From: Kribbella sindirgiensis
GTDB taxonomy: Bacteria > Actinomycetota > Actinomycetes > Propionibacteriales > Kribbellaceae
DNA length: 64,000 nt
NCBI RefSeq assembly: GCF_004331435.1
Contig: NZ_SJKA01000003.1
Span: forward strand, 62,001-126,000
Direction: 5' to 3'
Shown here: positions 1-64,000 of the stretch, piece by piece
How positions within the stretch are numbered: the stretch's first letter is position 1
How the letters are laid out: each line of letters starts with the position of its first letter
The notes under the pieces: model-generated
What the model was told of the DNA's origin: nothing
What the model saw: the letters and a program-made list of their open reading frames with translations, nothing else
Database searches by the model: none
Program-made: the position numbers and the translations under genes

Positions 1-663
1 TCACCGGCCGAGGCGGAGTTCATGCACCGGCTGGAACCACTGCTGACGCGTGGGATGCGGCGCGGGCTGATCACGACCAGCATCCAACAGCAGGACAGCG
101 GTGCGGCGGTGGTGATCGTCAACGCGGCCGACCAGATCACATCCGCGACCGCAGCGGCCGAGGACCGGATCGCCGACCTCGGCGGTGCGGTGTGGTCGCG
201 ACTGCCGATAGCGGTCGCGATCGTGGTGTCGGCGGCACGCGGCGTACCTGGGCTGGCCACACAGGTTCCGCGGATGCGGCTGCGTAGCCGGTCCGGTCAG
301 TGGCTGGCCGTTCACGCGGCGCCGGTACGCGGACCGCACGGGCTCACGCCGGACATCGCAGTGACGATCGAACCGGCCGGTCCGGCGGCGGTGATCCCGC
401 TGATCGTCGCGGCGTACGGACTGACCGAACGGGAACGGTCCGTCGTGCAGCAGGTGCTGAGTGGCGCCAGCACGAACCAGATCGCGCAGCGGCTGCAACT
501 CTCGCCGTACACCGTGCAGGACCACCTGAAGGCAGTGTTCGACAAGGTGGGAGTGTCCAGCCGGCGGGAGCTGTCCGGGCGGATCTTCTTCGACCACTAC
601 GCCGGCCGACTCGGTGAACAGGTTGGCGCGGACGGCTGGTTCAGCGACGGCGGGCCCAGCTAG
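1..663 (+). CDS. LuxR-family transcriptional regulator, 5' truncated by window edge
   Basis: The reading frame is open from the first base, so the true start lies outside the window; 220 residues are visible. The C-terminal part (about residues 139-195) is a textbook LuxR/GerE helix-turn-helix: a LTERE motif followed by LSGASTNQIAQRLQLSPYTV and DHLKAVFDKVGV. The upstream part resembles the end of a GAF/PAS-like sensor region and is not assigned further. It is a DNA-binding cytoplasmic regulator. It precedes the sugar ABC operon by 303 bp on the same strand, so it may or may not regulate that operon. The family call is firm; the target and signal are unknown. Confidence 0.88.
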   Translation, partial: SPAEAEFMHRLEPLLTRGMRRGLITTSIQQQDSGAAVVIVNAADQITSATAAAEDRIADLGGAVWSRLPIAVAIVVSAARGVPGLATQVPRMRLRSRSGQWLAVHAAPVRGPHGLTPDIAVTIEPAGPAAVIPLIVAAYGLTERERSVVQQVLSGASTNQIAQRLQLSPYTVQDHLKAVFDKVGVSSRRELSGRIFFDHYAGRLGEQVGADGWFSDGGPS

Positions 664-966
664 TCCGAACTGCGGCCAGGTGCCCGCCGGTGGCGATCTG
701 TCCGGATTGTGAATACGAATGCAGACTGAGTGAATACGAATACACCTCGGTCTTGCGGATCACCCAGCGGCGACCTACTCTCTCGCCAAGTGGAACATCA
801 CTTCCACCAAGCGGTAGTCGGGCTGATCCCGATCGGAGAGCCCGGCACCTCCCGCGCGTCGCCGACCGCCCAAGACCGGCCGAAGTCCTTCCAGCCACCC
901 GAAGGCTTCGGCCGATTTTCCAGCGAATTTCTACATCGGTGAAGAAGGCCCTCAGAGGAGGCCATC
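664..966 (+). promoter_or_regulatory. Intergenic leader of the first ABC operon with repeats
   Basis: This 303-bp stretch has no convincing gene. It holds a direct repeat TGAATACGAAT at 710-720 and 731-741, exactly 21 bp apart (two helical turns), which suggests a pair of activator or repressor half-sites. An inverted repeat GTGGAA/TTCCAC sits at 790-807. A hairpin GGCCGAAG/CTTCGGCC lies at 878-913, just ahead of the first permease gene. A strong ribosome binding site AGAGGAGG ends 5 bases before the ATG at 967. Their roles are inferred from position only. Confidence 0.55.
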
Positions 967-1923
967 ATGAGCCTGGGCACCACGATCGCCGCGCCGGCAG
1001 GCCACGAACCGGCACCTGACGTCCGTGACGGCAGCACGAGACCCCGCAGGCGAGGTGACCGCGTCGCCTATCTGTTCCTGGCTCCGTGGTTCGCCGGGCT
1101 GCTGCTGCTCACGACCGGCCCGCTGCTCGGGTCCCTGTACCTGTCGTTCACCAAGTTCAACCTGCTGCAGCCACCCGCCTGGAACGGCTTCGGCAACTAC
1201 CTGAAGCTGTTCACCGACGACCCGCGCTACCTGCAGTCGTTGAAGGTGACCTTCATCTACGTCGCCCTGACGGTCCCCCTCCAACTGGGATTCGCACTGG
1301 CAGTCGCCGTCATGCTGAACCGGCCGCTGCGGGGGATGGCGTGGTACCGCTCGATCTACTACATCCCCTCGTTGCTCGGCGGCAGCGTCGCGATCGCAGT
1401 GATCTGGGGCCAGCTGTTCGACGACGACGGCGTCCTGAACGGCTTCCTCGCCTTCTTCGGCGTCGCCGGCCGCAGCTGGATCTCCAACCCTGACACGGCC
1501 CTCTACACGCTGGTGCTGCTGAACATCTGGCAGTTCGGGTCGCCGATGGTGATCTTCCTGGCCGGGCTCAAACAGATTCCGCAGGAGCTGTACGACGCGG
1601 CGTCGGTGGACGGCGCGAGCGCTTGGCGGAGGTTCTGGTCGGTCACGGTGCCGCTGCTGACACCGATCATCTTCTTCAACGTGGTGCTGCAGATCATCCA
1701 GGCGTTCCAGGCGTTCACGCCGGCGTACGTCGTGAGCGGCGGCAGCGGCGGGCCCTCGGACTCCACCTTGTTCTACACGCTCTACCTGTACCAGCAGGGA
1801 TTCACGAATCTGAACATGGGCTACGCCTCCGCCATGGCATGGGTGCTGCTGCTGATCATCGCCACGTTCACGCTGATCAACTTCGGGCTCGCCCGCCGTT
1901 GGGTCTACTACGAGGACCGCTGA
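967..1923 (+). CDS. ABC sugar transporter permease (MalF/UgpA type)
   Basis: This is a 318-aa inner-membrane permease of the CUT1 carbohydrate importer family. It has about six membrane helices after a charged, cytoplasmic first 35 residues. The EAA loop that contacts the ATPase is visible as DAASVDGASAWRRFWSVTVP near residue 200. The ATG follows a strong AGAGGAGG site. The gene is the first of an operon and its TGA overlaps the ATG of the second permease by one base. No ATPase gene lies in the operon, so a shared MsiK-like ATPase elsewhere probably energises it. The substrate is not readable from sequence; the co-transcribed putative glycoside hydrolase suggests an oligosaccharide. Confidence 0.93.
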   Translation: MSLGTTIAAPAGHEPAPDVRDGSTRPRRRGDRVAYLFLAPWFAGLLLLTTGPLLGSLYLSFTKFNLLQPPAWNGFGNYLKLFTDDPRYLQSLKVTFIYVALTVPLQLGFALAVAVMLNRPLRGMAWYRSIYYIPSLLGGSVAIAVIWGQLFDDDGVLNGFLAFFGVAGRSWISNPDTALYTLVLLNIWQFGSPMVIFLAGLKQIPQELYDAASVDGASAWRRFWSVTVPLLTPIIFFNVVLQIIQAFQAFTPAYVVSGGSGGPSDSTLFYTLYLYQQGFTNLNMGYASAMAWVLLLIIATFTLINFGLARRWVYYEDR

Positions 1924-2771
1924 TGACGACCCTCCAGCAAGCTCCCACGAAACGCCGGTGGCTGACCCACCTGGCCCTGATCGCCGGCACCCTGGTGATG
2001 GTCTACCCGCTGCTGTGGATGGTCGGTGGATCGTTCAAGGACGAGAAGGACATCTTCTCCCAGCTCAATCCGTTCCCCGGTTCGCTGGACCCGCGCAACT
2101 ACGTCGCCGGCTGGACCGCGACGGACCCCACGTTCACCCGGTTCTACGTCAACTCGCTGCTGATCGCGGTTCTCGCGGTGGCCGGCAACGTGATCGCCTG
2201 CACGCTGACGGCGTACGCGTTCGCGCGGCTGGAGTTCCGCGGCAAGAAGGTGTTCTTCGGCATCATGCTCGGCTCGATCATGTTGCCGGCGCACGCCCTC
2301 CTGATCCCGCAGTACGTGCTGTTCTTCAACCTCGGCTGGGTGAACACCTATCTCCCGCTGGTGGTGCCGAAGTTCCTGGCCACCGACGCGTTCTTCATCT
2401 TCTTGATGGTCCAGTTCATCCGCACCATCCCGCGCACGCTGGACGAGGCCGCGATGATCGACGGCTGCGGAAAGGTGCGCATCTTCAGCCGGATCGTCCT
2501 GCCGCTGACCGGCCCGGTGCTGATCACCACCATGATCTTCACCTTCATCTGGACGTACAACGACTTCTTCGCCCAGCTGATCTACCTGTCCTACCCCAGC
2601 AGCGAGACCGTGCCGGTCGCCCTGCGCCGGTTCGTCGACGCGACCGGCGACTCGTCGTACGGGCAACTGCTGGCCATGTCGGTGCTGTCGCTGGTGCCGA
2701 CCTTCATCGTCTTCCTCCTCGCCCAGCGCCGCATCGTCGAGGGCATCGCCACGACCGGCCTGAAGGGCTAG
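1923..2771 (+). CDS. ABC sugar transporter permease (MalG/UgpE type)
   Basis: This 282-aa permease is the usual second CUT1 subunit. It has about six membrane helices and an EAA loop LDEAAMIDGCGKVRIFSRIV near residue 185. The ATG at 1923 was chosen because it overlaps the previous stop by one base (TGATG), the usual coupling for these pairs; the frame stays open further upstream, but that part is out-of-frame sequence of the first permease. It should form a heterodimeric channel with the 967-1923 product and receive substrate from the lipoprotein encoded next. Confidence 0.93.
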   Translation: MTTLQQAPTKRRWLTHLALIAGTLVMVYPLLWMVGGSFKDEKDIFSQLNPFPGSLDPRNYVAGWTATDPTFTRFYVNSLLIAVLAVAGNVIACTLTAYAFARLEFRGKKVFFGIMLGSIMLPAHALLIPQYVLFFNLGWVNTYLPLVVPKFLATDAFFIFLMVQFIRTIPRTLDEAAMIDGCGKVRIFSRIVLPLTGPVLITTMIFTFIWTYNDFFAQLIYLSYPSSETVPVALRRFVDATGDSSYGQLLAMSVLSLVPTFIVFLLAQRRIVEGIATTGLKG

Positions 2772-2788
2772 CCCGAAAGGAATCAGTC

Positions 2789-4099
2789 ATGACCACACCG
2801 CTCAGCCGACGGCACTTCCTGCAGGCCGGCCTCGCAGCCGGCGCGCTCGCACCGCTGCTGTCGGCCTGCAACCTCGACCCCGCGGCCAAGGAAGCGAAGG
2901 AGTCGGTCCGGTTCAGCAGCTACGGCGACCCGACCAAGCTCGGCCTGCGCGGCAAGCTCGCGGACCTGTACACCTCGAGCCATCCGGACGTGAAGATCGT
3001 GTTCGAGGGCACTGCGACCGCGGAGTACTGGGACAAGCTCGCCACCCAGATGGCCGGCGGCAACGCGCCCGACGTGATCAACATCGACGTCCCGCGGATC
3101 GGCCAGTACGGCGCGGCGGGAGCGCTGCAGTCCCTGCAGAAGTACGTCCCGGACACCATCGACACCAAGCCGATCGACCACAACCTGCTGATCCAGGGCC
3201 AGCTGAAGGGCGAGCAGTTCGGCATCCCGGTCGCGATGAGCACCTACAGCATGGGGTACGACGTGACCGTACTCGACCAGCTCGGCCTGGAGCACCCGCA
3301 CCAAACGTGGACCTGGTCCGAGTTCGCGACTCTGGCGAACGAGATCCGGCAGAAGTCCGGCAAGAAGATCTACGGCGCGGAGGACCCCAGCGGGGACACG
3401 GCGTCGTTGCAGATCTTCCTGCGCGGCAAGGGCGAAGACCTGTACAAGAACGGCACGCTTGCCTTCCCCGACTCCTTGCTGACCGAGTGGTTCGAGTACT
3501 GGGCCGCGCTGCGAGCCACCGGCGGCACCATTCCCGCCGACATCGCGGCACAGTCGAAGTACGGCGATTGGCCGGCCGGGCCGCTGGTCAAGAAGCAGGC
3601 GGCGCTCGCGCACATCCAGACGCCCAATCTCAAGGGCGGTTTCCAGGACCTCACCGACCACACCATCGAGATCACCCTGCCGCCGCGGAACACGAAGGAC
3701 GGCAAGTGCGGGACGTTCCCGCAACCGAGCAGCTTCCTGTCGCTGAACGCCCGGAGCAAACGCGCGGACGACGCCGCCGCGTTCATGAACTGGTTCGCGA
3801 ACGGAGCGGAGGCCGCGAAGACGTTGCGACTGATCAGCGGACCGCCCGCCTCCGCGGCCGGCCGGGATGTGCTGCTGAAGGGGAGTGACCTGTCCGCCAG
3901 TGAGAAGCAGGTGCTGGCCTACACCGACCTGGCACTGAAGAACTCCTCCCCGCCGTCGCAGGCCGGCCCGGCCGCCTCGACTGCTGTCGCCGATCTGTTG
4001 CTCAAGACCAGCCAGGACATCGCGTTCAAGAAGATCTCGATCAAGCAGGGCGTCCAGAAGTTCATGGCCGACGCCCGCAAGACCCTCGACGGCAAGTGA
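2789..4099 (+). CDS. Extracellular sugar-binding lipoprotein of ABC transporter
   Basis: This 436-aa solute-binding protein belongs to family 1. Its N-terminus has an SRRHFLQAG twin-arginine-like motif, a hydrophobic stretch and a lipobox LLSAC with the lipidated cysteine at residue 27. It is therefore likely Tat-exported and anchored on the outer face of the membrane. The mature part has the MalE-like fold signature (GNAPDVINIDVPRIGQYG, then aromatic-rich ligand-binding segments). The start follows GAAAGGA by 7 bases. It is co-transcribed with the two permeases. Family call firm, ligand unknown. Confidence 0.92.
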   Translation: MTTPLSRRHFLQAGLAAGALAPLLSACNLDPAAKEAKESVRFSSYGDPTKLGLRGKLADLYTSSHPDVKIVFEGTATAEYWDKLATQMAGGNAPDVINIDVPRIGQYGAAGALQSLQKYVPDTIDTKPIDHNLLIQGQLKGEQFGIPVAMSTYSMGYDVTVLDQLGLEHPHQTWTWSEFATLANEIRQKSGKKIYGAEDPSGDTASLQIFLRGKGEDLYKNGTLAFPDSLLTEWFEYWAALRATGGTIPADIAAQSKYGDWPAGPLVKKQAALAHIQTPNLKGGFQDLTDHTIEITLPPRNTKDGKCGTFPQPSSFLSLNARSKRADDAAAFMNWFANGAEAAKTLRLISGPPASAAGRDVLLKGSDLSASEKQVLAYTDLALKNSSPPSQAGPAASTAVADLLLKTSQDIAFKKISIKQGVQKFMADARKTLDGK

Positions 4100-4109
4100 T
4101 TGGACACCT

Positions 4110-6635
4110 ATGCCTGACCTCGTGATCACACGCAACGAGCAGAACCCCGTCACCACCGGCCGCGTCGCCACCTGGGCGGCCGAGCAACTTGCTCGAGCCG
4201 CAGCAGGCTCTTCGGCGATCCGGCTCGCCACCCTGGACGAGGTCCCCGCCGCGGACCTCGCCGCCGTACCCGAGGCGTACGCCGTCCTCCGCGACGGCGA
4301 CGAGATCGTTGTTGTCAGCAACGACGAGACCGGTCTCCGGCACGGACTGCTCGAGCTCGCCGACCGGGCCGGTGCGGGCGCGGATCTCGCCGGTACGTCG
4401 CCCTTCGCCGAGCAACCGGCTGTCCCGGTACGAGGCCTGGTGCGGTCGTTCTCCAGCGTGGACGAGGACCTGTCGTGGTTCCACGACCAGCAGTTCTGGA
4501 CCGAGTACCTGACCTGGCTGGCGGCCTCCCGCTTCAACCGGTTCCACCTCGCGCTCGGTATGCAGTACAACTACGGCGCCGATCGGCACGGCGCCACCGA
4601 CAACTACCTGTGCTTCGCCTATCCGTTCCTGTTCGACGTGGACGGTTACGACGTGCGGGCCGAGGGGGTCGGCGCGGACGAGCAGAAGCGCAACCTGGAG
4701 ATGCTGCGCTTCATCGCCGCCGAGAGCAAGCGCCGCGGACTGAAGTTCCAGCTCGGGCTGTGGAACCACGCGTACGACTACGGCCGGGATTCGGTACACC
4801 GGTACCCGATCACGGGCATCGGCCCCGACAACCACGCGGCGTACTGCCAGGCCGCCATCGCCCGGCTGCTCACCGAGTGCCCCGACATCGACGGGCTCAC
4901 GTTCCGGGTGCACTACGAGGGCGGCATCCACGACGAGGGGCATGAGGTCTTCTGGCGGGCGGTGTTCGAAGGCGCGAACTCGGTCGGCCGGCCACTCGAG
5001 ATCGACATGCACGCCAAGGGCGTCGACCAGGCCTTGCTCGACGCCGTCGATCTTCCGAACCTGTCCCCGGTGCTGTCCGCGAAGTACTGGGCCGAGCACG
5101 TCGGGCTGCCGTACCACCAGGCGTCGATCCGGGCACGGGAAGCGGCCAAGCCGATCCCGGCCGGCCACGAGATGAAGGGCATCACGGAGTTCTCCCGCCG
5201 GTTCACCCGCTACGGGTACGGCGACTTCCTCCGCGAGGACCGGACCGTGGACCTGATGTTCCGGGTCTGGCCGGGTACCCAGAAGCTCCTCGCGTGGGGT
5301 GATCCCGCGATCGCGGCAGGGTACGGACGGCTGTCGACGTTCGGTGGCTCTCGCGGTGTCGACCTGTGTGAACCTCTGTACTTCAAAGGGCGCAAGGGTA
5401 GCGGCGAACCGGTTGGGCGCGACCCGTACGTCCGCGAGGACCTCCGACTGCCCGGGAACCGGGAGTGGACCAAGTACCGCTACGGCTACCTGTTGTGGGG
5501 CCGGCTGCTCTACAACCCCGAGGCCGAGCCCGAGACGTGGCGTCGCCATCTCCGGTCGACGTACGGCGAGGCTGCGGGGGACGTGGAGGACGCGCTGAGC
5601 CCGCTCAGCCGGATCCTCCCGCTGGTGACGGTGGTCCACGGCGTCGGCGGATCGAACAACGGCTACTGGCCGGAGGTGTACCTCAACCTCCCGATCTCGT
5701 CGCGGGTGCACTCGCAGCACTACGCCGGCGACACCGACGCCCCGGCGAACTGGGGTGGGGTCAGCCCGTTCGACCCGACCACCTTCTACGGCATCGACGA
5801 GTACGTCGCGGCGCTGGCCGGAGGCGAACTCTCGGCCAAGTACACGCCGCTGGAGGTGGCCTCGTGGATCGAGCAACTGGTCGCAGACGGACAGCAGGCA
5901 CTCGGCCGCGCCCAGCAGGTCGCCGACCTGGCGGACCCCCAGGTTCGCAGGGTGCTGATCGATCTCGAGGTCCTGGTCAGGTTGGGCAGGTTCTTCGCCG
6001 GCAAGTTCCGGGCCGCGGTCGACTACTCGACGTACCGGGCGACCGGGGCGGTTGATTCGCTGGAGTCGGCGCTGCGCACCTGCCGGGCAGCACATGCCTC
6101 GTACGCCGAGATCCCGGCGATCGTCGACGGCGTCTATCAGCAGGATCTGCGATTCGGGATCGAGACGTCCGAGCACGGTCACTGGGCGGATCGAATCGCG
6201 GACATGGACGCCGACCTGGCGGCCCTCACCGAGGAACTGCGCGAAGTGGAAGGTGCCGGCCAGGCAGGAGCCGCACTCCCTGCGGCACCGGCTCGGCCGG
6301 CCACGCCTGGCGTGGAACACACGGTGCCGGGGAGCTTCGAGCGGGGCAAACCGGCGACCCTCTCACTGGAGGTGGTCGCTCCGGACGTGGTCGGCGCGAC
6401 TCTGCACTATCGGCACGTGGATCAGTCCGAGTCCTGGCGGCAGGTCCGGATGGAACTGTCCGGGCAGAGCTTGTCAGGCACGATCGACGGCGACTACACA
6501 GCCTCGACGTACCCGCTGATGTACTTCTTCAGCATCCGGCACCGCGACGGCGGGCAAGCCTTCTACCCCGGCCTGGCCGCCGACCTGTCCAACCAGCCGT
6601 ACGTCGTCCTGGGCTCGGCGACCGTCAGCGGATGA
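4110..6635 (+). CDS. Putative glycoside hydrolase, 841 aa, unfamiliar family
   Basis: This large cytoplasmic-looking protein has no signal peptide. After about 105 residues comes a segment VRGLVRSFSSVDEDLSWFHD and then NRFHLALGMQYNYG, followed by FQLGLWNHAY and later FRVHYEGGIHDEG. This pattern resembles the (beta/alpha)8 barrel of GH20/GH67/GH115-like enzymes, which have a small alpha/beta domain before the barrel. Residues from about 745 look like a beta-sandwich. It follows the binding-protein gene by 10 bases, so it probably processes the imported oligosaccharide inside the cell. Acidic residues near EGGIHDE could be catalytic, but this is a guess. Its end overlaps the convergent gene by 11 bp. 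Uronide-releasing or hexosaminidase activity are alternatives. Confidence 0.6.
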   Translation: MPDLVITRNEQNPVTTGRVATWAAEQLARAAAGSSAIRLATLDEVPAADLAAVPEAYAVLRDGDEIVVVSNDETGLRHGLLELADRAGAGADLAGTSPFAEQPAVPVRGLVRSFSSVDEDLSWFHDQQFWTEYLTWLAASRFNRFHLALGMQYNYGADRHGATDNYLCFAYPFLFDVDGYDVRAEGVGADEQKRNLEMLRFIAAESKRRGLKFQLGLWNHAYDYGRDSVHRYPITGIGPDNHAAYCQAAIARLLTECPDIDGLTFRVHYEGGIHDEGHEVFWRAVFEGANSVGRPLEIDMHAKGVDQALLDAVDLPNLSPVLSAKYWAEHVGLPYHQASIRAREAAKPIPAGHEMKGITEFSRRFTRYGYGDFLREDRTVDLMFRVWPGTQKLLAWGDPAIAAGYGRLSTFGGSRGVDLCEPLYFKGRKGSGEPVGRDPYVREDLRLPGNREWTKYRYGYLLWGRLLYNPEAEPETWRRHLRSTYGEAAGDVEDALSPLSRILPLVTVVHGVGGSNNGYWPEVYLNLPISSRVHSQHYAGDTDAPANWGGVSPFDPTTFYGIDEYVAALAGGELSAKYTPLEVASWIEQLVADGQQALGRAQQVADLADPQVRRVLIDLEVLVRLGRFFAGKFRAAVDYSTYRATGAVDSLESALRTCRAAHASYAEIPAIVDGVYQQDLRFGIETSEHGHWADRIADMDADLAALTEELREVEGAGQAGAALPAAPARPATPGVEHTVPGSFERGKPATLSLEVVAPDVVGATLHYRHVDQSESWRQVRMELSGQSLSGTIDGDYTASTYPLMYFFSIRHRDGGQAFYPGLAADLSNQPYVVLGSATVSG

Positions 6636-8283
6636 GGGAAGTCCGGGGGTCCACTGGTTGAGGCTGGTGGACCCCTGTGACCAGCGGTTCCGGTCGGTGT
6701 ACGCCGCGGGGACGGTAGCCGAGTGCGTCGGACACGCCCAGGTAGTCGGACAGCAGCCAGATGATGGCCAGCCACATCTCGGTGCCTTGCAGCCCTGGGA
6801 TCGCGCGGTCGTCGGCGCCGTCCGGAGCGAAGGCGAAGCCGGCGCCGTCGACCCACCGGGGCAGGATGGCGCGCAGCTGTGCCTCGGCCCAACGGCGGCC
6901 GTCCTGTTCGCCGTACGTCGTCTGCTTCCGGGCCAGCCAGAGCGGGTGGATGACGTCGAGAATGTTGCACGCGTTGTAGTTGTCGCCGGTGAACATCCGC
7001 CTGTCGTTGCTGTGGGCAAGGACAGTGGCGACGGCCTGCTCCGGGTACGGCAAGGGAAGACCGAACTGCGCATAGGTACCGCGGGTGAGACGGTAGAAAC
7101 CGTTCACGACCTGCAGCAGTCCGTCGTCGGGATGCGGTGAACCCCAGGCGCCGGTTTCAGGATCGACGCGGGTGTGGAGCCAGCCCATCAAGAGTTCGAG
7201 ATCACCGGGTTTCCGGTTGAAGGCGAGCGCCGTACCGAGGCCGTCGATGCCGGAGCCGGCCGACCAGGCTCTCCTTGCCCAGGGCAAGTTGTCGAGTTCG
7301 TCGAGGGTGAAGTCCGTGCTGATCGGGTGCTCGAAGCCGCTGTCGAGGACCTGGAGGGCGTAGCCGACACACAGGACGTGATAGCTCGCGGGCCCTTGCA
7401 GGACTGAGAGTTCGGCGTCCGACGACTTGCCGAGACCGTCGTCGGAGAGGTCTCCGGGTGATACCAGTCCGGTGGCCGCGTCCTGGCGCGCGCGGAGCCG
7501 CCGTACGAGATCGTCACGGGTGTGGCCGGCCGGCGTCCGGCGTACCAGCAGGTCCGCGATCTCGATCGCGTCGCACCAGGGGCGGATCTCCGGATCGCGA
7601 TCGATCCCGGGACGGTCGACGAAGCGGGAGCCGTCCCAGCAGCGCGCGAGTACGTCGTCCACCTGGCTGCGAGCCTTCGCGGCGAAGTCCGCCAGCTTGG
7701 TCGGTAGATCACCTGACATGGATGCTCCTGTCCGCGAGCGGAGGATACGGGCGGGGTTGCCGGCCGCGACCGAGTCGGCCGGGATGTCCTTGGTGACGAC
7801 CGCGCCGGCGCCGATGATGGTGTGCGGCCCGACCGTCACGCCGTCCAGGATCGTCACGTTGGAGCCGATCCAGACGTCGTCGCCGATCGTGATGCCGACG
7901 GCGGTGTGCGGCTGCTTGAAGATCGGCTCGCCGGGCGCGGTGCCGTGGTTGAAGGCGAGCAGCGACGTGTGCGCGCCGATCCGGACACCGTCGCCGATCG
8001 TCACCACGCCGCGCACCGCGGCGAACGGGTTGATCGTCGAGTCGGCGCCGAGCGCGATCCGGCCGGTGACGTAGGCGTGCGCGGCGATGTACGAACGGTC
8101 CCCCATCCGGAGCTCGTCGCAGTACACGGCGGCCGACTCCGCGACGTACACGTCGGGTGCGAGCTCGACCGACCCGCCGAGCCGCGCCTGCCGTTCGGCC
8201 TGCCGGTCACGCTCGGCCTCGGAGGCCTTCCGGGCGTACTCCCACGGCAGGAAATCCAGTCGCAACGGCTCGTTCGGCAGCAT
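6625..8283 (-). CDS. Hexapeptide acyltransferase fused to unknown helical C-terminal domain
   Basis: The protein is 552 aa. Residues about 35-185 carry left-handed beta-helix hexapeptide repeats typical of LbH acetyltransferases, for example ITIGDDVWIGSNVTILDGV, GPHTIIGAGAVVTKD and AGNPARI. Residues about 190-552 form a different, mostly helical region with repeated tryptophan-rich turns (LQVVNGFYRLTRGTYAQFG, NACNILDVIHPLWLARKQTTYG), reminiscent of an alpha/alpha toroid as in carbohydrate hydrolases or epimerases; I do not recognise the family. The two parts read through without a break. An internal MSGDLPTK methionine at the junction could also start a separate protein. It lies between two sugar operons and diverges from the LacI gene, so carbohydrate modification is likely. 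Confidence 0.72.
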   Translation of the reverse strand: MLPNEPLRLDFLPWEYARKASEAERDRQAERQARLGGSVELAPDVYVAESAAVYCDELRMGDRSYIAAHAYVTGRIALGADSTINPFAAVRGVVTIGDGVRIGAHTSLLAFNHGTAPGEPIFKQPHTAVGITIGDDVWIGSNVTILDGVTVGPHTIIGAGAVVTKDIPADSVAAGNPARILRSRTGASMSGDLPTKLADFAAKARSQVDDVLARCWDGSRFVDRPGIDRDPEIRPWCDAIEIADLLVRRTPAGHTRDDLVRRLRARQDAATGLVSPGDLSDDGLGKSSDAELSVLQGPASYHVLCVGYALQVLDSGFEHPISTDFTLDELDNLPWARRAWSAGSGIDGLGTALAFNRKPGDLELLMGWLHTRVDPETGAWGSPHPDDGLLQVVNGFYRLTRGTYAQFGLPLPYPEQAVATVLAHSNDRRMFTGDNYNACNILDVIHPLWLARKQTTYGEQDGRRWAEAQLRAILPRWVDGAGFAFAPDGADDRAIPGLQGTEMWLAIIWLLSDYLGVSDALGYRPRGVHRPEPLVTGVHQPQPVDPRTSLIR

Positions 8284-8390
8284 GGGAAAACGCTATCCAA
8301 TTCTTGGGACACAGGCCAGCCCCGGGAGGCCGCTGCTAACCTCCCGTCTGACATGAACACTTTTCCGTCTGTGCGAGGGGCGGCCGGGCG

Positions 8391-9494
8391 ATGACCACGA
8401 GCGGACCCGTTACGGACGGCGACGACGGCAGCGACAGCGGCACCGAGGGCGGCGACGGTACAACGGGTAGCACCCGCCGAAGCCACCGCGTGACGATCAG
8501 CGACCTCGCGCGCCGGCTGCACATCTCGAAGGCCTCCGTCTCGTACGCGCTGAACGGCCGCGCCGGGGTCAGCGACGAGACGCGCCAGCGGGTGCTCGAC
8601 CTGGCCGAGGAGCTGGGCTTCCACCCGAACTCCGCCGCGGTCGCACTGTCCGCGAGCCGCACCCGGACGATCGGGATCGTGATCGCCCGGGACCCCACGC
8701 TGATCTCGACCGAAGCGTTCTACATGCGCACCCTGGTCGGCATCGAGCAGTACCTGAACGAGGTCGACTCGTCGCTGCTGCTCCGGCTCACGGGCGAGCA
8801 CGGCGAGGACCTCGACGTACTGCGGCGCTGGTCGCGGCAGGGGCGGGTCGACGGGTTCATCCTGTTCGACGAACTCGAGAACGACCAGCGGATCCCGCTG
8901 CTCAGGGAACTCGGGGTGCCCTGCGTCGTGGTGAGCTCGAACGAGCCCGACGACACCGTCGGGCGGCTGATCAGCTCACCGGACGAGACCGTCTCGCTAC
9001 TGCTCGGGCACCTGGCCGAGCTCGGGCACACGAACATCGCGCACATCAGCGGACCGTTCACGTTCATCCACGAACGGCTCCGCGTCCAGACGTTGCAGGA
9101 GCACGCGGCGCGGCACGGGATCACGGTGCGGCACATCGAGGGCAGCTACCGGTACGACGACGGCGCCGAACTCACGCGTCAACTCCTGACCGGAACCCAT
9201 CCGCCGACCGCGATCGTGCTCGGGAACGACCTGATGGCGGTCGCCGCGCTGCGGGTCGCGATGGATCTCGGTACGGCGGTACCCGGCGAGGTCTCGATCG
9301 TCGCCTGGGACGACTCGCCGCTGTGCGAACTCGCGCGGCCCGGGATCACCGCGGTCGACCAGAAGACCATGGAACGCGGCCGCGCCGCCGCCGACCTCCT
9401 GCTCCGCATCGTCACCGGCAACCACCCCCTCCACGAAGAGGCCCCCGCCGGCGAACTCCGCCACCGCGAATCCTCCGGCCCCGCCCACTCCTGA
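8391..9494 (+). CDS. LacI-family transcriptional regulator
   Basis: This 367-aa repressor has an unusually acidic, glycine-rich tail of about 30 residues before the DNA-binding domain. The helix-turn-helix VTISDLARRLHISKASVSYALNG follows (about residues 33-55), then the periplasmic-binding-like sensor domain (TIGIVIARD onward). The ATG has only a weak ribosome site, and an in-frame GTG at the end of the tail is an alternative start. It sits between two ABC sugar operons and immediately upstream of one that carries two AACCGGTT palindromes, the typical central-CG form of LacI operators. It probably controls 9872-13000 in response to a sugar. Confidence 0.92.
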   Translation: MTTSGPVTDGDDGSDSGTEGGDGTTGSTRRSHRVTISDLARRLHISKASVSYALNGRAGVSDETRQRVLDLAEELGFHPNSAAVALSASRTRTIGIVIARDPTLISTEAFYMRTLVGIEQYLNEVDSSLLLRLTGEHGEDLDVLRRWSRQGRVDGFILFDELENDQRIPLLRELGVPCVVVSSNEPDDTVGRLISSPDETVSLLLGHLAELGHTNIAHISGPFTFIHERLRVQTLQEHAARHGITVRHIEGSYRYDDGAELTRQLLTGTHPPTAIVLGNDLMAVAALRVAMDLGTAVPGEVSIVAWDDSPLCELARPGITAVDQKTMERGRAAADLLLRIVTGNHPLHEEAPAGELRHRESSGPAHS

Positions 9495-9501
9495 GTCGTC
9501 G

Positions 9502-9618
9502 CCCCAATTTCCCTGGCTGACCCACGAATTTGCCTGGCCCACCAGCCAGATGCGGGGTTACCCACCCTGATTCAGGGTGCAGAACCCCCCATCTGATAGG
9601 TCAACCAGGCAAATGGGG
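9502..9618. repeat. Dispersed intergenic palindrome, copy A
   Basis: This is an imperfect inverted repeat with arms of about 44 bases around ACCCTGATTCAGGGT. The left side begins ATTTGCCTGG (9528-9537) and the right side ends CCAGGCAAAT (9605-9614). Before the left arm there is a second degenerate copy of the arm (about 9506-9527). The same layout, including the extra arm, is seen in inverted orientation at 32699-32810. It lies behind the LacI gene, so it may act as a terminator or be a small non-autonomous mobile element. Confidence 0.7.
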
Positions 9619-9772
9619 CTTCGGCGGGGCTTCGGAGCGGTTTCGGGGTACGGCGGGTGCAGTTTGAAGACTGTGTGAAATCGGGTGGTCTCGGAGCGTG
9701 GTGGATTGCGTTTGCCGGGGCGGCGGTGGAGGTTGGTGGGGTCACGAGGTCGTAACGAAGACCCGCCAACTG

Positions 9773-9804
9773 AACCGGTTAGGGTTACGGAACTTAACCG
9801 GTTA
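9773..9804 (+). promoter_or_regulatory. Tandem LacI-type operators AACCGGTT
   Basis: Two palindromes AACCGGTT lie at 9773-9780 and 9796-9803, 23 bp apart; the second is extended to TTAACCGGTTA. LacI-family sites are palindromic with a central CG, which these have. They sit about 70-100 bp upstream of the binding-protein start and 280 bp downstream of the LacI gene. Binding by that regulator is an inference. Confidence 0.6.
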
Positions 9805-9871
9805 GGCCAGTATGGGGCCGATCCGCCTCCGCAGGTCTGCGGAGGCTCGAGACGGGACGAGGGAGTCCGAC

Positions 9872-11188
9872 GTGAGACTGCGTTCGCTTGTAGCCGCGGT
9901 TGCGGCGACCGCCATGGGAATCAGCCTCGCCGCCTGTGGTGGCGGCGACAAGGACGATTCCTCCGGCGGCAGCACCGGTGACCAGACGCTGACCTACTGG
10001 GCCAGCAACCAGGGCACCAGCCTCGACAACGACAAGGAGGTCCTGACCCCGGTCCTGCAGAAGTTCACCCAGGAGACCGGGATCAAGGTGAACCTCGAGG
10101 TGATCGGCTGGAACGACCTGCAGACCCGGATCCAGACCGCGATCACCTCGGGTCAGGCGCCGGACGTGGTCAACATCGGCAACACCTGGGCGGCCTCGCT
10201 GCAGGCCACCGACGCGTTCCTGCCGTTCGACGGCGACGCGATGACCGCGATCGGGGGCAAGGACAAGTTCGTGCCGACGGCTCTGGCGACCGGCGGCAAG
10301 GAAGGCACCGACCCGACCTCGGTCCCGCTCTACGGTCTGGCCTACGGCCTGTACTACAACAAGGCGATGTTCGCCGCGGCCGGGCTGCAGCCGCCGAAGA
10401 CCTGGGAAGAGATGGTCGCCGCGGCCAAGAAGCTGACCAACCCGGCGAAGAACCAGTGGGGTATGGCGCTGGCGGCCGGCAGCTACACCGAGAACGTGCA
10501 CTTCGCGTTCATCAACGCCGCGCAGAACAAGGCCGACTGGTTCAACGGCGACGGCAAGCCGACCTTCACCGGTGACGGCAACGTGCAGGGCGTACTGCGG
10601 TACCTCGACCTGATGCAGAAGGACAAGGTCGCGAACCCGTCGAACGCGCAGTACGACAACGGCACCAAGTCGGTGAACGACTTCGCCACCAAGAAGGTCG
10701 CGATGGTCATCAACCAGAACAACGCCGACTCCTCGATCGTTGCCAACGGCATGAAGGCCGGCGAGTACGGCGTCGTACCGTTCCCGGCTCCGGCCGGTGG
10801 CGAGCAGGTGGCCAGCCACGTGGCGGGGATCAACCTGTCGATCTTCAAGAACACCAAGCACAAGGACGCTGCGCTGAAGTTCGTGAAGTACATGACCGAC
10901 GCGCAGACCCAGACGACGCTGGGCAAGCCGTTCTCCTCGCTGCCGGTGCTGAAGGACGCGAAGCCGGTGTTCACCACTGACGCTGCCGAGGCGGCGACGT
11001 TCCAGGACGTCTACAACACCAAGTCCAAGCCGCTGCCGCTGGTGCCGGCCGAGGACCAGTTCGAGAGCACCGTCGGCAAGGCGATGAACGCGATGTTCGC
11101 CAAGATCGCGACCGGCGGCACGGTGACCGCCGACGACGTAAAGGCAGCCCTGAAGACCGCCGAGGACCAGGTGGCGGCAAGTAGCTGA
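9872..11188 (+). CDS. Extracellular sugar-binding lipoprotein of second ABC transporter
   Basis: This 438-aa family-1 solute-binding protein has a short positively charged N-terminus, a hydrophobic core and a lipobox SLAAC followed by GGGDKDD, typical of actinobacterial lipoproteins. GTG at 9872 was preferred over the ATG at 9812 because the signal peptide begins there and GGGAG lies 6 bases upstream; the extra 20 residues from 9812 are charged and out of character. It is the first gene of a three-gene importer operon behind putative LacI operators. The ligand is unknown. Confidence 0.92.
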   Translation: MRLRSLVAAVAATAMGISLAACGGGDKDDSSGGSTGDQTLTYWASNQGTSLDNDKEVLTPVLQKFTQETGIKVNLEVIGWNDLQTRIQTAITSGQAPDVVNIGNTWAASLQATDAFLPFDGDAMTAIGGKDKFVPTALATGGKEGTDPTSVPLYGLAYGLYYNKAMFAAAGLQPPKTWEEMVAAAKKLTNPAKNQWGMALAAGSYTENVHFAFINAAQNKADWFNGDGKPTFTGDGNVQGVLRYLDLMQKDKVANPSNAQYDNGTKSVNDFATKKVAMVINQNNADSSIVANGMKAGEYGVVPFPAPAGGEQVASHVAGINLSIFKNTKHKDAALKFVKYMTDAQTQTTLGKPFSSLPVLKDAKPVFTTDAAEAATFQDVYNTKSKPLPLVPAEDQFESTVGKAMNAMFAKIATGGTVTADDVKAALKTAEDQVAASS

Positions 11189-12168
11189 TGTCTCTCGCAA
11201 CAGAGCAAGCTTCGCCGGCCGCCTCGCGGCCGGCGAAGCCCAAGTCCAAGCGCGGCCTGGAGCAGCGGCCCGGGCTCAATCGGTGGTTGCCTTATGCGCT
11301 GCTGGCCCCGGCGGTGTTGCTCGAGTTGTTCATCCACATCATTCCGATGCTGGTCGGGATCTGGATGAGTTTCGTCAAGCTCACCAAGTTCTTCATCGCG
11401 AACTGGTCCTCCGCACCCGGGGTCGGGCTCGGCAACTACAAGGTCGCGCTCGACTTCAACAACGCCGTCGGGCAGGGGCTGCTGAAGTCCTTCGGCGTCA
11501 CGGTCGTCTTCTCGCTCGTCACGGTCGCGTTCTCGTGGGTGCTCGGGATGGCCGCCGCGGTCGCCCTGCAGCCGGAGTTCCGCGGCCGGGGCATCGTCCG
11601 CACCCTGTTCCTGGTGCCGTACGCGCTCCCGGCGTACGCCGGAATCCTGACCTGGAACTTCATGCTCCAGCGCGACACCGGCGCGGTGAACCACGTCCTG
11701 GACCAGCTGCACCTGACCGACGGGAAGACGTTCTGGCTGATCGGCGGCAACGCGCTGATCTCGCTGATCACGGTGGCCGGCTGGAAGCTGTGGACGTTCG
11801 CGTTCCTGACCTTGATGGCCGGTATGCAGAGCATCCCGCGGGACCTGTACGAGGCCGCGTCGGTGGACGGCGCCGGCAACATCCGGCAGTGGCGCAACAT
11901 CACGCTCCCGTCGCTGCGCCCGGTGAACCTGGTCCTCGTACTGGTGCTGTTCCTGTGGACGTTCAGCGACTTCAACACGCCGTACGTGCTGTTCGGTACG
12001 GCGCAACCGCCGGCCGGCGACCTGATCACGTTCCACATCTACAACGCGTCGTTCCTGACCTGGAACTTCGGCACCGGGGCGGCGATGTCCGTGCTGCTGC
12101 TGATCTTCCTGATGATCGTCACCGGCGCGTATCTGCTCGTCACCGGAAGGAGGTCGCGTCGTGCGTGA
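11188..12168 (+). CDS. ABC sugar transporter permease (MalF-like)
   Basis: This 326-aa permease has a basic cytoplasmic leader of about 30 residues and about six membrane helices. The EAA loop is YEAASVDGAGNIRQWRNITL near residue 230. It overlaps the binding-protein stop by one base (TGATG) and the next permease by 8 bases, which indicates translational coupling. It belongs to the CUT1 family and needs an ATPase encoded elsewhere. Confidence 0.93.
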   Translation: MSLATEQASPAASRPAKPKSKRGLEQRPGLNRWLPYALLAPAVLLELFIHIIPMLVGIWMSFVKLTKFFIANWSSAPGVGLGNYKVALDFNNAVGQGLLKSFGVTVVFSLVTVAFSWVLGMAAAVALQPEFRGRGIVRTLFLVPYALPAYAGILTWNFMLQRDTGAVNHVLDQLHLTDGKTFWLIGGNALISLITVAGWKLWTFAFLTLMAGMQSIPRDLYEAASVDGAGNIRQWRNITLPSLRPVNLVLVLVLFLWTFSDFNTPYVLFGTAQPPAGDLITFHIYNASFLTWNFGTGAAMSVLLLIFLMIVTGAYLLVTGRRSRRA

Positions 12169-13000
12169 GACCAGAGGGTTCAAGATCTACCGCGGTGTCA
12201 CCCTCACAGTGCTCGGACTGTTCGTCCTGGTCCCGCTGTACGTGATGGTGACGTCGTCGCTGAAACCGCTCAAGGACGTGCAGGGCGCGTTCTCCTGGTG
12301 GCCGTCGAACCTGACGCTGGCGCCGTTCGTGGACATGTGGAAGACGGTGCCGCTGGCCCGGTACTTCGTGAACTCGACGGTCGTGTCGGTGGCGGCGACG
12401 GTGTTCTCGGTGGCGATCGCGATCCTGGCCGCGTTCGCGGTGTCGCGGTTCAGGTTCCGCGGGCGGACGGTCTTCACCACCACGGTGCTGTCGACGCAGA
12501 TGTTCCCGGGTGTGCTGTTCCTGCTGCCGTTGTTCCTGATCTTCGTGAACATCAACAACCAGTTCGGGCTGCAGCTGGTCGGGACGCGGCTCGGGCTGAT
12601 CATCACCTATCTGACGTTCAGCCTGCCGTTCTCGATCTGGATGCTGGCCGGGTACTTCGACAGCATCCCGCGCGAGCTGGACGAGGCCGCGCTGGTGGAC
12701 GGTTGCGGTCCGATGGGCGCGCTCTGGCGGGTCGTACTGCCCGCGGCACGGCCCGGTGTGATCGCGGTCGCGATCTACTCGTTCATGACCGCGTGGGGCG
12801 AGGTCCTGTTCGCGTCGGTGATGACGACGGAGGCCAACCGCACGTTGTCCGTCGGCCTTCGCCAGTACTCGACCCAAACCAACATCTACTGGAACCAGAT
12901 CATGGCCGCCGCCCTGGTGGTCAGCATCCCCGTCGTCATCGGCTTCCTCCTGGCCCAACGCCACTTCGTAGCCGGCGTCACCGCGGGAGCCGTCAAGTAG
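12161..13000 (+). CDS. ABC sugar transporter permease (MalG-like)
   Basis: This 279-aa second permease starts at a GTG inside the end of the previous gene, with a near-consensus site GGAAGGAGG 4-5 bases before it, which fixes the start. The EAA loop LDEAALVDGCGPMGALWRVV is near residue 175. It closes the operon; no ATPase gene follows. Its stop lies 3 bp from the stop of a convergent gene. Confidence 0.93.
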   Translation: MRETRGFKIYRGVTLTVLGLFVLVPLYVMVTSSLKPLKDVQGAFSWWPSNLTLAPFVDMWKTVPLARYFVNSTVVSVAATVFSVAIAILAAFAVSRFRFRGRTVFTTTVLSTQMFPGVLFLLPLFLIFVNINNQFGLQLVGTRLGLIITYLTFSLPFSIWMLAGYFDSIPRELDEAALVDGCGPMGALWRVVLPAARPGVIAVAIYSFMTAWGEVLFASVMTTEANRTLSVGLRQYSTQTNIYWNQIMAAALVVSIPVVIGFLLAQRHFVAGVTAGAVK

Positions 13001-13003
13001 CGG

Positions 13004-13897
13004 TCAGTACTCGGAGATGCCGCTGATGGATACCGAGGTCGAGTAGAAGGTGGCGTACTTGCCGTTCTTGCCAACGGTCGCGCCGCTGTAGCCCTGGGTG
13101 GACAGCCGGTACGCACCGACCTTGGCGTCTCGGGCCGAGCTCGGTCCGGAGGCGGGGATGCCGGCTCCCTGCAACGCGAACGTGACGATCTGCTGCCGGA
13201 TCGACGCGTCCGGGACGAAGATCGCCAGCGCTCCCGGCAGGCCTTGCTTCAGCGACGCGACCGCGGCCTTGACGCACTGCGGGCAGTTCTGGACCTTGGC
13301 GCTGCCGCTGCCGCTCACGTCGATGGACTCGGGGTACTTCTTCTTCGAGTAGTCGGGGCTGATGTACACGTCGACGGTGCCCTTGTTGCATTCCCATCGG
13401 CGGTCCAGCTTGCAGACGTAGCCCTTGGACTTGAACGCCGTGACGAGCGAGCTGACTGTGGCACCCGGGAGGCAGCCGTTGCATCCGGCCGGCAATTTGG
13501 TCGGCTGCGCAGGCGGCTGGGTGGCCGGCTGTGCGGTCGGCTTGGCCGGGCTCTCGCCGGTGGTCGGGCTGCCGCCGGTGGTCGGTTGCTGGGTCGGGGC
13601 CTCGCTCGCCGGACGGAGCGTGGGCTTCGTCGACGGCGCGACCGGCTGGGTCGTACCGTCAGCGGCATCGTCCGAGCCGCCGGTGAACCGGGTGACCACG
13701 AAGACACCGGCGCCGATGAGCATCAACGCACCGACGATCGCCACCACGATCGGACCCACCTTCCGCGGCGGAGGTGGAGGCGGCGGGTAACCGACGTACT
13801 GCTGGCCGTACTGCGGGCCGTACTGCTGCTGACCGTACGGCGGCTGCTGCGGAGGCTGCTGCCCCGGGTACCCGCCCTGCTGGTTGCTCACGGCCAC
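13004..13897 (-). CDS. Membrane-anchored proline-rich protein, function unknown
   Basis: The protein is 297 aa. Residues 1-45 are Pro/Gln/Tyr/Gly-rich (QQPPQQPPYG, PPPPPPP). A single membrane helix follows (about 47-70), then a Pro/Thr/Ser-rich linker (about 72-140), and an exported C-terminal domain of about 150 residues with two C-x2-C pairs (CNGC, CPQC) and two further cysteines. The layout matches actinobacterial type II membrane proteins with cytoplasmic proline-rich tails. The start is GTG at 13897; another GTG two codons in is possible. No function is recognised. It is separate from the efe operon, 19 bp downstream of efeB on the same strand, and might be co-transcribed with it. Confidence 0.75.
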   Translation of the reverse strand: MAVSNQQGGYPGQQPPQQPPYGQQQYGPQYGQQYVGYPPPPPPPRKVGPIVVAIVGALMLIGAGVFVVTRFTGGSDDAADGTTQPVAPSTKPTLRPASEAPTQQPTTGGSPTTGESPAKPTAQPATQPPAQPTKLPAGCNGCLPGATVSSLVTAFKSKGYVCKLDRRWECNKGTVDVYISPDYSKKKYPESIDVSGSGSAKVQNCPQCVKAAVASLKQGLPGALAIFVPDASIRQQIVTFALQGAGIPASGPSSARDAKVGAYRLSTQGYSGATVGKNGKYATFYSTSVSISGISEY

Positions 13898-13916
13898 AAT
13901 ATAGGGACCGCCCGGT

Positions 13917-15167
13917 TCAGCTGAAGAGTTTTTCGCCCCAGTATGAGCCGGGGGTCACGCCGGCGGGGCAGGCGAAGATGCCGGAGCCGACGTGGTGGAT
14001 GTACTCGTTCAGCGTGTCGCTCTTGGCCAGTTGGTTCTGGACGGGGATGAACTGCTTGCGCGGGTCGCGTTGGTAGGCCAGGAAGAACAGGCCCGCGTCC
14101 AGGCGGCCGAGGCCGTCCGAACCGTCGACGAAGTTGTAGCCCCGGCGGAGCAGTTCGGCGCCGTTGTTGAACTGCGGGTGCGCGAGCCGCACGTGCGAGT
14201 CCATCGGCATCTTCGGGTCGCCGTCGGAGTTCTTCGCGGTGAAGTCGATCGCGTCGAACTCGTCCGCCTTGCCCAGCGGGGCGCCGGTGCCCTTCCCGCG
14301 GCCGATGATCGTCTCCTGCTCGCCGAGCGACGTACGGTCCCAGATCTCGATGTTCATCCGGATCCGCCGCGACACCAGGTACGCGCCGCCGACCATCCAC
14401 TCGGGGCCGTCCTCGGGCTGCACCCAGAGCTGCTGCTCGAGTTTGTCGGCTTCCTCGAGCTTGAGGTTGTTGGTCCCGTCCTTGAACCCGAACAGGTTCC
14501 GCGGCGTCGCCTGCGCCCGCGACGTCGACGACGTCCGGCCGAATCCGAGCTGCGAGTACCGTACGGCGACCCGCCCGAACCCGATCCGCGCCAGGTTCCG
14601 GATGGCATGTACGGCGACCTGCGGGTCGTCGGAACAGGCCTGTACGGCGATGTCCCCGCCGGACCGCGCCGGGTCGAGGTCGTCGCCGATGAAGTGCGGC
14701 AGGTCGACGAGCGCCTGAGGACGCTTCGCCGCGAGCCCGAACCGCTTGTCGAACAACGACGGACCGAAGCCGACGGTGATCGTCAGCCGCGCCGGGGGCA
14801 GGCCGACCGCTTCACCGGTGTCCTCCGGGGGCGCCTCGCCCGGTCCGTTCACGGCGCCGTACTGACCGATGTCCCGCCCCGCCGTGAGCAGCGCGGCGGC
14901 GGCGGTCCACTCCTTCAGGAGCGCGATCAGTTCGTCCCGCTTCGTCGTCGTCACGTCGAACGCGGCGAAGTGCAGCCGGTCCTGCACCGGCGTGGTGATC
15001 CCGGCCTGGTGCGGCCCGTGAAACTCAACAGGCCCGTTGTTGTCCGCGGCCTGCGACGGCTCGGTGGACAACGCCGAATGCGCCGCATACCCAGCAACCC
15101 CGGTAGCAACAGCAGCACCCGCCGCCCCGAACAACCCGCGCCGCGAAAGTCCCTTACGTTCGCTCAT
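13917..15167 (-). CDS. efeB: DyP-type peroxidase / deferrochelatase EfeB
   Basis: This 416-aa Tat-exported haem peroxidase has an N-terminal KGLSRRGLFGAAGAAVATG signal. DyP-family motifs include FGFKDGTNN near residue 230 (the GxxDG motif with the catalytic Asp) and C-terminal haem-pocket segments. In EfeUOB systems it oxidises ferrous iron or releases iron from haem outside the membrane for uptake by EfeU. The ATG at 15167 overlaps the stop of efeO by four bases (ATGA), which fixes it over longer open frames. It is the last gene of the efeU-efeO-efeB operon. Confidence 0.95.
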   Translation of the reverse strand: MSERKGLSRRGLFGAAGAAVATGVAGYAAHSALSTEPSQAADNNGPVEFHGPHQAGITTPVQDRLHFAAFDVTTTKRDELIALLKEWTAAAALLTAGRDIGQYGAVNGPGEAPPEDTGEAVGLPPARLTITVGFGPSLFDKRFGLAAKRPQALVDLPHFIGDDLDPARSGGDIAVQACSDDPQVAVHAIRNLARIGFGRVAVRYSQLGFGRTSSTSRAQATPRNLFGFKDGTNNLKLEEADKLEQQLWVQPEDGPEWMVGGAYLVSRRIRMNIEIWDRTSLGEQETIIGRGKGTGAPLGKADEFDAIDFTAKNSDGDPKMPMDSHVRLAHPQFNNGAELLRRGYNFVDGSDGLGRLDAGLFFLAYQRDPRKQFIPVQNQLAKSDTLNEYIHHVGSGIFACPAGVTPGSYWGEKLFS

Positions 15168-16303
15168 TTCTTCGCCAGCACCCCGGCGACCTTGCTGACC
15201 GGCTCGGCCAGCCCGTCGACCACCGCGCCGAGCGCCTTCTTCTCGGCCTCGGTTGCGGTGTACGGCTTGAAGCCGTCGCCGTCGCGGTACTTGTCCAGGG
15301 CCGCGAAGACAGCCTTGAACTGAGTGTCCAGCTGGGTGACAAGGGCCGCGTCGCGCTTCTGCAGGGCCGGGCGGAGCGCCTGGATGGCGGCCTGCGAGCC
15401 CTCGACGTTCGCCTCGAAGTCCCACAGGTCGGTGTGCGAGTAGCGGTCCTCCTCGCCGGTGACCTTGCCGGTCGCGACCTCGTCGAGCAGTTCCTTCGCG
15501 CCGTTCGCCAGCTGCAGCGGCGTCAGCTTCACGACCTTCGCCTTCGCGACGACCGTCTTCACATCGGTCAGCAGCAGGTCGGCGTACTTCTCCATGCCCT
15601 TGGTCGAGTTGGAGACCCAGAGCGCCTGCTCGATCCGGTGGTACCCGGTCCACTCGGTGCCCGGCTCGACGTCGTTGACGCGGGCGTCGATCTTCGGGTC
15701 CAGATCACCGAACGACTCCGCGACCGGCTCGATCCGCTCCCAGTAGGTCCGCGACACCGGGAACAGCTCCTTCGCCTTCGCGACGTCGCCGGCCTTCACC
15801 GCGGTCACGAACTCGGTGGTCTTCTGCTCCAACGCGACCGCCTGCGAGTTCACGTACCGCTGGTAGCTCTCGGTCGCCTGCTTCAGCGCGGTGTCCGTGT
15901 CGATCTGCGCGGGCGCGTCGCCGGTCACGGTGAGGTCGCCCCGGATCCCGTCGCCGACCATGCCGGGCTTGCAGACCGCCTGGTACTTGCCGGTCGGCAG
16001 CTCGACGATCAGGTCCCGCTTCAGGCCCGGGCCGATGTTCTCGACCTCGCCCATCACCCGGTCGCCGTCGGCGTACACGTAGAACTCGGTGACCTTGCTG
16101 CCGCCGTTCGTCACCGAGAACGTGCTGGTGCCGGACTTCACGTCGCGACGGCTCAGCTCACAGCCCGAGTCGGACGCCTTGACCGACACCGGGCCGGTGC
16201 CGTCGTCCTTCGCGGCCGGTTCGTCGTCCGCACACGCGGTGAGCGCGGCGAGGCCGATGACGACCCCGACGATGGAGGCCCGACGGGCCAGAGTCCTGCG
16301 CAT
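15164..16303 (-). CDS. efeO: Iron uptake lipoprotein EfeO (cupredoxin plus imelysin domain)
   Basis: The protein is 379 aa. It carries a lipoprotein signal ending ALTAC, then a cupredoxin-like domain (about 35-125) and an M75/imelysin-like domain to the end with the conserved GYHRIEQALW motif (the GxHxxE signature) near residue 220. The family binds ferrous or ferric iron outside the membrane and hands it to EfeU. It sits between efeU (16 bp gap) and efeB (4-bp overlap). Family length and order are typical. Confidence 0.95.
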   Translation of the reverse strand: MRRTLARRASIVGVVIGLAALTACADDEPAAKDDGTGPVSVKASDSGCELSRRDVKSGTSTFSVTNGGSKVTEFYVYADGDRVMGEVENIGPGLKRDLIVELPTGKYQAVCKPGMVGDGIRGDLTVTGDAPAQIDTDTALKQATESYQRYVNSQAVALEQKTTEFVTAVKAGDVAKAKELFPVSRTYWERIEPVAESFGDLDPKIDARVNDVEPGTEWTGYHRIEQALWVSNSTKGMEKYADLLLTDVKTVVAKAKVVKLTPLQLANGAKELLDEVATGKVTGEEDRYSHTDLWDFEANVEGSQAAIQALRPALQKRDAALVTQLDTQFKAVFAALDKYRDGDGFKPYTATEAEKKALGAVVDGLAEPVSKVAGVLAKK

Positions 16304-16319
16304 GGTTCTCCTGGGGATT

Positions 16320-17168
16320 TCAGGCCGCTTTGGTGGCGGTCGTCGTCGTGACGGCGGGCGGTGTGGAACTCTTCACCGGAAGGAAATAGAGCACCATCAC
16401 CGGGACGAGGTAGACGACCCACGCGATCGCCTCCACCACGGTCGGGGCCGGGTTGAAGTTGAAGATGCCCTTCAGCAGTACGCCGTACCAGCTGTCGGGC
16501 GGGATCACGTGGGAGATGTCGAAGGCCAGCGTGTTCAGACCGGGCAGGATGTTCGCTTCCTGCAGGTCGTGGAAGCCGTACGCGAAGATACCGGCCGCGA
16601 CCAGGATCAGCACCGCGCCGGTCCACTTGAAGAACACGGCCAGGTTGATCTTCACGGCGCCCTTGTAGATCGCGAAGCCGAGCAGTACGGCGGTCGCGAG
16701 CCCGAGCAGGACGCCGACGAACGGTACGGCGGTGGTCGCGGTGGCGGCCGACGCGTACACGATGAACGCCGTCTCGATGCTCTCCCGGAAGACCGCGAGG
16801 AACGCCAGGATGACGACGGCGCGGGACCCGATCTCGAGGGCCTGGCCCATCCGCTCGCGCAGTTCCTTGGCGATACTGCGGGAGGCCTTGCGCATCCAGA
16901 AGATCATCCAGGTGACGAAACCGACCGCGAGGATCGACATCACCCCGCCGACGGTCTCCTGTGTGGTGAACGACTTCGCGGTCAGCGCGGTGACGAACTG
17001 GAGCAGACCCCAGGCGGCGACCGCCACGGCAAGCGCCGCGGCGACACCGATCCAGACCAGTTTGAGTCGATCGCGATGCCCCGACTTGACCAGGAAGGTG
17101 GCGAGGATGCTGACGACCAGCGAGGCCTCGAGTCCTTCACGGAGTCCGATCAGGTAGTTCGCGAGCAT
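16320..17168 (-). CDS. efeU: Ferrous iron permease EfeU (FTR1 family)
   Basis: This 282-aa integral membrane protein has about seven helices. The two R-E-x-x-E iron motifs are visible: REGLE at about residues 10-14 and RESIE near residue 125. It is the channel of the EfeUOB iron importer. Two DtxR/IdeR-like iron boxes lie in the 50 bp before its start, so it is very likely repressed when iron is plentiful. The ATG is followed by a near-perfect LANYLIGLREGLEASLVV family N-terminus. Confidence 0.96.
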   Translation of the reverse strand: MLANYLIGLREGLEASLVVSILATFLVKSGHRDRLKLVWIGVAAALAVAVAAWGLLQFVTALTAKSFTTQETVGGVMSILAVGFVTWMIFWMRKASRSIAKELRERMGQALEIGSRAVVILAFLAVFRESIETAFIVYASAATATTAVPFVGVLLGLATAVLLGFAIYKGAVKINLAVFFKWTGAVLILVAAGIFAYGFHDLQEANILPGLNTLAFDISHVIPPDSWYGVLLKGIFNFNPAPTVVEAIAWVVYLVPVMVLYFLPVKSSTPPAVTTTTATKAA

Positions 17169-17188
17169 GGCGGGACTCTCTCATAGCA

Positions 17189-17222
17189 TTAGGTACGGCT
17201 AACCTTCCTGAGGTTAACCTAA
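17189..17222 (-). promoter_or_regulatory. DtxR/IdeR-type iron boxes upstream of efeU
   Basis: TTAGGTACGGCTAACCTTC at 17189-17207 matches the actinobacterial iron-box consensus TTAGGTTAGSCTAACCTAA at about 15 of 19 positions. An overlapping second half, GAGGTTAACCTAA, runs from 17210 to 17222. They lie 20-55 bp before the efeU start. The second box contains the TAA stop codon of thpR (17214-17216). Regulation by an IdeR/DmdR homologue is inferred from the match. Confidence 0.8.
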
Positions 17223-17777
17223 GAAATCCCATTCGCCTACCGTGATGTACGCCGCACTGTGGCCCGGTCCTTCACCCAGCCGGGACTCGATCAACTGCAG
17301 GCTGCCCGCCGTCCAGGCAGGGCTCTCGTAGGTGTCGAAAACCCTGACCCACTTGGTGACGTCGACCGGTCGCCGCAACCGCGCCAAGGTCAGGTGCGGG
17401 GTGAATTTCCTTCCTTCCACCGTCACTCCGGCGCGACTCGCTGCCGCCCGGGTGGTCATCGCCAGGTGCTTGAGCGACTCGGTGTCGTCGCGAACTCCGG
17501 CGTACAGCACTCGCGCGTCCGGCACGCCGGGGAACGCGCCTGCTCCGGTCAGCTGGAGCTCGAACGGTTTCTGGCGCTGGGCGGCGAGCTCCAGCCGCTC
17601 CTCGAGCTCCTCGGTCTTCCAGTCCGGCACCTCGCCGAGAAACGCCAGCGTGAGATGCCAGTGCTCGTCCGCCGCCCACCGGATGTCGTCGTCCGGATGG
17701 TCCCGGCGCGGCTCCACGAACTCGCTCAGATCCTCCACTACCTCGAGAGGTGGCACTACGGCCACGAACAATCGCAT
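17214..17777 (-). CDS. thpR: RNA 2',3'-cyclic phosphodiesterase (2'-5' RNA ligase family)
   Basis: This 187-aa member of the 2H phosphoesterase family carries its two H-x-T-x motifs, HLTLAFLG near residue 41 and HLTLARLR near residue 128. It opens with MRLFVAVVPP, the standard ThpR N-terminus, so ATG at 17777 was chosen although the frame is open far upstream. The enzyme hydrolyses RNA 2',3'-cyclic phosphate ends. It ends inside the efeU iron box and diverges, 33 bp apart, from a gene with a polynucleotide-kinase-like domain. Confidence 0.93.
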   Translation of the reverse strand: MRLFVAVVPPLEVVEDLSEFVEPRRDHPDDDIRWAADEHWHLTLAFLGEVPDWKTEELEERLELAAQRQKPFELQLTGAGAFPGVPDARVLYAGVRDDTESLKHLAMTTRAAASRAGVTVEGRKFTPHLTLARLRRPVDVTKWVRVFDTYESPAWTAGSLQLIESRLGEGPGHSAAYITVGEWDFLG

Positions 17778-17810
17778 CCGAAAATCGTATCTGTGGTGGA
17801 AACTGCTTTT

Positions 17811-19256
17811 GTGGCCGAGTTGAAGCTGCCGTCGCCGTGTGTGGTGATCCTTGTGGGGCCGGGGGCGTCCGGGAAGTCGACGTGGGCGGCGGAGCATTTC
17901 GGGGTCGAGCTGGTGGTGTCGAGTGATCGGCTCCGGGCGCTGGTCGGGGCGGGCGAGGACGACATCACGGCCAGTACGGACGCTTTCGCGCTGCTGGACG
18001 TGGTGGTGCGGCAGCGCATCGGGCGCCGGCTGACCACCGTCATCGACACGCTGGGACTGGACAAAGAGAAGCGGCTGCGGTGGCTCGAGCTCGCTCGCGA
18101 GGCGGGCATGGCCTGTGTCGCGGTGGCGTTCGACACGCCTGCCGAGGAATGCCGGCGGCGGAATCGGGAGCGTACGGCGAAACGCATCCCCGCGGACGCT
18201 CTGACCAGCCAGCTGCGGTCGTGGACGTCGGTGAAGAAGGAGCTGCCGACGGAGGGGTACGACGACGTACTCGAGCCGACTGTGGTGCGGGTGGTTCCGG
18301 ATGCGTTCGTGGAGTCGACCGCGGCGCAGGCTCGGCAGTCGGATGCTCCGGTGGGGTTGCGTTTCGGGCTGCAGTTGAGCAGGTACCCAGGCGGTCGGGA
18401 AGGCCTGGCCGCGTGGATTCGTGAGGTCGCGGAGCGGGCCGAGGCGGCGGGGTTCGACGCGATCTACGTGATGGATCACTTCCGGCAGATCCCGCAGGTG
18501 GGGCGGGCGTGGGAGGACTTCCTGGAGAGCTGGACGACGCTCGGGTACCTGGCCGCGTGCACGACCCGGGTCCGGCTCGGCACGCTCGTCTCCGGCATCA
18601 CCTACCGCAACGTCGCCCACCTCGGGAAGATCGCGGCGACGCTGGATGTGTTGAGTGGTGGGCGAGCGGTGTGCGGGGTCGGGCTCGCGTGGTTCGAGGC
18701 GGAGCACAAGGCGTACGGCTGGCCGTTTCCTCCGGTGAGCGAACGCTATGCGCTGCTCGAGGACGCCTTGCAGATGCTGCCGATTTTATGGGGACCAGGC
18801 AACAAACCGTTCCACGGCAAGATCCTCGACGTACCCGACACCACGTGTTATCCGCGACCGCTGCAGGACCACCTGCCCGTGCTCGTCGGTGGGAGTGGCC
18901 CGCGGACGCTGCGACTGGCCGCACGGTACGCCGACGCGGTGAACGTCTTCGGGGACGCAGCCGCGGTACGGAAGGCAGCCGGCCACCTGGGAGACAGGCC
19001 GGTCGAGCTGACGCACCTGTCGACAACCCTTGTAGGCAAGGACTCCCGGCAGGTCGACGAGCTCGTGCAGCGGTTGCGCCCGCGGAACGTCAACCCGGCG
19101 AAGTACGCCGCCTCCGTGAACGCAGGCACCGTCGACGATCAGATCGGGCGGTTCCGCGAGCTGTCCGAGGCGGGGGTGGCCGAGGTGATGATCAGCCTCC
19201 CCGACCTCACCACCCTCGACACGGTCGCCGATGTGATCTCAGCGTTCCGGGTGTAG
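17811..19256 (+). CDS. Polynucleotide-kinase-like domain fused to F420-type LLM oxidoreductase
   Basis: The protein is about 481 aa. Residues 1-165 form a P-loop kinase: Walker A GPGASGKST, then VVSSDRLRALV, TVIDTLGLDKEKR and CRRRNRERTAKR, closely like the 5'-kinase domain of bacterial Pnkp. From about residue 185 a complete luciferase-like monooxygenase domain follows (RFGLQLSRYPGG, YVMDHFRQIPQVG, GSGPRTLRLAARYADAVN), of the F420-dependent class. Starts at GTG 17793 or 17796 are possible; 17811 was chosen for the spacing from GGTGGA. It overlaps the convergent mtr gene by 18 bp. The natural substrate of either half is not known. Confidence 0.85.
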   Translation: MAELKLPSPCVVILVGPGASGKSTWAAEHFGVELVVSSDRLRALVGAGEDDITASTDAFALLDVVVRQRIGRRLTTVIDTLGLDKEKRLRWLELAREAGMACVAVAFDTPAEECRRRNRERTAKRIPADALTSQLRSWTSVKKELPTEGYDDVLEPTVVRVVPDAFVESTAAQARQSDAPVGLRFGLQLSRYPGGREGLAAWIREVAERAEAAGFDAIYVMDHFRQIPQVGRAWEDFLESWTTLGYLAACTTRVRLGTLVSGITYRNVAHLGKIAATLDVLSGGRAVCGVGLAWFEAEHKAYGWPFPPVSERYALLEDALQMLPILWGPGNKPFHGKILDVPDTTCYPRPLQDHLPVLVGGSGPRTLRLAARYADAVNVFGDAAAVRKAAGHLGDRPVELTHLSTTLVGKDSRQVDELVQRLRPRNVNPAKYAASVNAGTVDDQIGRFRELSEAGVAEVMISLPDLTTLDTVADVISAFRV

Positions 19257-20642
19257 ATCGAGCTTCAGCAGCGCGTTCTCGATCAGCTCGGGCATCGCGG
19301 GGTGGATCCAGTACTGGCCGCGGGCCATCGTGTACGCGTCCAGCCCGAAGCTCATCGCCTGGATCACCGGCTGGATCACGGTCGGCGCCTGCGGGCCGAT
19401 CACGTGGCAGCCGATGATCTGCCCGCTCTCCGGGTCGGCGAGCACCTTCGCGAAACCGGTGGTGTCCTCCATCGCCCAGCCGTACGCGATATCGGCGTAC
19501 GTCTGAACCGCCTTCACATAAGGGATTCCGCGTTCCTGCGCCTGCTCCTCGGTGAGGCCGACGGACGCGATCTGCGGTGCGCTGAACACCGCGTGCGGGA
19601 CGAAGCGGTGGTCGGCCTCGATCCGGTCGTCGGGGTTGAGCAGGTTGTGCTTCACCACCCGGGCCTCGTGGTTCGCGACGTGCTTGAGCTGATGCGGGTT
19701 CGTCACGTCGCCGAGCGCGTAGATGCCGTCGGCACTGGTCTGCTGGTACGCGTCGACGAGCACGCGACCCTCGCGGTCCACGTCCACCCCGGTGGCGTCC
19801 AGGTTCAGCAGGTCCGAGTTCGGTTCCCGGCCGACCGCGACCAGGAGCTCGTCGACGATCAGCTCGTCGGCACCGCCCGGGTGCAGCATCCCGAGCAGGA
19901 TCGAGCCGTCGTCACGGCGCGCGACCCGCACGGTCTCGTGGTTGAGCCGTACGTCGTACTTCTCCCGCGCGATCTCCGTGTACCGCGCGCCGATCTCACG
20001 GTCCTCGAGCCGGAGCAGCCCGTTCGAACGGGCGATGACCGTCACCTCGACCCCGAACGACGCGAACACGTGCGCGAACTCGGCCGCGACGAACCCGCCG
20101 CCGATGATCGCGATCCGGCGCGGTAGTTCCTCGAGCCGCATGATCGTGTTCGACGTGTGGTACCCGGTCTCCTCGAGACCCGGGATCGGCGGGACGATCG
20201 GCCGGCTGCCGGTCGCGATCACGAACCGGTCCGCGCTGAACACGCTCGTCGACCCGTCCTTGCCGTCGACCGTCAGCTCCTTGAACCCGGTGAACCGCCC
20301 GGTCCCGTCGTACACGGTGACGTTCGCGTTGTCCGGGTTGTGGTGCCGGTACTCCGAGCCGCCGGCCGCGATCGGGTCGATCCGGCCGAAGATCCGGTCC
20401 CGGACATCGCGCCAGCGGACGCCGAGCAGCTGCTCGTCGACGCCGTACCGCGCACTCACCGACGGCGTCGCGGCCACGTCGGCGGCATGCACGAACATCT
20501 TGGTCGGGATGCACCCCACGTTCAGGCAGGTGCCGCCGAACGTGCCGCGCTCGACGATCGCCACCTTCTGGTCCGCGAACCGCCGATTGACGATGGTGTT
20601 ACCGGAGCCGGTCCCGATGATCACGAGGTCGTAATGGGTCAC
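19239..20642 (-). CDS. mtr: Mycothione reductase
   Basis: This 467-aa flavoprotein disulfide reductase has an N-terminal FAD site GTGSGNT, the redox-active pair Cys39/Cys44 in GGTCLNVGCIPTK, a second nucleotide site IGGGFVAAEFA, and a C-terminal HPAMPELIENAL with the catalytic His. The sequence follows mycothione reductase rather than lipoamide dehydrogenase (short N-terminus, FADQKVAIVERGTFGGT). It uses NADPH to reduce mycothiol disulfide and keep the cytoplasm reduced, and it marks the host as an actinomycete. It is monocistronic as far as seen. Confidence 0.94.
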   Translation of the reverse strand: MTHYDLVIIGTGSGNTIVNRRFADQKVAIVERGTFGGTCLNVGCIPTKMFVHAADVAATPSVSARYGVDEQLLGVRWRDVRDRIFGRIDPIAAGGSEYRHHNPDNANVTVYDGTGRFTGFKELTVDGKDGSTSVFSADRFVIATGSRPIVPPIPGLEETGYHTSNTIMRLEELPRRIAIIGGGFVAAEFAHVFASFGVEVTVIARSNGLLRLEDREIGARYTEIAREKYDVRLNHETVRVARRDDGSILLGMLHPGGADELIVDELLVAVGREPNSDLLNLDATGVDVDREGRVLVDAYQQTSADGIYALGDVTNPHQLKHVANHEARVVKHNLLNPDDRIEADHRFVPHAVFSAPQIASVGLTEEQAQERGIPYVKAVQTYADIAYGWAMEDTTGFAKVLADPESGQIIGCHVIGPQAPTVIQPVIQAMSFGLDAYTMARGQYWIHPAMPELIENALLKLDLHPER

Positions 20643-20696
20643 GCCCCATTCTGACCCTTACGGCCAAGACCCGCCCACTAAGGAAGGATGGGGTAG

Positions 20697-21362
20697 GTGG
20701 CAGGTGGTGAGCTGACGAGCACGTACGGCACGGTCGTCTGGGACGGTATCGGTACTCTCCGGATCCGGTACGGCGGGACGCCTTTACGGACTCGTCTCGG
20801 TGAGCGGACCGTGCCCATCGAGGCGCTGCGCGCCGTCGAGGTCACCGACGCAGGACTGCAGTTCGTCCTCCGCGACGGCGCCGACCCGCTGCAGTCCGTG
20901 ACGCAGCCCGTCGAGCTCTACGAGTTCCCGGGGGTCGACCGTGCACTCGCCGAGGAGATCGCCCGTGACATCGGCCAGGCCCTCGTCCGTCGCGACGTAC
21001 CGGCGACGGCCTCCACCGCGTGGCTGGTCGCGCCGCCGCCCGCGCCCGATCGGATCGAAGGGCGGGACGCGACGCTCACGGTGGCGAACGGGCAGCTCAC
21101 GTTCGAGTACCACCGGTCCGCGGGCCGTAAGAAGAAGGCGCTCGGCGACCCGTGGTCGGTGCCGCTCGCGGACATCGCCGACGTGGAATGGACACCGGCG
21201 GCCGGTCTCGGCGCGCGGGGACACCTCCGGATCACCACGGCCGCGACATCCGGCGTACGCCCGAAACCCCAGCACGACCCCGCGGCAATGCTCACCCGGC
21301 GCGCAGCAGAAGCCGACGCCCTGTTCTTCGCCGCCCGCCTACTGACGCGCATCCGCCCCTAG
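20697..21362 (+). CDS. DUF4429 domain protein
   Basis: This 221-aa soluble protein has two similar halves, each with a beta-rich segment: GTVVWDGIGTLRIRYGG at the N-terminus and GRDATLTVANGQLTFEYHR in the middle. This is the tandem PH-like layout of DUF4429 proteins from actinobacteria, whose role is unknown. The start is a GTG with an AAGGAAGG site. Its TAG stop (21360-21362) lies in the terminal repeat of a MITE-like element, so its C-terminus may have been altered by that insertion. Confidence 0.8.
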   Translation: MAGGELTSTYGTVVWDGIGTLRIRYGGTPLRTRLGERTVPIEALRAVEVTDAGLQFVLRDGADPLQSVTQPVELYEFPGVDRALAEEIARDIGQALVRRDVPATASTAWLVAPPPAPDRIEGRDATLTVANGQLTFEYHRSAGRKKKALGDPWSVPLADIADVEWTPAAGLGARGHLRITTAATSGVRPKPQHDPAAMLTRRAAEADALFFAARLLTRIRP

Positions 21363-21527
21363 GGCGTGTCTCCCAATCCCCCGCCGTCGCGAGGAGGTGC
21401 TCGGTGCGGTAGCTCGGCGTGCGGGGGCGAAGGTCTCGATGCGGAGCATCGTGGCCTTTGCACCCGTGCGGCGAGATGCCGTGCCGAGTGCCCCGCAGTA
21501 GGCGTGGGATTGGGAGACACGCCCTAG
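21359..21527. mobile_element. MITE-like element with 22-bp perfect terminal inverted repeats
   Basis: Perfect inverted repeats bound this 169-bp segment: 21359-21380, starting CTAGGGCGTGTCTCCC, and 21506-21527, its exact reverse complement. Each outer end is CTAG, the palindromic kind of target used by some IS5-group elements. No protein is encoded inside. The end repeats supply the TAG stops of both flanking convergent genes (20697-21362 and 21524-22849). A non-autonomous insertion element is the simplest reading; a very large terminator is the alternative. Confidence 0.7.
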
Positions 21528-22849
21528 GCGACCTGGTGACCGACGTCCTTCTTCGGGACGTCGGGTGTGTCGACGACTGCCTTCTCGCCGAGTAGTTCGG
21601 TCTGGGGCAGGACCTCGAGGTGGGGGCGCGGGAGCAACCGCGGACGGATCGCGAGACCGCGCCGGCGGGAGAAGTACAGCACCGAGCCGACCGTGCCGAG
21701 CACAGTCAGCCCACCGCCGGCGATCAGCGACCAGCGGGCGCCCATCACCTGGCCGATCCAGCCGATGAACGGCGACCCGATCGGCGTACCGCCCATCAGG
21801 ACCGTCATGTACAGCGCCATCACCCGGCCGCGCATCGTCGGCTCGATGCTCAACTGCATCGTTGCGTTCGCCGAGGTCAGCATGGTCAGCGAGGTCAGCC
21901 CGACCAGAGGCAGCACCAGCGCGAAGGTCAGGTACGTCGGCATCAGCGCGCTCACGATCTCGAGCAGACCGAACGCCACCGCCGCACCGATCACCAGCCG
22001 CGCGCGGATCCGGACCCGCCGGGCCGCGAGCAACGCGCCGGACAGCGAGCCGATCGCGAGCACCGAACCGAGGATGCCGTACTCCCCCGCGCCCTTGTGG
22101 AACACGCTTGTCGCCATTAGCGCCGACGTCAGCTGGAAGTTCAGTCCGAAGGTGCCCGCGAAGAACACCGCCACCAGCACCATCATCAGATCCGGCCGGC
22201 GCCACAGGTAACGCATCCCGTCCCGGATCATGCCCTTGTCCCGGGCCGCGGGTTTCGGCGTGTGCAGCTCGGAGACCCGCATCAGCCGCAACGACAGGAT
22301 CACGGCGGAGTAGGTGAACCCGTTGATCAGGATCACCGGACCGGTGCCGATCCAGTTGATCAGCAGACCGGCCAGCGCCGGGCCGAGCAGCCGGGCGGCG
22401 TTGAAGGACGCGGAGTTCAGGCCGACCGCGTTCGACAGCTCGTCACGGCCGACCATCTCGACCACGAACGCCTGCCGGGTCGGGGCGTCGAACGCCGTAC
22501 CGACACCGAACAGGAGGGCCAGCAGATACACGTGCCACGTCTGCACGACACCGGCGATCGTCAGTCCGCCGAGGGTCAGCGCGACAGTGGCCATCGCGAT
22601 CTGGGTGACCGTCAGCACGGTCCGCTTCGGGAAGCGGTCCGCGATCAGACCGGCGTACGGGCCGAGCAGGAGCGCGGGCAGGAACTGCAGGCCGGTGACG
22701 ATCCCGAGCGCCGTACCGGAATGGGTCAGCTCCAGGACCAGCCAGTCCTGGGCGACCCGCTGCATCCAGGTGCCGACGTTCGAGACGATCGCGCCCGAGG
22801 CGTACAGCCGGAAGTTCCGGACCTTGAACGCGCGGAAGGTGGGGCTCAT
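21524..22849 (-). CDS. MFS transporter (EntS/MFS_3-like exporter)
   Basis: This 441-aa major facilitator has about 12 membrane helices. Its N-terminus FRAFKVRNFRLYASGAIVSNVGTWMQRVAQDWLV is typical of the MFS_3/enterobactin-exporter-like group, with the inter-helix motif GLIADRFPKR. The ATG at 22849 overlaps the MarR stop (ATGA), which fixes the start. It forms a two-gene operon with the MarR regulator. The stop lies in the end repeat of the MITE-like element, so its last residues may derive from that element. The substrate is unknown. Confidence 0.9.
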   Translation of the reverse strand: MSPTFRAFKVRNFRLYASGAIVSNVGTWMQRVAQDWLVLELTHSGTALGIVTGLQFLPALLLGPYAGLIADRFPKRTVLTVTQIAMATVALTLGGLTIAGVVQTWHVYLLALLFGVGTAFDAPTRQAFVVEMVGRDELSNAVGLNSASFNAARLLGPALAGLLINWIGTGPVILINGFTYSAVILSLRLMRVSELHTPKPAARDKGMIRDGMRYLWRRPDLMMVLVAVFFAGTFGLNFQLTSALMATSVFHKGAGEYGILGSVLAIGSLSGALLAARRVRIRARLVIGAAVAFGLLEIVSALMPTYLTFALVLPLVGLTSLTMLTSANATMQLSIEPTMRGRVMALYMTVLMGGTPIGSPFIGWIGQVMGARWSLIAGGGLTVLGTVGSVLYFSRRRGLAIRPRLLPRPHLEVLPQTELLGEKAVVDTPDVPKKDVGHQVA

Positions 22850-23295
22850 CGAGCCGCCAGTCGTTCGAGAACAGGTGCTGCCTTGCGCAGGATGTCGCGC
22901 TCCTCGGGGGTCAATTGCTTCAGTTTGGTCTGCAGCCACTCATCGCGGCGGCGGCGGTTCGCCAGGATCAGCTCGTCGGCCTTGGCGGTGAGCTCGACCA
23001 TGATCTGGCGCTTGTCGGTCGGATGCGGGCGGCGGACCAGCAGACCCGCCTCCTCCATGTTCGTCACGATCCGCGTCATCGACGGCGGCTTCACCTGCTC
23101 GTGGGCGGCCAGCTCGCCGATCGTCATCGCCTCGTGCTTGGCCAGCGCGCCGAGCACGCTGAGCTGGTTCGCGGTGAGGTCGTGACCGGGCTCGCGCTGC
23201 CGGCGGATCTGCCGGGACAGCCGCAGGGTCGACGACCGCAGGGCACTCGCCAGCCCGACGTCACTCTTCACCTGCTGCGCTACGACTTCGGGCAT
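22846..23295 (-). CDS. MarR-family transcriptional regulator
   Basis: This 149-aa winged-helix regulator has the MarR core TANQLSVLGALAKHEAMTIGELAAHEQV, KPPSMTRIVTNMEEAGLLVRR and a beta-wing HPTDKRQIMVEL. It is translationally coupled to the MFS gene downstream, so it probably represses its own operon until a drug-like ligand binds. The upstream region has an A/T-rich stretch CTTTACCTTAACTCATTACC (about 23300-23318) that could be the promoter or operator. Confidence 0.92.
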   Translation of the reverse strand: MPEVVAQQVKSDVGLASALRSSTLRLSRQIRRQREPGHDLTANQLSVLGALAKHEAMTIGELAAHEQVKPPSMTRIVTNMEEAGLLVRRPHPTDKRQIMVELTAKADELILANRRRRDEWLQTKLKQLTPEERDILRKAAPVLERLAAR

Positions 23296-23388
23296 GTCTT
23301 TACCTTAACTCATTACCTTTGCTAACTAAAAACGTTGGACCGCCAGCTGGTATTCCCCCGGCGCGGACGGCCGATAGAGTTCGCGGTC

Positions 23389-24462
23389 ATGGGGACGACG
23401 GCCGAGCTGGAGCGGTACGAGCAGAGGTTCCGGCGGGCGGGACTGCCGCTGTTCATCGAGGACTTCTCGCCGACGCACGACATCTTCACGCGGGCGGCGC
23501 CACTGCTGGTGCTGGTGTTCCTGGCCGAGATGCTCGGCGCCACCTCACTCGAATGGGACTGGTGGCAGAATCTGCTGGCCGCGATCGGCGGTCTGCTCGC
23601 ACTGATCGCCGGGTTCGGCCTGCTCAACGGGTTGCGCGGACGGCCGTTCGGTTCGCTGCCGACCCGCTTCGGGACCCCGGAGCTGGCGGTGTTCGTCCTG
23701 CTACCGGCGTTGCTCCCCGTCGTCACGCAAGGCCAGGTCAAGCAGTTCTTCGGTGTGGCCTTCGGCAACTTGCTGCTGGTCGGACTGGTGTACGTCGTGG
23801 TCGGCTACGGCTTCATCGCCACCGTGGTCTGGGGAGTGCGCCAGTTGGCGCGCGAGCTGGCCAACTCGGTCGCCAGCTTCGTCCGGGCGTTGCCGCTTTT
23901 GCTGGTCTTCTCGCTGGTGCTGTTCATGACCGCGGACATGTGGCAGGTGTTCGCGTGGATGCCCGCGGCCTTCATCGTCTTCTCCGTGATCGCGTTCACG
24001 CTGCTGAGCACCGTGTTCCTGCTGATCCGGCTGCCGCTGGAGGTGGACGCGATCGAGCGCACCGCCGGCTCGGGCCCGCCGCTGAGCCGGAGCCAGCGCT
24101 TCAACGTCAGCGTGAGCCTGGTGATCCGGCAGTGGATGCAGGTCCTCGTGGTGAGCGCCGGCGTCGGCCTGTTCTTCGTTGCCTTCGGCATGCTCGCGAT
24201 CAGCGAACACATCTACCGGCAGTGGGGCGTCGACGCCGGCTCGTGGTCGTACCACGTCGAACTGCTGAACCATCCGCTCGTCCTCAGCGCCTCCCTGATC
24301 AAGGTCGCCGTCGGCATCGCGAACTTCACCGGGCTCTACTACTCGATCGCGCTGCTCACGGACTCGACGTACCGCACCGAATTCCTCGACCACGTCAGCA
24401 ACGAACTCCGCGAACTCTTCACCGCCAGGGCCGAGTACCTCGAACTTCGGCGTACCACTTAG
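23389..24462 (+). CDS. Multi-pass membrane protein, function unknown
   Basis: This 357-aa protein has an N-terminal soluble segment of about 35 residues with ERYEQRFRRAGLPLFIEDFSP, then about seven membrane helices and a charged cytoplasmic tail. ATG at 23389 was preferred because the upstream in-frame extension is not conserved-looking and has no ribosome site. I do not recognise a named family; the aromatic-acidic N-terminal motif recurs in uncharacterised actinobacterial membrane proteins. It overlaps the convergent Dabb gene by 4 bp. Confidence 0.7.
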   Translation: MGTTAELERYEQRFRRAGLPLFIEDFSPTHDIFTRAAPLLVLVFLAEMLGATSLEWDWWQNLLAAIGGLLALIAGFGLLNGLRGRPFGSLPTRFGTPELAVFVLLPALLPVVTQGQVKQFFGVAFGNLLLVGLVYVVVGYGFIATVVWGVRQLARELANSVASFVRALPLLLVFSLVLFMTADMWQVFAWMPAAFIVFSVIAFTLLSTVFLLIRLPLEVDAIERTAGSGPPLSRSQRFNVSVSLVIRQWMQVLVVSAGVGLFFVAFGMLAISEHIYRQWGVDAGSWSYHVELLNHPLVLSASLIKVAVGIANFTGLYYSIALLTDSTYRTEFLDHVSNELRELFTARAEYLELRRTT

Positions 24463-24842
24463 GCGAACAACTCGTCGACGCGGCGCGACCATTCCGGGTA
24501 CTCGGCGCTCTTCCGCGCGACCTCGGCGTACATCGCCCGGCCGACCTCGGGGTCGTCGTCACTGAAGCGGACCGCGCTCATCTTCTCGAGCCTGTCCAGG
24601 ATGACGTCGTCGCCGGCCAGGTGCACCGGATCCCAGGTGTAGCGCTTGAACGACTCGAGGTCCGGGATCGCGGCCAGATACGCGTGCGTGAACCCGTCGG
24701 CCGGATCGCCCAGATCCGCCCCGACGACCCCGAACGCGGTCGAGTCCATCGCCGCCGTACGCCGCATCGCGGCCAGCACCTCCGCCTGCTCGTCGGCACT
24801 GACACCTGCCTTGAACCGGAACCGCAGTACGTTCACAAACAT
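24459..24842 (-). CDS. Dabb-family (stress-responsive alpha/beta barrel) protein
   Basis: This 127-aa protein opens with FVNVLRFRFKAGVS, followed by GFTHAYLAAIPDLESFKRYTWDPVH, the ferredoxin-like dimeric alpha/beta barrel pattern of Dabb proteins. Members are small dimers, sometimes lyases or cyclases, usually of unknown role. It diverges from the TetR gene at 24916 with a palindromic operator between them, so it is probably the TetR target. Confidence 0.82.
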   Translation of the reverse strand: MFVNVLRFRFKAGVSADEQAEVLAAMRRTAAMDSTAFGVVGADLGDPADGFTHAYLAAIPDLESFKRYTWDPVHLAGDDVILDRLEKMSAVRFSDDDPEVGRAMYAEVARKSAEYPEWSRRVDELFA

Positions 24843-24859
24843 GAGACCTCCTAAAAGAA

Positions 24860-24875
24860 TGCACTGGTGAGTGCA
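24860..24875. promoter_or_regulatory. Palindromic TetR operator candidate
   Basis: TGCACT-GGTG-AGTGCA is a perfect 6-bp inverted repeat in the 73-bp gap between the divergent Dabb and TetR genes. Position and symmetry fit an autoregulatory TetR site serving both promoters. Confidence 0.55.
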
Positions 24876-24915
24876 GTTTATAGGACGACTGAGTCTATCC
24901 AGCTACCCTGTCCGG

Positions 24916-25533
24916 GTGACAGGCACGCGCGGACGCATCGACAAACGCCAGGCGATCCTGGAGGCGGCCTTCACGGTCTTCGCGCGGGACGGCTACCGGG
25001 CGGCGAGCGTCGACACGGTCGCGGCCACCGCCGGGGTCGCGAAGCACACGATCTACAACCACTTCGGCGACAAGCAGTCGCTGTTCCGGGCAGCCGTCGC
25101 CGCGCTCGCGGACGACGCCCTCGCCCGCAACCTCGCGGCGATCGAGACGTTGCGCCCGGAACGTGACCCGGTCGAGGCGCTGACCGAGGTCGGCCTCAAG
25201 CTCGCCAAGTGCTACTGCGACGAGAAGTCGTGGGCGGTCCGCCGGCTGCTGCAGGCCGAGCTCGGGAGCATGCCCGAACTGCAGGACATCGTGCGGGAAC
25301 GCGCGACCGACAAGGTCAACGACGCCCTCGCCGACCGGCTGGCCCGGCTCGCGCTGGCCGGGCACCTGCGACTGTCCGACCCCGCGGTCGCGGCGGAACA
25401 GTTCGGCGCGCTCCTGACCGCGCCGTTCGACGCGCGGTCCCGCCTCGGCACCCGCAAGATCCCGTTCAACGAACTGGCCGAGGTCACGCAGAACGCCGTA
25501 CAGACGTTTCTGCGTGCCTTCGGCGTCAGATGA
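24916..25533 (+). CDS. TetR-family transcriptional regulator
   Basis: This 205-aa protein has the TetR N-terminal HTH: KRQAILEAAFTVFARDGYRAASVDTVAATAGVAKHTIYNHFGDKQSLF. GTG at 24916 gives the normal family length; the in-frame upstream ATG at 24871 would overlap the operator. The C-terminal ligand domain is of the AcrR-C type (LRLSDPAVAAEQFGALLTAPFDA). It diverges from the Dabb gene, which is the likely target. Confidence 0.9.
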   Translation: MTGTRGRIDKRQAILEAAFTVFARDGYRAASVDTVAATAGVAKHTIYNHFGDKQSLFRAAVAALADDALARNLAAIETLRPERDPVEALTEVGLKLAKCYCDEKSWAVRRLLQAELGSMPELQDIVRERATDKVNDALADRLARLALAGHLRLSDPAVAAEQFGALLTAPFDARSRLGTRKIPFNELAEVTQNAVQTFLRAFGVR

Positions 25534-25534
25534 C

Positions 25535-27007
25535 TCAGGTGAGCCAGTCGGTCAGCGGGCCGATCGCGAAGTAGACGACGAACAGGGCGGCGACGACCCA
25601 CATCAGCGGGTGCACCTGGCGGGCCTTGCCGCGGACGGTCTTGAGGATCGCGTACGAGACGAAACCGGCGCCGATACCGGCCGAGATCGAGTACGTGAAC
25701 GGCATCAGCACGATCGTCAGGAACGCCGGGAACGCGACCTCGAGATCGTCGAAGTCGATCCCCTTCACCTGCGTCATCATCAGGAACCCGACCAGGATCA
25801 GCGCCGGCGTCGCGGCCTCGTACGGGATCAGCGTCACCAGCGGCGCGACCACCATCGAGATCAGGAAGCAGATCCCGGTCACCACACTCGCCAGCCCGGT
25901 CCGCGCGCCCTCGCCGACCCCGGAGGCCGACTCGATGTACGACGTATTGCTCGAGACGGACGCAGCGCCACCGGCGGCCGCCGCGACACTGTCCACGATC
26001 AGGATCCGCTGCGAGTTCGGCGGGATGCCGTTCTTGTCGTTCAGGCCCGCCTCCGCGCCGATCGCGGTCATCGTGCCCATCGTGTCGAAGAAGTCGGCGA
26101 GCATCAGCGTGAAGATCAGCAGCAGCGCCGACACCACCCCGACCTTCTCGAACGACCCAAACAGGTTGAACTCGCCGATCGTGTCCAGGTTCGGTGTCGT
26201 GAACCACTGGTCCGGCAGCTTCGGCACGCTCAGGCCCCAGCCGCCCGGGTTCTTGTCGGTGCGGGCGCCGATGTTCGCGATCGACTCGATCAGGATCGCC
26301 ACCACGGTCGCGGCCAGGATGCCGATCAGGATCGCGCCCTTCACCTTCCGGGCGTACAGCGCCACCATCAGGATCAGGCCGACCACGAACACCAGTACCG
26401 GCCAGCCGCGGAGGTTGCCGCCGACACCGAGTTCGACCGGCGGGCCACTGAGCGCCGCGGGACGGCGTACGAAGCCCGCGTCGACCACGCCGATGAACGC
26501 GATGAACAGGCCGATGCCGACGCTGATCGCGACCTTCAGCTGCAGCGGTACGGCCTCGAATACCGCTTTCCGGAAGCCGGTGAGCACCAGGATCAGAATG
26601 ACCAGGCCCTCGAGGACCACCAGGCCCATCGCGTCCGCCCAGGTCATCTTGGTCGCGATCGAGAACGCGACGAACGCGTTCAGGCCGAGGCCGGTGGCGA
26701 GCGCGAGCGGGAAGTTCGCGACCAGGCCCATCAGGATCGTCACCACGCCGGCCACCAGCGCGGTCGCGACCGCGATCTTCGCGATCGACGCCGCCGGGTC
26801 GGTGCCGCCGCCGACGAACTGGCCGGTGCCGTCCTTGACGGTGCCGATGATCAGCGGGTTCAGGACGACGATGTAGGCCATCGTGAAGAACGTGACCAGC
26901 CCGCCGCGGACCTCCCGGCCGAGGGTGGAGCCGCGCTGGCTGATCTTGAAGAACGAGTCCAGAGGGCCGGAACCGGAGCGGGCCATCGCGGCCTGGGGCG
27001 AGCTCAT
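25535..27007 (-). CDS. NCS2/AzgA-type purine permease
   Basis: This 490-aa membrane protein has 12-14 helices. Its N-terminus REVRGGLVTFFTMAYIVVLNP and the segment LADFFDTMGTMTAIGAEAG are signatures of the AzgA-type adenine/guanine/hypoxanthine permeases (proton symport). It ends one base from the stop of the TetR gene. It is followed upstream, divergently, by DUF2530. Confidence 0.92.
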   Translation of the reverse strand: MSSPQAAMARSGSGPLDSFFKISQRGSTLGREVRGGLVTFFTMAYIVVLNPLIIGTVKDGTGQFVGGGTDPAASIAKIAVATALVAGVVTILMGLVANFPLALATGLGLNAFVAFSIATKMTWADAMGLVVLEGLVILILVLTGFRKAVFEAVPLQLKVAISVGIGLFIAFIGVVDAGFVRRPAALSGPPVELGVGGNLRGWPVLVFVVGLILMVALYARKVKGAILIGILAATVVAILIESIANIGARTDKNPGGWGLSVPKLPDQWFTTPNLDTIGEFNLFGSFEKVGVVSALLLIFTLMLADFFDTMGTMTAIGAEAGLNDKNGIPPNSQRILIVDSVAAAAGGAASVSSNTSYIESASGVGEGARTGLASVVTGICFLISMVVAPLVTLIPYEAATPALILVGFLMMTQVKGIDFDDLEVAFPAFLTIVLMPFTYSISAGIGAGFVSYAILKTVRGKARQVHPLMWVVAALFVVYFAIGPLTDWLT

Positions 27008-27075
27008 GATCGCATCGTGCCAGTTCCTACCGGGCAGTTGCGAGCACTAATGGGAAACGAAGCTAATGTAGTGAT

Positions 27076-27402
27076 GTGACTGAGGAGCAGGAGCCGGCCA
27101 AGGAGCGCACGGACAAGAAGCGCACCGACCCGACCAGCCAACTCGCGCGCGGCGAACTGGTGCACGCCGAGGTCAAGCCGCTCGACCTGTCCGGCATCCC
27201 CAGCGTGATCACCGGCATCGCCATCTGGGCGGTCGCGTTCGTCGTCCTGCTCGTCTTCCGCAACCGCCTCGAGGCCGACGGCCTCGACTGGTGGCTCTGG
27301 GTTCCCGTCGCCGGCTTCGGCCTCGGCCTGATCGGCCTCTGGTACTGCAAACGCCGCTGGACCGCCATCCAAGCAGGCCACCGCTCCGCCACCGAAGACT
27401 GA
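27076..27402 (+). CDS. DUF2530 membrane protein
   Basis: This 108-aa protein has a charged N-terminus (about 40 residues), two membrane helices (VITGIAIWAVAFVVLLVF and WLWVPVAGFGLGLIGLW) and a short basic tail. This matches the actinobacterial DUF2530 family of unknown role. The start is GTG at 27076; upstream GTG codons in the same short region are possible. Confidence 0.8.
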   Translation: MTEEQEPAKERTDKKRTDPTSQLARGELVHAEVKPLDLSGIPSVITGIAIWAVAFVVLLVFRNRLEADGLDWWLWVPVAGFGLGLIGLWYCKRRWTAIQAGHRSATED

Positions 27403-27441
27403 CCCTCACCGGCCCCGGCGAACACCCTCCGGTGCCGCTGC

Positions 27442-27457
27442 ACAGGTAACAACCTGT
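27442..27457. terminator. Small hairpin between convergent genes
   Basis: ACAGGT-AACA-ACCTGT forms a 6-bp stem with a 4-base loop between the convergent DUF2530 and DUF3027 genes. There is no U-tract, as is common in high-GC actinobacteria. A terminator role is inferred from position. Confidence 0.4.
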
Positions 27458-27495
27458 TCAACGGGCCCGCGGGGTGTGCAACGCCCAGCTGCGGC

Positions 27496-28278
27496 TCAGT
27501 CCTCAGTGGGGGTTAGGTTGAGGGTGTCGTAGCCCGTTGTGTCGAAGGCGTGGTCGGGGGTGGGGGGCTCGGCCAGGTCGATGGTGGCGTCGGAGTGGGC
27601 GCCGCAGCCGTAGTCGTAGGCAACCACGCGGGCCTCGCCGGGGGCCATCTCATTGGCGCAGACGCCGAACGCCTGGCCGAGGCTGTCGGCGAGGCGGATC
27701 CAGTAGCCGCACGAGTAGCACTTGTACGGAACGGCCTGGGCGATCGCGGACGCCGGCCCGAACTCCCCGCCGTACCAGCGTTCCGCCGCCTCTTCACGCC
27801 CGAACGGCGAGAGCACGCGCTCGCGCCCGAGGCCGAGCTCCTCGACCACCGAGAGCACGTCCTCCGGCGCGTCGGCGGTGTCGGTGAACCCGGGTTCGAG
27901 ACGCGGGTCGTCGGCGTGCGTCGGGAACAGGTCGCCGGGGCGGAGGTCGCCGGGCTGGACGCGTTCCGACCACGGGACCCACTCGGGCGCGACGACGGCC
28001 TCGTCGCCGGGCAGCATCACGACCTCGTTGACCGTGACGGTCTTGGCCCGCGACGCACGGGTCAGCGTGACGGCCCAGCGCCAGCCGCGGTACCCGGGGT
28101 GGGTGGAGGCGAAGTAGTGGGTGACGAGGCGCTCACCCTCGACCAGATGACCGAGGTGCTCCCCGACCTGCGCGGCGCCGGCCTCGGCGATCGCGGCCTC
28201 GCGCGCCGGTTCGACCGCCGCGACGCAGACGGCGTCGGGCTTCGCGCGTACCGGTTCGGGGCTTTTGACGGGAGTCAC
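27496..28278 (-). CDS. DUF3027 family protein with zinc-ribbon-like motif
   Basis: This 260-aa soluble protein matches the actinobacterial DUF3027 family: AVEPAREAAIAEAGAAQVGEH at the N-terminus, GYRGWRWAVTLTRA, VLLPGDEAVVAPEWVPW-type central segment and a C-terminal CYSCGYW...C cysteine arrangement. Function is unknown. GTG at 28278 was chosen because family members begin with a short acidic or basic lead before the AVEPAR segment, and the longer frame is antisense to the neighbouring gene. It diverges from an MFS gene. Confidence 0.85.
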   Translation of the reverse strand: MTPVKSPEPVRAKPDAVCVAAVEPAREAAIAEAGAAQVGEHLGHLVEGERLVTHYFASTHPGYRGWRWAVTLTRASRAKTVTVNEVVMLPGDEAVVAPEWVPWSERVQPGDLRPGDLFPTHADDPRLEPGFTDTADAPEDVLSVVEELGLGRERVLSPFGREEAAERWYGGEFGPASAIAQAVPYKCYSCGYWIRLADSLGQAFGVCANEMAPGEARVVAYDYGCGAHSDATIDLAEPPTPDHAFDTTGYDTLNLTPTED

Positions 28279-28396
28279 AATCGCCCATTCTCGCACGCCC
28301 CTCGCCGTACGCCGAACCGCCGTCGACCCGCCCGCGATCAGGCGCCCGTACGCGCGGTGCCTGTGGTCTGTCCCCGGGAAGAGGCAGGATGGTTTC

Positions 28397-30163
28397 ATGC
28401 ATCCCCCCGACCCGAACGCCTCCGGCGGCAAACGCGAGCGGCTGAGTGACGCCCGGGCGCGGATGGGGACTGCCGGCAAGAAGGTCGGGCACGCCTCGAA
28501 GGTCGGCGCCGAGGGCGTGGCGTCGGCGTCCAAGAAGGCCGCTGAGGTCAGTGGCAAGGTCGGGCGGGCGACCGGGCGCCGGATCCGCGGCCTGACCAGC
28601 GCCCAAGGCGCCGGCGAATCCGGCCTGTCGCGCCTGATCGAGCTCGGTGCGGTGAACGCGGCGGGCGACACGGCGTTCGCGGTCTCGCTGGCCGGCACGG
28701 TGTTCTTCACCGTGCCGAGCGACCAGGCCCGCGACCGGGTGGCGCTGTTCCTACTGCTGACGATGGCGCCGTTCGCCTTGATGGCGCCGCTGATCGGCCC
28801 GCTCCTCGACCGGTTCCGGCACGGTCGCCGCTGGGCGATCGGCGCGACCCTCGGCGCCCGCGCGTTCCTGGTCTGGAGCCTGGCGTCGTCGATCTCCGGC
28901 CAGGGCTCCGCCTGGCTGTACCCGGCAGCCCTCGGCTGCCTGGTCGCGTCCAAGGCGTACGGCGTGACGCGCGCCTCCGCCGTACCGCGGCTGCTGCCCA
29001 AACAGATCACGCTCGTCACGGCCAACTCCCGGATCTCGCTCGCGGGCGTCGCGGGCGCGACCGTCGGCGCCGGGATCGCCGGGGCGTTCGCCGCGATCGG
29101 GCCGCAGTGGTCGCTGCGCTGGGCCGCGCTCGTGTACATCGTCGGCCTGGTGCTCGCGATCCGGCTGCCGTCCGCGGTCGACTCCCCCGCCGACGAAGAA
29201 GTGACGGGTACGGCGGGACGGGACGCGCGCCGGCGCGCGATCACCGCCGCGGTGGCGCGCGGGATCCGGTGCAACCTGGGACTGCGGTTCGTGTCCGGAT
29301 TCCTGACCATGTACTTGGCGTTCCTGCTCCGCGACCAGCCGATCAGCGGGGTCAAGGGCGCTGTCGCGGCCGGTGCGGTGATCGCCGCGGCCGGTATCGG
29401 GAACAGTCTCGGCACCCTTCTCGGATCGTTGCTCAGGGCACGAAAACCGGAGGCGGTCGTACTCGCGGTGCTGCTCGCCGACGCGACCGTCGCGATCGCT
29501 GTCGCGGTGCTGTACGGCCTGCCGATCCTGATCGCGCTCGGCCTCGTCGCGGGACTGTGCAGCTCGCTCGGCAAGCTGTCGCTGGACGCGATGATCCAGC
29601 GCGACGTGCCGGAGTCCGTGCGGACGTCGGTGTTCGCGCGATCGGAGACGGTGCTGCAGCTCGCGTGGGTGCTCGGCGGTGGCTGCGGGATCGTGCTGCC
29701 GCTGATCCCGCGCCTCGGGTTCGGGTTCCTCGCGGGCGTGCTGCTGATCGTTGTCTTCCTCGTACTGCGGATGCGCCCGAGCCACCGCCCGACCCCGGAG
29801 ACGTTGCGCCCGGGCGGCCTCGGCGGACCCCGCCCCGACCACGGGCACCCGGCGGAGCACCGGCACCCGGCGGGCGACGAGCACCCGGAGAGCACCACCC
29901 GGACGATCCTCAGCGTCGCCGAGCAGCGCGCGAACCGCCGGCGCCGTTCGAGCTCGCACGACGAGCCCACGGTCGAATGGCGCTCCGCGGATCAGAAACC
30001 GCCACCCGAGCAGCCGATGGGCCGCTGGTGGAGCGGCCAGACCGACGACGAGGACACCGGCGAGAACCCGACCCCCTGGTCCGAAGAACCAACCGTCGAA
30101 CGCAACCGGAACCACCCCTTCAAACGCCGCCCCGGCGACCCCCCACGCCACCCACCCCGCTAA
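28397..30163 (+). CDS. MFS transporter with long cytoplasmic tails
   Basis: This 588-aa protein has a basic, Ala/Lys-rich N-terminal tail (about 70 residues), about 12 membrane helices (PFALMAPLIGPLLDRFRHGRRWAIG carries the family A-motif) and a hydrophilic C-terminal tail of about 120 residues rich in His/Pro/Glu/Arg. Tails of this kind are unusual for exporters. The ATG follows GGCAGGAT. It diverges from DUF3027, a pairing also found in other actinobacteria. The substrate is unknown. Confidence 0.85.
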   Translation: MHPPDPNASGGKRERLSDARARMGTAGKKVGHASKVGAEGVASASKKAAEVSGKVGRATGRRIRGLTSAQGAGESGLSRLIELGAVNAAGDTAFAVSLAGTVFFTVPSDQARDRVALFLLLTMAPFALMAPLIGPLLDRFRHGRRWAIGATLGARAFLVWSLASSISGQGSAWLYPAALGCLVASKAYGVTRASAVPRLLPKQITLVTANSRISLAGVAGATVGAGIAGAFAAIGPQWSLRWAALVYIVGLVLAIRLPSAVDSPADEEVTGTAGRDARRRAITAAVARGIRCNLGLRFVSGFLTMYLAFLLRDQPISGVKGAVAAGAVIAAAGIGNSLGTLLGSLLRARKPEAVVLAVLLADATVAIAVAVLYGLPILIALGLVAGLCSSLGKLSLDAMIQRDVPESVRTSVFARSETVLQLAWVLGGGCGIVLPLIPRLGFGFLAGVLLIVVFLVLRMRPSHRPTPETLRPGGLGGPRPDHGHPAEHRHPAGDEHPESTTRTILSVAEQRANRRRRSSSHDEPTVEWRSADQKPPPEQPMGRWWSGQTDDEDTGENPTPWSEEPTVERNRNHPFKRRPGDPPRHPPR

Positions 30164-30173
30164 CGCGGTCCGT

Positions 30174-30262
30174 CATCTCATGGGTTGACCCACGAGATGG
30201 CGGGTTGGCCCACCGCATACCGGCCGCAAACCCACCATCTCGGAGGTAGACCCCTGAGATGG
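30174..30262. repeat. Double-hairpin intergenic element, copy C
   Basis: Two hairpins with the same stem lie between convergent MFS genes: CATCTC/GAGATG at 30174-30199, with an inner GGGT/ACCC pair, and CCATCTC/GAGATGG at 30235-30262. The whole also folds as one large palindrome. The layout recalls copies A and B but the sequence differs. It probably serves as a two-way terminator. Confidence 0.5.
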
Positions 30263-30298
30263 GGGCTTTGCGGCTGACCTCTTGTGGAGGGAACGGGT

Positions 30299-31852
30299 TC
30301 AGGCTGTGGGGGCTAGGTCGGCCTCCTCGGGGGTGGGGGCTTCGGCCGGGGCGGTGGTGTGGGTGGCGCCGCGGAGGGTGAGGGTGGCGGCTACCGCGGT
30401 GGTGAGCAGGAGGATCGCGCCGACCAGGGCGACGACGTTCATGCTGTGGGTGAAGGCGTGGCGAGCGGTGGCCAGGACGGTGTCGGCCAACTGCGCGGGC
30501 AGGTGGGCGGCTGCGGCAGTCGCCGCCGGCAGGCCTTCGCGGACAGGAGCTGCGATGCCGGCCGGCAGATTCGACGGGACGTCGGCGCGGTAGACCGCAG
30601 TACCGATCGATCCCAGCACCGCGATCCCGAGAGCGCCGCCCAACTCCGCGCAGGTCTCCATCACCGCGGACGCCGAGCCGGCGCGTTCCGGCGCCACCGA
30701 ACCGACAACGGCCTCGGTCACCAGAGTCATCACCATCACCAGACCGGCGGCCAGCAGACCGGCACCGGCGAGCGGCACCGCCAGCGACGAGTCGACGTGC
30801 ACCTGGGTGAGTACGCCGTACCCCGACGCCGCGAGGACGAAGGCTCCGCCGATCACGTACGCCCGGTCCAGCTTCCCAGCGAGTGCAGTGGCCAACGGAG
30901 CCGCGCCACCGACCAGCACCGACGGGGCAAGCGACCACAACGCAGCCTTCAAGGGCGAAAGCCCATGCACCAACTGCAGGTACTGGGTCAGGAAGACCGC
31001 GTTGCCCACCAGCGCCAGGGTCCCGATGGTGTTCGCCGCCAGCGACCCGCTGAACGCGCGGTTCCGGAACATCGACAGGTCGACCATCGGGTGCGCGGCG
31101 GTCCGCTGCCGCTGGACGAACAGCACCCCGAACACCAGCCCGGCCACGATCGCCACCACCGGGAGCGCCGCCATACCGTGCGCCGCCAGCTCCTTGATCC
31201 CCCAGATCACCGGCAGTACGGCGGCCAGCGACAGCACCGAACCCAGCAGGTCGAACCGTCCGCGCACCGCGGCCTTGAACTCCGGCAGCAGCACCGGCGC
31301 GAGGACGACCAGCAGAACCATCGCGGGGGTGTTGATCAGGAACACCGAACCCCACCAGAAGTGCTCCAGCAGGAACCCGCCGAGCACCGGACCGAGGGTG
31401 ATCCCGCCCATCATCACCGCGCTCCAGAACGCGATCGCCTTCGACCGCTGCTTCGGGTCGTGGAACATGTTCCGGATCAGCGCCAGGGTCGACGGCATCA
31501 GGGTCGCGCCGCCGATCCCGAGCAGCGCGCGGGCCGCGATCAGCTGCTCCGGGTTCTGTGCGTACGCCGCCGCGACCGACGCGACCCCGAACCCGATCGC
31601 GCCGAACAGCAGCAGCCGGCGGCGGCCGATCCGGTCGCCGAGCGAGCCCATGGTGATCAGCAGGCCGGCCAGGACGAAGCCGTAGATGTCGAAGATCCAC
31701 AGCTGCTCGGTCGCGTTCACGCCGAGGTCCGCGCTGATGAACGGAACCGCGAAGTACAGCACCGACACGTCCATCGAGACCAGCAGCAGCGGCAGCGCGA
31801 GCACGCCGAGCGCGATCCACTCCTTGCGTCCCGCCCGTTCTGTCGAACCCAT
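30299..31852 (-). CDS. MFS drug exporter, DHA2 (EmrB/QacA) family
   Basis: This 517-aa protein has about 14 membrane helices. Motif GSLGDRIGRRRLLLFGA and motif C-like GITLGPVLGGFLLEHFWW are clear signs of proton-driven multidrug exporters of the DHA2 type. It diverges from the TetR gene at 31944, which should repress it. The 91-bp gap holds a palindromic operator. Confidence 0.93.
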   Translation of the reverse strand: MGSTERAGRKEWIALGVLALPLLLVSMDVSVLYFAVPFISADLGVNATEQLWIFDIYGFVLAGLLITMGSLGDRIGRRRLLLFGAIGFGVASVAAAYAQNPEQLIAARALLGIGGATLMPSTLALIRNMFHDPKQRSKAIAFWSAVMMGGITLGPVLGGFLLEHFWWGSVFLINTPAMVLLVVLAPVLLPEFKAAVRGRFDLLGSVLSLAAVLPVIWGIKELAAHGMAALPVVAIVAGLVFGVLFVQRQRTAAHPMVDLSMFRNRAFSGSLAANTIGTLALVGNAVFLTQYLQLVHGLSPLKAALWSLAPSVLVGGAAPLATALAGKLDRAYVIGGAFVLAASGYGVLTQVHVDSSLAVPLAGAGLLAAGLVMVMTLVTEAVVGSVAPERAGSASAVMETCAELGGALGIAVLGSIGTAVYRADVPSNLPAGIAAPVREGLPAATAAAAHLPAQLADTVLATARHAFTHSMNVVALVGAILLLTTAVAATLTLRGATHTTAPAEAPTPEEADLAPTA

Positions 31853-31868
31853 GACACCCCTCCGGAGT

Positions 31869-31941
31869 TATCTGTCTACGCCGCACACTGTGTGCGCCAT
31901 ACACAGACCATACACATGACTGTCTATGCTGTAAACAGATA
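31869..31941. promoter_or_regulatory. TetR operator region between DHA2 exporter and regulator
   Basis: GCACAC-T-GTGTGC (31883-31895) is a perfect 13-bp palindrome. It is flanked by TATCTGT at 31869 and ACAGATA near 31935, which form a wider inverted repeat across the divergent promoters. Binding by the 31944-32684 product is an inference. Confidence 0.5.
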
Positions 31942-31943
31942 GG

Positions 31944-32684
31944 ATGGATCACATGGAAGAGCTACCGAGGGTGTTGCAGCAGCTCTGGGGGATCGAGGGG
32001 CGGAGCCGCCCGGGGCCGAAGCCGGCGTTCCACATCAGCGACATCGCGCGGGCCGCGATCAAGCTGGCCGACGCGGGCGGGCTGGGCGCGGTCTCGATGA
32101 GCAAGGTGGCGGCCGAGCTCGGCTTCACCACGATGTCGCTCTACCGGTACGTCGACGCCAAGGACGACCTGTACGTCGTGATGCTCGAGCACGCCTTCGC
32201 CGAGCCGCCGGTCCTGGACCCGGAACTCGACTGGCGCGGCCGGATCACCGCCTGGGCCGAGGCGTTCCGCGACGGGCTGCGCCGGCACCCGTGGATCCTG
32301 CAGATCCCGATCCAGGAGCCGCCGCTGTCACCGAACCAGCTGGCCTGGATGGAGTCCGGGCTGGACGCGTTCGACGGTACGCCGCTCACGCCGCAGGACC
32401 GGCTGTCCGCGATGCTGCTGGTGAACATCTACGTCCGCGGTACGGCGCAACTCACCGCCAACATGCGCACCGAACCGGACGAGGTCCGCGAGGCCGACCG
32501 GCTCTACACCGAGCGCCTGACGATGCTCGCGACCCCGGACCGCTTCCCCGGGATCGCCGCCACCCTCGAACAGCCCCTCGACGAGGGCTACGCCGGCGAC
32601 TTCGACGCCGCCGAATTCGGCTTCGGCCTCACCACCGTCCTCGACGGCATCGCCACCCGCATCACCCACACCCGAACCACCTGA
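31944..32684 (+). CDS. TetR-family regulator of the DHA2 exporter
   Basis: This 246-aa protein has an extended N-terminus (about 25 residues) before the HTH HISDIARAAIKLADAGGLGAVSMSKVAAELGFTTMSLYRYVDAKDDL. The C-terminal domain resembles the TetR_C tetracycline-type ligand domain (WRGRITAWAEAFRDGLRRHPWIL). It diverges from the exporter. It is followed by a palindromic element and a convergent cold-shock gene. Confidence 0.92.
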   Translation: MDHMEELPRVLQQLWGIEGRSRPGPKPAFHISDIARAAIKLADAGGLGAVSMSKVAAELGFTTMSLYRYVDAKDDLYVVMLEHAFAEPPVLDPELDWRGRITAWAEAFRDGLRRHPWILQIPIQEPPLSPNQLAWMESGLDAFDGTPLTPQDRLSAMLLVNIYVRGTAQLTANMRTEPDEVREADRLYTERLTMLATPDRFPGIAATLEQPLDEGYAGDFDAAEFGFGLTTVLDGIATRITHTRTT

Positions 32685-32698
32685 CTCCCCCTCGCCGC

Positions 32699-32810
32699 AT
32701 TTGCCTGGTCCACCCACCAAGTCGGGGGTTCGTGACCCTTGACCAGGGTCCAGAACCCCGCACTTGGTGGGTCAGCCAGGCAAATTGGTGGGTCAGCCAG
32801 GCAAATGGGG
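32699..32810. repeat. Dispersed intergenic palindrome, copy B, with tandem arm
   Basis: The left arm starts ATTTGCCTGG at 32699 and pairs with a right arm ending CCAGGCAAAT at 32785, around the core GACCCT-TGACC-AGGGTC; about 40 bases pair. A perfect 21-bp tandem duplication of the right arm follows (32764-32784 repeated at 32785-32805). The element matches copy A (9502-9618) in reverse orientation, including the duplicated arm. It lies between convergent genes, so termination is a likely effect. Confidence 0.72.
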
Positions 32811-32822
32811 ACGGGGGGTGGG

Positions 32823-33206
32823 TCAGATGTCGAGTTTGTCGGCTACGCCTCGGAGGACCGTTGCTACCTGGCGGGCGGACTTGTTGTCGGGCTGGCGGCC
32901 GCGGCGGTAGCCCTCGCCGAGGCGGTCGAGGAGTTTGATCAGGTCCTCGATCACGACCTGCATGTCCTCGGGCTTCGGCCGCATCGCCTTCGCCACCGAC
33001 GGCGGCGGGTCGATCAGCCGGACCTGGAGGGCCTGCTCGCCCTTGCGTCCCTCGACGACACCGAACTCGACCTTCTGGCCCGGCTTCAGGTTGGTGACAC
33101 CCGACGGCAAGGCCTCGGCGCGGACGTAGACGTCCCCACCCTCCTCCTTGCTGAGGAATCCGAACCCCTTCTCGGAGTCATACCACTTCACCTTGCCAAC
33201 GGGCAC
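32823..33206 (-). CDS. Cold-shock domain protein with C-terminal extension
   Basis: The protein is 127 aa. Residues 1-65 form a cold-shock (OB-fold, single-stranded nucleic acid binding) domain: GKVKWYDSEKGFGFL with RNP1-like KGFGFL, then DVYVRAEAL in place of the usual VFVH (RNP2 degenerate). The C-terminal half (KPEDMQVVIEDLIKLLDRLGEGYRRG) is helical, as in the long CspB proteins of actinobacteria. GTG at 33206 gives the standard MPVGKVKWYD start; an ATG 8 codons upstream is less likely. Confidence 0.9.
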   Translation of the reverse strand: MPVGKVKWYDSEKGFGFLSKEEGGDVYVRAEALPSGVTNLKPGQKVEFGVVEGRKGEQALQVRLIDPPPSVAKAMRPKPEDMQVVIEDLIKLLDRLGEGYRRGRQPDNKSARQVATVLRGVADKLDI

Positions 33207-33257
33207 GGGAGACCTCTTCTTCACAATCAAGCACAGCGGTCGTCAAGCATTCGGAAG

Positions 33258-33283
33258 CAACCGGGTCCCGCGGGACCCGGTTG
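33258..33283 (-). terminator. Perfect 26-bp palindrome downstream of HAD-LarE gene
   Basis: CAACCGGGTCCCG and CGGGACCCGGTTG abut to form a perfect 13-bp-arm palindrome, 75 bp past the HAD-LarE stop. It would form a very stable hairpin and so is the likely terminator of that gene. It also lies 52 bp before the cold-shock start, so an operator role is possible. Confidence 0.55.
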
Positions 33284-33357
33284 AAAACCCAGCGTACGTG
33301 AACCGGCGCGGCGGCGCCTCCGGGAAACTACCTGAACCGGCAGACTTCCCGCACCCC

Positions 33358-34833
33358 TTACAAGTTCCGGTACTTTTCGGGCTCCGGCAACCGTTCGTTC
33401 ATCGATCCGGACCGGAACCCGCGCGGGTCCACGCGCGCGGCCGGGAACCCTTCGGCCATGACCGCATTCACCAGCGAGTCCTGATCCACCTGGTCCAGCA
33501 GCGCCGCGTCGATCTCGATCGAGGCGCTGTCCCCGAGGTCCCGGACCCGCACGTTCTGGACGCCGTACGCCGTCAGTCGCGAACGGACCGCCTGCTCGGC
33601 GCGATCGACACGCGCGAGCAGGTTCGGCGTGATCCGGATGCCGTACGCGATCCGGCTGGACAGGCACGCCGCGGCCGGCTTGTCCGACGTCTCGAGTCCC
33701 CAGCTGCGCGACGCCGTACGGATCTGCGCCTTGGTCAGCCGGGCGTCCTTCAGCGGCGTCAGCGCGCCGCGCTCGAAGGCGGCCCGGATCCCCGGCCGGA
33801 ACCCGGCGATCGCGTCGTCGGCGTTCGTCCCGGTCGCGATCGCGGTGATCCCGAACTCGTCCGCGATCGGCTGCAGCGTCTCGACCAGCTCGGCCTTGCA
33901 GAAGTAGCACCGGGCACCGGAGTTCGCCTGGTACCCCTCGCGCTCCATCTCGTGCGTGTGCGGCGTGACATGCCGTACGCCGATGGTGTCGGCGAACCGC
34001 GCCGCCGGCTCGAGCTCGGCCGCCGGAAGCGACGGCGAGATCGCCGTTGCCGCGACGACGTTGGCCGGGCCGATCGCCCGCGCGGCCGCCGCGAGCAGGA
34101 ACGCCGAGTCGGCGCCACCGCTGAACGCGACCACCATCTTGTCGTACGTCGACAGCCGCCGCATCAGCGCTTCCAGCCGCTGCCCGAGCACGTACTCGTC
34201 GAGCCAGGCCGGGAACTCGGTCAGGTCGTTCAGGACGACGTCGGCGCCGTACGCGCGCAACTCGTCCGCGGTGAACGGGCCGGTCGCGACCGACACCGCG
34301 ACCGCACCGGCCGCGTGCGCTCCGTCGATGTCGGCCGTGTGGTCGCCGACGTAGATCGTGGCCTGGTGCTCGCGCAGCGCCGTACCCTTCTCGGCGCCGT
34401 GCAGGTCGCCGACCGGCTCGTCGACGTCCAGGCCGAGGTGCTCCAGGTGCAGCCGGACCGACGGGGTGTACTTCGCCGAGACGACCATCGTCCGCCCGCG
34501 CAACGCCCGGATCGCGGCCAGCGACTCGGCCACTCCCGGCAGCGGCAGGCTGCCCGTGATCGCGTGCGACGGGTAGTGCTCGCGGTACCGCGCGACCATC
34601 GCGTCGACCTGCTCGGGCGGGAACCAGTTCGCCATCTCCCAGGTCAGCGGCGGGCCGAGCCGGCTCACGACCAGGTCGGTGTCGATCGGTACGCCGGTCT
34701 CCGCGGCCAGCAGATCCCAGACGGCCTGGATCCCGGGCCGGGAGTCGATCAGCGTCATGTCCAGGTCGAATCCGACCACCAGTTCCGGAACGTCGGCGGT
34801 ATCGGGAGCGGGTTCAAGAGCGGCGGTTGACAC
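33358..34833 (-). CDS. larE: HAD hydrolase fused to LarE-type sulfur transferase
   Basis: The protein is 491 aa. Residues about 18-215 are a HAD-superfamily phosphatase with the DxD motif FDLDMT (Asp23, Asp25) and YVGDHTADIDGA as motif IV. Residues about 225-491 are LarE: PP-loop SGGADS, then GARCYFCK and TGTNADD. LarE proteins build the sulfur groups of the nickel-pincer nucleotide cofactor of lactate racemase, using ATP and, in some, a sacrificial cysteine. GTG at 34833 was chosen by family start. No larA, larB or larC is nearby. The fusion may couple cofactor precursor dephosphorylation to sulfuration, which is an inference. Confidence 0.85.
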   Translation of the reverse strand: MSTAALEPAPDTADVPELVVGFDLDMTLIDSRPGIQAVWDLLAAETGVPIDTDLVVSRLGPPLTWEMANWFPPEQVDAMVARYREHYPSHAITGSLPLPGVAESLAAIRALRGRTMVVSAKYTPSVRLHLEHLGLDVDEPVGDLHGAEKGTALREHQATIYVGDHTADIDGAHAAGAVAVSVATGPFTADELRAYGADVVLNDLTEFPAWLDEYVLGQRLEALMRRLSTYDKMVVAFSGGADSAFLLAAAARAIGPANVVAATAISPSLPAAELEPAARFADTIGVRHVTPHTHEMEREGYQANSGARCYFCKAELVETLQPIADEFGITAIATGTNADDAIAGFRPGIRAAFERGALTPLKDARLTKAQIRTASRSWGLETSDKPAAACLSSRIAYGIRITPNLLARVDRAEQAVRSRLTAYGVQNVRVRDLGDSASIEIDAALLDQVDQDSLVNAVMAEGFPAARVDPRGFRSGSMNERLPEPEKYRNL

Positions 34834-34910
34834 GTCCCCAACCCTACGTGACCCGCCCGCCGACCGATCTCGCATCCCGAAACAGGGACGGCGAGGCATC
34901 GCACTTCTCC

Positions 34911-34950
34911 GCACTTGACAGCTGAAGACACGATGTCCGAGCACTTGACA
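34911..34950 (+). promoter_or_regulatory. Direct repeat GCACTTGACA upstream of TetR-R2lox operon
   Basis: GCACTTGACA occurs at 34911-34920 and again at 34941-34950, 30 bp apart, each containing the -35 consensus TTGACA. ATGTC and GACAT around the second copy form an inverted repeat (34933-34951). They lie 30-70 bp before the TetR start and may bind that regulator. I found no -10 box at standard spacing. Confidence 0.4.
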
Positions 34951-34980
34951 TCCGGAGCAGTTCTGTAAACCCTCGTCCCC

Positions 34981-35574
34981 ATGGACTCGTTTGCCGATCG
35001 AACCAAGCGCCGGCTGCGGGACGAGTTGCTGGACGCTGCGCAGGACGCCATCGAAACAGGTGGGTACGACGGGCTTCGGATGGCCGAGGTGGCTCGTCGG
35101 ACCGGGGTGTCCCGGCAGACCGTCTACAACGAGTTCGGCGACAAGTGGGGCGTACTGGAGGCCGTCGCGGCACGCGAGACCGAGCGGTTCCTGCTGGATG
35201 TGAACGGCGCGCTCGCCGAGCAGACCGACCCGATCGACGGCCTGCGGGCCGCGGTCGAGCGGGCGCTCACGCTGGCCGGGGAGAACCCGCTGGTGAAGGC
35301 TGCGCTGGGCCAGCCGGGATCGGACCAGGCCAGCCAGCTGCTGACGACACGGGGGCAGCAGGTGCTGGAACTGGCACACCTTCGGCTGGATGCCCATGTC
35401 AGGGAGCACTGGCCGGAGGTTCCCGCAGAGGACGCGACCAGCTGCGTCGACGTCGCCTTGCGCGTCGTCATCAGCCACATCGTCACGCCGGGCCCTCCCC
35501 CGGCCGTGGTGGCGGCGCAGCTGGCTCGCGTCCTCTCCCCCTTCCTTGCTGAATCTCGGAGGTTGCACGTATGA
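34981..35574 (+). CDS. TetR-family regulator, operon with R2lox
   Basis: This 197-aa regulator has the [46 protein letters not shown]. The C-terminal domain resembles the mycobacterial regulators that precede R2-like oxidases. Its stop overlaps the R2lox start by four bases (ATGA). It likely senses a hydrophobic or lipid ligand and controls its own operon; the ligand is inferred, not seen. Confidence 0.9.
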
Positions 35575-36518
35575 ACGAACTGCACAGGCAGGGTTTCAGC
35601 TCGCTCAAGGCCGGCGGACTCAACTGGGACGCGCTCCCGTTGCGGCTCTTCGACAAGGGCAACCGCAAGTTCTGGAATCCGCGCGACATCGATTTCAGCC
35701 AGGACGCCAAGGACTGGCAGGAGCTGAGCGACAACGACAAGGACAACGCGTTGCTGCTCTGCTCGCAGTTCATCGCGGGCGAGGAGGCGGTGACCGAGGA
35801 CCTGCAGCCGTTCCTGCAGGCGATGGCCGCCGAGGGGCGGTTCGGCGACGAGATGTACCTGACCCAGTTCTGCTTCGAGGAGGCCAAGCACACCGCGGTC
35901 TTCCGGCTGTGGCTGGACGCCGTCGGCGTCACCGAGGACCTGCACCGGTACGTCGAGAACAACCCGGGGTACCGCGCGATCTTCTACGAGGCGCTGCCCG
36001 TCGCGCTCAAGTCGCTCGCCGGCGATCCGTCACCGGCCAACCAGGTCCGCGCGTCGGTGACCTACAACCACGTGGTGGAAGGGACTCTGGCGCTCACCGG
36101 GTACCACGCCTGGAACCTGCTCTGCACGGCGCGCGGCGTACTGCCCGGGATGCAGGAGCTGATCCGCCGGATCGGCGACGACGAGCGGCGGCACATGGCC
36201 TGGGGCACGTTCACCTGCCGCCGGCATGTCGCCGCGGACGCCTCGAACTGGAAGGTCGTCACCGACACGATGGAGGAGCTCCTCCCGCACGCGCTGACGC
36301 AGATCCAGTGGGCGCTCGACAACTCGCAAGAGCTGCCGCCGGAGATCAACCCGACCGCCTTGATGACGTACGCCGGCGATCGCGCGACGCGCCGGCTCGG
36401 CGCGATCGAGTCGGCCGTCGGCGCCGACGTGGCCGGGATCGATCTCGACTACTCCCCCGAGAAGCTCGAGGACGACTTCGGCGACGAGGACTCAGCCGCG
36501 CTGGCTGCGGTTCGCTAG
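35571..36518 (+). CDS. R2-like ligand-binding oxidase (R2lox)
   Basis: This 315-aa ferritin-like protein carries the metal-binding motifs GEEAVTE, FEEAKHT (ExxH) and [11 protein letters not shown] (ExxH). It matches R2lox rather than a class I ribonucleotide reductase R2: it lacks the R1-interaction tail and has the [22 protein letters not shown]-terminus of the mycobacterial family (Rv0233 type). The family assembles a Mn/Fe centre with a Tyr-Val crosslink and binds a long-chain fatty acid; its physiological substrate is unknown. It is coupled to the TetR gene. Confidence 0.92.
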
Positions 36519-37655
36519 CAGGACGACGAGCGCCGCAGTCGCCAGTACTGCGGGAAGCCAGGTGACCGTCGTCGTACCGAGACGGTCGGCGACCTGGCCG
36601 CCGGTGAAGGCGCCCAGTGCGATCGATCCGTTGTACACCCCCACCAGGACGGCGGACGATGATTCGGGGGCACTGGGCGCCGCCGCGTGTCCCCACGCTT
36701 GCGTGCTGACACTCGTTCCGCCGTACGCGAGACCCCAGATCACCAGCAGGACAAGGGATCCGGCGAGGGTGGTACCTATTGTCGGCATGGCCAATGACGT
36801 GAGGGCGATACCGGAGGCGATGAACGTCAGCGCGCGGGTCGGGCGGAGGGCGCCGGTGAGGAAGTTGCCGATGACACCGGCCACGCCGTACGCGAGGAGC
36901 AGGGTGCCGATCAGCGCCGGGCCGGTGTGCGGCTCGAGGAGCGGACGGACGTAGGTGTACGCCGCGAAGTGGCCTGTCACGATCAGCCCGACGAGAACCA
37001 GGCCGACGCGAACCTGCTTGAGCTGCAGCACCTCCCGCACATCCGCCAGCCGGACCGCGCGTTCCGGCGGCAGGCTGGGCAAGAAGATGCCTAGAGCAAC
37101 AGTCAACCCGAGCGCGATCAGGCCGACGCCGGCGAAGGCCCAGCGCCAGCCGACGAGTTCACCGACGTACGCACCGGCCGGAATCCCCAGAACCGAGGCG
37201 ATTCCGATGCCGCTGAAGATGAGTGAGGTGGCCGGCCCGGCGGCGTGTTCGGGTACGACGCGACGGGCGAGGCTGACCGTGAAGAGCCAGACGCCGCCGA
37301 TCGAGACGCCCATCAGAACGCGCGCGACCATGAAGATCCAGTAGGCCGGGGCTGCTGCGGCGACGAACGCAGCGAAGGCGAGGAGGACCATCAGACCGCT
37401 GAGGACTGTTCTCCGGTCCAGTTTGCCGAGCAGCAACGGAAGAACGGGAGCAGCGACCGCGGACACGATGCCGGTGACGGTGAGGCTCAGACCGGCGGTG
37501 CCTTCGGTGATGTGGAGCGTGTCGCTCATCGGGGTGAGCAGGCCGACCGGGAGCATCTCGGCGGTCACCACCGTGAAGACGGTGGCGGCCATCGTCGCGG
37601 AGGCGGCCCAGGCCCGCGCGTCGGTGGCCGGCTGGTCGACGCAGATCGTTGTCAT
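36492..37655 (-). CDS. MFS transporter (AraJ/Bcr-like exporter)
   Basis: This 387-aa protein has 12 membrane helices. The motifs [13 protein letters not shown] and [17 protein letters not shown] are those of the DHA1 sugar/drug efflux group. ATG at 37655 was chosen; ATG at 37706 (17 residues longer) is possible but would run toward the LysR operator. It diverges from the LysR gene, its likely regulator. Its end overlaps the R2lox gene by 27 bp. Confidence 0.88.
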
Positions 37656-37712
37656 GTCACCAGTGAGCCGCCGCGAGGTGGTGCGGAACAACGGCGATCT
37701 GGTCATCCTTGT

Positions 37713-37727
37713 ATTAGCTGAGCTAAT
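37713..37727. promoter_or_regulatory. LysR operator candidate
   Basis: ATTAGCT-G-AGCTAAT is a perfect 15-bp palindrome containing the T-N11-A LysR-box form. It lies in the gap between the divergent MFS and LysR genes, 17 bp before the LysR ATG. Autoregulation is inferred. Confidence 0.65.
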
Positions 37728-37743
37728 CGATCATCGTGGAGTC

Positions 37744-38628
37744 ATGGCTGTCGAGATCCGTGAACTGGAGTGCTTCCTCGTCCTCGCCGACGAACTGCAC
37801 TTCGGCCGTACGGCGGAACGCCTGTACCTCTCGCAGAGCCGGGTCAGTCAACTGCTGCAGTCGCTGGAGCGGCGGATCGGCGGACCGCTGTTCGAGCGGA
37901 CGAGCCGTCGGGTGGCCTTGACCCCGTTGGGCAAGGAGTTCCTGACGTCGCTGCGGCCGGCGTACGCGGCACTGGAGCGAGTCGTCGAGAGCGCCCGCGA
38001 GTACGCGGCGAGTGTGAAGGGCAAGCTTCGGATCGGCTTCCAGGGGGCAGCGAACCAGACCGTCCTGAGTGCGGTGTCGGAGTTCCAGACCCGCAACCCG
38101 AACTGCCTGATCGGTGTCTGCGAGCTCCCACTCAACGATCCGTTCGGCGCCCTGCGGCGCGGTGAGGTCGACGCGGCCGTCGTCATGCTGCCCGTCGCCG
38201 AAGACGACCTCGTGCTGGGCCCCGTCTTCTCCCGCCAGCAGCAGACGTTGACCGTCTGCACAAGCCATCGGCTCGCCGCGCGGGCGTCCATCGACGCGGA
38301 AGAGCTGGCCGACGAGACGCTGATCGCGATCGACGGACCTGCCCCCAGGTACTGGCGCCAGGCGCAGGCGCCGACCCAGACTCCCACGGGCGCCTTGATC
38401 CACCGTGGTCCCGAGGTACGCACGCTGCAGGAAGGCCTGTCACTGATCGCGGCCGGCCGCGGCGGGATGCTCGTCTGCCGCTCCACAGCCGAGCACAACC
38501 GTCAGTGGCGCGGCATCGTCAGCGTCCCGATCAGCGGCCTGCCCGAGTCCGCGCTGGGCCTGGTCTGGCGGCGTGGTGAGGACACTCCGGCCCTGAAGGC
38601 CTTCGCCGGTCAGCTGCGCGACGAGTAG
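37744..38628 (+). CDS. LysR-family transcriptional regulator
   Basis: This 294-aa regulator has a winged helix at the N-terminus (ELECFLVLADELHFGRTAERLYLSQSRVSQLLQSLER) and a periplasmic-binding-like co-inducer domain. ATG at 37744 gives the family start; the open frame upstream is antisense to the MFS gene. It diverges from the exporter and ends within the glycosyltransferase gene (19-bp overlap of stops). Confidence 0.92.
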   Translation: MAVEIRELECFLVLADELHFGRTAERLYLSQSRVSQLLQSLERRIGGPLFERTSRRVALTPLGKEFLTSLRPAYAALERVVESAREYAASVKGKLRIGFQGAANQTVLSAVSEFQTRNPNCLIGVCELPLNDPFGALRRGEVDAAVVMLPVAEDDLVLGPVFSRQQQTLTVCTSHRLAARASIDAEELADETLIAIDGPAPRYWRQAQAPTQTPTGALIHRGPEVRTLQEGLSLIAAGRGGMLVCRSTAEHNRQWRGIVSVPISGLPESALGLVWRRGEDTPALKAFAGQLRDE

Positions 38629-39686
38629 AACTCCAGATGGGCGGCTGCTGCGGCCGGCCAGGAGTAGGTTGCGGCAAGGGCACGGCCACGGGCGGCGCGG
38701 TCGGTTCGGGGTACTGCTCGGAGGTGGCGGGCCAGGTCTTCTGGACCGGTCGCGTACGACGCGGCGTCGCGGAAGATCTCCCGGAAGACCGGGAGATCGG
38801 AGACGACGAGCGGTACGCCGGCCGCCAGTGCCTCCATCGGCGCCAGGCCGAACCCCTCTTTGACGGAGGGGAACGCGAACACCTCGGCGGCCGCGACCAG
38901 TGACGGCAGGTCGGCGTCGTCGACCGGGCCGAGCACGACCGGCGCGACACCCAGCTCAGCGGCGCGCTTCTCCCAGCGCGACCGGTAGTCGCGGTAGTCG
39001 AAGAGCGTCTCGCCACCGGCGATCACCAACTGCAGGTCCGGGTCGCCGAGCAGGGCGTACGCCTCGAGCAGGTCGAGCGAACCCTTCCGCGGCTCGATCC
39101 CGCCGACCGTGACGACGTACCGGCCGAGCCGCGAGCGCCACCGCTCGCGGGCCGCCGTCGCGGCCTGCCGATCACTCGCCGCGGCTGCGAAGCGGGGTGC
39201 GTCCACTCCGTTCGGGATGACGGTTGCCTCGAGCCCCCATCCGGTGCGGAGCTCGGCGGCGACGGCCGTGGACACGCAGATGTGGGCGTACGGTTCGACG
39301 ATCGCCCGCTCGTGACAGGCGGCCAGCTCCGGGGTGGTGAACTGGTCGAGATGATGCACGGTGCGGATGCACCGGCCGGCCGCGTTCGCGCTGATGCAGT
39401 CCTGCGCGTGCACCACGTCGTACGGCGATCCGTCGAAGGCATCCCGCAGTACGGCGATCGACCGCCGGATCCGCGCGCCGACCTCCTCACCGGGCCGGTC
39501 CGGGAACGGGACCAGCGAGACCTTCACCCGCGGATCGACCGGCCGGAAGAACCCTTCGTCGCCACCACGCGCCAGCGACCACACGGTCACATCGGCGCCG
39601 GTCGCGGCCAGCGCCTCGGCCAGGTAGAGCGTGTGCACGACGCCGCCGCGCGGTTTGGTCGAGTAGCTGAGCAGCGCGATCCGCAT
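38610..39686 (-). CDS. MSMEG_0565-type glycosyltransferase, last gene of nitrogen-starvation cluster
   Basis: This 358-aa GT4-type glycosyltransferase has the N-terminal TKPRGGVVHTLYLAEALAATG and a C-terminal EGFGLAPMEALAAG-type donor motif (here within SVKEGFGLAPMEALA). The sequence matches the family found with the MSMEG_0572 cluster rather than general GT4 enzymes (the HHLDQFTTPELAACHERAI segment). Its role there is unknown. ATG at 39686 overlaps the previous stop by one base. It ends the eight-gene operon. Confidence 0.88.
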   Translation of the reverse strand: MRIALLSYSTKPRGGVVHTLYLAEALAATGADVTVWSLARGGDEGFFRPVDPRVKVSLVPFPDRPGEEVGARIRRSIAVLRDAFDGSPYDVVHAQDCISANAAGRCIRTVHHLDQFTTPELAACHERAIVEPYAHICVSTAVAAELRTGWGLEATVIPNGVDAPRFAAAASDRQAATAARERWRSRLGRYVVTVGGIEPRKGSLDLLEAYALLGDPDLQLVIAGGETLFDYRDYRSRWEKRAAELGVAPVVLGPVDDADLPSLVAAAEVFAFPSVKEGFGLAPMEALAAGVPLVVSDLPVFREIFRDAASYATGPEDLARHLRAVPRTDRAARGRALAATYSWPAAAAAHLEFYSSRS

Positions 39687-40501
39687 CAGTAGACCTCCGG
39701 CCGGCGTTCGTCGAGGTGGTGCAGGACGCGGCGGGCCGTCTCGATCTCGGCGCGTACGTCGACGTCCGCGATCGCGATCCCGGCCTTCGACCAGGTGCGC
39801 GCGACGATGTCGCCGCCCGGACCGACCACCTTGGACTGACCGAGGAACCGCAGGCCGCCGATCGACCCGGTCAGGTTCGAGGAGACCAGCACGACCTGGT
39901 TCTCGGCCGCGCGGGACCGGTCGTACAGGTCGAACAGCCGCGACTGCCGGTCCTCGTTCATCCGCGGCGCCCGGTTGGTGATGCTGGTCGGCCACGCGCA
40001 CAGGCACGCGATCAGGTCCGCGCCGTCGACGGCCAGCGTCCGGGCCGCCTCCGGGAACGTCTTGTCGTAGTCGATCATCATGCCGATCCGGCCGACCGGG
40101 GTGTCGAAGGCGGCGAACCCGTCGCCGGCGGCATAGATCGCGCGTTCGCCCGGTGGCTGATGCACCTTGCGGTGCTTGCCGAGGATGCCGTCACCGGTGA
40201 CGCACAGCGCGGTGTTGTAGCGGTCCGGCCCGTCCGCCTCGCAGAAGCCGAAGCACACCACCATCTCGCCGGCCATCGCGATCACCTTGGCGATCAGCGG
40301 ATCGTCGAGTGCCAGCGCCGGCGGCAGGTCCTCCTGGGACGGACTGCTCAGGTCGGTCAGGTAGCCGCCGAGCGCCGCGTCCGGCAGCACCAGCAGCCGG
40401 GTCTGCTCGCGGTGGCCGTGCCGGATCAGCGCCTCCACCCGGGACAGGTCGAACTCCAGGTCCCGGGTGAATCCTGCCGCCACCGCACCGATCCTGAGCA
40501 C
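39686..40501 (-). CDS. Carbon-nitrogen hydrolase paralogue with catalytic residues lost
   Basis: This 271-aa protein has the nitrilase/amidase fold and about half its residues match the next gene. The Lys is present (KHRKVHQ, Lys112), but the catalytic Glu is Asp41 (VLPDAALGGY) and the catalytic Cys is Asp144 (MMIDYDKTFPEAA). Both changes are clear in the DNA (GAC codons). It is therefore unlikely to be a normal nitrilase or amidase. It may instead bind the active paralogue or regulate it. It starts at GTG 40501, two bases after the paralogue stop, and is coupled to the glycosyltransferase. Confidence 0.88.
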   Translation of the reverse strand: MLRIGAVAAGFTRDLEFDLSRVEALIRHGHREQTRLLVLPDAALGGYLTDLSSPSQEDLPPALALDDPLIAKVIAMAGEMVVCFGFCEADGPDRYNTALCVTGDGILGKHRKVHQPPGERAIYAAGDGFAAFDTPVGRIGMMIDYDKTFPEAARTLAVDGADLIACLCAWPTSITNRAPRMNEDRQSRLFDLYDRSRAAENQVVLVSSNLTGSIGGLRFLGQSKVVGPGGDIVARTWSKAGIAIADVDVRAEIETARRVLHHLDERRPEVY

Positions 40502-40503
40502 GG

Positions 40504-41337
40504 TCAGACCGTCGCAAGCTCAGGCGATCCGTACGTCTCCGGGCGCCGGTCCCGCAGATGGCCCATCGACCGCCGGGCCAGCTCGAGCGCCTGCTCGACG
40601 TCCAGCTCGGCGATCGCCATTCCTTCGGTCACCCCGGTGTCGGCCAGGATCTCGCCGCCCGGGTCGACCACCTTCGCGCTCGCGACGAACCGCAGCGAGC
40701 CGAACATCCCGGACTGGTTGGCCGACAGCCAGACCACCTGGTTCTCCAGGGCTCTGGCTCGGTCGAACAGGTCGAACCGCCGCTTCCACCGGTCCTTCGC
40801 GAGGTCCGGGTCCGGGTTCGTCCGCGCGCCCGGCCAGGCGGAGAGGCAGACAATGATCTGGGCCCCGTCCAGCGCCAGGGTCCGGGCCGCCTCCGGGAAC
40901 GCCTTGTCGTAGCAAATCATCAGGCCGAGCCGCCCGACCGGTGTGTCGAAGGCCTCGAACCGGTCCCCGGCCGCGTAGTGCTCGTCCTCCCGGAGCGGTT
41001 GATGGACCTTGCGGTGATGCCCGAGTACGCCGTCACCCGTGACGCAGACCGCGCTGTTGTAGATCAGTCCGCCGTCCGCTTCGGCGTACCCGGCGGTGAC
41101 GACCAGATCGCCGGCCAAGCGCGCGAGGCGAGCGATCTCGGGTCCGTCGACGGTGAACGCGGGCGGCGGTTCCGCCGTACCGTCGAGGCTCAGCAGGTAG
41201 CCTCCGAGCGCGCCTTCGGGCAGGGCGAGCAGTTGGACGCCGGCCTCGCGGGCCTGTTCGATCAGGGCCGCGACGCGGGCGAAGTCGGCTTCGAGATCGC
41301 GGTCGAAGTTCGCGGCCACTGCCGCCATCCTGAGCAT
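40504..41337 (-). CDS. Carbon-nitrogen hydrolase (nitrilase superfamily), intact active site
   Basis: This 277-aa protein has a complete Glu-Lys-Cys triad: Glu41 (ALPEGALGGY), Lys110 (HHRKVHQ) and Cys142 (MICYDKAFPEAA). It likely corresponds to MSMEG_0566. Members hydrolyse amides, nitriles or N-carbamoyl compounds; the substrate is not readable. It lies between the GNAT-AIR synthase gene (overlapping by one base) and its degenerate paralogue, and probably feeds ammonia to nitrogen metabolism under starvation. Confidence 0.92.
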   Translation of the reverse strand: MLRMAAVAANFDRDLEADFARVAALIEQAREAGVQLLALPEGALGGYLLSLDGTAEPPPAFTVDGPEIARLARLAGDLVVTAGYAEADGGLIYNSAVCVTGDGVLGHHRKVHQPLREDEHYAAGDRFEAFDTPVGRLGLMICYDKAFPEAARTLALDGAQIIVCLSAWPGARTNPDPDLAKDRWKRRFDLFDRARALENQVVWLSANQSGMFGSLRFVASAKVVDPGGEILADTGVTEGMAIAELDVEQALELARRSMGHLRDRRPETYGSPELATV

Positions 41338-42785
41338 CACGCTGCTCCCATCCCGGTCACCCCGGCGCTCAACGCCTGGGTGACGTCTCCGTCCGGCCAA
41401 CGCAGTGCGACGCCTTGCCCGGTGGTCAGTTCGCCGCACACCGCGCTGACGGCGGGCCCGGCGTCGAGCTCCTGCGGTCCGGCGGTCAGCATCGCGAAGC
41501 CGGGGAAGCAGGTGAGCCAGTCGCCCATCGAGGCCGTCTCAGGCTTCGGTACGTCGGCTACGTCGAGCACCGCACCGCAGCCACTCGCCTCGGCCAACAT
41601 GCCCAGCGTCCCGGCAACACCGGCCATCGACACGTCCTTCGCCGCCGCCGGACGGGCCGCGCCGACCGCGGCCACCATTGCGCGCAGTTCGTCAGGTCGC
41701 CGATGGCTGGTCGAGTCCCACTGCCGTCCCGCGTACCCGGGCCGCCAACCACCGCCGACATCTGCCGTCAGCCTCAGCCGCTGGCCCGCCCGCCCGCCGC
41801 CACCGGCGACCAGATGTGCGGTCCGGCCGAGCGCGGTCACACTCAACGCCGACGGAACCCCAAGCTGCGTGTGCCCGCCGAGGATGGGTACGCCGTACGC
41901 CTGCGCTGCCCGCTTCAGCCCGGCCAGCACCCTGGTCGCCTGCGCTGCGTCGCGGGCGCCGAGTGCGTCGAGCAGACCGACCGGTTCGGCGCCCATGGCG
42001 GCCAGGTCGTTCACGTTGACCAGCACGGAGCACCAGCCGGCCCACTCCGGATCGCGCTCGACCATCGCCGGCAGAATCGCGTCACACGCCGCCACCAGAT
42101 CGCTTCCCGGAACCGGCGCACCGTCGTCGCCGACGAACCCCGCCGGCCCGATCCCTTGTAACAAAGGGCCCAACGAACTCTTGGTCGCCGCCGCCAACCG
42201 CGCGATCCGGTCGATCGGCCGGCGCATCAGAACATGTGGCACACCCGCCACGAGCACCGGCCGTACCGTCTCCCACCCGAGCCGCTCGAAGAACCGCTGT
42301 GTGCCGAGCTGCACGGTCGCGTCGAACCGCAACGCACCCGCCGCCTCCGCCCGCGCGCACGCCGCCCGCACCAACGCCGCCCCCACTCCCACCGGCCGCC
42401 TCACAACCTCACTTGCGTCCGAAGAAGTGGCGGGACATCTCGCCAGTTGTTCGGACGCAAGGGCTGTGACCAGGCGGCCGCCCTGCCACCAACCGATGTC
42501 GGCGGTGGCGGTGGCGGGACCCAGGCGGACGCCGCCGATCACCTCGCCGCGGGTGTCGCGCGCTACCAGGACGATCGTGCGAGGGTCCTCGTCGCGTTCG
42601 TCGAGGTCGGTCCGATCGAACAAACCCTGTTCCTCCACGAAGGCGCGGCACCTCAGCGCGTAGTACGCCTGCTTGGCCGCCCTGTCCGCCTCCTCGATCA
42701 GGAAGGCCGGAGGCGGATCGCCGAGCAACGCCCGTACATCCGCCGCCCGCATCACGCCGGCGGTCTGCGCCACCGTCGTACTCAT
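41337..42785 (-). CDS. GNAT acetyltransferase fused to AIR synthase-like protein
   Basis: The protein is 482 aa. Residues about 25-195 are the MSMEG_0567/Sll0786-type GNAT domain (YYALRCRAFVEEQGLF, VVRRPVGVGAALVRAA, FFERLGWETV). From about residue 200 it reads as an AIR synthase-like (PurM/Sll0787) domain: VLVNVNDLAAMGAEPVGLLDAL with the metal/ATP-binding Asp, then GVPILGGHTQLG. In cyanobacteria these are two genes. The ATG overlaps the radical SAM stop (ATGA), which fixes the start. An internal start for the second half is possible. Confidence 0.88.
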   Translation of the reverse strand: MSTTVAQTAGVMRAADVRALLGDPPPAFLIEEADRAAKQAYYALRCRAFVEEQGLFDRTDLDERDEDPRTIVLVARDTRGEVIGGVRLGPATATADIGWWQGGRLVTALASEQLARCPATSSDASEVVRRPVGVGAALVRAACARAEAAGALRFDATVQLGTQRFFERLGWETVRPVLVAGVPHVLMRRPIDRIARLAAATKSSLGPLLQGIGPAGFVGDDGAPVPGSDLVAACDAILPAMVERDPEWAGWCSVLVNVNDLAAMGAEPVGLLDALGARDAAQATRVLAGLKRAAQAYGVPILGGHTQLGVPSALSVTALGRTAHLVAGGGGRAGQRLRLTADVGGGWRPGYAGRQWDSTSHRRPDELRAMVAAVGAARPAAAKDVSMAGVAGTLGMLAEASGCGAVLDVADVPKPETASMGDWLTCFPGFAMLTAGPQELDAGPAVSAVCGELTTGQGVALRWPDGDVTQALSAGVTGMGAA

Positions 42786-43834
42786 GCGCCGGCCGCCGAC
42801 AACAGACTGCACGCACCGCACGCGGCACACCCGGCGCCCTGGTCCGCACCACGCATCTCCGCGTCGGCGAGCAACGCGGCCACGCGAGCAGTGATGTCCC
42901 GAACCAGCGCCGGCTCCGGCGCCACCACCCCGTCGGCCCGCGCGAGCGTTCCGAGCATCGGTCGCAGCGGTACGACGAACGGGTACACCCCACGCTCGAT
43001 CAGCCGCCCGGCCCCGGCCACCAGCTCGTCCGGATCCTCGCCGAGACCGATCAGCAGGTACGTCGACACCCGGTTGCGACCGAACACGCGCACCGCCTCG
43101 TCCCACGCCGCCTCGTACTCGGCCAGACTCACCGTCGACTTTCCCGGCATCCACTTGCGTCGTACGGCGTCGTCGAGCGACTCCACGTGGATACCGATCG
43201 AGGTCGCACCGGCGTCGCGGAGCTCGGTGAGGACGGAGAGGTCGCCGGGTGGCTCGATCTGCACCTGGATGGGCAGACCAGGTACTGCCGCGAGTACGGC
43301 TCGAACCGACCGCACCAGGTTGCGGGCGCCCCGGTCGCGGCCGGTCGTGGTGCCCGTCGTCATCACCATCTGGGTGACGCCGTCCAGCCGGACCGCCGCC
43401 TCGGCGACCTCGGCCAGCTGAGCAGGCGTCTTCGCGGCGATCGTCGCACCGGCCCGGAGCGACTCCTCGATCGAGCAGAACCGGCAGCGCGTCGATTCGT
43501 CGTACCGGATGCAGGTCTGCACCACCGTCGTCGCGAGCACGTCCTTGCCGTGCAGCAACGCGATCTGCTGGTACGGCACGCCATCGGCCGTGGTCAGGTC
43601 GTAGAACCGCGGCCGGCGAACCGGTTCGACCGACAGGCCCAGGTTCAGGCCGTTGCGGAACACCGCACCGTCCCGAACCTGATAAGGGCTGTCGGCAACG
43701 ATCGGGAGGGTCGCGTTGGCGCCGTCGACGACCAGGTGCCCGTCGTCGCTGGGCCCGGCCCCCTTGCTGCGACGGACGGGCGCATCCACCTGAACGCCGT
43801 ACACAGCCATCTCAGCTCTGGTGGCCAGGCTCAT
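42782..43834 (-). CDS. MSMEG_0568-type radical SAM protein
   Basis: This 350-aa protein has the radical SAM cluster motif CIRYDESTRCRFC (C-x8-C-x2-C) near residue 110. The tail carries a second cysteine group, CAACGAC, near the end, which may bind an auxiliary iron-sulfur centre. QVQIEPPGDLSVLTELRDAG matches the family barrel. Its reaction is not established. It is coupled to the GNAT-AIR synthase gene and is a core member of the cluster. Confidence 0.92.
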   Translation of the reverse strand: MSLATRAEMAVYGVQVDAPVRRSKGAGPSDDGHLVVDGANATLPIVADSPYQVRDGAVFRNGLNLGLSVEPVRRPRFYDLTTADGVPYQQIALLHGKDVLATTVVQTCIRYDESTRCRFCSIEESLRAGATIAAKTPAQLAEVAEAAVRLDGVTQMVMTTGTTTGRDRGARNLVRSVRAVLAAVPGLPIQVQIEPPGDLSVLTELRDAGATSIGIHVESLDDAVRRKWMPGKSTVSLAEYEAAWDEAVRVFGRNRVSTYLLIGLGEDPDELVAGAGRLIERGVYPFVVPLRPMLGTLARADGVVAPEPALVRDITARVAALLADAEMRGADQGAGCAACGACSLLSAAGA

Positions 43835-43843
43835 GACGACTCC

Positions 43844-44365
43844 TCAGAACATGTACGTCGAGTTGATGATGGCGCCCTTGCGGGCGTAGTGGATCAACGC
43901 GTCCTGCACGTCCAGCGGGTGGGTCGGGATGACGCCCTCGATCAGGTCCTCCTCGCGGGCGCCGTGCAGGGACAGGCCGAATCGGCAGCAGTACACCTTG
44001 CCGCCCTCGGCGATGAAGGTCTTCAGCGACTCGTTGATGTTGTGCTCGCCGGGGAAGGCCGAGTTGCCGGTGGTCGGGAAGCCGCGGGTGGCCAGGCAGT
44101 TCAGCGATCCCGGCCCGTAGAAGTAGATCGCGGACTCGAAGCCCTTCCGTTGTGCACGGGTCGCCTGCAGGATCGCGACGAAGCTCACCGACGACTCGTG
44201 CGCGATGCCGTGCACGAGGGTGAAGTAGGTCTCGCCGTCCTCGGCCTGATAGTCCGGGAACACCTTGGTGCCGCCGTAGATGCTGGAGCCCTGCGGCAGC
44301 GAGGGATGCGGGATCTCCTCCAGGCTCTTGGTCTCGAGCTCGGTCAGTTCGGCGGTTTCGGGCAT
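43844..44365 (-). CDS. MSMEG_0572/Sll0783-family nitrogen-starvation protein
   Basis: This 173-aa protein closely follows the MSMEG_0572/Sll0783 family: GGTKVFPDYQAEDGETYFTL, then a DsrE-like NINESLKTFIAEGGKVYCCR segment with a Cys-Cys pair and FGLSLHGAREEDLIEGVIP. In the literature these proteins rise under nitrogen starvation; their activity is unknown. Its gene is third in the operon and precedes the radical SAM gene by 9 bases. Confidence 0.95.
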   Translation of the reverse strand: MPETAELTELETKSLEEIPHPSLPQGSSIYGGTKVFPDYQAEDGETYFTLVHGIAHESSVSFVAILQATRAQRKGFESAIYFYGPGSLNCLATRGFPTTGNSAFPGEHNINESLKTFIAEGGKVYCCRFGLSLHGAREEDLIEGVIPTHPLDVQDALIHYARKGAIINSTYMF

Positions 44366-44381
44366 CTCGTTACTCCTTGGG

Positions 44382-45200
44382 TCAGTCGTACAGGTGGGAG
44401 AAGGTGCGGTGGAAAACGTGCTCGCCGAGTTCGCCGTCGCCCATGGCGGCGCGCATCCTGGCGTACTCGCCCGCGTGGTCGCCCCAGGGCTGGTCGCTGG
44501 CGAACAGCACCCGGTCGTGCCCGGTCCCGCGGCGTTCGATCTCGGCGGCCAGCCAGCCCGGGGCGAAGCCGATCGCCCAGGACAGGTCGGTGTAGATCCG
44601 TTTCCCGGCCTCGATCCAGTCGAAGAACCGGGAGCCGATCAGCTTGATGTGGCCGCTCATCCCGCCGCCGAAGTGGACCAGGTGCAGCGGCACGTCGTCG
44701 GCGTACGTCTCGACCAGGTGGCCGACATGGTCGATGTCGGACGCGGCGCCGGGTGAGGTGTGGACATGGACAACGAGCCCGTGAGCCCTGGCGGTGTCGA
44801 AGATCTCGTCGAGTTGCGGGCGGACGGCGTCGTCGGTCGGGTGGCCGCCGAGCAGGAAGCTGAGCTTGAGCGCCCGTACGCCGGGTTCGGTCGCCAGCGT
44901 CAGCGCCTTCGCGGTGAGCTCGGCGTCCTGCGGTCGCGGTGAGACCCAGAGGCCGGCGCGGATCCGGTCGTCGCGGGCCGCCGCCTCGACCACGAGCTCG
45001 TTGAAGCCGAACGACACCGCGACATCGGGGACGCCGTAGTTCGGGATCACCAGGGCGCGTTCGGTGCCCTCGGCATCCAGATCGGCGATCAGCTCGTCGA
45101 TCGTCGCGCGGGCGGTGACGTCGGGGTTGACCGGAGGCCCGCCGTAGAACGGATAGGCGGGCAGTACGCCGAGGTGGCGGTGGGCGTCGTGGACGGGCAT
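44382..45200 (-). CDS. Amidohydrolase-family (metal-dependent TIM barrel) protein
   Basis: The protein is 272 aa. It opens MPVHDAHRHLGVL with the HxH metal motif, followed by VHVHTSPG and a C-terminal LFASDQPWGDHAGEY with the metal Asp. This is the amidohydrolase-2 pattern. ATG at 45200 was chosen over the longer frame because only one base separates it from the flavoprotein stop. Its substrate is not known; it is an extra member compared with the cyanobacterial cluster and may act on a C-N compound released by its neighbours. Confidence 0.85.
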   Translation of the reverse strand: MPVHDAHRHLGVLPAYPFYGGPPVNPDVTARATIDELIADLDAEGTERALVIPNYGVPDVAVSFGFNELVVEAAARDDRIRAGLWVSPRPQDAELTAKALTLATEPGVRALKLSFLLGGHPTDDAVRPQLDEIFDTARAHGLVVHVHTSPGAASDIDHVGHLVETYADDVPLHLVHFGGGMSGHIKLIGSRFFDWIEAGKRIYTDLSWAIGFAPGWLAAEIERRGTGHDRVLFASDQPWGDHAGEYARMRAAMGDGELGEHVFHRTFSHLYD

Positions 45201-45201
45201 C

Positions 45202-46458
45202 TCAGGCCACCGTCCGATGTTTGCCGGCGATCCAGTGCACTCCGGCTCGTTGCTCAACGATGCGTTCGACGACGTACTGCGCGTCGTCGGCCACGCCACC
45301 GAAACGTCCGGATCCCCACGTGTGCTGCCAGGGCAGGCCGATGAAGTACAGGCCCGGCACGCTCGTCACTCCGCGCCGATGGGTCGGGTACCCGCGGCCG
45401 TCGAACACCGGCACGTGGATCCAGCTGTCGTCCCGGCGGAACCCGGTACTCCAGATGATCGCGCCGATCCCTTGTAGTGAAAGGGTTTCAGACGGGTCGG
45501 CCGGCTCCCAGACCGGGTGGTAGCGCGGCTCTTCGGGCGCTTCGATTCGCTGCGCCGCGATGTACGCGTCGATCGTGTCCTTGATACCTTCGGACACCGC
45601 GTCGGCGTGGTCCAGGTTCTCCTTCAGGTCGGCGGCGAAACGCAGGGTGGCCTGGTCCGCGTCGACCAGCCGGCCGTACAGCCGCATCCCTTCCAGGGCG
45701 AACTTCCGCAGGTCGATGTCGCGACCGCCGTCCCGGCCGGTGACGTAGTGGTTCACCCGGAACCGCACCGCCTCGGCGTCGTCGAACTCGTCGATTCCCT
45801 TGCGGTAGTAGCCCATCCGGTCCAGCCAGGCCACCACATCGAGCCCGCGGTAGAACCGGGCGACCCGCGGAGCGCTGCCGGTGACGAGGTGCACGGTGCG
45901 TCCGGCGAGGTGCAGGTCCTCGGCGATCTGGCAGCCGGACTGACCGGTCCCGACCACGACGACCTCGCCGGGCGGCAACTGGCCAGGATTCTTGTACTGC
46001 GAGGAGTGCAGTTGCGGTACGTCGATCCGCTCGGCGAGCCGCGGGATCCGGGGCCGCTGGTACGGACCGGTCGCTACCACCACCTGGTCAGCGGTGACCG
46101 TCCCCGCGGACGTGGCGATCCGGTACCCGGCTTCGAGCCGCGTCGCCCGGACGCCCTCGACGAGCGGTACGTCGTACGAACGACTGTAGGCCTCGAGGTA
46201 CGCGACGATCTCGTCGCGGACCATGAAGCCGTCCGGGTCCGGGCCGTCGTACGGGAACGCCGGCAGCCGGCACTGCCAGTTCGGAGTCACCAGGCAGAAC
46301 GAGTCCCACCGCCGGTTGCGCCACTCGCCGGCGACCCGATCCGCCTCCAGAACAAGGTGATCCAGGCCCTGCGCGACCAGATGCCGGCTCGTCGCCAGCC
46401 CGGCCTGCCCGCCGCCGACCACGACGACGGGAAGATGCGCACCGTCGGTGAGTTGCAT
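45202..46458 (-). CDS. MSMEG_0569-type flavin-dependent oxidoreductase, first gene of nitrogen-starvation operon
   Basis: This 418-aa flavoprotein monooxygenase-like enzyme has an FAD site VVVVGGGQAGLATS at the N-terminus and a second nucleotide site VVVVGTGQSGCQIAEDL near residue 170. The IIWSTGFRRD segment is typical of the family. It is the first gene of an eight-gene operon, with a GlnR-type box and a palindrome upstream. It likely hydroxylates or oxidises a nitrogen compound; the substrate is unknown. Confidence 0.92.
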   Translation of the reverse strand: MQLTDGAHLPVVVVGGGQAGLATSRHLVAQGLDHLVLEADRVAGEWRNRRWDSFCLVTPNWQCRLPAFPYDGPDPDGFMVRDEIVAYLEAYSRSYDVPLVEGVRATRLEAGYRIATSAGTVTADQVVVATGPYQRPRIPRLAERIDVPQLHSSQYKNPGQLPPGEVVVVGTGQSGCQIAEDLHLAGRTVHLVTGSAPRVARFYRGLDVVAWLDRMGYYRKGIDEFDDAEAVRFRVNHYVTGRDGGRDIDLRKFALEGMRLYGRLVDADQATLRFAADLKENLDHADAVSEGIKDTIDAYIAAQRIEAPEEPRYHPVWEPADPSETLSLQGIGAIIWSTGFRRDDSWIHVPVFDGRGYPTHRRGVTSVPGLYFIGLPWQHTWGSGRFGGVADDAQYVVERIVEQRAGVHWIAGKHRTVA

Positions 46459-46481
46459 GTCGGCTCCCGGGCTTCGGTCCT

Positions 46482-46498
46482 ACTGGATGACATCCAGT
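46482..46498 (-). promoter_or_regulatory. 17-bp palindrome before the nitrogen-starvation operon
   Basis: ACTGGAT-GAC-ATCCAGT is a perfect 7-bp inverted repeat with a 3-base spacer, 24 bp before the flavoprotein start. GntR/FCD-type regulators often bind TGG-N7-CCA-like sites, so a second, pathway-specific regulator is possible. No such gene lies next to it. Confidence 0.45.
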
Positions 46499-46544
46499 GA
46501 AGGACCGCCCGATTGCCGTGCAATTGCCTCCGGAACAAACTCAG

Positions 46545-46581
46545 GTTTCCGAATCGCCGCCCCGGGTTTCGCGTGTGTAAC
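46545..46581 (-). promoter_or_regulatory. GlnR-type nitrogen regulation box
   Basis: Read on the operon strand, GTTAC-ACACGC-GAAAC (plus strand 46566-46581) exactly fits the actinobacterial GlnR half-site pair GTnAC-n6-GAAAC. A further GAAAC half-site lies 21 bp on (plus 46545-46549), close to the canonical 22-bp repeat. It sits about 108 bp upstream of the first gene, directly after the HxlR stop. In M. smegmatis the homologous cluster is nitrogen-responsive, which supports the call. Confidence 0.7.
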
Positions 46582-46587
46582 CACGCA

Positions 46588-47016
46588 TTACCGGTCGAGC
46601 TTGCGCACCTCGGTCTCGGCGGGGGTGATCGACCGGCCGTCGGCGGCGTGGATCTCCAGCGGCCGCAGGGGTTTGCCGTCGCGGCGATCGAGTAGTTCGG
46701 AATGCGGCTCGCGGGGCTCGAAGGCGAAGGCCTCGCCCCATTGGCGCAGCGCGACGATCACCGGAAAGAGTGCCTCGCCCTTCGCGGTCAGGACATAGTC
46801 GGCGTCGGTGTGCTCGAGGATGCCGTTGTCGATCAACCCTCGGAGCCGCGCGCTGAGGATGTTCTTCGCAACGCCGAGGCTGCGCTGGAAGTCGCCGAAC
46901 CGGCGGCTGCCGTCGAACGCGTCCCGCACGATCAGCAGCGACCACCAATCACCGACCACGTCCACCGACCGCGCCACCGGGCAGCTCTCACCGTCGAACC
47001 TGGTCCGCTTGACCAT
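46588..47016 (-). CDS. HxlR-family transcriptional regulator
   Basis: This 142-aa winged-helix protein has the HxlR pattern CPVARSVDVVGDWWSLLIVRDAF, then FGDFQRSLGVAKNILSARLRGLIDNGIL. The conserved N-terminal Cys (about residue 12) is the redox or ligand-sensing one in many relatives. The ATG follows AGGAGGTGC. It diverges from an MFS gene across two near-identical operators, so it represses that transporter. It is not part of the nitrogen operon although it lies just upstream. Confidence 0.92.
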   Translation of the reverse strand: MVKRTRFDGESCPVARSVDVVGDWWSLLIVRDAFDGSRRFGDFQRSLGVAKNILSARLRGLIDNGILEHTDADYVLTAKGEALFPVIVALRQWGEAFAFEPREPHSELLDRRDGKPLRPLEIHAADGRSITPAETEVRKLDR

Positions 47017-47028
47017 CCCGCACCTCCT

Positions 47029-47078
47029 GGTTGCAACATGCTACCAAATCCTCTTACGGTAGCAACATGCAACCAAAT
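47029..47078. promoter_or_regulatory. Tandem HxlR operators, one covering the MFS start codon
   Basis: GGTTGC-AACAT-GCTACC (47029-47045) and GGTAGC-AACAT-GCAACC (47058-47074) share the form GGTWGC-N5-GCWACC. Each is followed by AAAT, and they are 29 bp apart. The second contains the MFS ATG (47067-47069). Tight, direct repression of both divergent genes is likely. Confidence 0.7.
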
Positions 47079-48227
47079 GTCCGCCAACGGATCGCCCTCG
47101 CGATCGCGGCCGGTGTCGCGGTCTCGACCGTCTACGCCGCGCAGCCGCTGCTCGTGACCATCGGCACCGACCTCGGGGTCGGGCCGAGCACGGTCGGCGG
47201 GTTCGTGACCGTTACGCAGCTCGGCTACGCGCTCGGGCTGTTCCTGCTCGTCCCGCTCGGCGATCTCCTCGACCGTCGCCGGCTGATCCAGACCCAGTTC
47301 GCGCTGCTGCCGCTGGCGCTGCTCGTCACCGGTGTCGCCCAGAACGCCGCGATGCTGCTGGTTGGTCTGGCCGCGGTCGGTGCGCTCGCCGTGGTCACCC
47401 AGTCCCTGGTCGCGTACGGCGCCGCGCTCAGCGATCCCGCCCATCGCGGGCGCACAGTAGGCACCATCACGAGCGGGATCGTCATCGGCATCCTGCTGGC
47501 GCGGACCACCTCGGGCATCCTCACCGACCTCCTCGGCTGGCGGGCCGTCTACCTGATCGCCTGCATTGTCTGCCTCGCAATCACCACGTTCTTCACCCGG
47601 TCGGCCCGGCAACCCGGCATTGGCCTGACGTACGGCGCGTTACTGCGGTCCACCGTCGACCTCTGGCGGGAACCTCCGTTCCGCGAAAGCGCCGTACGAG
47701 CCTTCTTCGTCTTCGCGTCGTTCAGCACGCTGTGGACCTCGATCGCTCTCCCGCTCACCGAACACGGCCTGTCGCACACCGAGATCGGCGCCTTCGGTCT
47801 CATCGGTGCCGCCGGCGCACTCGCCGCCGGACCGGCCGGGCGGCTGGCCGATCGCGGGCACGGGCAGGTCGTCACCATCGCCGGTTCGGTGCTGTTGGCA
47901 ACGAGTTGGGCGGCCACGGCGCATTCCCTGGTAGGGCTGGCGATCGGGGCGGTGCTGCTCGATCTCGCCGTACAGGCGATTCACGTCACCAACCAGAGCC
48001 GGATCTACCGCCCGGACGCGGGCAGCCGGTTGATCGGGGGTTACATGGTGTTCTACTCGCTGGGCAGCGGTGTGGGCGCGATCGCCTCCACGGCGCTGTA
48101 CGAGCGCGCCGGCTGGACCGCGGTCTGCTGGCTCGGTGCGGCCTTCGGAGCCGGAAGTCTGGTCAGCTCAGTCCGAGGAGTTCGACGGACTTCTCGCGCA
48201 TTTCGACCTTGCGGATCTTGCCGGTGA
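47067..48227 (+). CDS. MFS transporter
   Basis: This 386-aa protein has about 12 membrane helices, the A-motif [14 protein letters not shown] and the motif [12 protein letters not shown]. It belongs to the YnfM/Bcr-like group. ATG at 47067 lies inside the second HxlR operator. The final stretch (about 20 residues, [17 protein letters not shown]) overlaps the convergent acyl-CoA synthetase by 65 bp and is not membrane-like, so the original stop may have been lost or the end is not natural. The substrate is unknown. Confidence 0.87.
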
Positions 48228-49794
48228 CGGTCATCGGGAAGTCGTCGACGAGCAGGACGTACTTCGGGATCTTGAAGTGCGCCAGCCGCCCGGTGGCGAA
48301 TTCGCGAACGCCTGCCGCGTCGAGCGGGTCGGCGCCGGGCTTGAGTTTGATCCAGGCGCAGAGTTCCTCGCCGTACTTCTCGTCGGGCACGCCAATGACC
48401 TGGACGTCGGCGATCGACGGGTGCGTGTAGAGGAACTCCTCGATCTCCCGCGGGTACACGTTCTCGCCGCCGCGGATGACCATGTCCTTGATCCGGCCGA
48501 CGATGTTCACGTACCCGTCCGCCCGCATCGTCGCGAGGTCACCGGTGTGCATCCAGCGCGCCTCGTCGATCGCCTCCGCGGTCTTCTCCGGCTCGTCCCA
48601 GTACCCGAGCATCACGGAGTACCCGCGGGTGCACAGCTCGCCGGGCTCACCCCGCTCGACGACCAGCCCGGTCGCAGGGTCGACGAGCTTCACCTCGACG
48701 TGCGGCATCACCCGCCCGACCGTCGACGTACGGCGATCCAGGTCGTCGTCGCGCCGCGTCTGCGTGGACACCGGCGACGTCTCGGTCATGCCGTAGCAGA
48801 TCGCGACCTCGGCCATGTGCATGTCGGCGACGCAACGCTTCATCACCTCGATCGGGCACGGCGATCCGGCCATCACCCCGGTCCGCAATGACGTCAGGTC
48901 GTAGTCAGCGAAGTCCGGTAGCCCGAGTTCGGCGATGAACATCGTCGGTACGCCGTACAGCCCGGTGCACCGTTCGTCCTGCACGGCTTTGAGCGTCGCG
49001 GCCGGGTCGAACGCCGGCCCCGGGATCACCATGCACGCGCCGTGCGTGGTGCAGCCGAGGTTGCCCATCACCATGCCGAAGCAGTGGTAGAACGGCACGG
49101 GGATACACAGCCGGTCGTCGGCGGTGAACGCGATCGTCTCGGTGACGAAGAAGCCGTTGTTCAGGATGTTGTGGTGGCTGAGGGTCGCGCCCTTCGGGAA
49201 TCCCGTCGTACCGCTGGTGTACTGGATGTTGATCGGGTCGTCGAAGGACAGCTCCGCCTCGCGGGCGTGCAACTCGTCGACGGCGATCCGCGCCGCGTCG
49301 TCGCGGAGCGCGTCCCAGTCGCCGGTGCCAAGGTAGATCGTCTCCTCGAGCGCGGGGCAGCTGGGCTTTATTTCGTCGACCATCGCGCGGTAGTTGCTCG
49401 TCTTGAACTCGGTCGCGGAGACGAGCAGCCGGACGCCGGACTGGTTCAGCGCGTACGACAGTTCGTGGGTGCGGTACGCCGGGTTGATGTTCACCAGGAT
49501 CGCGCCCATCAGCGCGGTGGCGTACTGCGTGATCGTCCATTCGGCCTGGTTCGGGGCCCAGACGCCGACCCGATCGCCCTTCGCGATCCCGCGTGCCATC
49601 AGGCCGCGCGCGACCAGTTCGACCTCGGCGCCGAACTCGTCGTACCTCCAGCGCCTTCCGGTCTGGACCTCCACGAGGGCTTCCCGGTCGCCGTACGTGC
49701 CGATCGTGCGTCTCAGGTTCGCGCCGATCGTCTCGCCCAGCAACGGAACCTCGGACACCCCGGACGCGTACGACGGCAGGCTCATGGTTGCCAT
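48163..49794 (-). CDS. Acyl-CoA synthetase / AMP-dependent ligase
   Basis: This 543-aa ANL-superfamily enzyme has the phosphate loop [16 protein letters not shown] (near residue 190), [18 protein letters not shown]-like RWMHTGDLA and the C-terminal lysine in MTVTGKIRK. It activates a fatty or aromatic acid as acyl-AMP and then acyl-CoA; sequence is close to medium/long-chain FadD-type ligases. ATG at 49794 was chosen; a GTG two codons earlier and an upstream ATG are possible. It is monocistronic. Confidence 0.93.
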
Positions 49795-49939
49795 GTTCAC
49801 GCCGCCCAGATGCCTCTGCAAGAGCACGCGCGGCTGGAAACAGGGGATGGACGGCAAGCAATGTCCTTACCAACTCTCTGTCACTTTCGGTCGCGGAGCG
49901 TGGTTGGACCGTTACATTGGCGGAGAGAGGTGTGAGGCG

Positions 49940-51397
49940 ATGGGCCGATCGATGGAAGGTCACGCCCGCAGCGACCGACCGCCGGGGCGGACTGCCGAGG
50001 CGGCGCAACGTACCGCTGCGGTGCAGGAACGCGTCCAGGCTCTGAACGGCATCCTGGCCGACGCGCTGGCCGTCGATGTCCACGGCACCGATCTGCAGAG
50101 CCTGAAACGGGCACCGCGACGGGCGCCGCCGACCGTGTCGCCGGCCGATCTCGAGGCGCATCCCGGACCCGTCTGGGATGCGTTCGTGCCCCACCCGCCG
50201 TTTCGCTGGTGGGGTGCCGAGCGGCGGTTCGCGCGTCGACTCGCCGATGCGGAGGACCGGTTCGCGGAGGCGATCGAACGACACCGTGCTTTTGAGGAGA
50301 ACCGCCGGGAGCGGGTGGCACGCGCTCTGCGTGAACAGGTCGAGCACCAGCGCCGGCTCGACGAGGCGACCGCGGAACAGCACGCGCGCGTCGACGCGTA
50401 CGAGCACGCGGTGGAGAACCACGACCGAGCAGCCGTGACGCGGTACTTCACCAAGGCGCTGGACCGGGTACCCGAGCCACTGGACTTTCCCCGCCGGCGC
50501 CGGGTCGGGTACGTCCCGGAGTCGACGCTGCTCGCGGTGGAGTGGGATCTCCCGGACGTCAGCGTCGTACCGGCTGAAGCGTCGTACCGCTACGACCGCT
50601 CGCTGGATGCAGTGCTGGCCGTTCCGCGGGACCAGGTGGAGCTGCGACGGCTGTATCAACAGCTGGTGGCGCAGCTGGCGTTGCGGGCGCTGCACCTGGT
50701 CTTCGGGAGTGACAGGTACGGCGTGGTCGAGACGGTCGTGTTCAACGGGGTGGTCGAGTCGGTGGACCTCACGACGGGGCAGACCGTGCGGCCGTGCCTC
50801 ATCACGTTGCGGGCGACACGGGAGCAGTACCAGGCTCTGGTGCTGGACCAGCTCGACCCTGTGGCCTGTGTACGGCACTACTTCGCTGCGGAGGTGTCAC
50901 GGCACCCGGAGGAGCTGCAGCCGGTGGAGCCGGTGCTGGAGTTCGACCTGACCGACCCGCGCACCGTCGAGGCGGTGGACGTGATCAGCGAGATCGACGC
51001 CCGCCCCAACCTGCTGGAGCTCAGCCCCGAGTCCTTCGAGCACCTGGTGCACAACCTGCTCACACGGATGGGCCTGGAGACCAGGTTGTTCCGCCGCGGC
51101 ACCGACGGTGGGATCGACTGCGTCGCCTACGACCCCCGCCCGATCACTGGCGGCAAGTTCGTCGTCCAGGCGAAGCTCTGGACCCGCACTGTCCCACCCT
51201 CCGCCGTCCGCGACCTCTTCGGCACCGTCCTCGACGCCGGCGCCACCAAAGGCATCCTCATCACCACCTCCGGCTTCGGCCCCACCAGCTACCAGTTCGC
51301 CAACGGCAAACCCCTCCAACTCATCGACGGCACCGCCCTACTGTCCCTCTGCCACCACCACAACATCCCCGCCCGAATCATCCCCCGCGCTAGCTGA
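49940..51397 (+). CDS. Mrr-like restriction endonuclease domain protein
   Basis: The protein is 485 aa. The N-terminal part (about 1-150) is charged and probably a long helix or coiled coil (VERALREQVEHQRRLDEATAEQ-like). A middle domain of unknown type follows. The C-terminal 110 residues are an Mrr-type nuclease: LSPESFEHLVHNLLTRMG, RGTDGGIDC (catalytic Asp) and VVQAKLW (Q-x-K), then ATKGILITTSGFG. ATG at 49940 follows GAGAGAGG. Mrr-like proteins act as type IV restriction enzymes or damage nucleases. It precedes a toxin-antitoxin pair, so defence is a reasonable guess. Confidence 0.82.
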   Translation: MGRSMEGHARSDRPPGRTAEAAQRTAAVQERVQALNGILADALAVDVHGTDLQSLKRAPRRAPPTVSPADLEAHPGPVWDAFVPHPPFRWWGAERRFARRLADAEDRFAEAIERHRAFEENRRERVARALREQVEHQRRLDEATAEQHARVDAYEHAVENHDRAAVTRYFTKALDRVPEPLDFPRRRRVGYVPESTLLAVEWDLPDVSVVPAEASYRYDRSLDAVLAVPRDQVELRRLYQQLVAQLALRALHLVFGSDRYGVVETVVFNGVVESVDLTTGQTVRPCLITLRATREQYQALVLDQLDPVACVRHYFAAEVSRHPEELQPVEPVLEFDLTDPRTVEAVDVISEIDARPNLLELSPESFEHLVHNLLTRMGLETRLFRRGTDGGIDCVAYDPRPITGGKFVVQAKLWTRTVPPSAVRDLFGTVLDAGATKGILITTSGFGPTSYQFANGKPLQLIDGTALLSLCHHHNIPARIIPRAS

Positions 51398-51398
51398 C

Positions 51399-51438
51399 TA
51401 TGCCCTAAAAAGTGGGCATATGCCTGATATAGTGGGCA
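51399..51438 (+). promoter_or_regulatory. Tandem operators and -10 box of MNT-HEPN operon
   Basis: TGCCCTAAAAAGTGGGCA (51401-51418) and TGCCTGATATAGTGGGCA (51421-51438) are two inverted repeats 20 bp apart. The outer pair TATGCCC/GGGCATA (51399-51420) is perfect. A -10-like TATAGT (51428-51433) lies inside the second copy. They stand just before the antitoxin gene and probably bind its HTH domain. Confidence 0.65.
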
Positions 51439-51454
51439 ATCGGAGGTGGCAACG

Positions 51455-52084
51455 ATGCAATTCCCCGAGCCGATGTCGAGCGTCGTTCCTGGGTTGCACG
51501 GCCGTGTCCTCGGCGTACTCGCGCGGACCGAGCGGCCGATGACCGGACGAGCTCTCGCCGGATTGCTGCGGTCACATGCAAGTCCCAGCGGCGTACAGAG
51601 AGTTCTCGACGATCTGGTGAGCAACGGCGTGGTGATCGCCGAGCCCGCCGGCCGGGCGCGGCTCTACACCCTCAACCGGCAGCACGTGGCGTATCCGGCG
51701 ATCGACCAACTCGCCCGGCTGCGGCAGTTGTTGCTCGATCGCATCAAGGCAGAAGCCAAATCCTGGGCCGTGCCGGCGAAGGCGATCTGGCTCTTCGGCT
51801 CGACCGCGCGCGGTCAGGGTGGAACCGACAGCGATCTCGACCTGCTGATCGTCAGGCCGGACGACGTTGACGATTCAGACCCTGGCTGGCTCGAGCAGGT
51901 CGACACCCTGTCCGCACACGCAAGCCTCTGGTCCGGAAACTCCTGCGAGGTCGTCGAGTACAGCGCCCAGGAGGTGCAGGACCTGATCAACCACGGCGAG
52001 CGCTTGGTGACCGAGCTGCGCCGGGACGCCGTACCTATCGCCGGCAGCACACCCCGACAGATCCTCTACCGGAAGGCCGGCTAG
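51455..52084 (+). CDS. MNT-type nucleotidyltransferase antitoxin with winged HTH
   Basis: The protein is 209 aa. Residues 10-80 form a winged helix (VLGVLARTERPMTGRALAGLL, SGVQRVLDDLVSNGVV). Residues about 90-180 are a minimal nucleotidyltransferase with FGSTARGQGGTDSDLDLLIV (GS and D-x-D metal residues). MNT antitoxins AMPylate and inactivate HEPN toxins. ATG at 51455 was chosen for its CGGAGG site 8 bases away; a GTG at 51446 is an alternative. Its stop overlaps the HEPN start by one base. The HTH suggests autoregulation through the tandem operators. Confidence 0.88.
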   Translation: MQFPEPMSSVVPGLHGRVLGVLARTERPMTGRALAGLLRSHASPSGVQRVLDDLVSNGVVIAEPAGRARLYTLNRQHVAYPAIDQLARLRQLLLDRIKAEAKSWAVPAKAIWLFGSTARGQGGTDSDLDLLIVRPDDVDDSDPGWLEQVDTLSAHASLWSGNSCEVVEYSAQEVQDLINHGERLVTELRRDAVPIAGSTPRQILYRKAG

Positions 52085-52461
52085 TGCCCGCAATCGACGA
52101 CGCCCGTGCACACCTGACAAAGGCTCGGGAGTTCCTCGAAGCGGCCCAGCTGACCAACGATCTTCAGCTCTACAACGCCGCAGCCTCGAATGCCGTCACC
52201 TCAGGCATCAACTCGAAGGACGCGATCTGCCTTGCGCTGACCGGCCACACTCGCAAGTCCGACAACCACACGGAAGCAGTCGTGGAATTGAAGAGGGCGG
52301 GAGCGGCCGGCCGGGACAGCAGCGCGACGCTGTCCCGGCTGCTGAAGCTCAAGTCGAGGTCGCAGTACCAGGCCAGCTCGGTGTCGGCGGCCGATGCGAC
52401 GAAGAGCATCGACTGGGCGGCCCGTCTACTGGATACGGCGGAGAGCATGACACTTATTTGA
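52084..52461 (+). CDS. HEPN-domain toxin
   Basis: This 125-aa all-helical protein carries the HEPN RNase motif R-x4-H in HTRKSDNHTEAV (about residues 57-62). The N-terminal DDARAHLTKAREFLEAAQ and LYNAAASNAVTSGI helices fit the HEPN fold. With the upstream MNT gene it forms a two-gene HEPN-MNT module; such toxins cleave RNA and are held in check by the MNT partner. It starts at GTG 52084, overlapping the antitoxin stop, and overlaps the convergent gene by 8 bp. Confidence 0.86.
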   Translation: MPAIDDARAHLTKAREFLEAAQLTNDLQLYNAAASNAVTSGINSKDAICLALTGHTRKSDNHTEAVVELKRAGAAGRDSSATLSRLLKLKSRSQYQASSVSAADATKSIDWAARLLDTAESMTLI

Positions 52462-53389
52462 GCGGGGCCTCGTAGATCTGGATCTCGGTGCCTCCGGGGT
52501 TTTCGCCGTCGTCGGGGGCTGTGTAGAGGCGGAGTTTGGTGGGGGTGGTTTCGAGGGCTACTGGGTTGCGGGTGGCGTTGTGGTTGGTGGTGGGAGAGAA
52601 GTAGGGGAAGGGGATCTCGTGGAGGATGCGGTTCGTGCGGAGGTCCAGGAGGGCTAGGCCGCCCAGGTCGTACGACGTGTTGTTGGGGCCGGGCAGTGTG
52701 GTGACTCCGCCGCACAGTTGCTTGCCGCGGGCGGCGTAGTCGCAGTCCTGGTAGTCGAGGATGTGGGACTCGTTGGCGACCTTTTCGAGCTGCTTACCGG
52801 TCGGTGTCCAGTCGTAGAGCGTGCGGGAGCCCCAGCTCACCCCGTGGACCTGGCCGGTCGTCCGGTCGCGTACTACTCCCCCGACGTGGTCCTTCACCCG
52901 GAAACGCTCAGTGACCCGGTAGGTCTTCGGGTCGACCGTGTAGACGATCGCCCGCGAGTTCGGCCGGTACTCCGCGGCCGGTACCCACAGGTCCTTCCCG
53001 TCGAAGTCCAGGCCGCCCGGGTGGTACGCCGTACCCTCGCCGAGCCGGATGTCCTTCTTCAGGTTTCCCTGCCGGTCCAGCACGAACAGGTGCCCGATTC
53101 CCTTGCCAGGGGTCCGGTCGTACCCGTCCACCGGCACCGGGTACTTCACCGGCGCCTCCAGCACCTCAACACTGCTCAGAAAGATCTGGTCCCCGACGAT
53201 CGCGAAACCCTGCGGGTGGTACGTCGGGAACTTCAACGGCACCCGCTGCGCCAGCGTCCACGCCGTACTGCGGCTGGTGGCCTGGAACGCACGCGTGACG
53301 TCAGAGTCCCGACCGGTGGCCTGGGCGGTGGTCAGGCCGGTGAACAACACGCCGGCCAGGGCGGCAACGGTCAGCAGTCGTCTGCGCAT
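52454..53389 (-). CDS. Secreted beta-propeller-like protein (DUF6454)
   Basis: This 311-aa protein has a Sec signal (RRRLLTVAALAGVLFTGLTTAQA). The mature part has repeated blades such as QGFAIVGDQIFLSSVEV, GTAYHPGGLDFDGKDLWVPA and GGLALLDLRTNRI. It contains a Cys pair (DYQDCDY, KQLCGG). The pattern suits a DUF6454 protein of unknown function. Its end overlaps the HEPN gene. Confidence 0.75.
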   Translation of the reverse strand: MRRRLLTVAALAGVLFTGLTTAQATGRDSDVTRAFQATSRSTAWTLAQRVPLKFPTYHPQGFAIVGDQIFLSSVEVLEAPVKYPVPVDGYDRTPGKGIGHLFVLDRQGNLKKDIRLGEGTAYHPGGLDFDGKDLWVPAAEYRPNSRAIVYTVDPKTYRVTERFRVKDHVGGVVRDRTTGQVHGVSWGSRTLYDWTPTGKQLEKVANESHILDYQDCDYAARGKQLCGGVTTLPGPNNTSYDLGGLALLDLRTNRILHEIPFPYFSPTTNHNATRNPVALETTPTKLRLYTAPDDGENPGGTEIQIYEAPLK

Positions 53390-53469
53390 TGACGGTCTCC
53401 TCAGCTCGAAAGTCGATGCTGCAGTGTGAGATGCCCAGGTGACTTGCAGGTGATGCCAAACTGGCCGTT

Positions 53470-54087
53470 ATGGACACAGGGGTGAGTGTTGTCGGGTCAG
53501 GACAGGTCAGCGGTACGCCGGACATCCTGCGCGTCACGTTCGGCGTCGAGCAGGTCGCACCGGACGTCGCGGCTGCTGTGGCGACGGTCGGCGAGCGGAC
53601 GGACGCGGTCATCGCGGCGCTGCGGGCACAGGGGGTCCAGGAGTCGCAGCTGGGCACCAGTTCGGTGAACGTGTTCCAGGAGTACCGGGAGCCCGGCACG
53701 GACCCGGCGTACCGGGCGTCGCACACGGTCCTGGTGGAGACGAAGGACCTGACCGGGTTCGGCGCGCTGCTGAACGCGGCCGTGGATGCTGTCGGCAACA
53801 GTCTCGCGCTGCACGGGCTGCAGTTCGACATCGAGGACAAGACCGAGCTGCTGGTCCAGGCCCGGGAGCTGGCGTTCCAGCAGGCCAAGACGAAGGCCGC
53901 GCACCTGGCCGGCCTGGCCGGGTTCTCACTCGGCTCGGTGACCGCGATCTCCGAGAACAACGCCCACACGCCGCTCGGGCCGGAGGCCCGGCTGTCCACG
54001 TCCAAGGCCTACGACTCGGCCATCAACATCGTGCCCGACGACCAGAACGTCGTGGTGTCCCTCCAGGTGCACTTCGCCTGGGCGTAA
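53470..54087 (+). CDS. SIMPL-domain (DUF541) protein
   Basis: This 205-aa protein matches the SIMPL family: GQVSGTPDILRVTFGVEQVAP, then a helix GERTDAVIAALRAQGVQE, LGTSSVNVFQEY and the C-terminal VVVSLQVHFA strand. It lacks the signal peptide many relatives have. Family members bind signalling partners or protect against stress; no specific role can be given. Confidence 0.85.
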   Translation: MDTGVSVVGSGQVSGTPDILRVTFGVEQVAPDVAAAVATVGERTDAVIAALRAQGVQESQLGTSSVNVFQEYREPGTDPAYRASHTVLVETKDLTGFGALLNAAVDAVGNSLALHGLQFDIEDKTELLVQARELAFQQAKTKAAHLAGLAGFSLGSVTAISENNAHTPLGPEARLSTSKAYDSAINIVPDDQNVVVSLQVHFAWA

Positions 54088-54147
54088 CGCGCGTCTCAAA
54101 ACGAGCACAGGGGTTGCGTTGTCGGCGGCGTCGTACAGACTGCTCTC

Positions 54148-55383
54148 ATGTACGCACCGGCTCCGCTACGGCGGCAACTGAGTCGGTCCGGGCTGTTACT
54201 GCTCGGACCGGCGTTCGTCGCTGCTGTCGCATACGTCGACCCGGGCAACTTCGCCACCAACATCGCCGCCGGTGCGACGTACGGCTATCTGCTGTGCTGG
54301 GTGGTCGTCGGCGCCAACCTGATGGCCGTCCTGGTGCAGTATCTGGCGGCCAAGGCCAGCATCGCCACCGGACGGACCCTGCCGCAGCTGTGCCGTGACC
54401 ACTTCCGCCGGTCGACCTCGACCGGGCTGTGGGCGCAGGCCGAGGTGGTCGCGATCGCGACCGACCTGGCCGAGGTCGTCGGCGGCGCGATCGCGCTCAA
54501 CCTGCTGTTCGGCATCCCGCTGCTGCTCGGCGGCGTGATCACCGGCATCGTCTCGTTCGCGCTGCTCATCTACCAGTCGAAGCGCGGCCAGCGGCCCTTC
54601 GAGGCCGCGATCATAGGCCTGCTCGCCGTCGTCCTGGTCGGCTTCGTCGTGTCGACGATCAAGTCGGAGCCGTCCGCGAGCGGTGTGGTCGGCGGACTGG
54701 TCCCGCGGCTGGACGGCACCGACTCACTCGTCCTCGCGGCCGGGATGCTCGGCGCGACCGTCATGCCGCACGCGATCTGGCTGCACGGCGCACTGGTCAC
54801 CGACCGGCACTGGAAGACCATCCGCTCCGACAGCGGCAAGTCCCGCGTACTGCGCGCCACCCGGGTCGACGTGGCCGTGGCGATGGCGCTGGCCGGAGCG
54901 GTCAACCTGGCCATGGTCGTGCTGGCCGCAGCCGCACTCAAGGGCACCGGAGCCGACTCCCTCGACGCCGCCCACGTCGCGATCGGTGACCGGCTCGGCC
55001 AGCTGCCGGCCCTGCTGTTCGCGCTCGCGCTGCTGGCCAGCGGTTTCGCGTCCTCCTCGGTCGGGACGTACGCCGGTTCGGTCATCCTGGACGGCTTCTG
55101 GAAACGCCACGTCCCGCTCCCGGTCCGGCGCCTGATCACCCTGATCCCCGCACTGCTGATCCTTGCGATCGGCATCGACCCGAGCCGCGCACTGGTGGTT
55201 TCACAGGTCGTGCTCAGCTTCGGCATCCCGTGCGCGCTGTGGCCGTTGGTGAGATTGACCGCAACACGTCGCGTCATGGGTGACCTGGTCAACCGGAAGG
55301 CGACTACTCTCGCGGCATGCCTGGTAGCCACCGCCGTCACGGCCCTCAACGTCGTACTGATCGTGCTGACCGTTCGGGGATGA
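54148..55383 (+). CDS. mntH: Nramp-family divalent metal transporter
   Basis: This 411-aa membrane protein has 11 helices. The two metal-site motifs are present: VDPGNFATNIAAGA in helix 1 and MPHAIWLHGALV in helix 6. It is a proton-coupled Mn(II)/Fe(II) importer. ATG at 54148 was used. I see no clear MntR or iron box in the 60-bp upstream gap. It is 1 base before the phosphoesterase gene. Confidence 0.93.
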   Translation: MYAPAPLRRQLSRSGLLLLGPAFVAAVAYVDPGNFATNIAAGATYGYLLCWVVVGANLMAVLVQYLAAKASIATGRTLPQLCRDHFRRSTSTGLWAQAEVVAIATDLAEVVGGAIALNLLFGIPLLLGGVITGIVSFALLIYQSKRGQRPFEAAIIGLLAVVLVGFVVSTIKSEPSASGVVGGLVPRLDGTDSLVLAAGMLGATVMPHAIWLHGALVTDRHWKTIRSDSGKSRVLRATRVDVAVAMALAGAVNLAMVVLAAAALKGTGADSLDAAHVAIGDRLGQLPALLFALALLASGFASSSVGTYAGSVILDGFWKRHVPLPVRRLITLIPALLILAIGIDPSRALVVSQVVLSFGIPCALWPLVRLTATRRVMGDLVNRKATTLAACLVATAVTALNVVLIVLTVRG

Positions 55384-55384
55384 C

Positions 55385-56173
55385 GTGACGCGGGTGTTCG
55401 CCGTGAGCGACGTCCACGGCCACCTGGAGAAACTGACTGCCGCACTGCACGCCGCCGGCCTCACCGATGCCGACGGCAACTGGGCCGGCAGCGAGGACAC
55501 CCGGCTGTGGTTCCTCGGCGACTTCTTCGACCGCGGCCCGGACGGTATCGGCGTCCTGCGGTACGTTCGCGGCCTGATCGGCCAGGCGCCCGTCGGCGCG
55601 ATCCGGATGCTGCTCGGCAACCACGAGATCCTGGCGCTCGGGATGTACAAGTTCGCCGACACGTTCGTCCCGCACGACGGCATCACGCTGCGCAGCTTCG
55701 AGCGTTCCTGGGCCCTGAACGGCGGTCAGGACCGCGACCAGGAGCTGCTCACCGACGACGACGTGGCGTGGCTGCTCGACCAGCCGCTGCTCGCCCTGGA
55801 CGCCGACCAGCTGCTGATGCACTCCGACACCGCCGAGTACGTCGAGTGGGGCGACACGATCGACCAGATCAACGCGGCGGCCGGCGCCGAGCTGCACACC
55901 GACGACATCGAGGTGTGGTGGGAGATCTGGCGCCGGACGACGTCGCGGTACGCGTTCCGCGGCCCGAGCGGCCCGGAAGTGGCCCGGATCCTGCTCCAGC
56001 ACCTCGGCGGCCGCCGGATCGTGCACGGCCACAGCATCGTCGCCGACCAGCTCGGCATCGACCCGCAGTTCCTGACCGGCCCGCATCTGTACGCCGACGG
56101 TCTCGCCCTGGGCATCGACGGCGGCGCCTTCGACGGCGGCCCGTGCCTGGTGGTCGAGCTCACCGCCGAGTAG
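55385..56173 (+). CDS. Metallophosphoesterase
   Basis: The protein is 262 aa. It carries calcineurin-like motifs SDVHG, GDFFDRGPDG and GNHEIL, and a C-terminal GHSIV. The architecture is that of Shewanella/PrpA-like serine/threonine or Ap4A-type phosphatases. It begins at GTG 55385, one base after the mntH stop, so the two are probably co-transcribed; the enzyme needs Mn or Fe, which fits. Confidence 0.9.
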   Translation: MTRVFAVSDVHGHLEKLTAALHAAGLTDADGNWAGSEDTRLWFLGDFFDRGPDGIGVLRYVRGLIGQAPVGAIRMLLGNHEILALGMYKFADTFVPHDGITLRSFERSWALNGGQDRDQELLTDDDVAWLLDQPLLALDADQLLMHSDTAEYVEWGDTIDQINAAAGAELHTDDIEVWWEIWRRTTSRYAFRGPSGPEVARILLQHLGGRRIVHGHSIVADQLGIDPQFLTGPHLYADGLALGIDGGAFDGGPCLVVELTAE

Positions 56174-56217
56174 CCGGCGCGGGAATGGGCCGGGCCTGTG
56201 CGGGGTTGTCAGCGGTT

Positions 56218-56583
56218 ATGGCGGAGAAGACTGTGAAGATTCCCGGACCGGACCATCCGATCACCGTGGAGAAGAACCCGGACCGTGTGGTCGTGAAGGT
56301 CGGCGACCAGGTCATCGCGGACACCCGGGACGCGCTGTCGCTGCAGGAGGCGAGCTACCCCGCGGTGCAGTACATCCCGCGGGGCGACGTCGACCTCACG
56401 CTGCTCGAGCGCACCGAGCACCAGACCTACTGCCCGTACAAGGGCGACGCGTCGTACTACTCGATCCTCCCGGACCTGGAGAACGCGGTCTGGACGTACG
56501 AGCAGCCGTACGACGCGGTCGCCGACATCCGCAACCACCTCGCGTTCTACCCCGACAAGGTGTCGATCGAGATCATCCCCTAG
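56218..56583 (+). CDS. DUF427 domain protein
   Basis: This 121-aa protein matches DUF427: RVVVKVGDQVIADTRDALSLQE, YIPRGDVDLTLLERTEHQTYCPYKGDASYY and a C-terminal FYPDKVSIEI. Function is unknown. ATG at 56218 is preferred to the longer frame, which is out of frame with the phosphoesterase. Its stop is the first base-triplet of a stem-loop. Confidence 0.9.
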   Translation: MAEKTVKIPGPDHPITVEKNPDRVVVKVGDQVIADTRDALSLQEASYPAVQYIPRGDVDLTLLERTEHQTYCPYKGDASYYSILPDLENAVWTYEQPYDAVADIRNHLAFYPDKVSIEIIP

Positions 56584-56614
56584 GGCGTGGCGGGGAACCA
56601 TCAGACACGCCCTA
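56580..56614. terminator. Stem-loop between convergent genes, related to MITE ends
   Basis: TAGGGCGTG (56581-56589) pairs with CACGCCCTA (56606-56614). The left side matches the left end of the 21359-21527 element (CTAGGGCGTG) and the right side shares AGACACGCCCTA with its right end. It gives the DUF427 gene its TAG stop. It may be a relic of the same element now acting as a terminator. Confidence 0.6.
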
Positions 56615-57350
56615 TCACCGGAGCGAGTATTTCCGGCGGTACGACGTGACTCTGGTCGGGTAGCTCCGTGAGGGTCGCGTTCGGGAGGATCGCGACGATG
56701 CGGTGCGCGGCGTCGAGCATGAACGGCGCGGTCGCGGTGCCGGCGATCACGAGGGTCGGCGGCGTGATCGCCCGGAGCGTGGCGACCGGGGTGGTGCCTT
56801 CGTGGCCCATGACGGCGAAGTCGTAGGCGAGCGTCGGCGCCAGCTCGGCCACGCCCGGAGCGGCTGCCACCTGCAACGCCTCCGGTTTGGGCATGCCGGT
56901 CATCAGCAGGAACAGCTCGACCGCCTCCCGGTTCTGGCCGTCGCGGATGAGTTCGAGCACCTGCTCACCGTCGTCCGACGGGTCCACGTCGTCCGGTCCG
57001 TACGGCGGCTCGTGCAGCACGACCTTGGTGAACGGCAGCCGGCTCGCTGCGATCGCCGCCAGTCCCGCACCGGACGAGTGGCCGTAGAGGGCCGCCGTAC
57101 CGCCGACAGCTGTCAGTAGCGCGGCGATGTCGTCCACCTCGCGCTGAACGTCGTACGGCGTGCTGTCACCGGAGTCACCGCGGCCGCGGCGGTCGTACGT
57201 CACGACGTCGAAGTGGTTCGCCAGCTCGTCGGCCAGCGGCCGGAGCGCGTGCCGATCGCACAGTGCTCCCCCGACCAGGATCAGTGGGTGCCCGCTGCCC
57301 AGGCGGTCGTAGGCGATCGTCGTACCGTCCGCGGACGTCACTTTCTCCAT
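56601..57350 (-). CDS. Alpha/beta hydrolase
   Basis: The protein is 249 aa. Nucleophile elbow GHSSG (Ser near residue 93), oxyanion segment LVGGALCDRHAL and C-terminal DQSHVVP with the catalytic His are visible; the acid is probably in VIAGTATAPF/VLEPP regions. Typical actinobacterial hydrolase of broad substrate type. It ends in the stem-loop and converges with DUF427. Confidence 0.88.
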   Translation of the reverse strand: MEKVTSADGTTIAYDRLGSGHPLILVGGALCDRHALRPLADELANHFDVVTYDRRGRGDSGDSTPYDVQREVDDIAALLTAVGGTAALYGHSSGAGLAAIAASRLPFTKVVLHEPPYGPDDVDPSDDGEQVLELIRDGQNREAVELFLLMTGMPKPEALQVAAAPGVAELAPTLAYDFAVMGHEGTTPVATLRAITPPTLVIAGTATAPFMLDAAHRIVAILPNATLTELPDQSHVVPPEILAPVIGRV

Positions 57351-57457
57351 CTGCTGCTCCTCCGTCGTCGTTGCTGACGTGGTGACGTCGGAGCCGTTCC
57401 GGCCGCTTCGACATATGTGGTGGCGCGTGGGCTATCCGGGTGGTTCACTGCTTCGCG

Positions 57458-58240
57458 ATGATCACCAGAGTTGATGACTACCTCCACAGGGTCCCGCTGT
57501 CCGGTTCGGTCGCCGAACAGGTCGGGCCGTTCGCCCTGTTCCGCAGTACGACGGTCTGGCCGTACTACGCGCGACCGGTGCCCGGTGCCGACGTGAAGAT
57601 CGAGCCGGCCGACGTTGAGCTGGTGCGCGCGCGGTGTGCCGAGCTGGGGATCCCACTGAGCTTCGAGTGGGTCGTGGAGACCTGTCCCTCGTTAGGCGAT
57701 GCTGCGGCCGCAGCCGGCCTCACTGTTGTTGAGCACCCGTTGCTGGTGCTGGAGCGCGCTGACTTCCGCCCAGCCGTGGCTGATGCTCGCTGCGAGATCC
57801 TCTCCGCTGACGAGGAGCTGGTCCGGCAGGCGCGTGCGGTCGCCGGACTCGCGTTCAGTGAACCGGGCACGGGCGTCGGCAAGGCCGGACCGGCCGAGAG
57901 GGACTCCGCGGCTGCCGAGATGTCGACCGACATGGTCCTGGCACTGCAGAGCAGAGCTCTGCGAGGTGTGTCGGTAACGGCCGGTGCGTTCACCGACGAA
58001 GGGATGGTGGCCAGCGGTACTCACCAGCCGGTCGACTCCACCACGGAGATCGTCGGCGTCGGCACACTGCCTTCCATGCGTCGCCGCGGTCTTGCTGCCG
58101 CAGTGACCTCGGCTTTGGTCGATCACGCGCTGGACAACGGCGTGGACCTGGTGCTGCTGTCCGCCGAGTCGGACGCGGTCGCAGCGGTCTACGAGGGCGT
58201 CGGCTTCCACCGGATCGGACACGCCGGAGCAGCTGAGTGA
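57458..58240 (+). CDS. GNAT-family acetyltransferase
   Basis: The protein is 260 aa. The acetyl-CoA loop is GVGTLPSMRRRGLAAAVTSALV near residue 205, within a C-terminal GNAT domain. The N-terminal half (about 130 residues) is a second GNAT-like or unknown domain (FVWPYYARPVPGADVKIEP-like). ATG at 57458 was used. It is coupled by a GTGA overlap to the following P-loop gene, so the two may act together. Substrate unknown. Confidence 0.85.
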   Translation: MITRVDDYLHRVPLSGSVAEQVGPFALFRSTTVWPYYARPVPGADVKIEPADVELVRARCAELGIPLSFEWVVETCPSLGDAAAAAGLTVVEHPLLVLERADFRPAVADARCEILSADEELVRQARAVAGLAFSEPGTGVGKAGPAERDSAAAEMSTDMVLALQSRALRGVSVTAGAFTDEGMVASGTHQPVDSTTEIVGVGTLPSMRRRGLAAAVTSALVDHALDNGVDLVLLSAESDAVAAVYEGVGFHRIGHAGAAE

Positions 58241-58761
58241 CCGGGAGCCCCAGTACCCGTCTGGTCGTACTGCGCGGGAACTCGGGCTCCGGCAAGTCGA
58301 CCACCGCCCGGACTCTGCGTGAACGTCTCGGCCGCGGTACGGCGTGGGTCGAGCAGGACCATCTCCGGCGGATCCTGCTCCGCGAGCGCGACGTCCCGGG
58401 TGGCGTCAACATCGGGCTGATCGACCTGAACGTCCGCTACGCGCTCGACCACGGGTACGACGTGATCCTCGAGGGGATCCTGGACGCCGGCCGGTACGGC
58501 GACATGCTGCGGCAGCTCACGTCCGACCACCGCGGGACGACGCTGCACTACTACTTCGACATCCCGTTCGCGGAGACCGTCGTACGGCACGGGACCCGGG
58601 ACAACCGGCGTGAGTTCGGCCCGGACGTGATGCAGGACTGGTACCGGGAGCACGACGTACTCGACGGGATCGAGCAGACCGTGATCGGCCCCGGCAGTGC
58701 ACTGGACGAGACCGTCGCGAAGATCCTGACCGACCTTGGGGCAGATCCCGTACCGTTGTAG
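58237..58761 (+). CDS. P-loop kinase-like ATPase
   Basis: This 174-aa protein has Walker A GNSGSGKST at residues 14-22 and a likely Walker B/base region WVEQDHLRRILL with GYDVILEGILDAG. It is related to zeta-toxin/AAA_33-type kinases that phosphorylate nucleotides, antibiotics or small molecules. The start GTG overlaps the GNAT stop. It precedes the helicase gene by 2 bases, so it may be read in one transcript. Confidence 0.85.
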   Translation: MTGSPSTRLVVLRGNSGSGKSTTARTLRERLGRGTAWVEQDHLRRILLRERDVPGGVNIGLIDLNVRYALDHGYDVILEGILDAGRYGDMLRQLTSDHRGTTLHYYFDIPFAETVVRHGTRDNRREFGPDVMQDWYREHDVLDGIEQTVIGPGSALDETVAKILTDLGADPVPL

Positions 58762-58763
58762 GG

Positions 58764-61046
58764 ATGAGCACGACCGAGCCGACCCGCCCCCGTACCCTCG
58801 CTGAGGCGTTGCGGGGCTGGGGTGACGCCGCGCTCGGTGAGCTGCTGCGGCGGCGTCCTGACCTGGCGCAGCCGATTCCTGCGGACACCGGGCAGCTGGC
58901 TGCGCGTGTCACCAGCAACGCGTCGGCCGCGCGGGCGATCAACCGGTTGGACGAGTTCGGTGTGGACCTGCTGGAGGCGCTGTCCGCGCTGCCGGAGCCC
59001 GTGGGTCTGGAGTCGTTGGCGCAGGGTGTGGACCAGCCGGAGGAGGTGGTCCGGCCGCGGGTGGCCGAGCTGCTGGACCTCGCTCTGGTCTGGGGTACCG
59101 AGGACGACCTGCGGCCGATCCGCGCGGTGCACGAACTGCTCGGCCCGACGCCCGCGGGGCTCGGTCCTACTACGACACGGCACTTCGGCGATCTGGACAA
59201 GCTGATCGACGACGCCGGCCCGGACGCGCGCGCCGTACTCGACAAGCTCACCTGGGGTCCGCCGACCGGCTCCGTGGAGAAGGCCGACAGACCCGTGACG
59301 ATCGCGTCGGCGCGGACGCCGGTGGAGCGGTTGCTGGCGCGCGGTCTCGTCGTACCCAAGGACGCGAACACGGTCGTGCTGCCGCGGCAGATCGGCCTGC
59401 ACCTGCGGGGCGGGCGGGTGCTGGCGTCGACACGTCCGGTACCTCCGCCGCTGGCCGGTAAGAAGGTGTCGGCCGCTATCGCTGACCGAGCTGCGGCTGG
59501 TGCTGCTCTCGACTTGGTGCGGCTGGTTGACCGAGCTTTGGAGCAGCTGGGGACCGAGCCGCCGCCGGTACTGCGCACTGGTGGCGTTGGCGTCCGTGAG
59601 GTGCGCAGCCTGGCCGGAAAGATCGGTGCGGAAGAGCAGACCGCTGCTGCGGTGCTCGAGATGGCATACGCAGCAGGGCTCGTCGCTCCGGTGGAAGTAG
59701 GGACCACTGAGCTGTGGCTGCCGACCAGTGCGTACGACGACTGGCTGGAGCTGGACCTCGCGCATCGGTGGGCTCAGCTCGTGATGGCGTGGTTCTCCGG
59801 CCTCAGAGCGATCGGACTGATCGGGCGGCGCGACAGCACGGGCAGTACTGCGGCTGCACGAGAGCGGCTGATCAACGCGTTGGCACCGGACCTGGAGCGG
59901 TTGCTGGCGCCGGAGATCCGGGTGCTGGCGTTGCAGGCCCTGGCCGAGGCTGGAGCGGGTACTGCGCCGGCACCGGAGACAGTGGTGATGTGGGTGGCTT
60001 GGCATCGTCCACGGCGCGGTGGGCAGTTCCGGGACGACCTGGTCGAGTGGAGCGTGTCAGAGGCCGCACTGCTTGGGCTGACCGGGCTAGGTGCGCTGGC
60101 GGCACACGCCAAGCCGTTGCTGGGACCTGAGCCAACTGCCGACGAGCTGGCCGAGGCGATCAGTCCGTTGATGCCAGAGCCGGTGTCTGAGGTGCTGCTG
60201 CAGGCTGACCTCACTGCAGTGGCTCCTGGGCCTTTGGTGCGGACCGTGCAGGACGAGCTGTCGGCGATGGCGGACGTCGAGTCGGACGGTGGCGCGGGCG
60301 TCTACCGGTTCAGCGAGAGCTCGGTCCGGCGTGCGTTCGACCTCGGGCGGACCGCGGAGCAGTTGCACGCGTGGTTGGCAGAGCATTCACGGACACCAGT
60401 GCCTCAGCCGTTGGCGTACCTGGTCGACGACGTTGCCCGACGGCATGGCGTACTGCGGCTGGGAACCGCGTCGACGTACCTGCGGTGTGATGACGAGAAC
60501 GTCCTGACCCAGCTGCTCAACTCGAACCTGCCTGGCGTGCGGTTCCGTCGATTGGCACCGACCGTGGTGGTGTCGCCGTCACCACCGGACATGGTGCTCA
60601 GCCGGTTGCGGGACGCCGGGCTGGCTCCGCTGGCGGAGACCTTCGACGGTGCGCTGCATGTGACCGGTACGCCGCGGCGGGGCGAGGCGCCGCGGCGACG
60701 GACCAGCCGGGACTTCAACGAGAGCGCGTTCGACCTGACCGACGACCAGGTGAAGGCGGTCATCGAGAAGGTCCGCGCCGGCGACCGGATCGCCGCCGAA
60801 CGCCCCGGCGACGACGGCCTGATCGAACCCGCCGCCCCCGCCGAAACCATCGCCGTCCTCACCAACGCCGCCGAGGCCCACACCCGCACCTGGATCGCCT
60901 ACGTCGACCACAACGGCCATTCCTCCGAACGCGTCGTAGAACCCGTCCGGGTAGCCGACGGCTGGCTGACGGCGTACGACGACACCACCGAAACCCCCCG
61001 CACCTACGCCCTCCACCGAATCTCCACCGCCCGCCCGGTCGAATGA
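58764..61046 (+). CDS. Helicase C-terminal-like partner of XPB (Rv0862c-type)
   Basis: This 760-aa protein starts TLAEALRGWGDAALGELLRRRPDLA and has HTH-like segments in the first 250 residues, then a long helical region and a C-terminal helicase-C-3-like domain (SEVLLQADLTAVAPGPL, YRFSESSVRRAFDLGRTAEQL). It has no Walker A. In mycobacteria the homologue lies beside the XPB gene. It probably acts as DNA-binding partner of the XPB helicase in repair; this is inferred. It overlaps the next gene by four bases. Confidence 0.85.
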   Translation: MSTTEPTRPRTLAEALRGWGDAALGELLRRRPDLAQPIPADTGQLAARVTSNASAARAINRLDEFGVDLLEALSALPEPVGLESLAQGVDQPEEVVRPRVAELLDLALVWGTEDDLRPIRAVHELLGPTPAGLGPTTTRHFGDLDKLIDDAGPDARAVLDKLTWGPPTGSVEKADRPVTIASARTPVERLLARGLVVPKDANTVVLPRQIGLHLRGGRVLASTRPVPPPLAGKKVSAAIADRAAAGAALDLVRLVDRALEQLGTEPPPVLRTGGVGVREVRSLAGKIGAEEQTAAAVLEMAYAAGLVAPVEVGTTELWLPTSAYDDWLELDLAHRWAQLVMAWFSGLRAIGLIGRRDSTGSTAAARERLINALAPDLERLLAPEIRVLALQALAEAGAGTAPAPETVVMWVAWHRPRRGGQFRDDLVEWSVSEAALLGLTGLGALAAHAKPLLGPEPTADELAEAISPLMPEPVSEVLLQADLTAVAPGPLVRTVQDELSAMADVESDGGAGVYRFSESSVRRAFDLGRTAEQLHAWLAEHSRTPVPQPLAYLVDDVARRHGVLRLGTASTYLRCDDENVLTQLLNSNLPGVRFRRLAPTVVVSPSPPDMVLSRLRDAGLAPLAETFDGALHVTGTPRRGEAPRRRTSRDFNESAFDLTDDQVKAVIEKVRAGDRIAAERPGDDGLIEPAAPAETIAVLTNAAEAHTRTWIAYVDHNGHSSERVVEPVRVADGWLTAYDDTTETPRTYALHRISTARPVE

Positions 61047-61693
61047 CAGACGACGACAACCGGGCCTTCTGGGCGATGTTCCGCTGGTCCCCGAACGGCG
61101 GCTACATGCCCTTGATCGTCCGGGCCTGGATCTGGCCGCGACCGCGGCAGGCGTGGTACCAGTTCCGCCTCCGGTGGGGCGGTCGGCTGGCACCCGCGAA
61201 AGACCTGAACCTGATGCTGGACGCCGGCGGCTGGCGCACCTTCATGGCCGCGATCTGGTTGATCTCCTCCGCGAAGCGCGCGGACCTCCGTCCGCGGATC
61301 GAACAAGACATGCTTGCCGGCCGGCCATGCGGCTACGGCTGGACCTACAGCTTCTGCACGCCGCTGGCCTGCCTGGGCACCGAGGCCGACGCGCTGATCC
61401 TCGCCGGCTACCTCGACCACGCCCTCACCTTGCCCGTCGAGCCGGAGGGCTACAAGACCCAGCGCCAGGGCCAGGCGCTGGCCACTCTCCTGTACCTCGA
61501 TCAGCAGCTGGGTACCGCCCACGCCCAGCGCTTCCTCGGCAACGGCGGTCCGTGGGAGCGCTGGCCGGGTTCTGCCGACGACGACCTGTCGGGCTACGCG
61601 GAGCAGATCCGCGCCGAGGTCGTGTTCGCCGCCGGGGGCAACCCGGGGTTACGCCGGCAGATGAAGGAAGAGCGCCGAGCTGCCAGGTCTTAG
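61043..61693 (+). CDS. DUF6000 family protein
   Basis: This 216-aa protein has a central segment FMAAIWLISSAKRADLRPRIEQDMLAGRPCGYGWTYSF and LTEADALILAGYLDHAL-like helices, which match the DUF6000 family of unknown function. It overlaps the helicase partner by ATGA and lies 56 bp before XPB, so it is within the helicase operon. No enzymatic motif is seen. Confidence 0.75.
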   Translation: MTDDDNRAFWAMFRWSPNGGYMPLIVRAWIWPRPRQAWYQFRLRWGGRLAPAKDLNLMLDAGGWRTFMAAIWLISSAKRADLRPRIEQDMLAGRPCGYGWTYSFCTPLACLGTEADALILAGYLDHALTLPVEPEGYKTQRQGQALATLLYLDQQLGTAHAQRFLGNGGPWERWPGSADDDLSGYAEQIRAEVVFAAGGNPGLRRQMKEERRAARS

Positions 61694-61748
61694 CCCCGTT
61701 TGGGGGACGAGGCACAATGGAGGGTCGGGGCGAGGATAGGAGTTGCGG

Positions 61749-63389
61749 GTGTCGGACGGTCCTTTGATCGTGCAGTCGGACAAGACCTTGTTGCTGGAGA
61801 CGGCGCATGCGGACGCTGGTGAGTGCCGGAAGGCCATTGCGCCGTTCGCTGAGTTGGAGCGGGCGCCTGAGCATGTGCACACGTACCGGCTGACACCGCT
61901 GGGCCTGTGGAACGCACGGGCCGCGGGGCATGACGCCGAGCAGGTGATCGACGTACTGCTGCGCTACAGCCGGTACCCGGTCCCCCACTCGTTGCTGGTC
62001 GACATCGCGGAGACGCTGGACCGGTACGGGCGGCTGCGGCTGGAGAAGCACCCGCAGCACGGTCTGGTGCTGGTGACGACCGACCGGCCGGTGCTGGAAG
62101 AGGTGCTGCGCAGCAACAAGGTGAAGCCCATGCTGGGCGCCCGGCTCGACGACGACACCGTCCTGGTGCACCCGTCGGAGCGCGGGCATCTCAAGCAGAC
62201 CCTGCTGAAGCTCGGCTGGCCGGCCGAGGACCTGGCCGGGTACGTCGACGGCGAGGCACACCAGATCGACCTGGTGACGGACGGCTGGGAGCTGCGCCCG
62301 TACCAGGAGCAGGCGACCGATTCGTTCTGGCACGGCGGCTCCGGTGTCGTCGTACTCCCCTGTGGCGCCGGCAAGACGATCGTCGGCGCGGCCGCGATGG
62401 CGCAGGCGTCCGCGACCACGCTCATCCTCGTCACCAACACCGTGTCCGCGCGGCAGTGGAAGGACGAGCTGCTCAAGCGCACCAGCCTCACCGAGGAGGA
62501 GATCGGCGAGTACTCCGGTGCGCGCAAGGAGATCCGTCCGGTGACGATCGCGACGTACCAGGTGATGACGACGCGCCGGAAGGGCGTCTACACGCACCTG
62601 GAGCTGTTCGACGCGCGCGACTGGGGCCTGATCGTGTACGACGAGGTGCACCTGCTGCCCGCGCCGATCTTCCGGATGACCGCGGACCTGCAGACCCGTC
62701 GCAGGCTCGGACTGACCGCGACGCTGGTCCGCGAGGACGGCCGCGAAGGCGACGTGTTCTCGCTGATCGGCCCCAAGCGGTACGACGCACCGTGGAAGGA
62801 CATCGAGTCGCAGGGCTGGATCGCGCCGGCGGACTGCATCGAGGTCCGCGTGGATCTCGAGCAGACCGAGCGGTTCGTGTACGCGACCGCCGAGCCCGAG
62901 GACCGCTACCGCCTGGCCGCCTCCACCCCGGCGAAGTCGAAGCTGGTCCGGCGGATCGCCGAGCACCACGCCGACGAGCCGCTGCTCGTCATCGGCCAGT
63001 ACATCGACCAGCTGGACGAGCTCGGCGAACGCCTGGAGTGCCCGGTGATCAAGGGCGAAACGACCGTGAAAGAACGGCAGCGGCTGTTCCAGGCCTTCCG
63101 CACCGGTGAGATCAAGCGGCTGGTGGTCTCCAAGGTCGCCAACTTCTCCATCGACCTCCCCGAGGCATCGGTCGCGATCCAGGTGTCCGGCACCTTCGGC
63201 TCCCGCCAGGAAGAAGCCCAGCGCCTGGGCCGGGTCCTCCGCCCCAAAGGCGACGGCCGAACCGCCCGCTTCTACTCCATCGTCGCCCGAGACACCATCG
63301 ACGCCGAGTTCGCCGCCCACCGCCAGCGCTTCCTCGCCGAACAGGGCTACGCCTACACCATCGTCGACGCCGAAAACCTCTTCGCCTGA
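61749..63389 (+). CDS. XPB/Rad25-type DNA repair helicase
   Basis: This 546-aa superfamily 2 helicase has Walker A LPCGAGKTIVG, the DEVH box YDEVHLLPA, the RED motif VREDGRE and motif VI EAQRLGRVLRPKG. The N-terminus (about 1-170) is the damage-recognition region found in bacterial XPB. It unwinds DNA with 3'-5' polarity in nucleotide excision or recombination repair. GTG at 61749 was chosen because GGATAGGA lies 8 bases upstream; TTG at 61743 is closer but weaker. Confidence 0.95.
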   Translation: MSDGPLIVQSDKTLLLETAHADAGECRKAIAPFAELERAPEHVHTYRLTPLGLWNARAAGHDAEQVIDVLLRYSRYPVPHSLLVDIAETLDRYGRLRLEKHPQHGLVLVTTDRPVLEEVLRSNKVKPMLGARLDDDTVLVHPSERGHLKQTLLKLGWPAEDLAGYVDGEAHQIDLVTDGWELRPYQEQATDSFWHGGSGVVVLPCGAGKTIVGAAAMAQASATTLILVTNTVSARQWKDELLKRTSLTEEEIGEYSGARKEIRPVTIATYQVMTTRRKGVYTHLELFDARDWGLIVYDEVHLLPAPIFRMTADLQTRRRLGLTATLVREDGREGDVFSLIGPKRYDAPWKDIESQGWIAPADCIEVRVDLEQTERFVYATAEPEDRYRLAASTPAKSKLVRRIAEHHADEPLLVIGQYIDQLDELGERLECPVIKGETTVKERQRLFQAFRTGEIKRLVVSKVANFSIDLPEASVAIQVSGTFGSRQEEAQRLGRVLRPKGDGRTARFYSIVARDTIDAEFAAHRQRFLAEQGYAYTIVDAENLFA

Positions 63390-63390
63390 T

Positions 63391-63490
63391 CGGCAGCTCG
63401 ACAGGAGGTATTCGCTCGGTCGGCCGCCCACCACGCTCAGCCGACCGAGCGTTTCGCCGCAGTGGCCGTATACGTACTGTCGAGCTGCCG
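63391..63490. terminator. Nested inverted repeats between convergent genes
   Basis: CGGCAGCTCGACAG (63391-63404) pairs with CTGTCGAGCTGCCG (63477-63490), both perfect 14-bp arms. Inside, CGCTCGGTCGGC (63413-63424) pairs with GCCGACCGAGCG (63440-63451). The whole spans the gap between the XPB stop and the DUF559 stop. It would fold as a cruciform or double hairpin, and likely terminates both transcripts. Confidence 0.6.
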
Positions 63491-63494
63491 GACT

Positions 63495-64000
63495 TCACGC
63501 GCCGACCCGCTGGTCGAGGGTTGCGCGGACGGTGGCGACAACCCAGGCTGGGTCGCCGATGATCTGCTCATAGGTGAATCGGAGCACCAGCCAGCCGGCC
63601 GCGTTCAGCTCGTCGTACCGGTAGCAGTCGGCCGCGAAGTCCCGTCGCGAACCGTGGAACTCGAAGCCCTCGGCCTCCAACGCCAACTTGGCAGGGCGAT
63701 GTCCAAGATCGACTCGGGCGTGGAAACCGTCGTGCGACACCAGTACCTGCGGTTCGAAGCCGTCGACGCCCGCGCCGATCAGGAGCGCCCGGAGGATCGA
63801 CTCCAGGAAACTCCCGGCGAGCGGGGTGGCCGCGGCGGCGACCAGGCGAGCGTTCGGGCAGCCGGGACCCCGCATCGCAGACACCTCGGCAAGCAGCTCC
63901 TCGGAATGCAGACGAGTGGTCGCGAGTGCAGCATCGGCGACTGCCAGCGCCTCGGCGAACGGAAGCATGCGACAGCAGTCGACGACAGTGCGGGGCAGGG
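63495..64000 (-). CDS. DUF559 endonuclease-like protein, 5' truncated by window edge
   Basis: The frame is open to the end of the window (RTVVDCCRMLPFAEALAV is read through before the first ATG), so the start lies outside. The C-terminal part has the DUF559 pattern: HDGFHARVDLGHRPAKLALEAEGFEFHGSRRDFAADCYRYDELNAAGW with the acidic residues of a PD-(D/E)XK-like (very-short-patch-repair-like) nuclease. Family members usually have an N-terminal HTH. The DNA target is unknown. Confidence 0.82.
   Translation of the reverse strand, partial: LPRTVVDCCRMLPFAEALAVADAALATTRLHSEELLAEVSAMRGPGCPNARLVAAAATPLAGSFLESILRALLIGAGVDGFEPQVLVSHDGFHARVDLGHRPAKLALEAEGFEFHGSRRDFAADCYRYDELNAAGWLVLRFTYEQIIGDPAWVVATVRATLDQRVGA

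Follow-up and report, generated by a model that had tools for sequence, protein, structure and literature searches.

The window analyzed here is a stretch of 64,000 nucleotides of Kribbella sindirgiensis, whose genome assembly comprises 8.9 Mb in 54 contigs. Positions 33358..34833 of its minus strand hold a gene for a protein of 491 amino acids, in which a HAD phosphatase part (residues 1-214, 34192..34833, minus strand) precedes a LarE part (residues 215-491, 33361..34191, minus strand). The frame opens with a GTG codon at 34833, its last codon ends at 33361 and the stop codon lies at 33360-33358. The fusion gene is adjoined by a cold-shock-domain gene (32823..33230, minus strand, Pfam CSD), which served as anchor of the locus. 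Beyond it lie an MFS transporter (28397..30163, plus strand, Pfam MFS_1) and a DUF3027 gene (27496..28275, minus strand, 283.6 bits with the Pfam model), both of which belong by synteny to a conserved block with the order HAD-(LarE)-cold-shock gene-MFS-DUF3027. On the other side of the fusion, a TetR gene (34981-35574) is next to a ribonucleotide-reductase-small-chain-like gene (35571-36518, plus strand, Pfam PF00268), and a PF00268 gene is likewise a neighbor of the fusion in L123 and in all four loci of close relatives that were checked (L002, L010, L016 and L018). No relevant paper on a HAD/cold-shock/DUF3027 locus appeared among the best 10 of 29 literature matches.

The original prediction of a complete HAD fused to a complete LarE proved to be real. 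Both domains score over their cut-offs in a single frame: the LarE equivalog model NCBIfam TIGR00268, with a cut-off of 150 bits, scored 272 over residues 220-479, and Pfam HAD_2 gave 58.5 bits against 23.8, while the Pfam models Hydrolase, HAD and Hydrolase_like were likewise above their cut-offs, the best stretches of all four falling within residues 20-206. The HAD region, with its catalytic motifs intact, covers approximately residues 20-214, and every motif named beforehand (DxD and motif IV of the HAD, PP-loop and CYFC of LarE) is present in the sequence. In a collection of genome contigs, the whole protein (residues 1-489 or 1-491) was matched in 19 of 19 loci with 86-97% identity; eighteen of these are titled Kribbella and one Streptomyces sp. 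SID13031. The predicted structure has a mean pLDDT of 86.7 and is mostly confident, except for the low-confidence loop 386-393 around C390, and a single predicted helix (residues 204-227) crosses the HAD/LarE junction. When the whole model was compared by Foldseek, the best 50 matches listed were all LarE structures of L. plantarum (27-30% identity), which agrees with the assignment of the LarE part and is uninformative on the HAD half. Both halves are under purifying selection: in seven comparisons of close relatives with the window, the HAD half showed dN of 0.013-0.041 and dS of 0.145-0.331 (dN/dS about 0.08-0.13), and the LarE half dN of 0.013-0.057 and dS of 0.175-0.359 (dN/dS about 0.07-0.22).

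By its cysteine pattern, the LarE half is of the three-cysteine (CXXC-C) type and not of the sacrificial type. Its PP-loop SGGADS (residues 238-243, 34105..34122, minus strand) conforms to the SGGxDS pattern of LarE, and S238, G239, G240, D242 and S243 are found in all 125 LarE rows aligned. So are the CXXC pair C309 and C312 (CYFC, 33898..33909, minus strand) and the third cysteine C390 (33664..33666, minus strand), that is, the CXXC plus distant cysteine of the [4Fe-4S]-type enzymes. The sacrificial type was rejected, as A389 aligns with the sacrificial Cys176 of the L. plantarum LarE. The 125 rows, limited to loci with fetched DNA, represent 92 of the 93 LarE genomes of the class sample and part of the order sample, together with four rows from Kribbella, which include the genome of the window and one row titled Streptomyces. 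As described in PMC9283937, the Thermotoga maritima LarE with the CXXC-C motif binds a [4Fe-4S] cluster and works catalytically, and Ser180, Arg212 and Arg214 of the L. plantarum LarE have been proposed to hold the phosphate of the substrate. These three residues align with S393, R429 and R431 of the fusion; both arginines are invariant in 125/125 LarE rows, and S393 in 63/63 fused rows, which represent 62 distinct sequences because the protein of the window entered twice. Given this conservation, the nickel-pincer nucleotide (NPN) pathway seems to need the phosphate of the substrate.

The HAD half is an active-looking phosphatase, to judge from its motifs. Motif I, D23-L-D25-M-T27 (34753..34767, minus strand), reads FDLDMT, and its D23, D25 and T27 are kept in 69/69 fused or split HADs and in 18/18 stand-alone HADs, the broken one of G060 being left out. 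Motif IV, G163-D164-H165-x-x-D168 (34330..34347, minus strand), reads GDHTAD, and G163, D164, H165 and D168 are conserved in 87/87 HADs. Lysines K121 and K149 are also kept in the 69 and the 18 proteins, and position 119 is Ser or Thr in the HADs aligned. We take D23/D25 to be the DxD, S119 motif II, K121 and K149 the lysines and GDHTAD motif IV, so that motifs I-IV of the HAD superfamily hydrolases are all found; from the position of motif II, the cap is presumably of type C1. No NCBIfam model naming a HAD family reaches its cut-off on this half. The closest named families, far under cut-off, are the phosphoglycolate phosphatases (TIGR01449, 51.7 bits against 180) and PpaX (NF009804, 31 bits against 218). 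Among solved structures, a profile comparison placed 6f2x nearest (73.6 bits), an entry named Protein Tyrosine Kinase A, and HAD inorganic pyrophosphatases are among the distant relatives. From this distant similarity one may guess at a house-cleaning enzyme like the phosphoglycolate phosphatases, an idea to which we give about an even chance.

The remark that no larABC genes lie nearby stands locally and fails for the rest of the genome, where a search located larA, larB and larC on other contigs, all over their NCBIfam cut-offs. The fusion gene is on contig C33 and larB and larC are on C11, where the LarB frame lies just before LarC with a four-base overlap as listed; the adjacency of larE to larB/larC, usual but not required, is thus absent. 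LarB scored 269 bits, LarC1 194 and LarC2 137. Three Lar_N (LarA-type) genes occur on C51, C1 and C22 (L045-L047): one matches LarA (lactate racemase, 532 bits), another the LarAH14/15/16 isomerase (915 bits), and the third protein resembles a hexonate epimerase and is under every NCBIfam cut-off. No LarE other than the fusion gene scored over the cut-off in this genome. A second true LarE was rejected, since two further matches were far under the cut-off and covered the PP-loop region only; a PF20257 match, sought as LarE-related, was dropped because this Pfam entry is SAM_HAT_C and unrelated. As the sole LarE over cut-off in a genome with larB-larC, LarA and a LarA-type isomerase, the LarE half most likely makes NPN, and a role of this half in the pathway is thereby supported.

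The co-occurrence of these genes was followed in the 394 genomes sampled from the class, where LarE is found in 93 genomes and LarC in 89: 86 have both, 7 LarE only, 3 LarC only and 298 neither. Among the 46 class-sample genomes with the fusion, LarC was found in 42 and a Lar_N match in 32. In 14 of the 45 fused or split genomes with LarC (e.g. G066, G070, G075, G111, G205, G228 and G245) there was no Lar_N (LarA) match at E 1e-10; the NPN user in such genomes may be a very distant LarA.

All 38 genomes of the GTDB family had a TIGR00268 score over the cut-off, with the presence of the HAD confirmed in 20 fetched loci of these genomes (L025-L044); such a score was also seen in 96 of 196 genomes sampled from the order and in 92 of 394 sampled from the class. 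The 93 LarE genomes of the class sample comprised 46 with the fused gene, 3 with a split pair, 20 with a HAD-less LarE near the cold-shock gene and 24 in other states, counting among the latter the unclassified G253, with two LarE pieces under cut-off. The 125 LarE rows divide into 66 with the HAD fused, 3 beside a separate HAD gene and 56 without HAD; these 56 are accompanied by the cold-shock gene (22), by larB/larC (28) or by neither (6). This domain survey showed that the fusion recurs in ten actinomycete families, f1, f3, f4, f12, f17, f21, f24, f26, f31 and f43 (the family and genus codes are arbitrary labels, not names). In a search of 396 genomes of the phylum, the matches listed included no whole-fusion match except that of the window, and those from outside the class span the LarE part only, with G744 and G683 starting slightly earlier. 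In one genome of the window's family (G002:C1:978999-979779) the LarE half is in two overlapping pieces, which represent a frame break or a sequencing error. For annotators, the survey means that the LarE of many actinomycetes is a HAD fusion encoded outside larBC.

The same syntenic block was found in the fused or split, the HAD-less LarE and the stand-alone HAD states. Of the 52 fused or split loci, 51 carry the cold-shock gene and the one without it lies at a contig end (the 52 loci represent 51 genes, as L133 and L171 come from one genome). All 20 HAD-less LarE loci examined have it too, every one together with DUF3027 and 15 also with the MFS gene. Among the stand-alone HAD loci it was seen in 15 of 19; a contig end is near in one of the four exceptions, and the other three lack the gene. 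Presence in the locus here means mostly within 2.5 kb, the distance in L112 being 6 kb. With a limit of 3 kb, 65 of the 66 fused rows have a cold-shock-domain gene. None of the 66 has larB/larC within 2.5 kb where the length of the locus sufficed, about 16 of these rows coming from loci with short flanks; in the f21 genomes G300, G290, G490, G379 and G319, larB and larC are about 8-20 kb from the fusion. Since the cold-shock gene is shared by all states, HAD and LarE swap in and out at one place. Other neighbors of the stand-alone HAD are a Helicase_C_3 + WYL protein on its far side (L211:845-3232 and L210:10042-12762) and a menaquinone-synthesis (VitK2_biosynth) gene in L210.

Each half is also kept without the other. 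A profile of the HAD half was run on 80 hand-picked genomes, and its matches split in two groups, of 163-326 bits and of 93 bits or less. High-scoring HADs were found in 6/6 positive controls, in 12 of the 26 LarE-less genomes (in two pieces in G060), in 7 of 26 genomes whose LarE has another setting and in none of the 22 genomes with a HAD-less LarE near the cold-shock gene, numbers to be read knowing that in many genomes only the best 40 candidates were scored, so that a HAD may have escaped detection. As 14 of the 26 LarE-less genomes are without HAD as well as LarE, the HAD is not universal. The 12 HAD-bearing genomes without LarE gave no LarC or LarA match. Thus LarE follows LarC across genomes and the HAD does not. 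The 18 stand-alone HADs examined end within 19 residues past the matched HAD stretch. Conversely, LarE is kept without HAD near the cold-shock gene in 22 genomes, with the conserved block confirmed in 20; these 22 include G283, whose LarE groups elsewhere in the tree and may be near the cold-shock gene by chance. No HAD remnants were detected by tblastn (E 1e-3) in 20 HAD-less LarE loci.

Intermediate arrangements were also observed. In genus g39 (G205, G228 and G245), HAD and LarE are separate genes with a GTGA overlap in 3/3 genomes, formed by the HAD stop and the putative LarE start. In G162, the HAD is alone at the cold-shock locus and LarE lies between larB and larC. In the HAD tree, six stand-alone HADs of f3 fall inside a 26-row f3 clade that is otherwise fused (support 100), and the LarE tree unites G355 and G212, both HAD-less, with the fused G483, G469 and G434 from the same genus (support 98). 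Both trees were quick, with many weak forks, and unrooted with respect to gain or loss, for which reason any order of events is inferred. The profile of the HAD half gave no match in the G212 genome, whose LarE is near a contig end, so that a separate HAD just beyond it would escape view. A fragment of 50 residues elsewhere in the G355 genome (52.7 bits) was not counted because it reads GDTPHDV and not the GDHxxD of the HAD family.

Gene fusion is often taken as a sign of two enzymes working together. Here, one locus in one bacterial class offers fused, coupled, HAD-only and LarE-only states, which makes this rule testable, and it appears to fail. We consider it probable that the gene is a long-lived fusion of old neighbors with separate functions. 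The C-terminal half would be a functional LarE with the three cysteines of the [4Fe-4S] type, which would use ATP to adenylylate the carboxylates of P2CMN and exchange oxygen for sulfur carried by the cluster; the product, P2TMN, would pass to LarC and then to LarA. The N-terminal half would be a phosphatase of the HAD family that is also encoded on its own next to the cold-shock gene. In an actinomycete ancestor, larE may have settled between the HAD gene and the cold-shock gene and then fused to the HAD, or, in one genus, become translationally coupled to it; some lineages would later have dropped LarE along with the other lar genes, and others the HAD. Because both halves occur without their partner and LarE alone tracks the other lar genes, the HAD most likely does a separate job, perhaps the phosphoglycolate-phosphatase-like clearing of a small phosphorylated metabolite. 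Against separate functions, the retention of the fusion in ten coded families could mean some benefit of coupling.

An unlikely alternative is that the HAD takes part in NPN synthesis, for instance by hydrolyzing pyrophosphate or AMP that LarE sets free, or by disposing of faulty pyridinium nucleotides. The long retention of the fusion, the translationally coupled pair, the HAD inorganic pyrophosphatases among the distant relatives and the single predicted helix joining both domains all point this way. However, the HAD family is kept without LarE, LarC and LarA, LarE is kept at the same locus without HAD, no named HAD family reaches its cut-off and the LarE residues that hold the phosphate of the substrate are conserved. 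The original prediction of a HAD acting on the pyridinium nucleotide or in cofactor recycling is left unsupported by the first two observations. Marginally less probable still is a dual role, in which the HAD would help LarE in the fused lineages (PPi/AMP removal or clearing of spoiled nucleotides) and serve a wider house-cleaning in genomes without LarE; if true, such a helper would add a step that the known NPN pathway lacks. That the LarE half serves another sulfuration pathway is very improbable: its position outside the larB/larC operon and the LarC-bearing genomes with no LarA match would fit this idea, but the equivalog score is over cut-off, the P2CMN-binding residues are kept, larA, larB and larC are present in the source genome and LarE and LarC co-occur tightly in the class sample. 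A frameshift or misassembly joining two genes is practically discarded, because the same full-length frame is found in 19/19 loci of other genomes and the fused sequences amount to 62 distinct ones, the window included.

Separate functions remain our preferred reading, and the HAD family itself, conserved in actinomycetes with its GDHxxD motif and named by no NCBIfam model, could be assayed. No report of a HAD-LarE fusion was found among the matches listed from the open-licence literature; it is unmentioned in the accessible parts of PMC9283937, PMC11770544, PMC13329287 and PMC8305020, and a word search of PMC11796402 found no use of fusion, fused or phosphatase. Compared with known systems, the fusion shares with the T. 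maritima LarE (PMC9283937) the SGGxDS PP-loop, the CXXC-C cysteines and the P2CMN phosphate-binding residues, whereas the T. maritima protein consists of the LarE part alone and here a HAD precedes it. The sacrificial LarE of L. plantarum (PDB 5udt and others) has the same fold, PP-loop and arginine pair, but its Cys176 is replaced by A389 and the fusion has three cluster-type cysteines instead. The phosphoglycolate phosphatases and PpaX (TIGR01449, NF009804) show the same HAD layout and catalytic motifs as the N-terminal half, which nevertheless scores under their cut-offs and has the GDHxxD form of motif IV. A further counterpart of this half is the stand-alone HAD beside the cold-shock gene of LarE-less actinomycetes (e.g. 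L204 and L211), which belongs to the same family and occupies the same locus, but is not fused.
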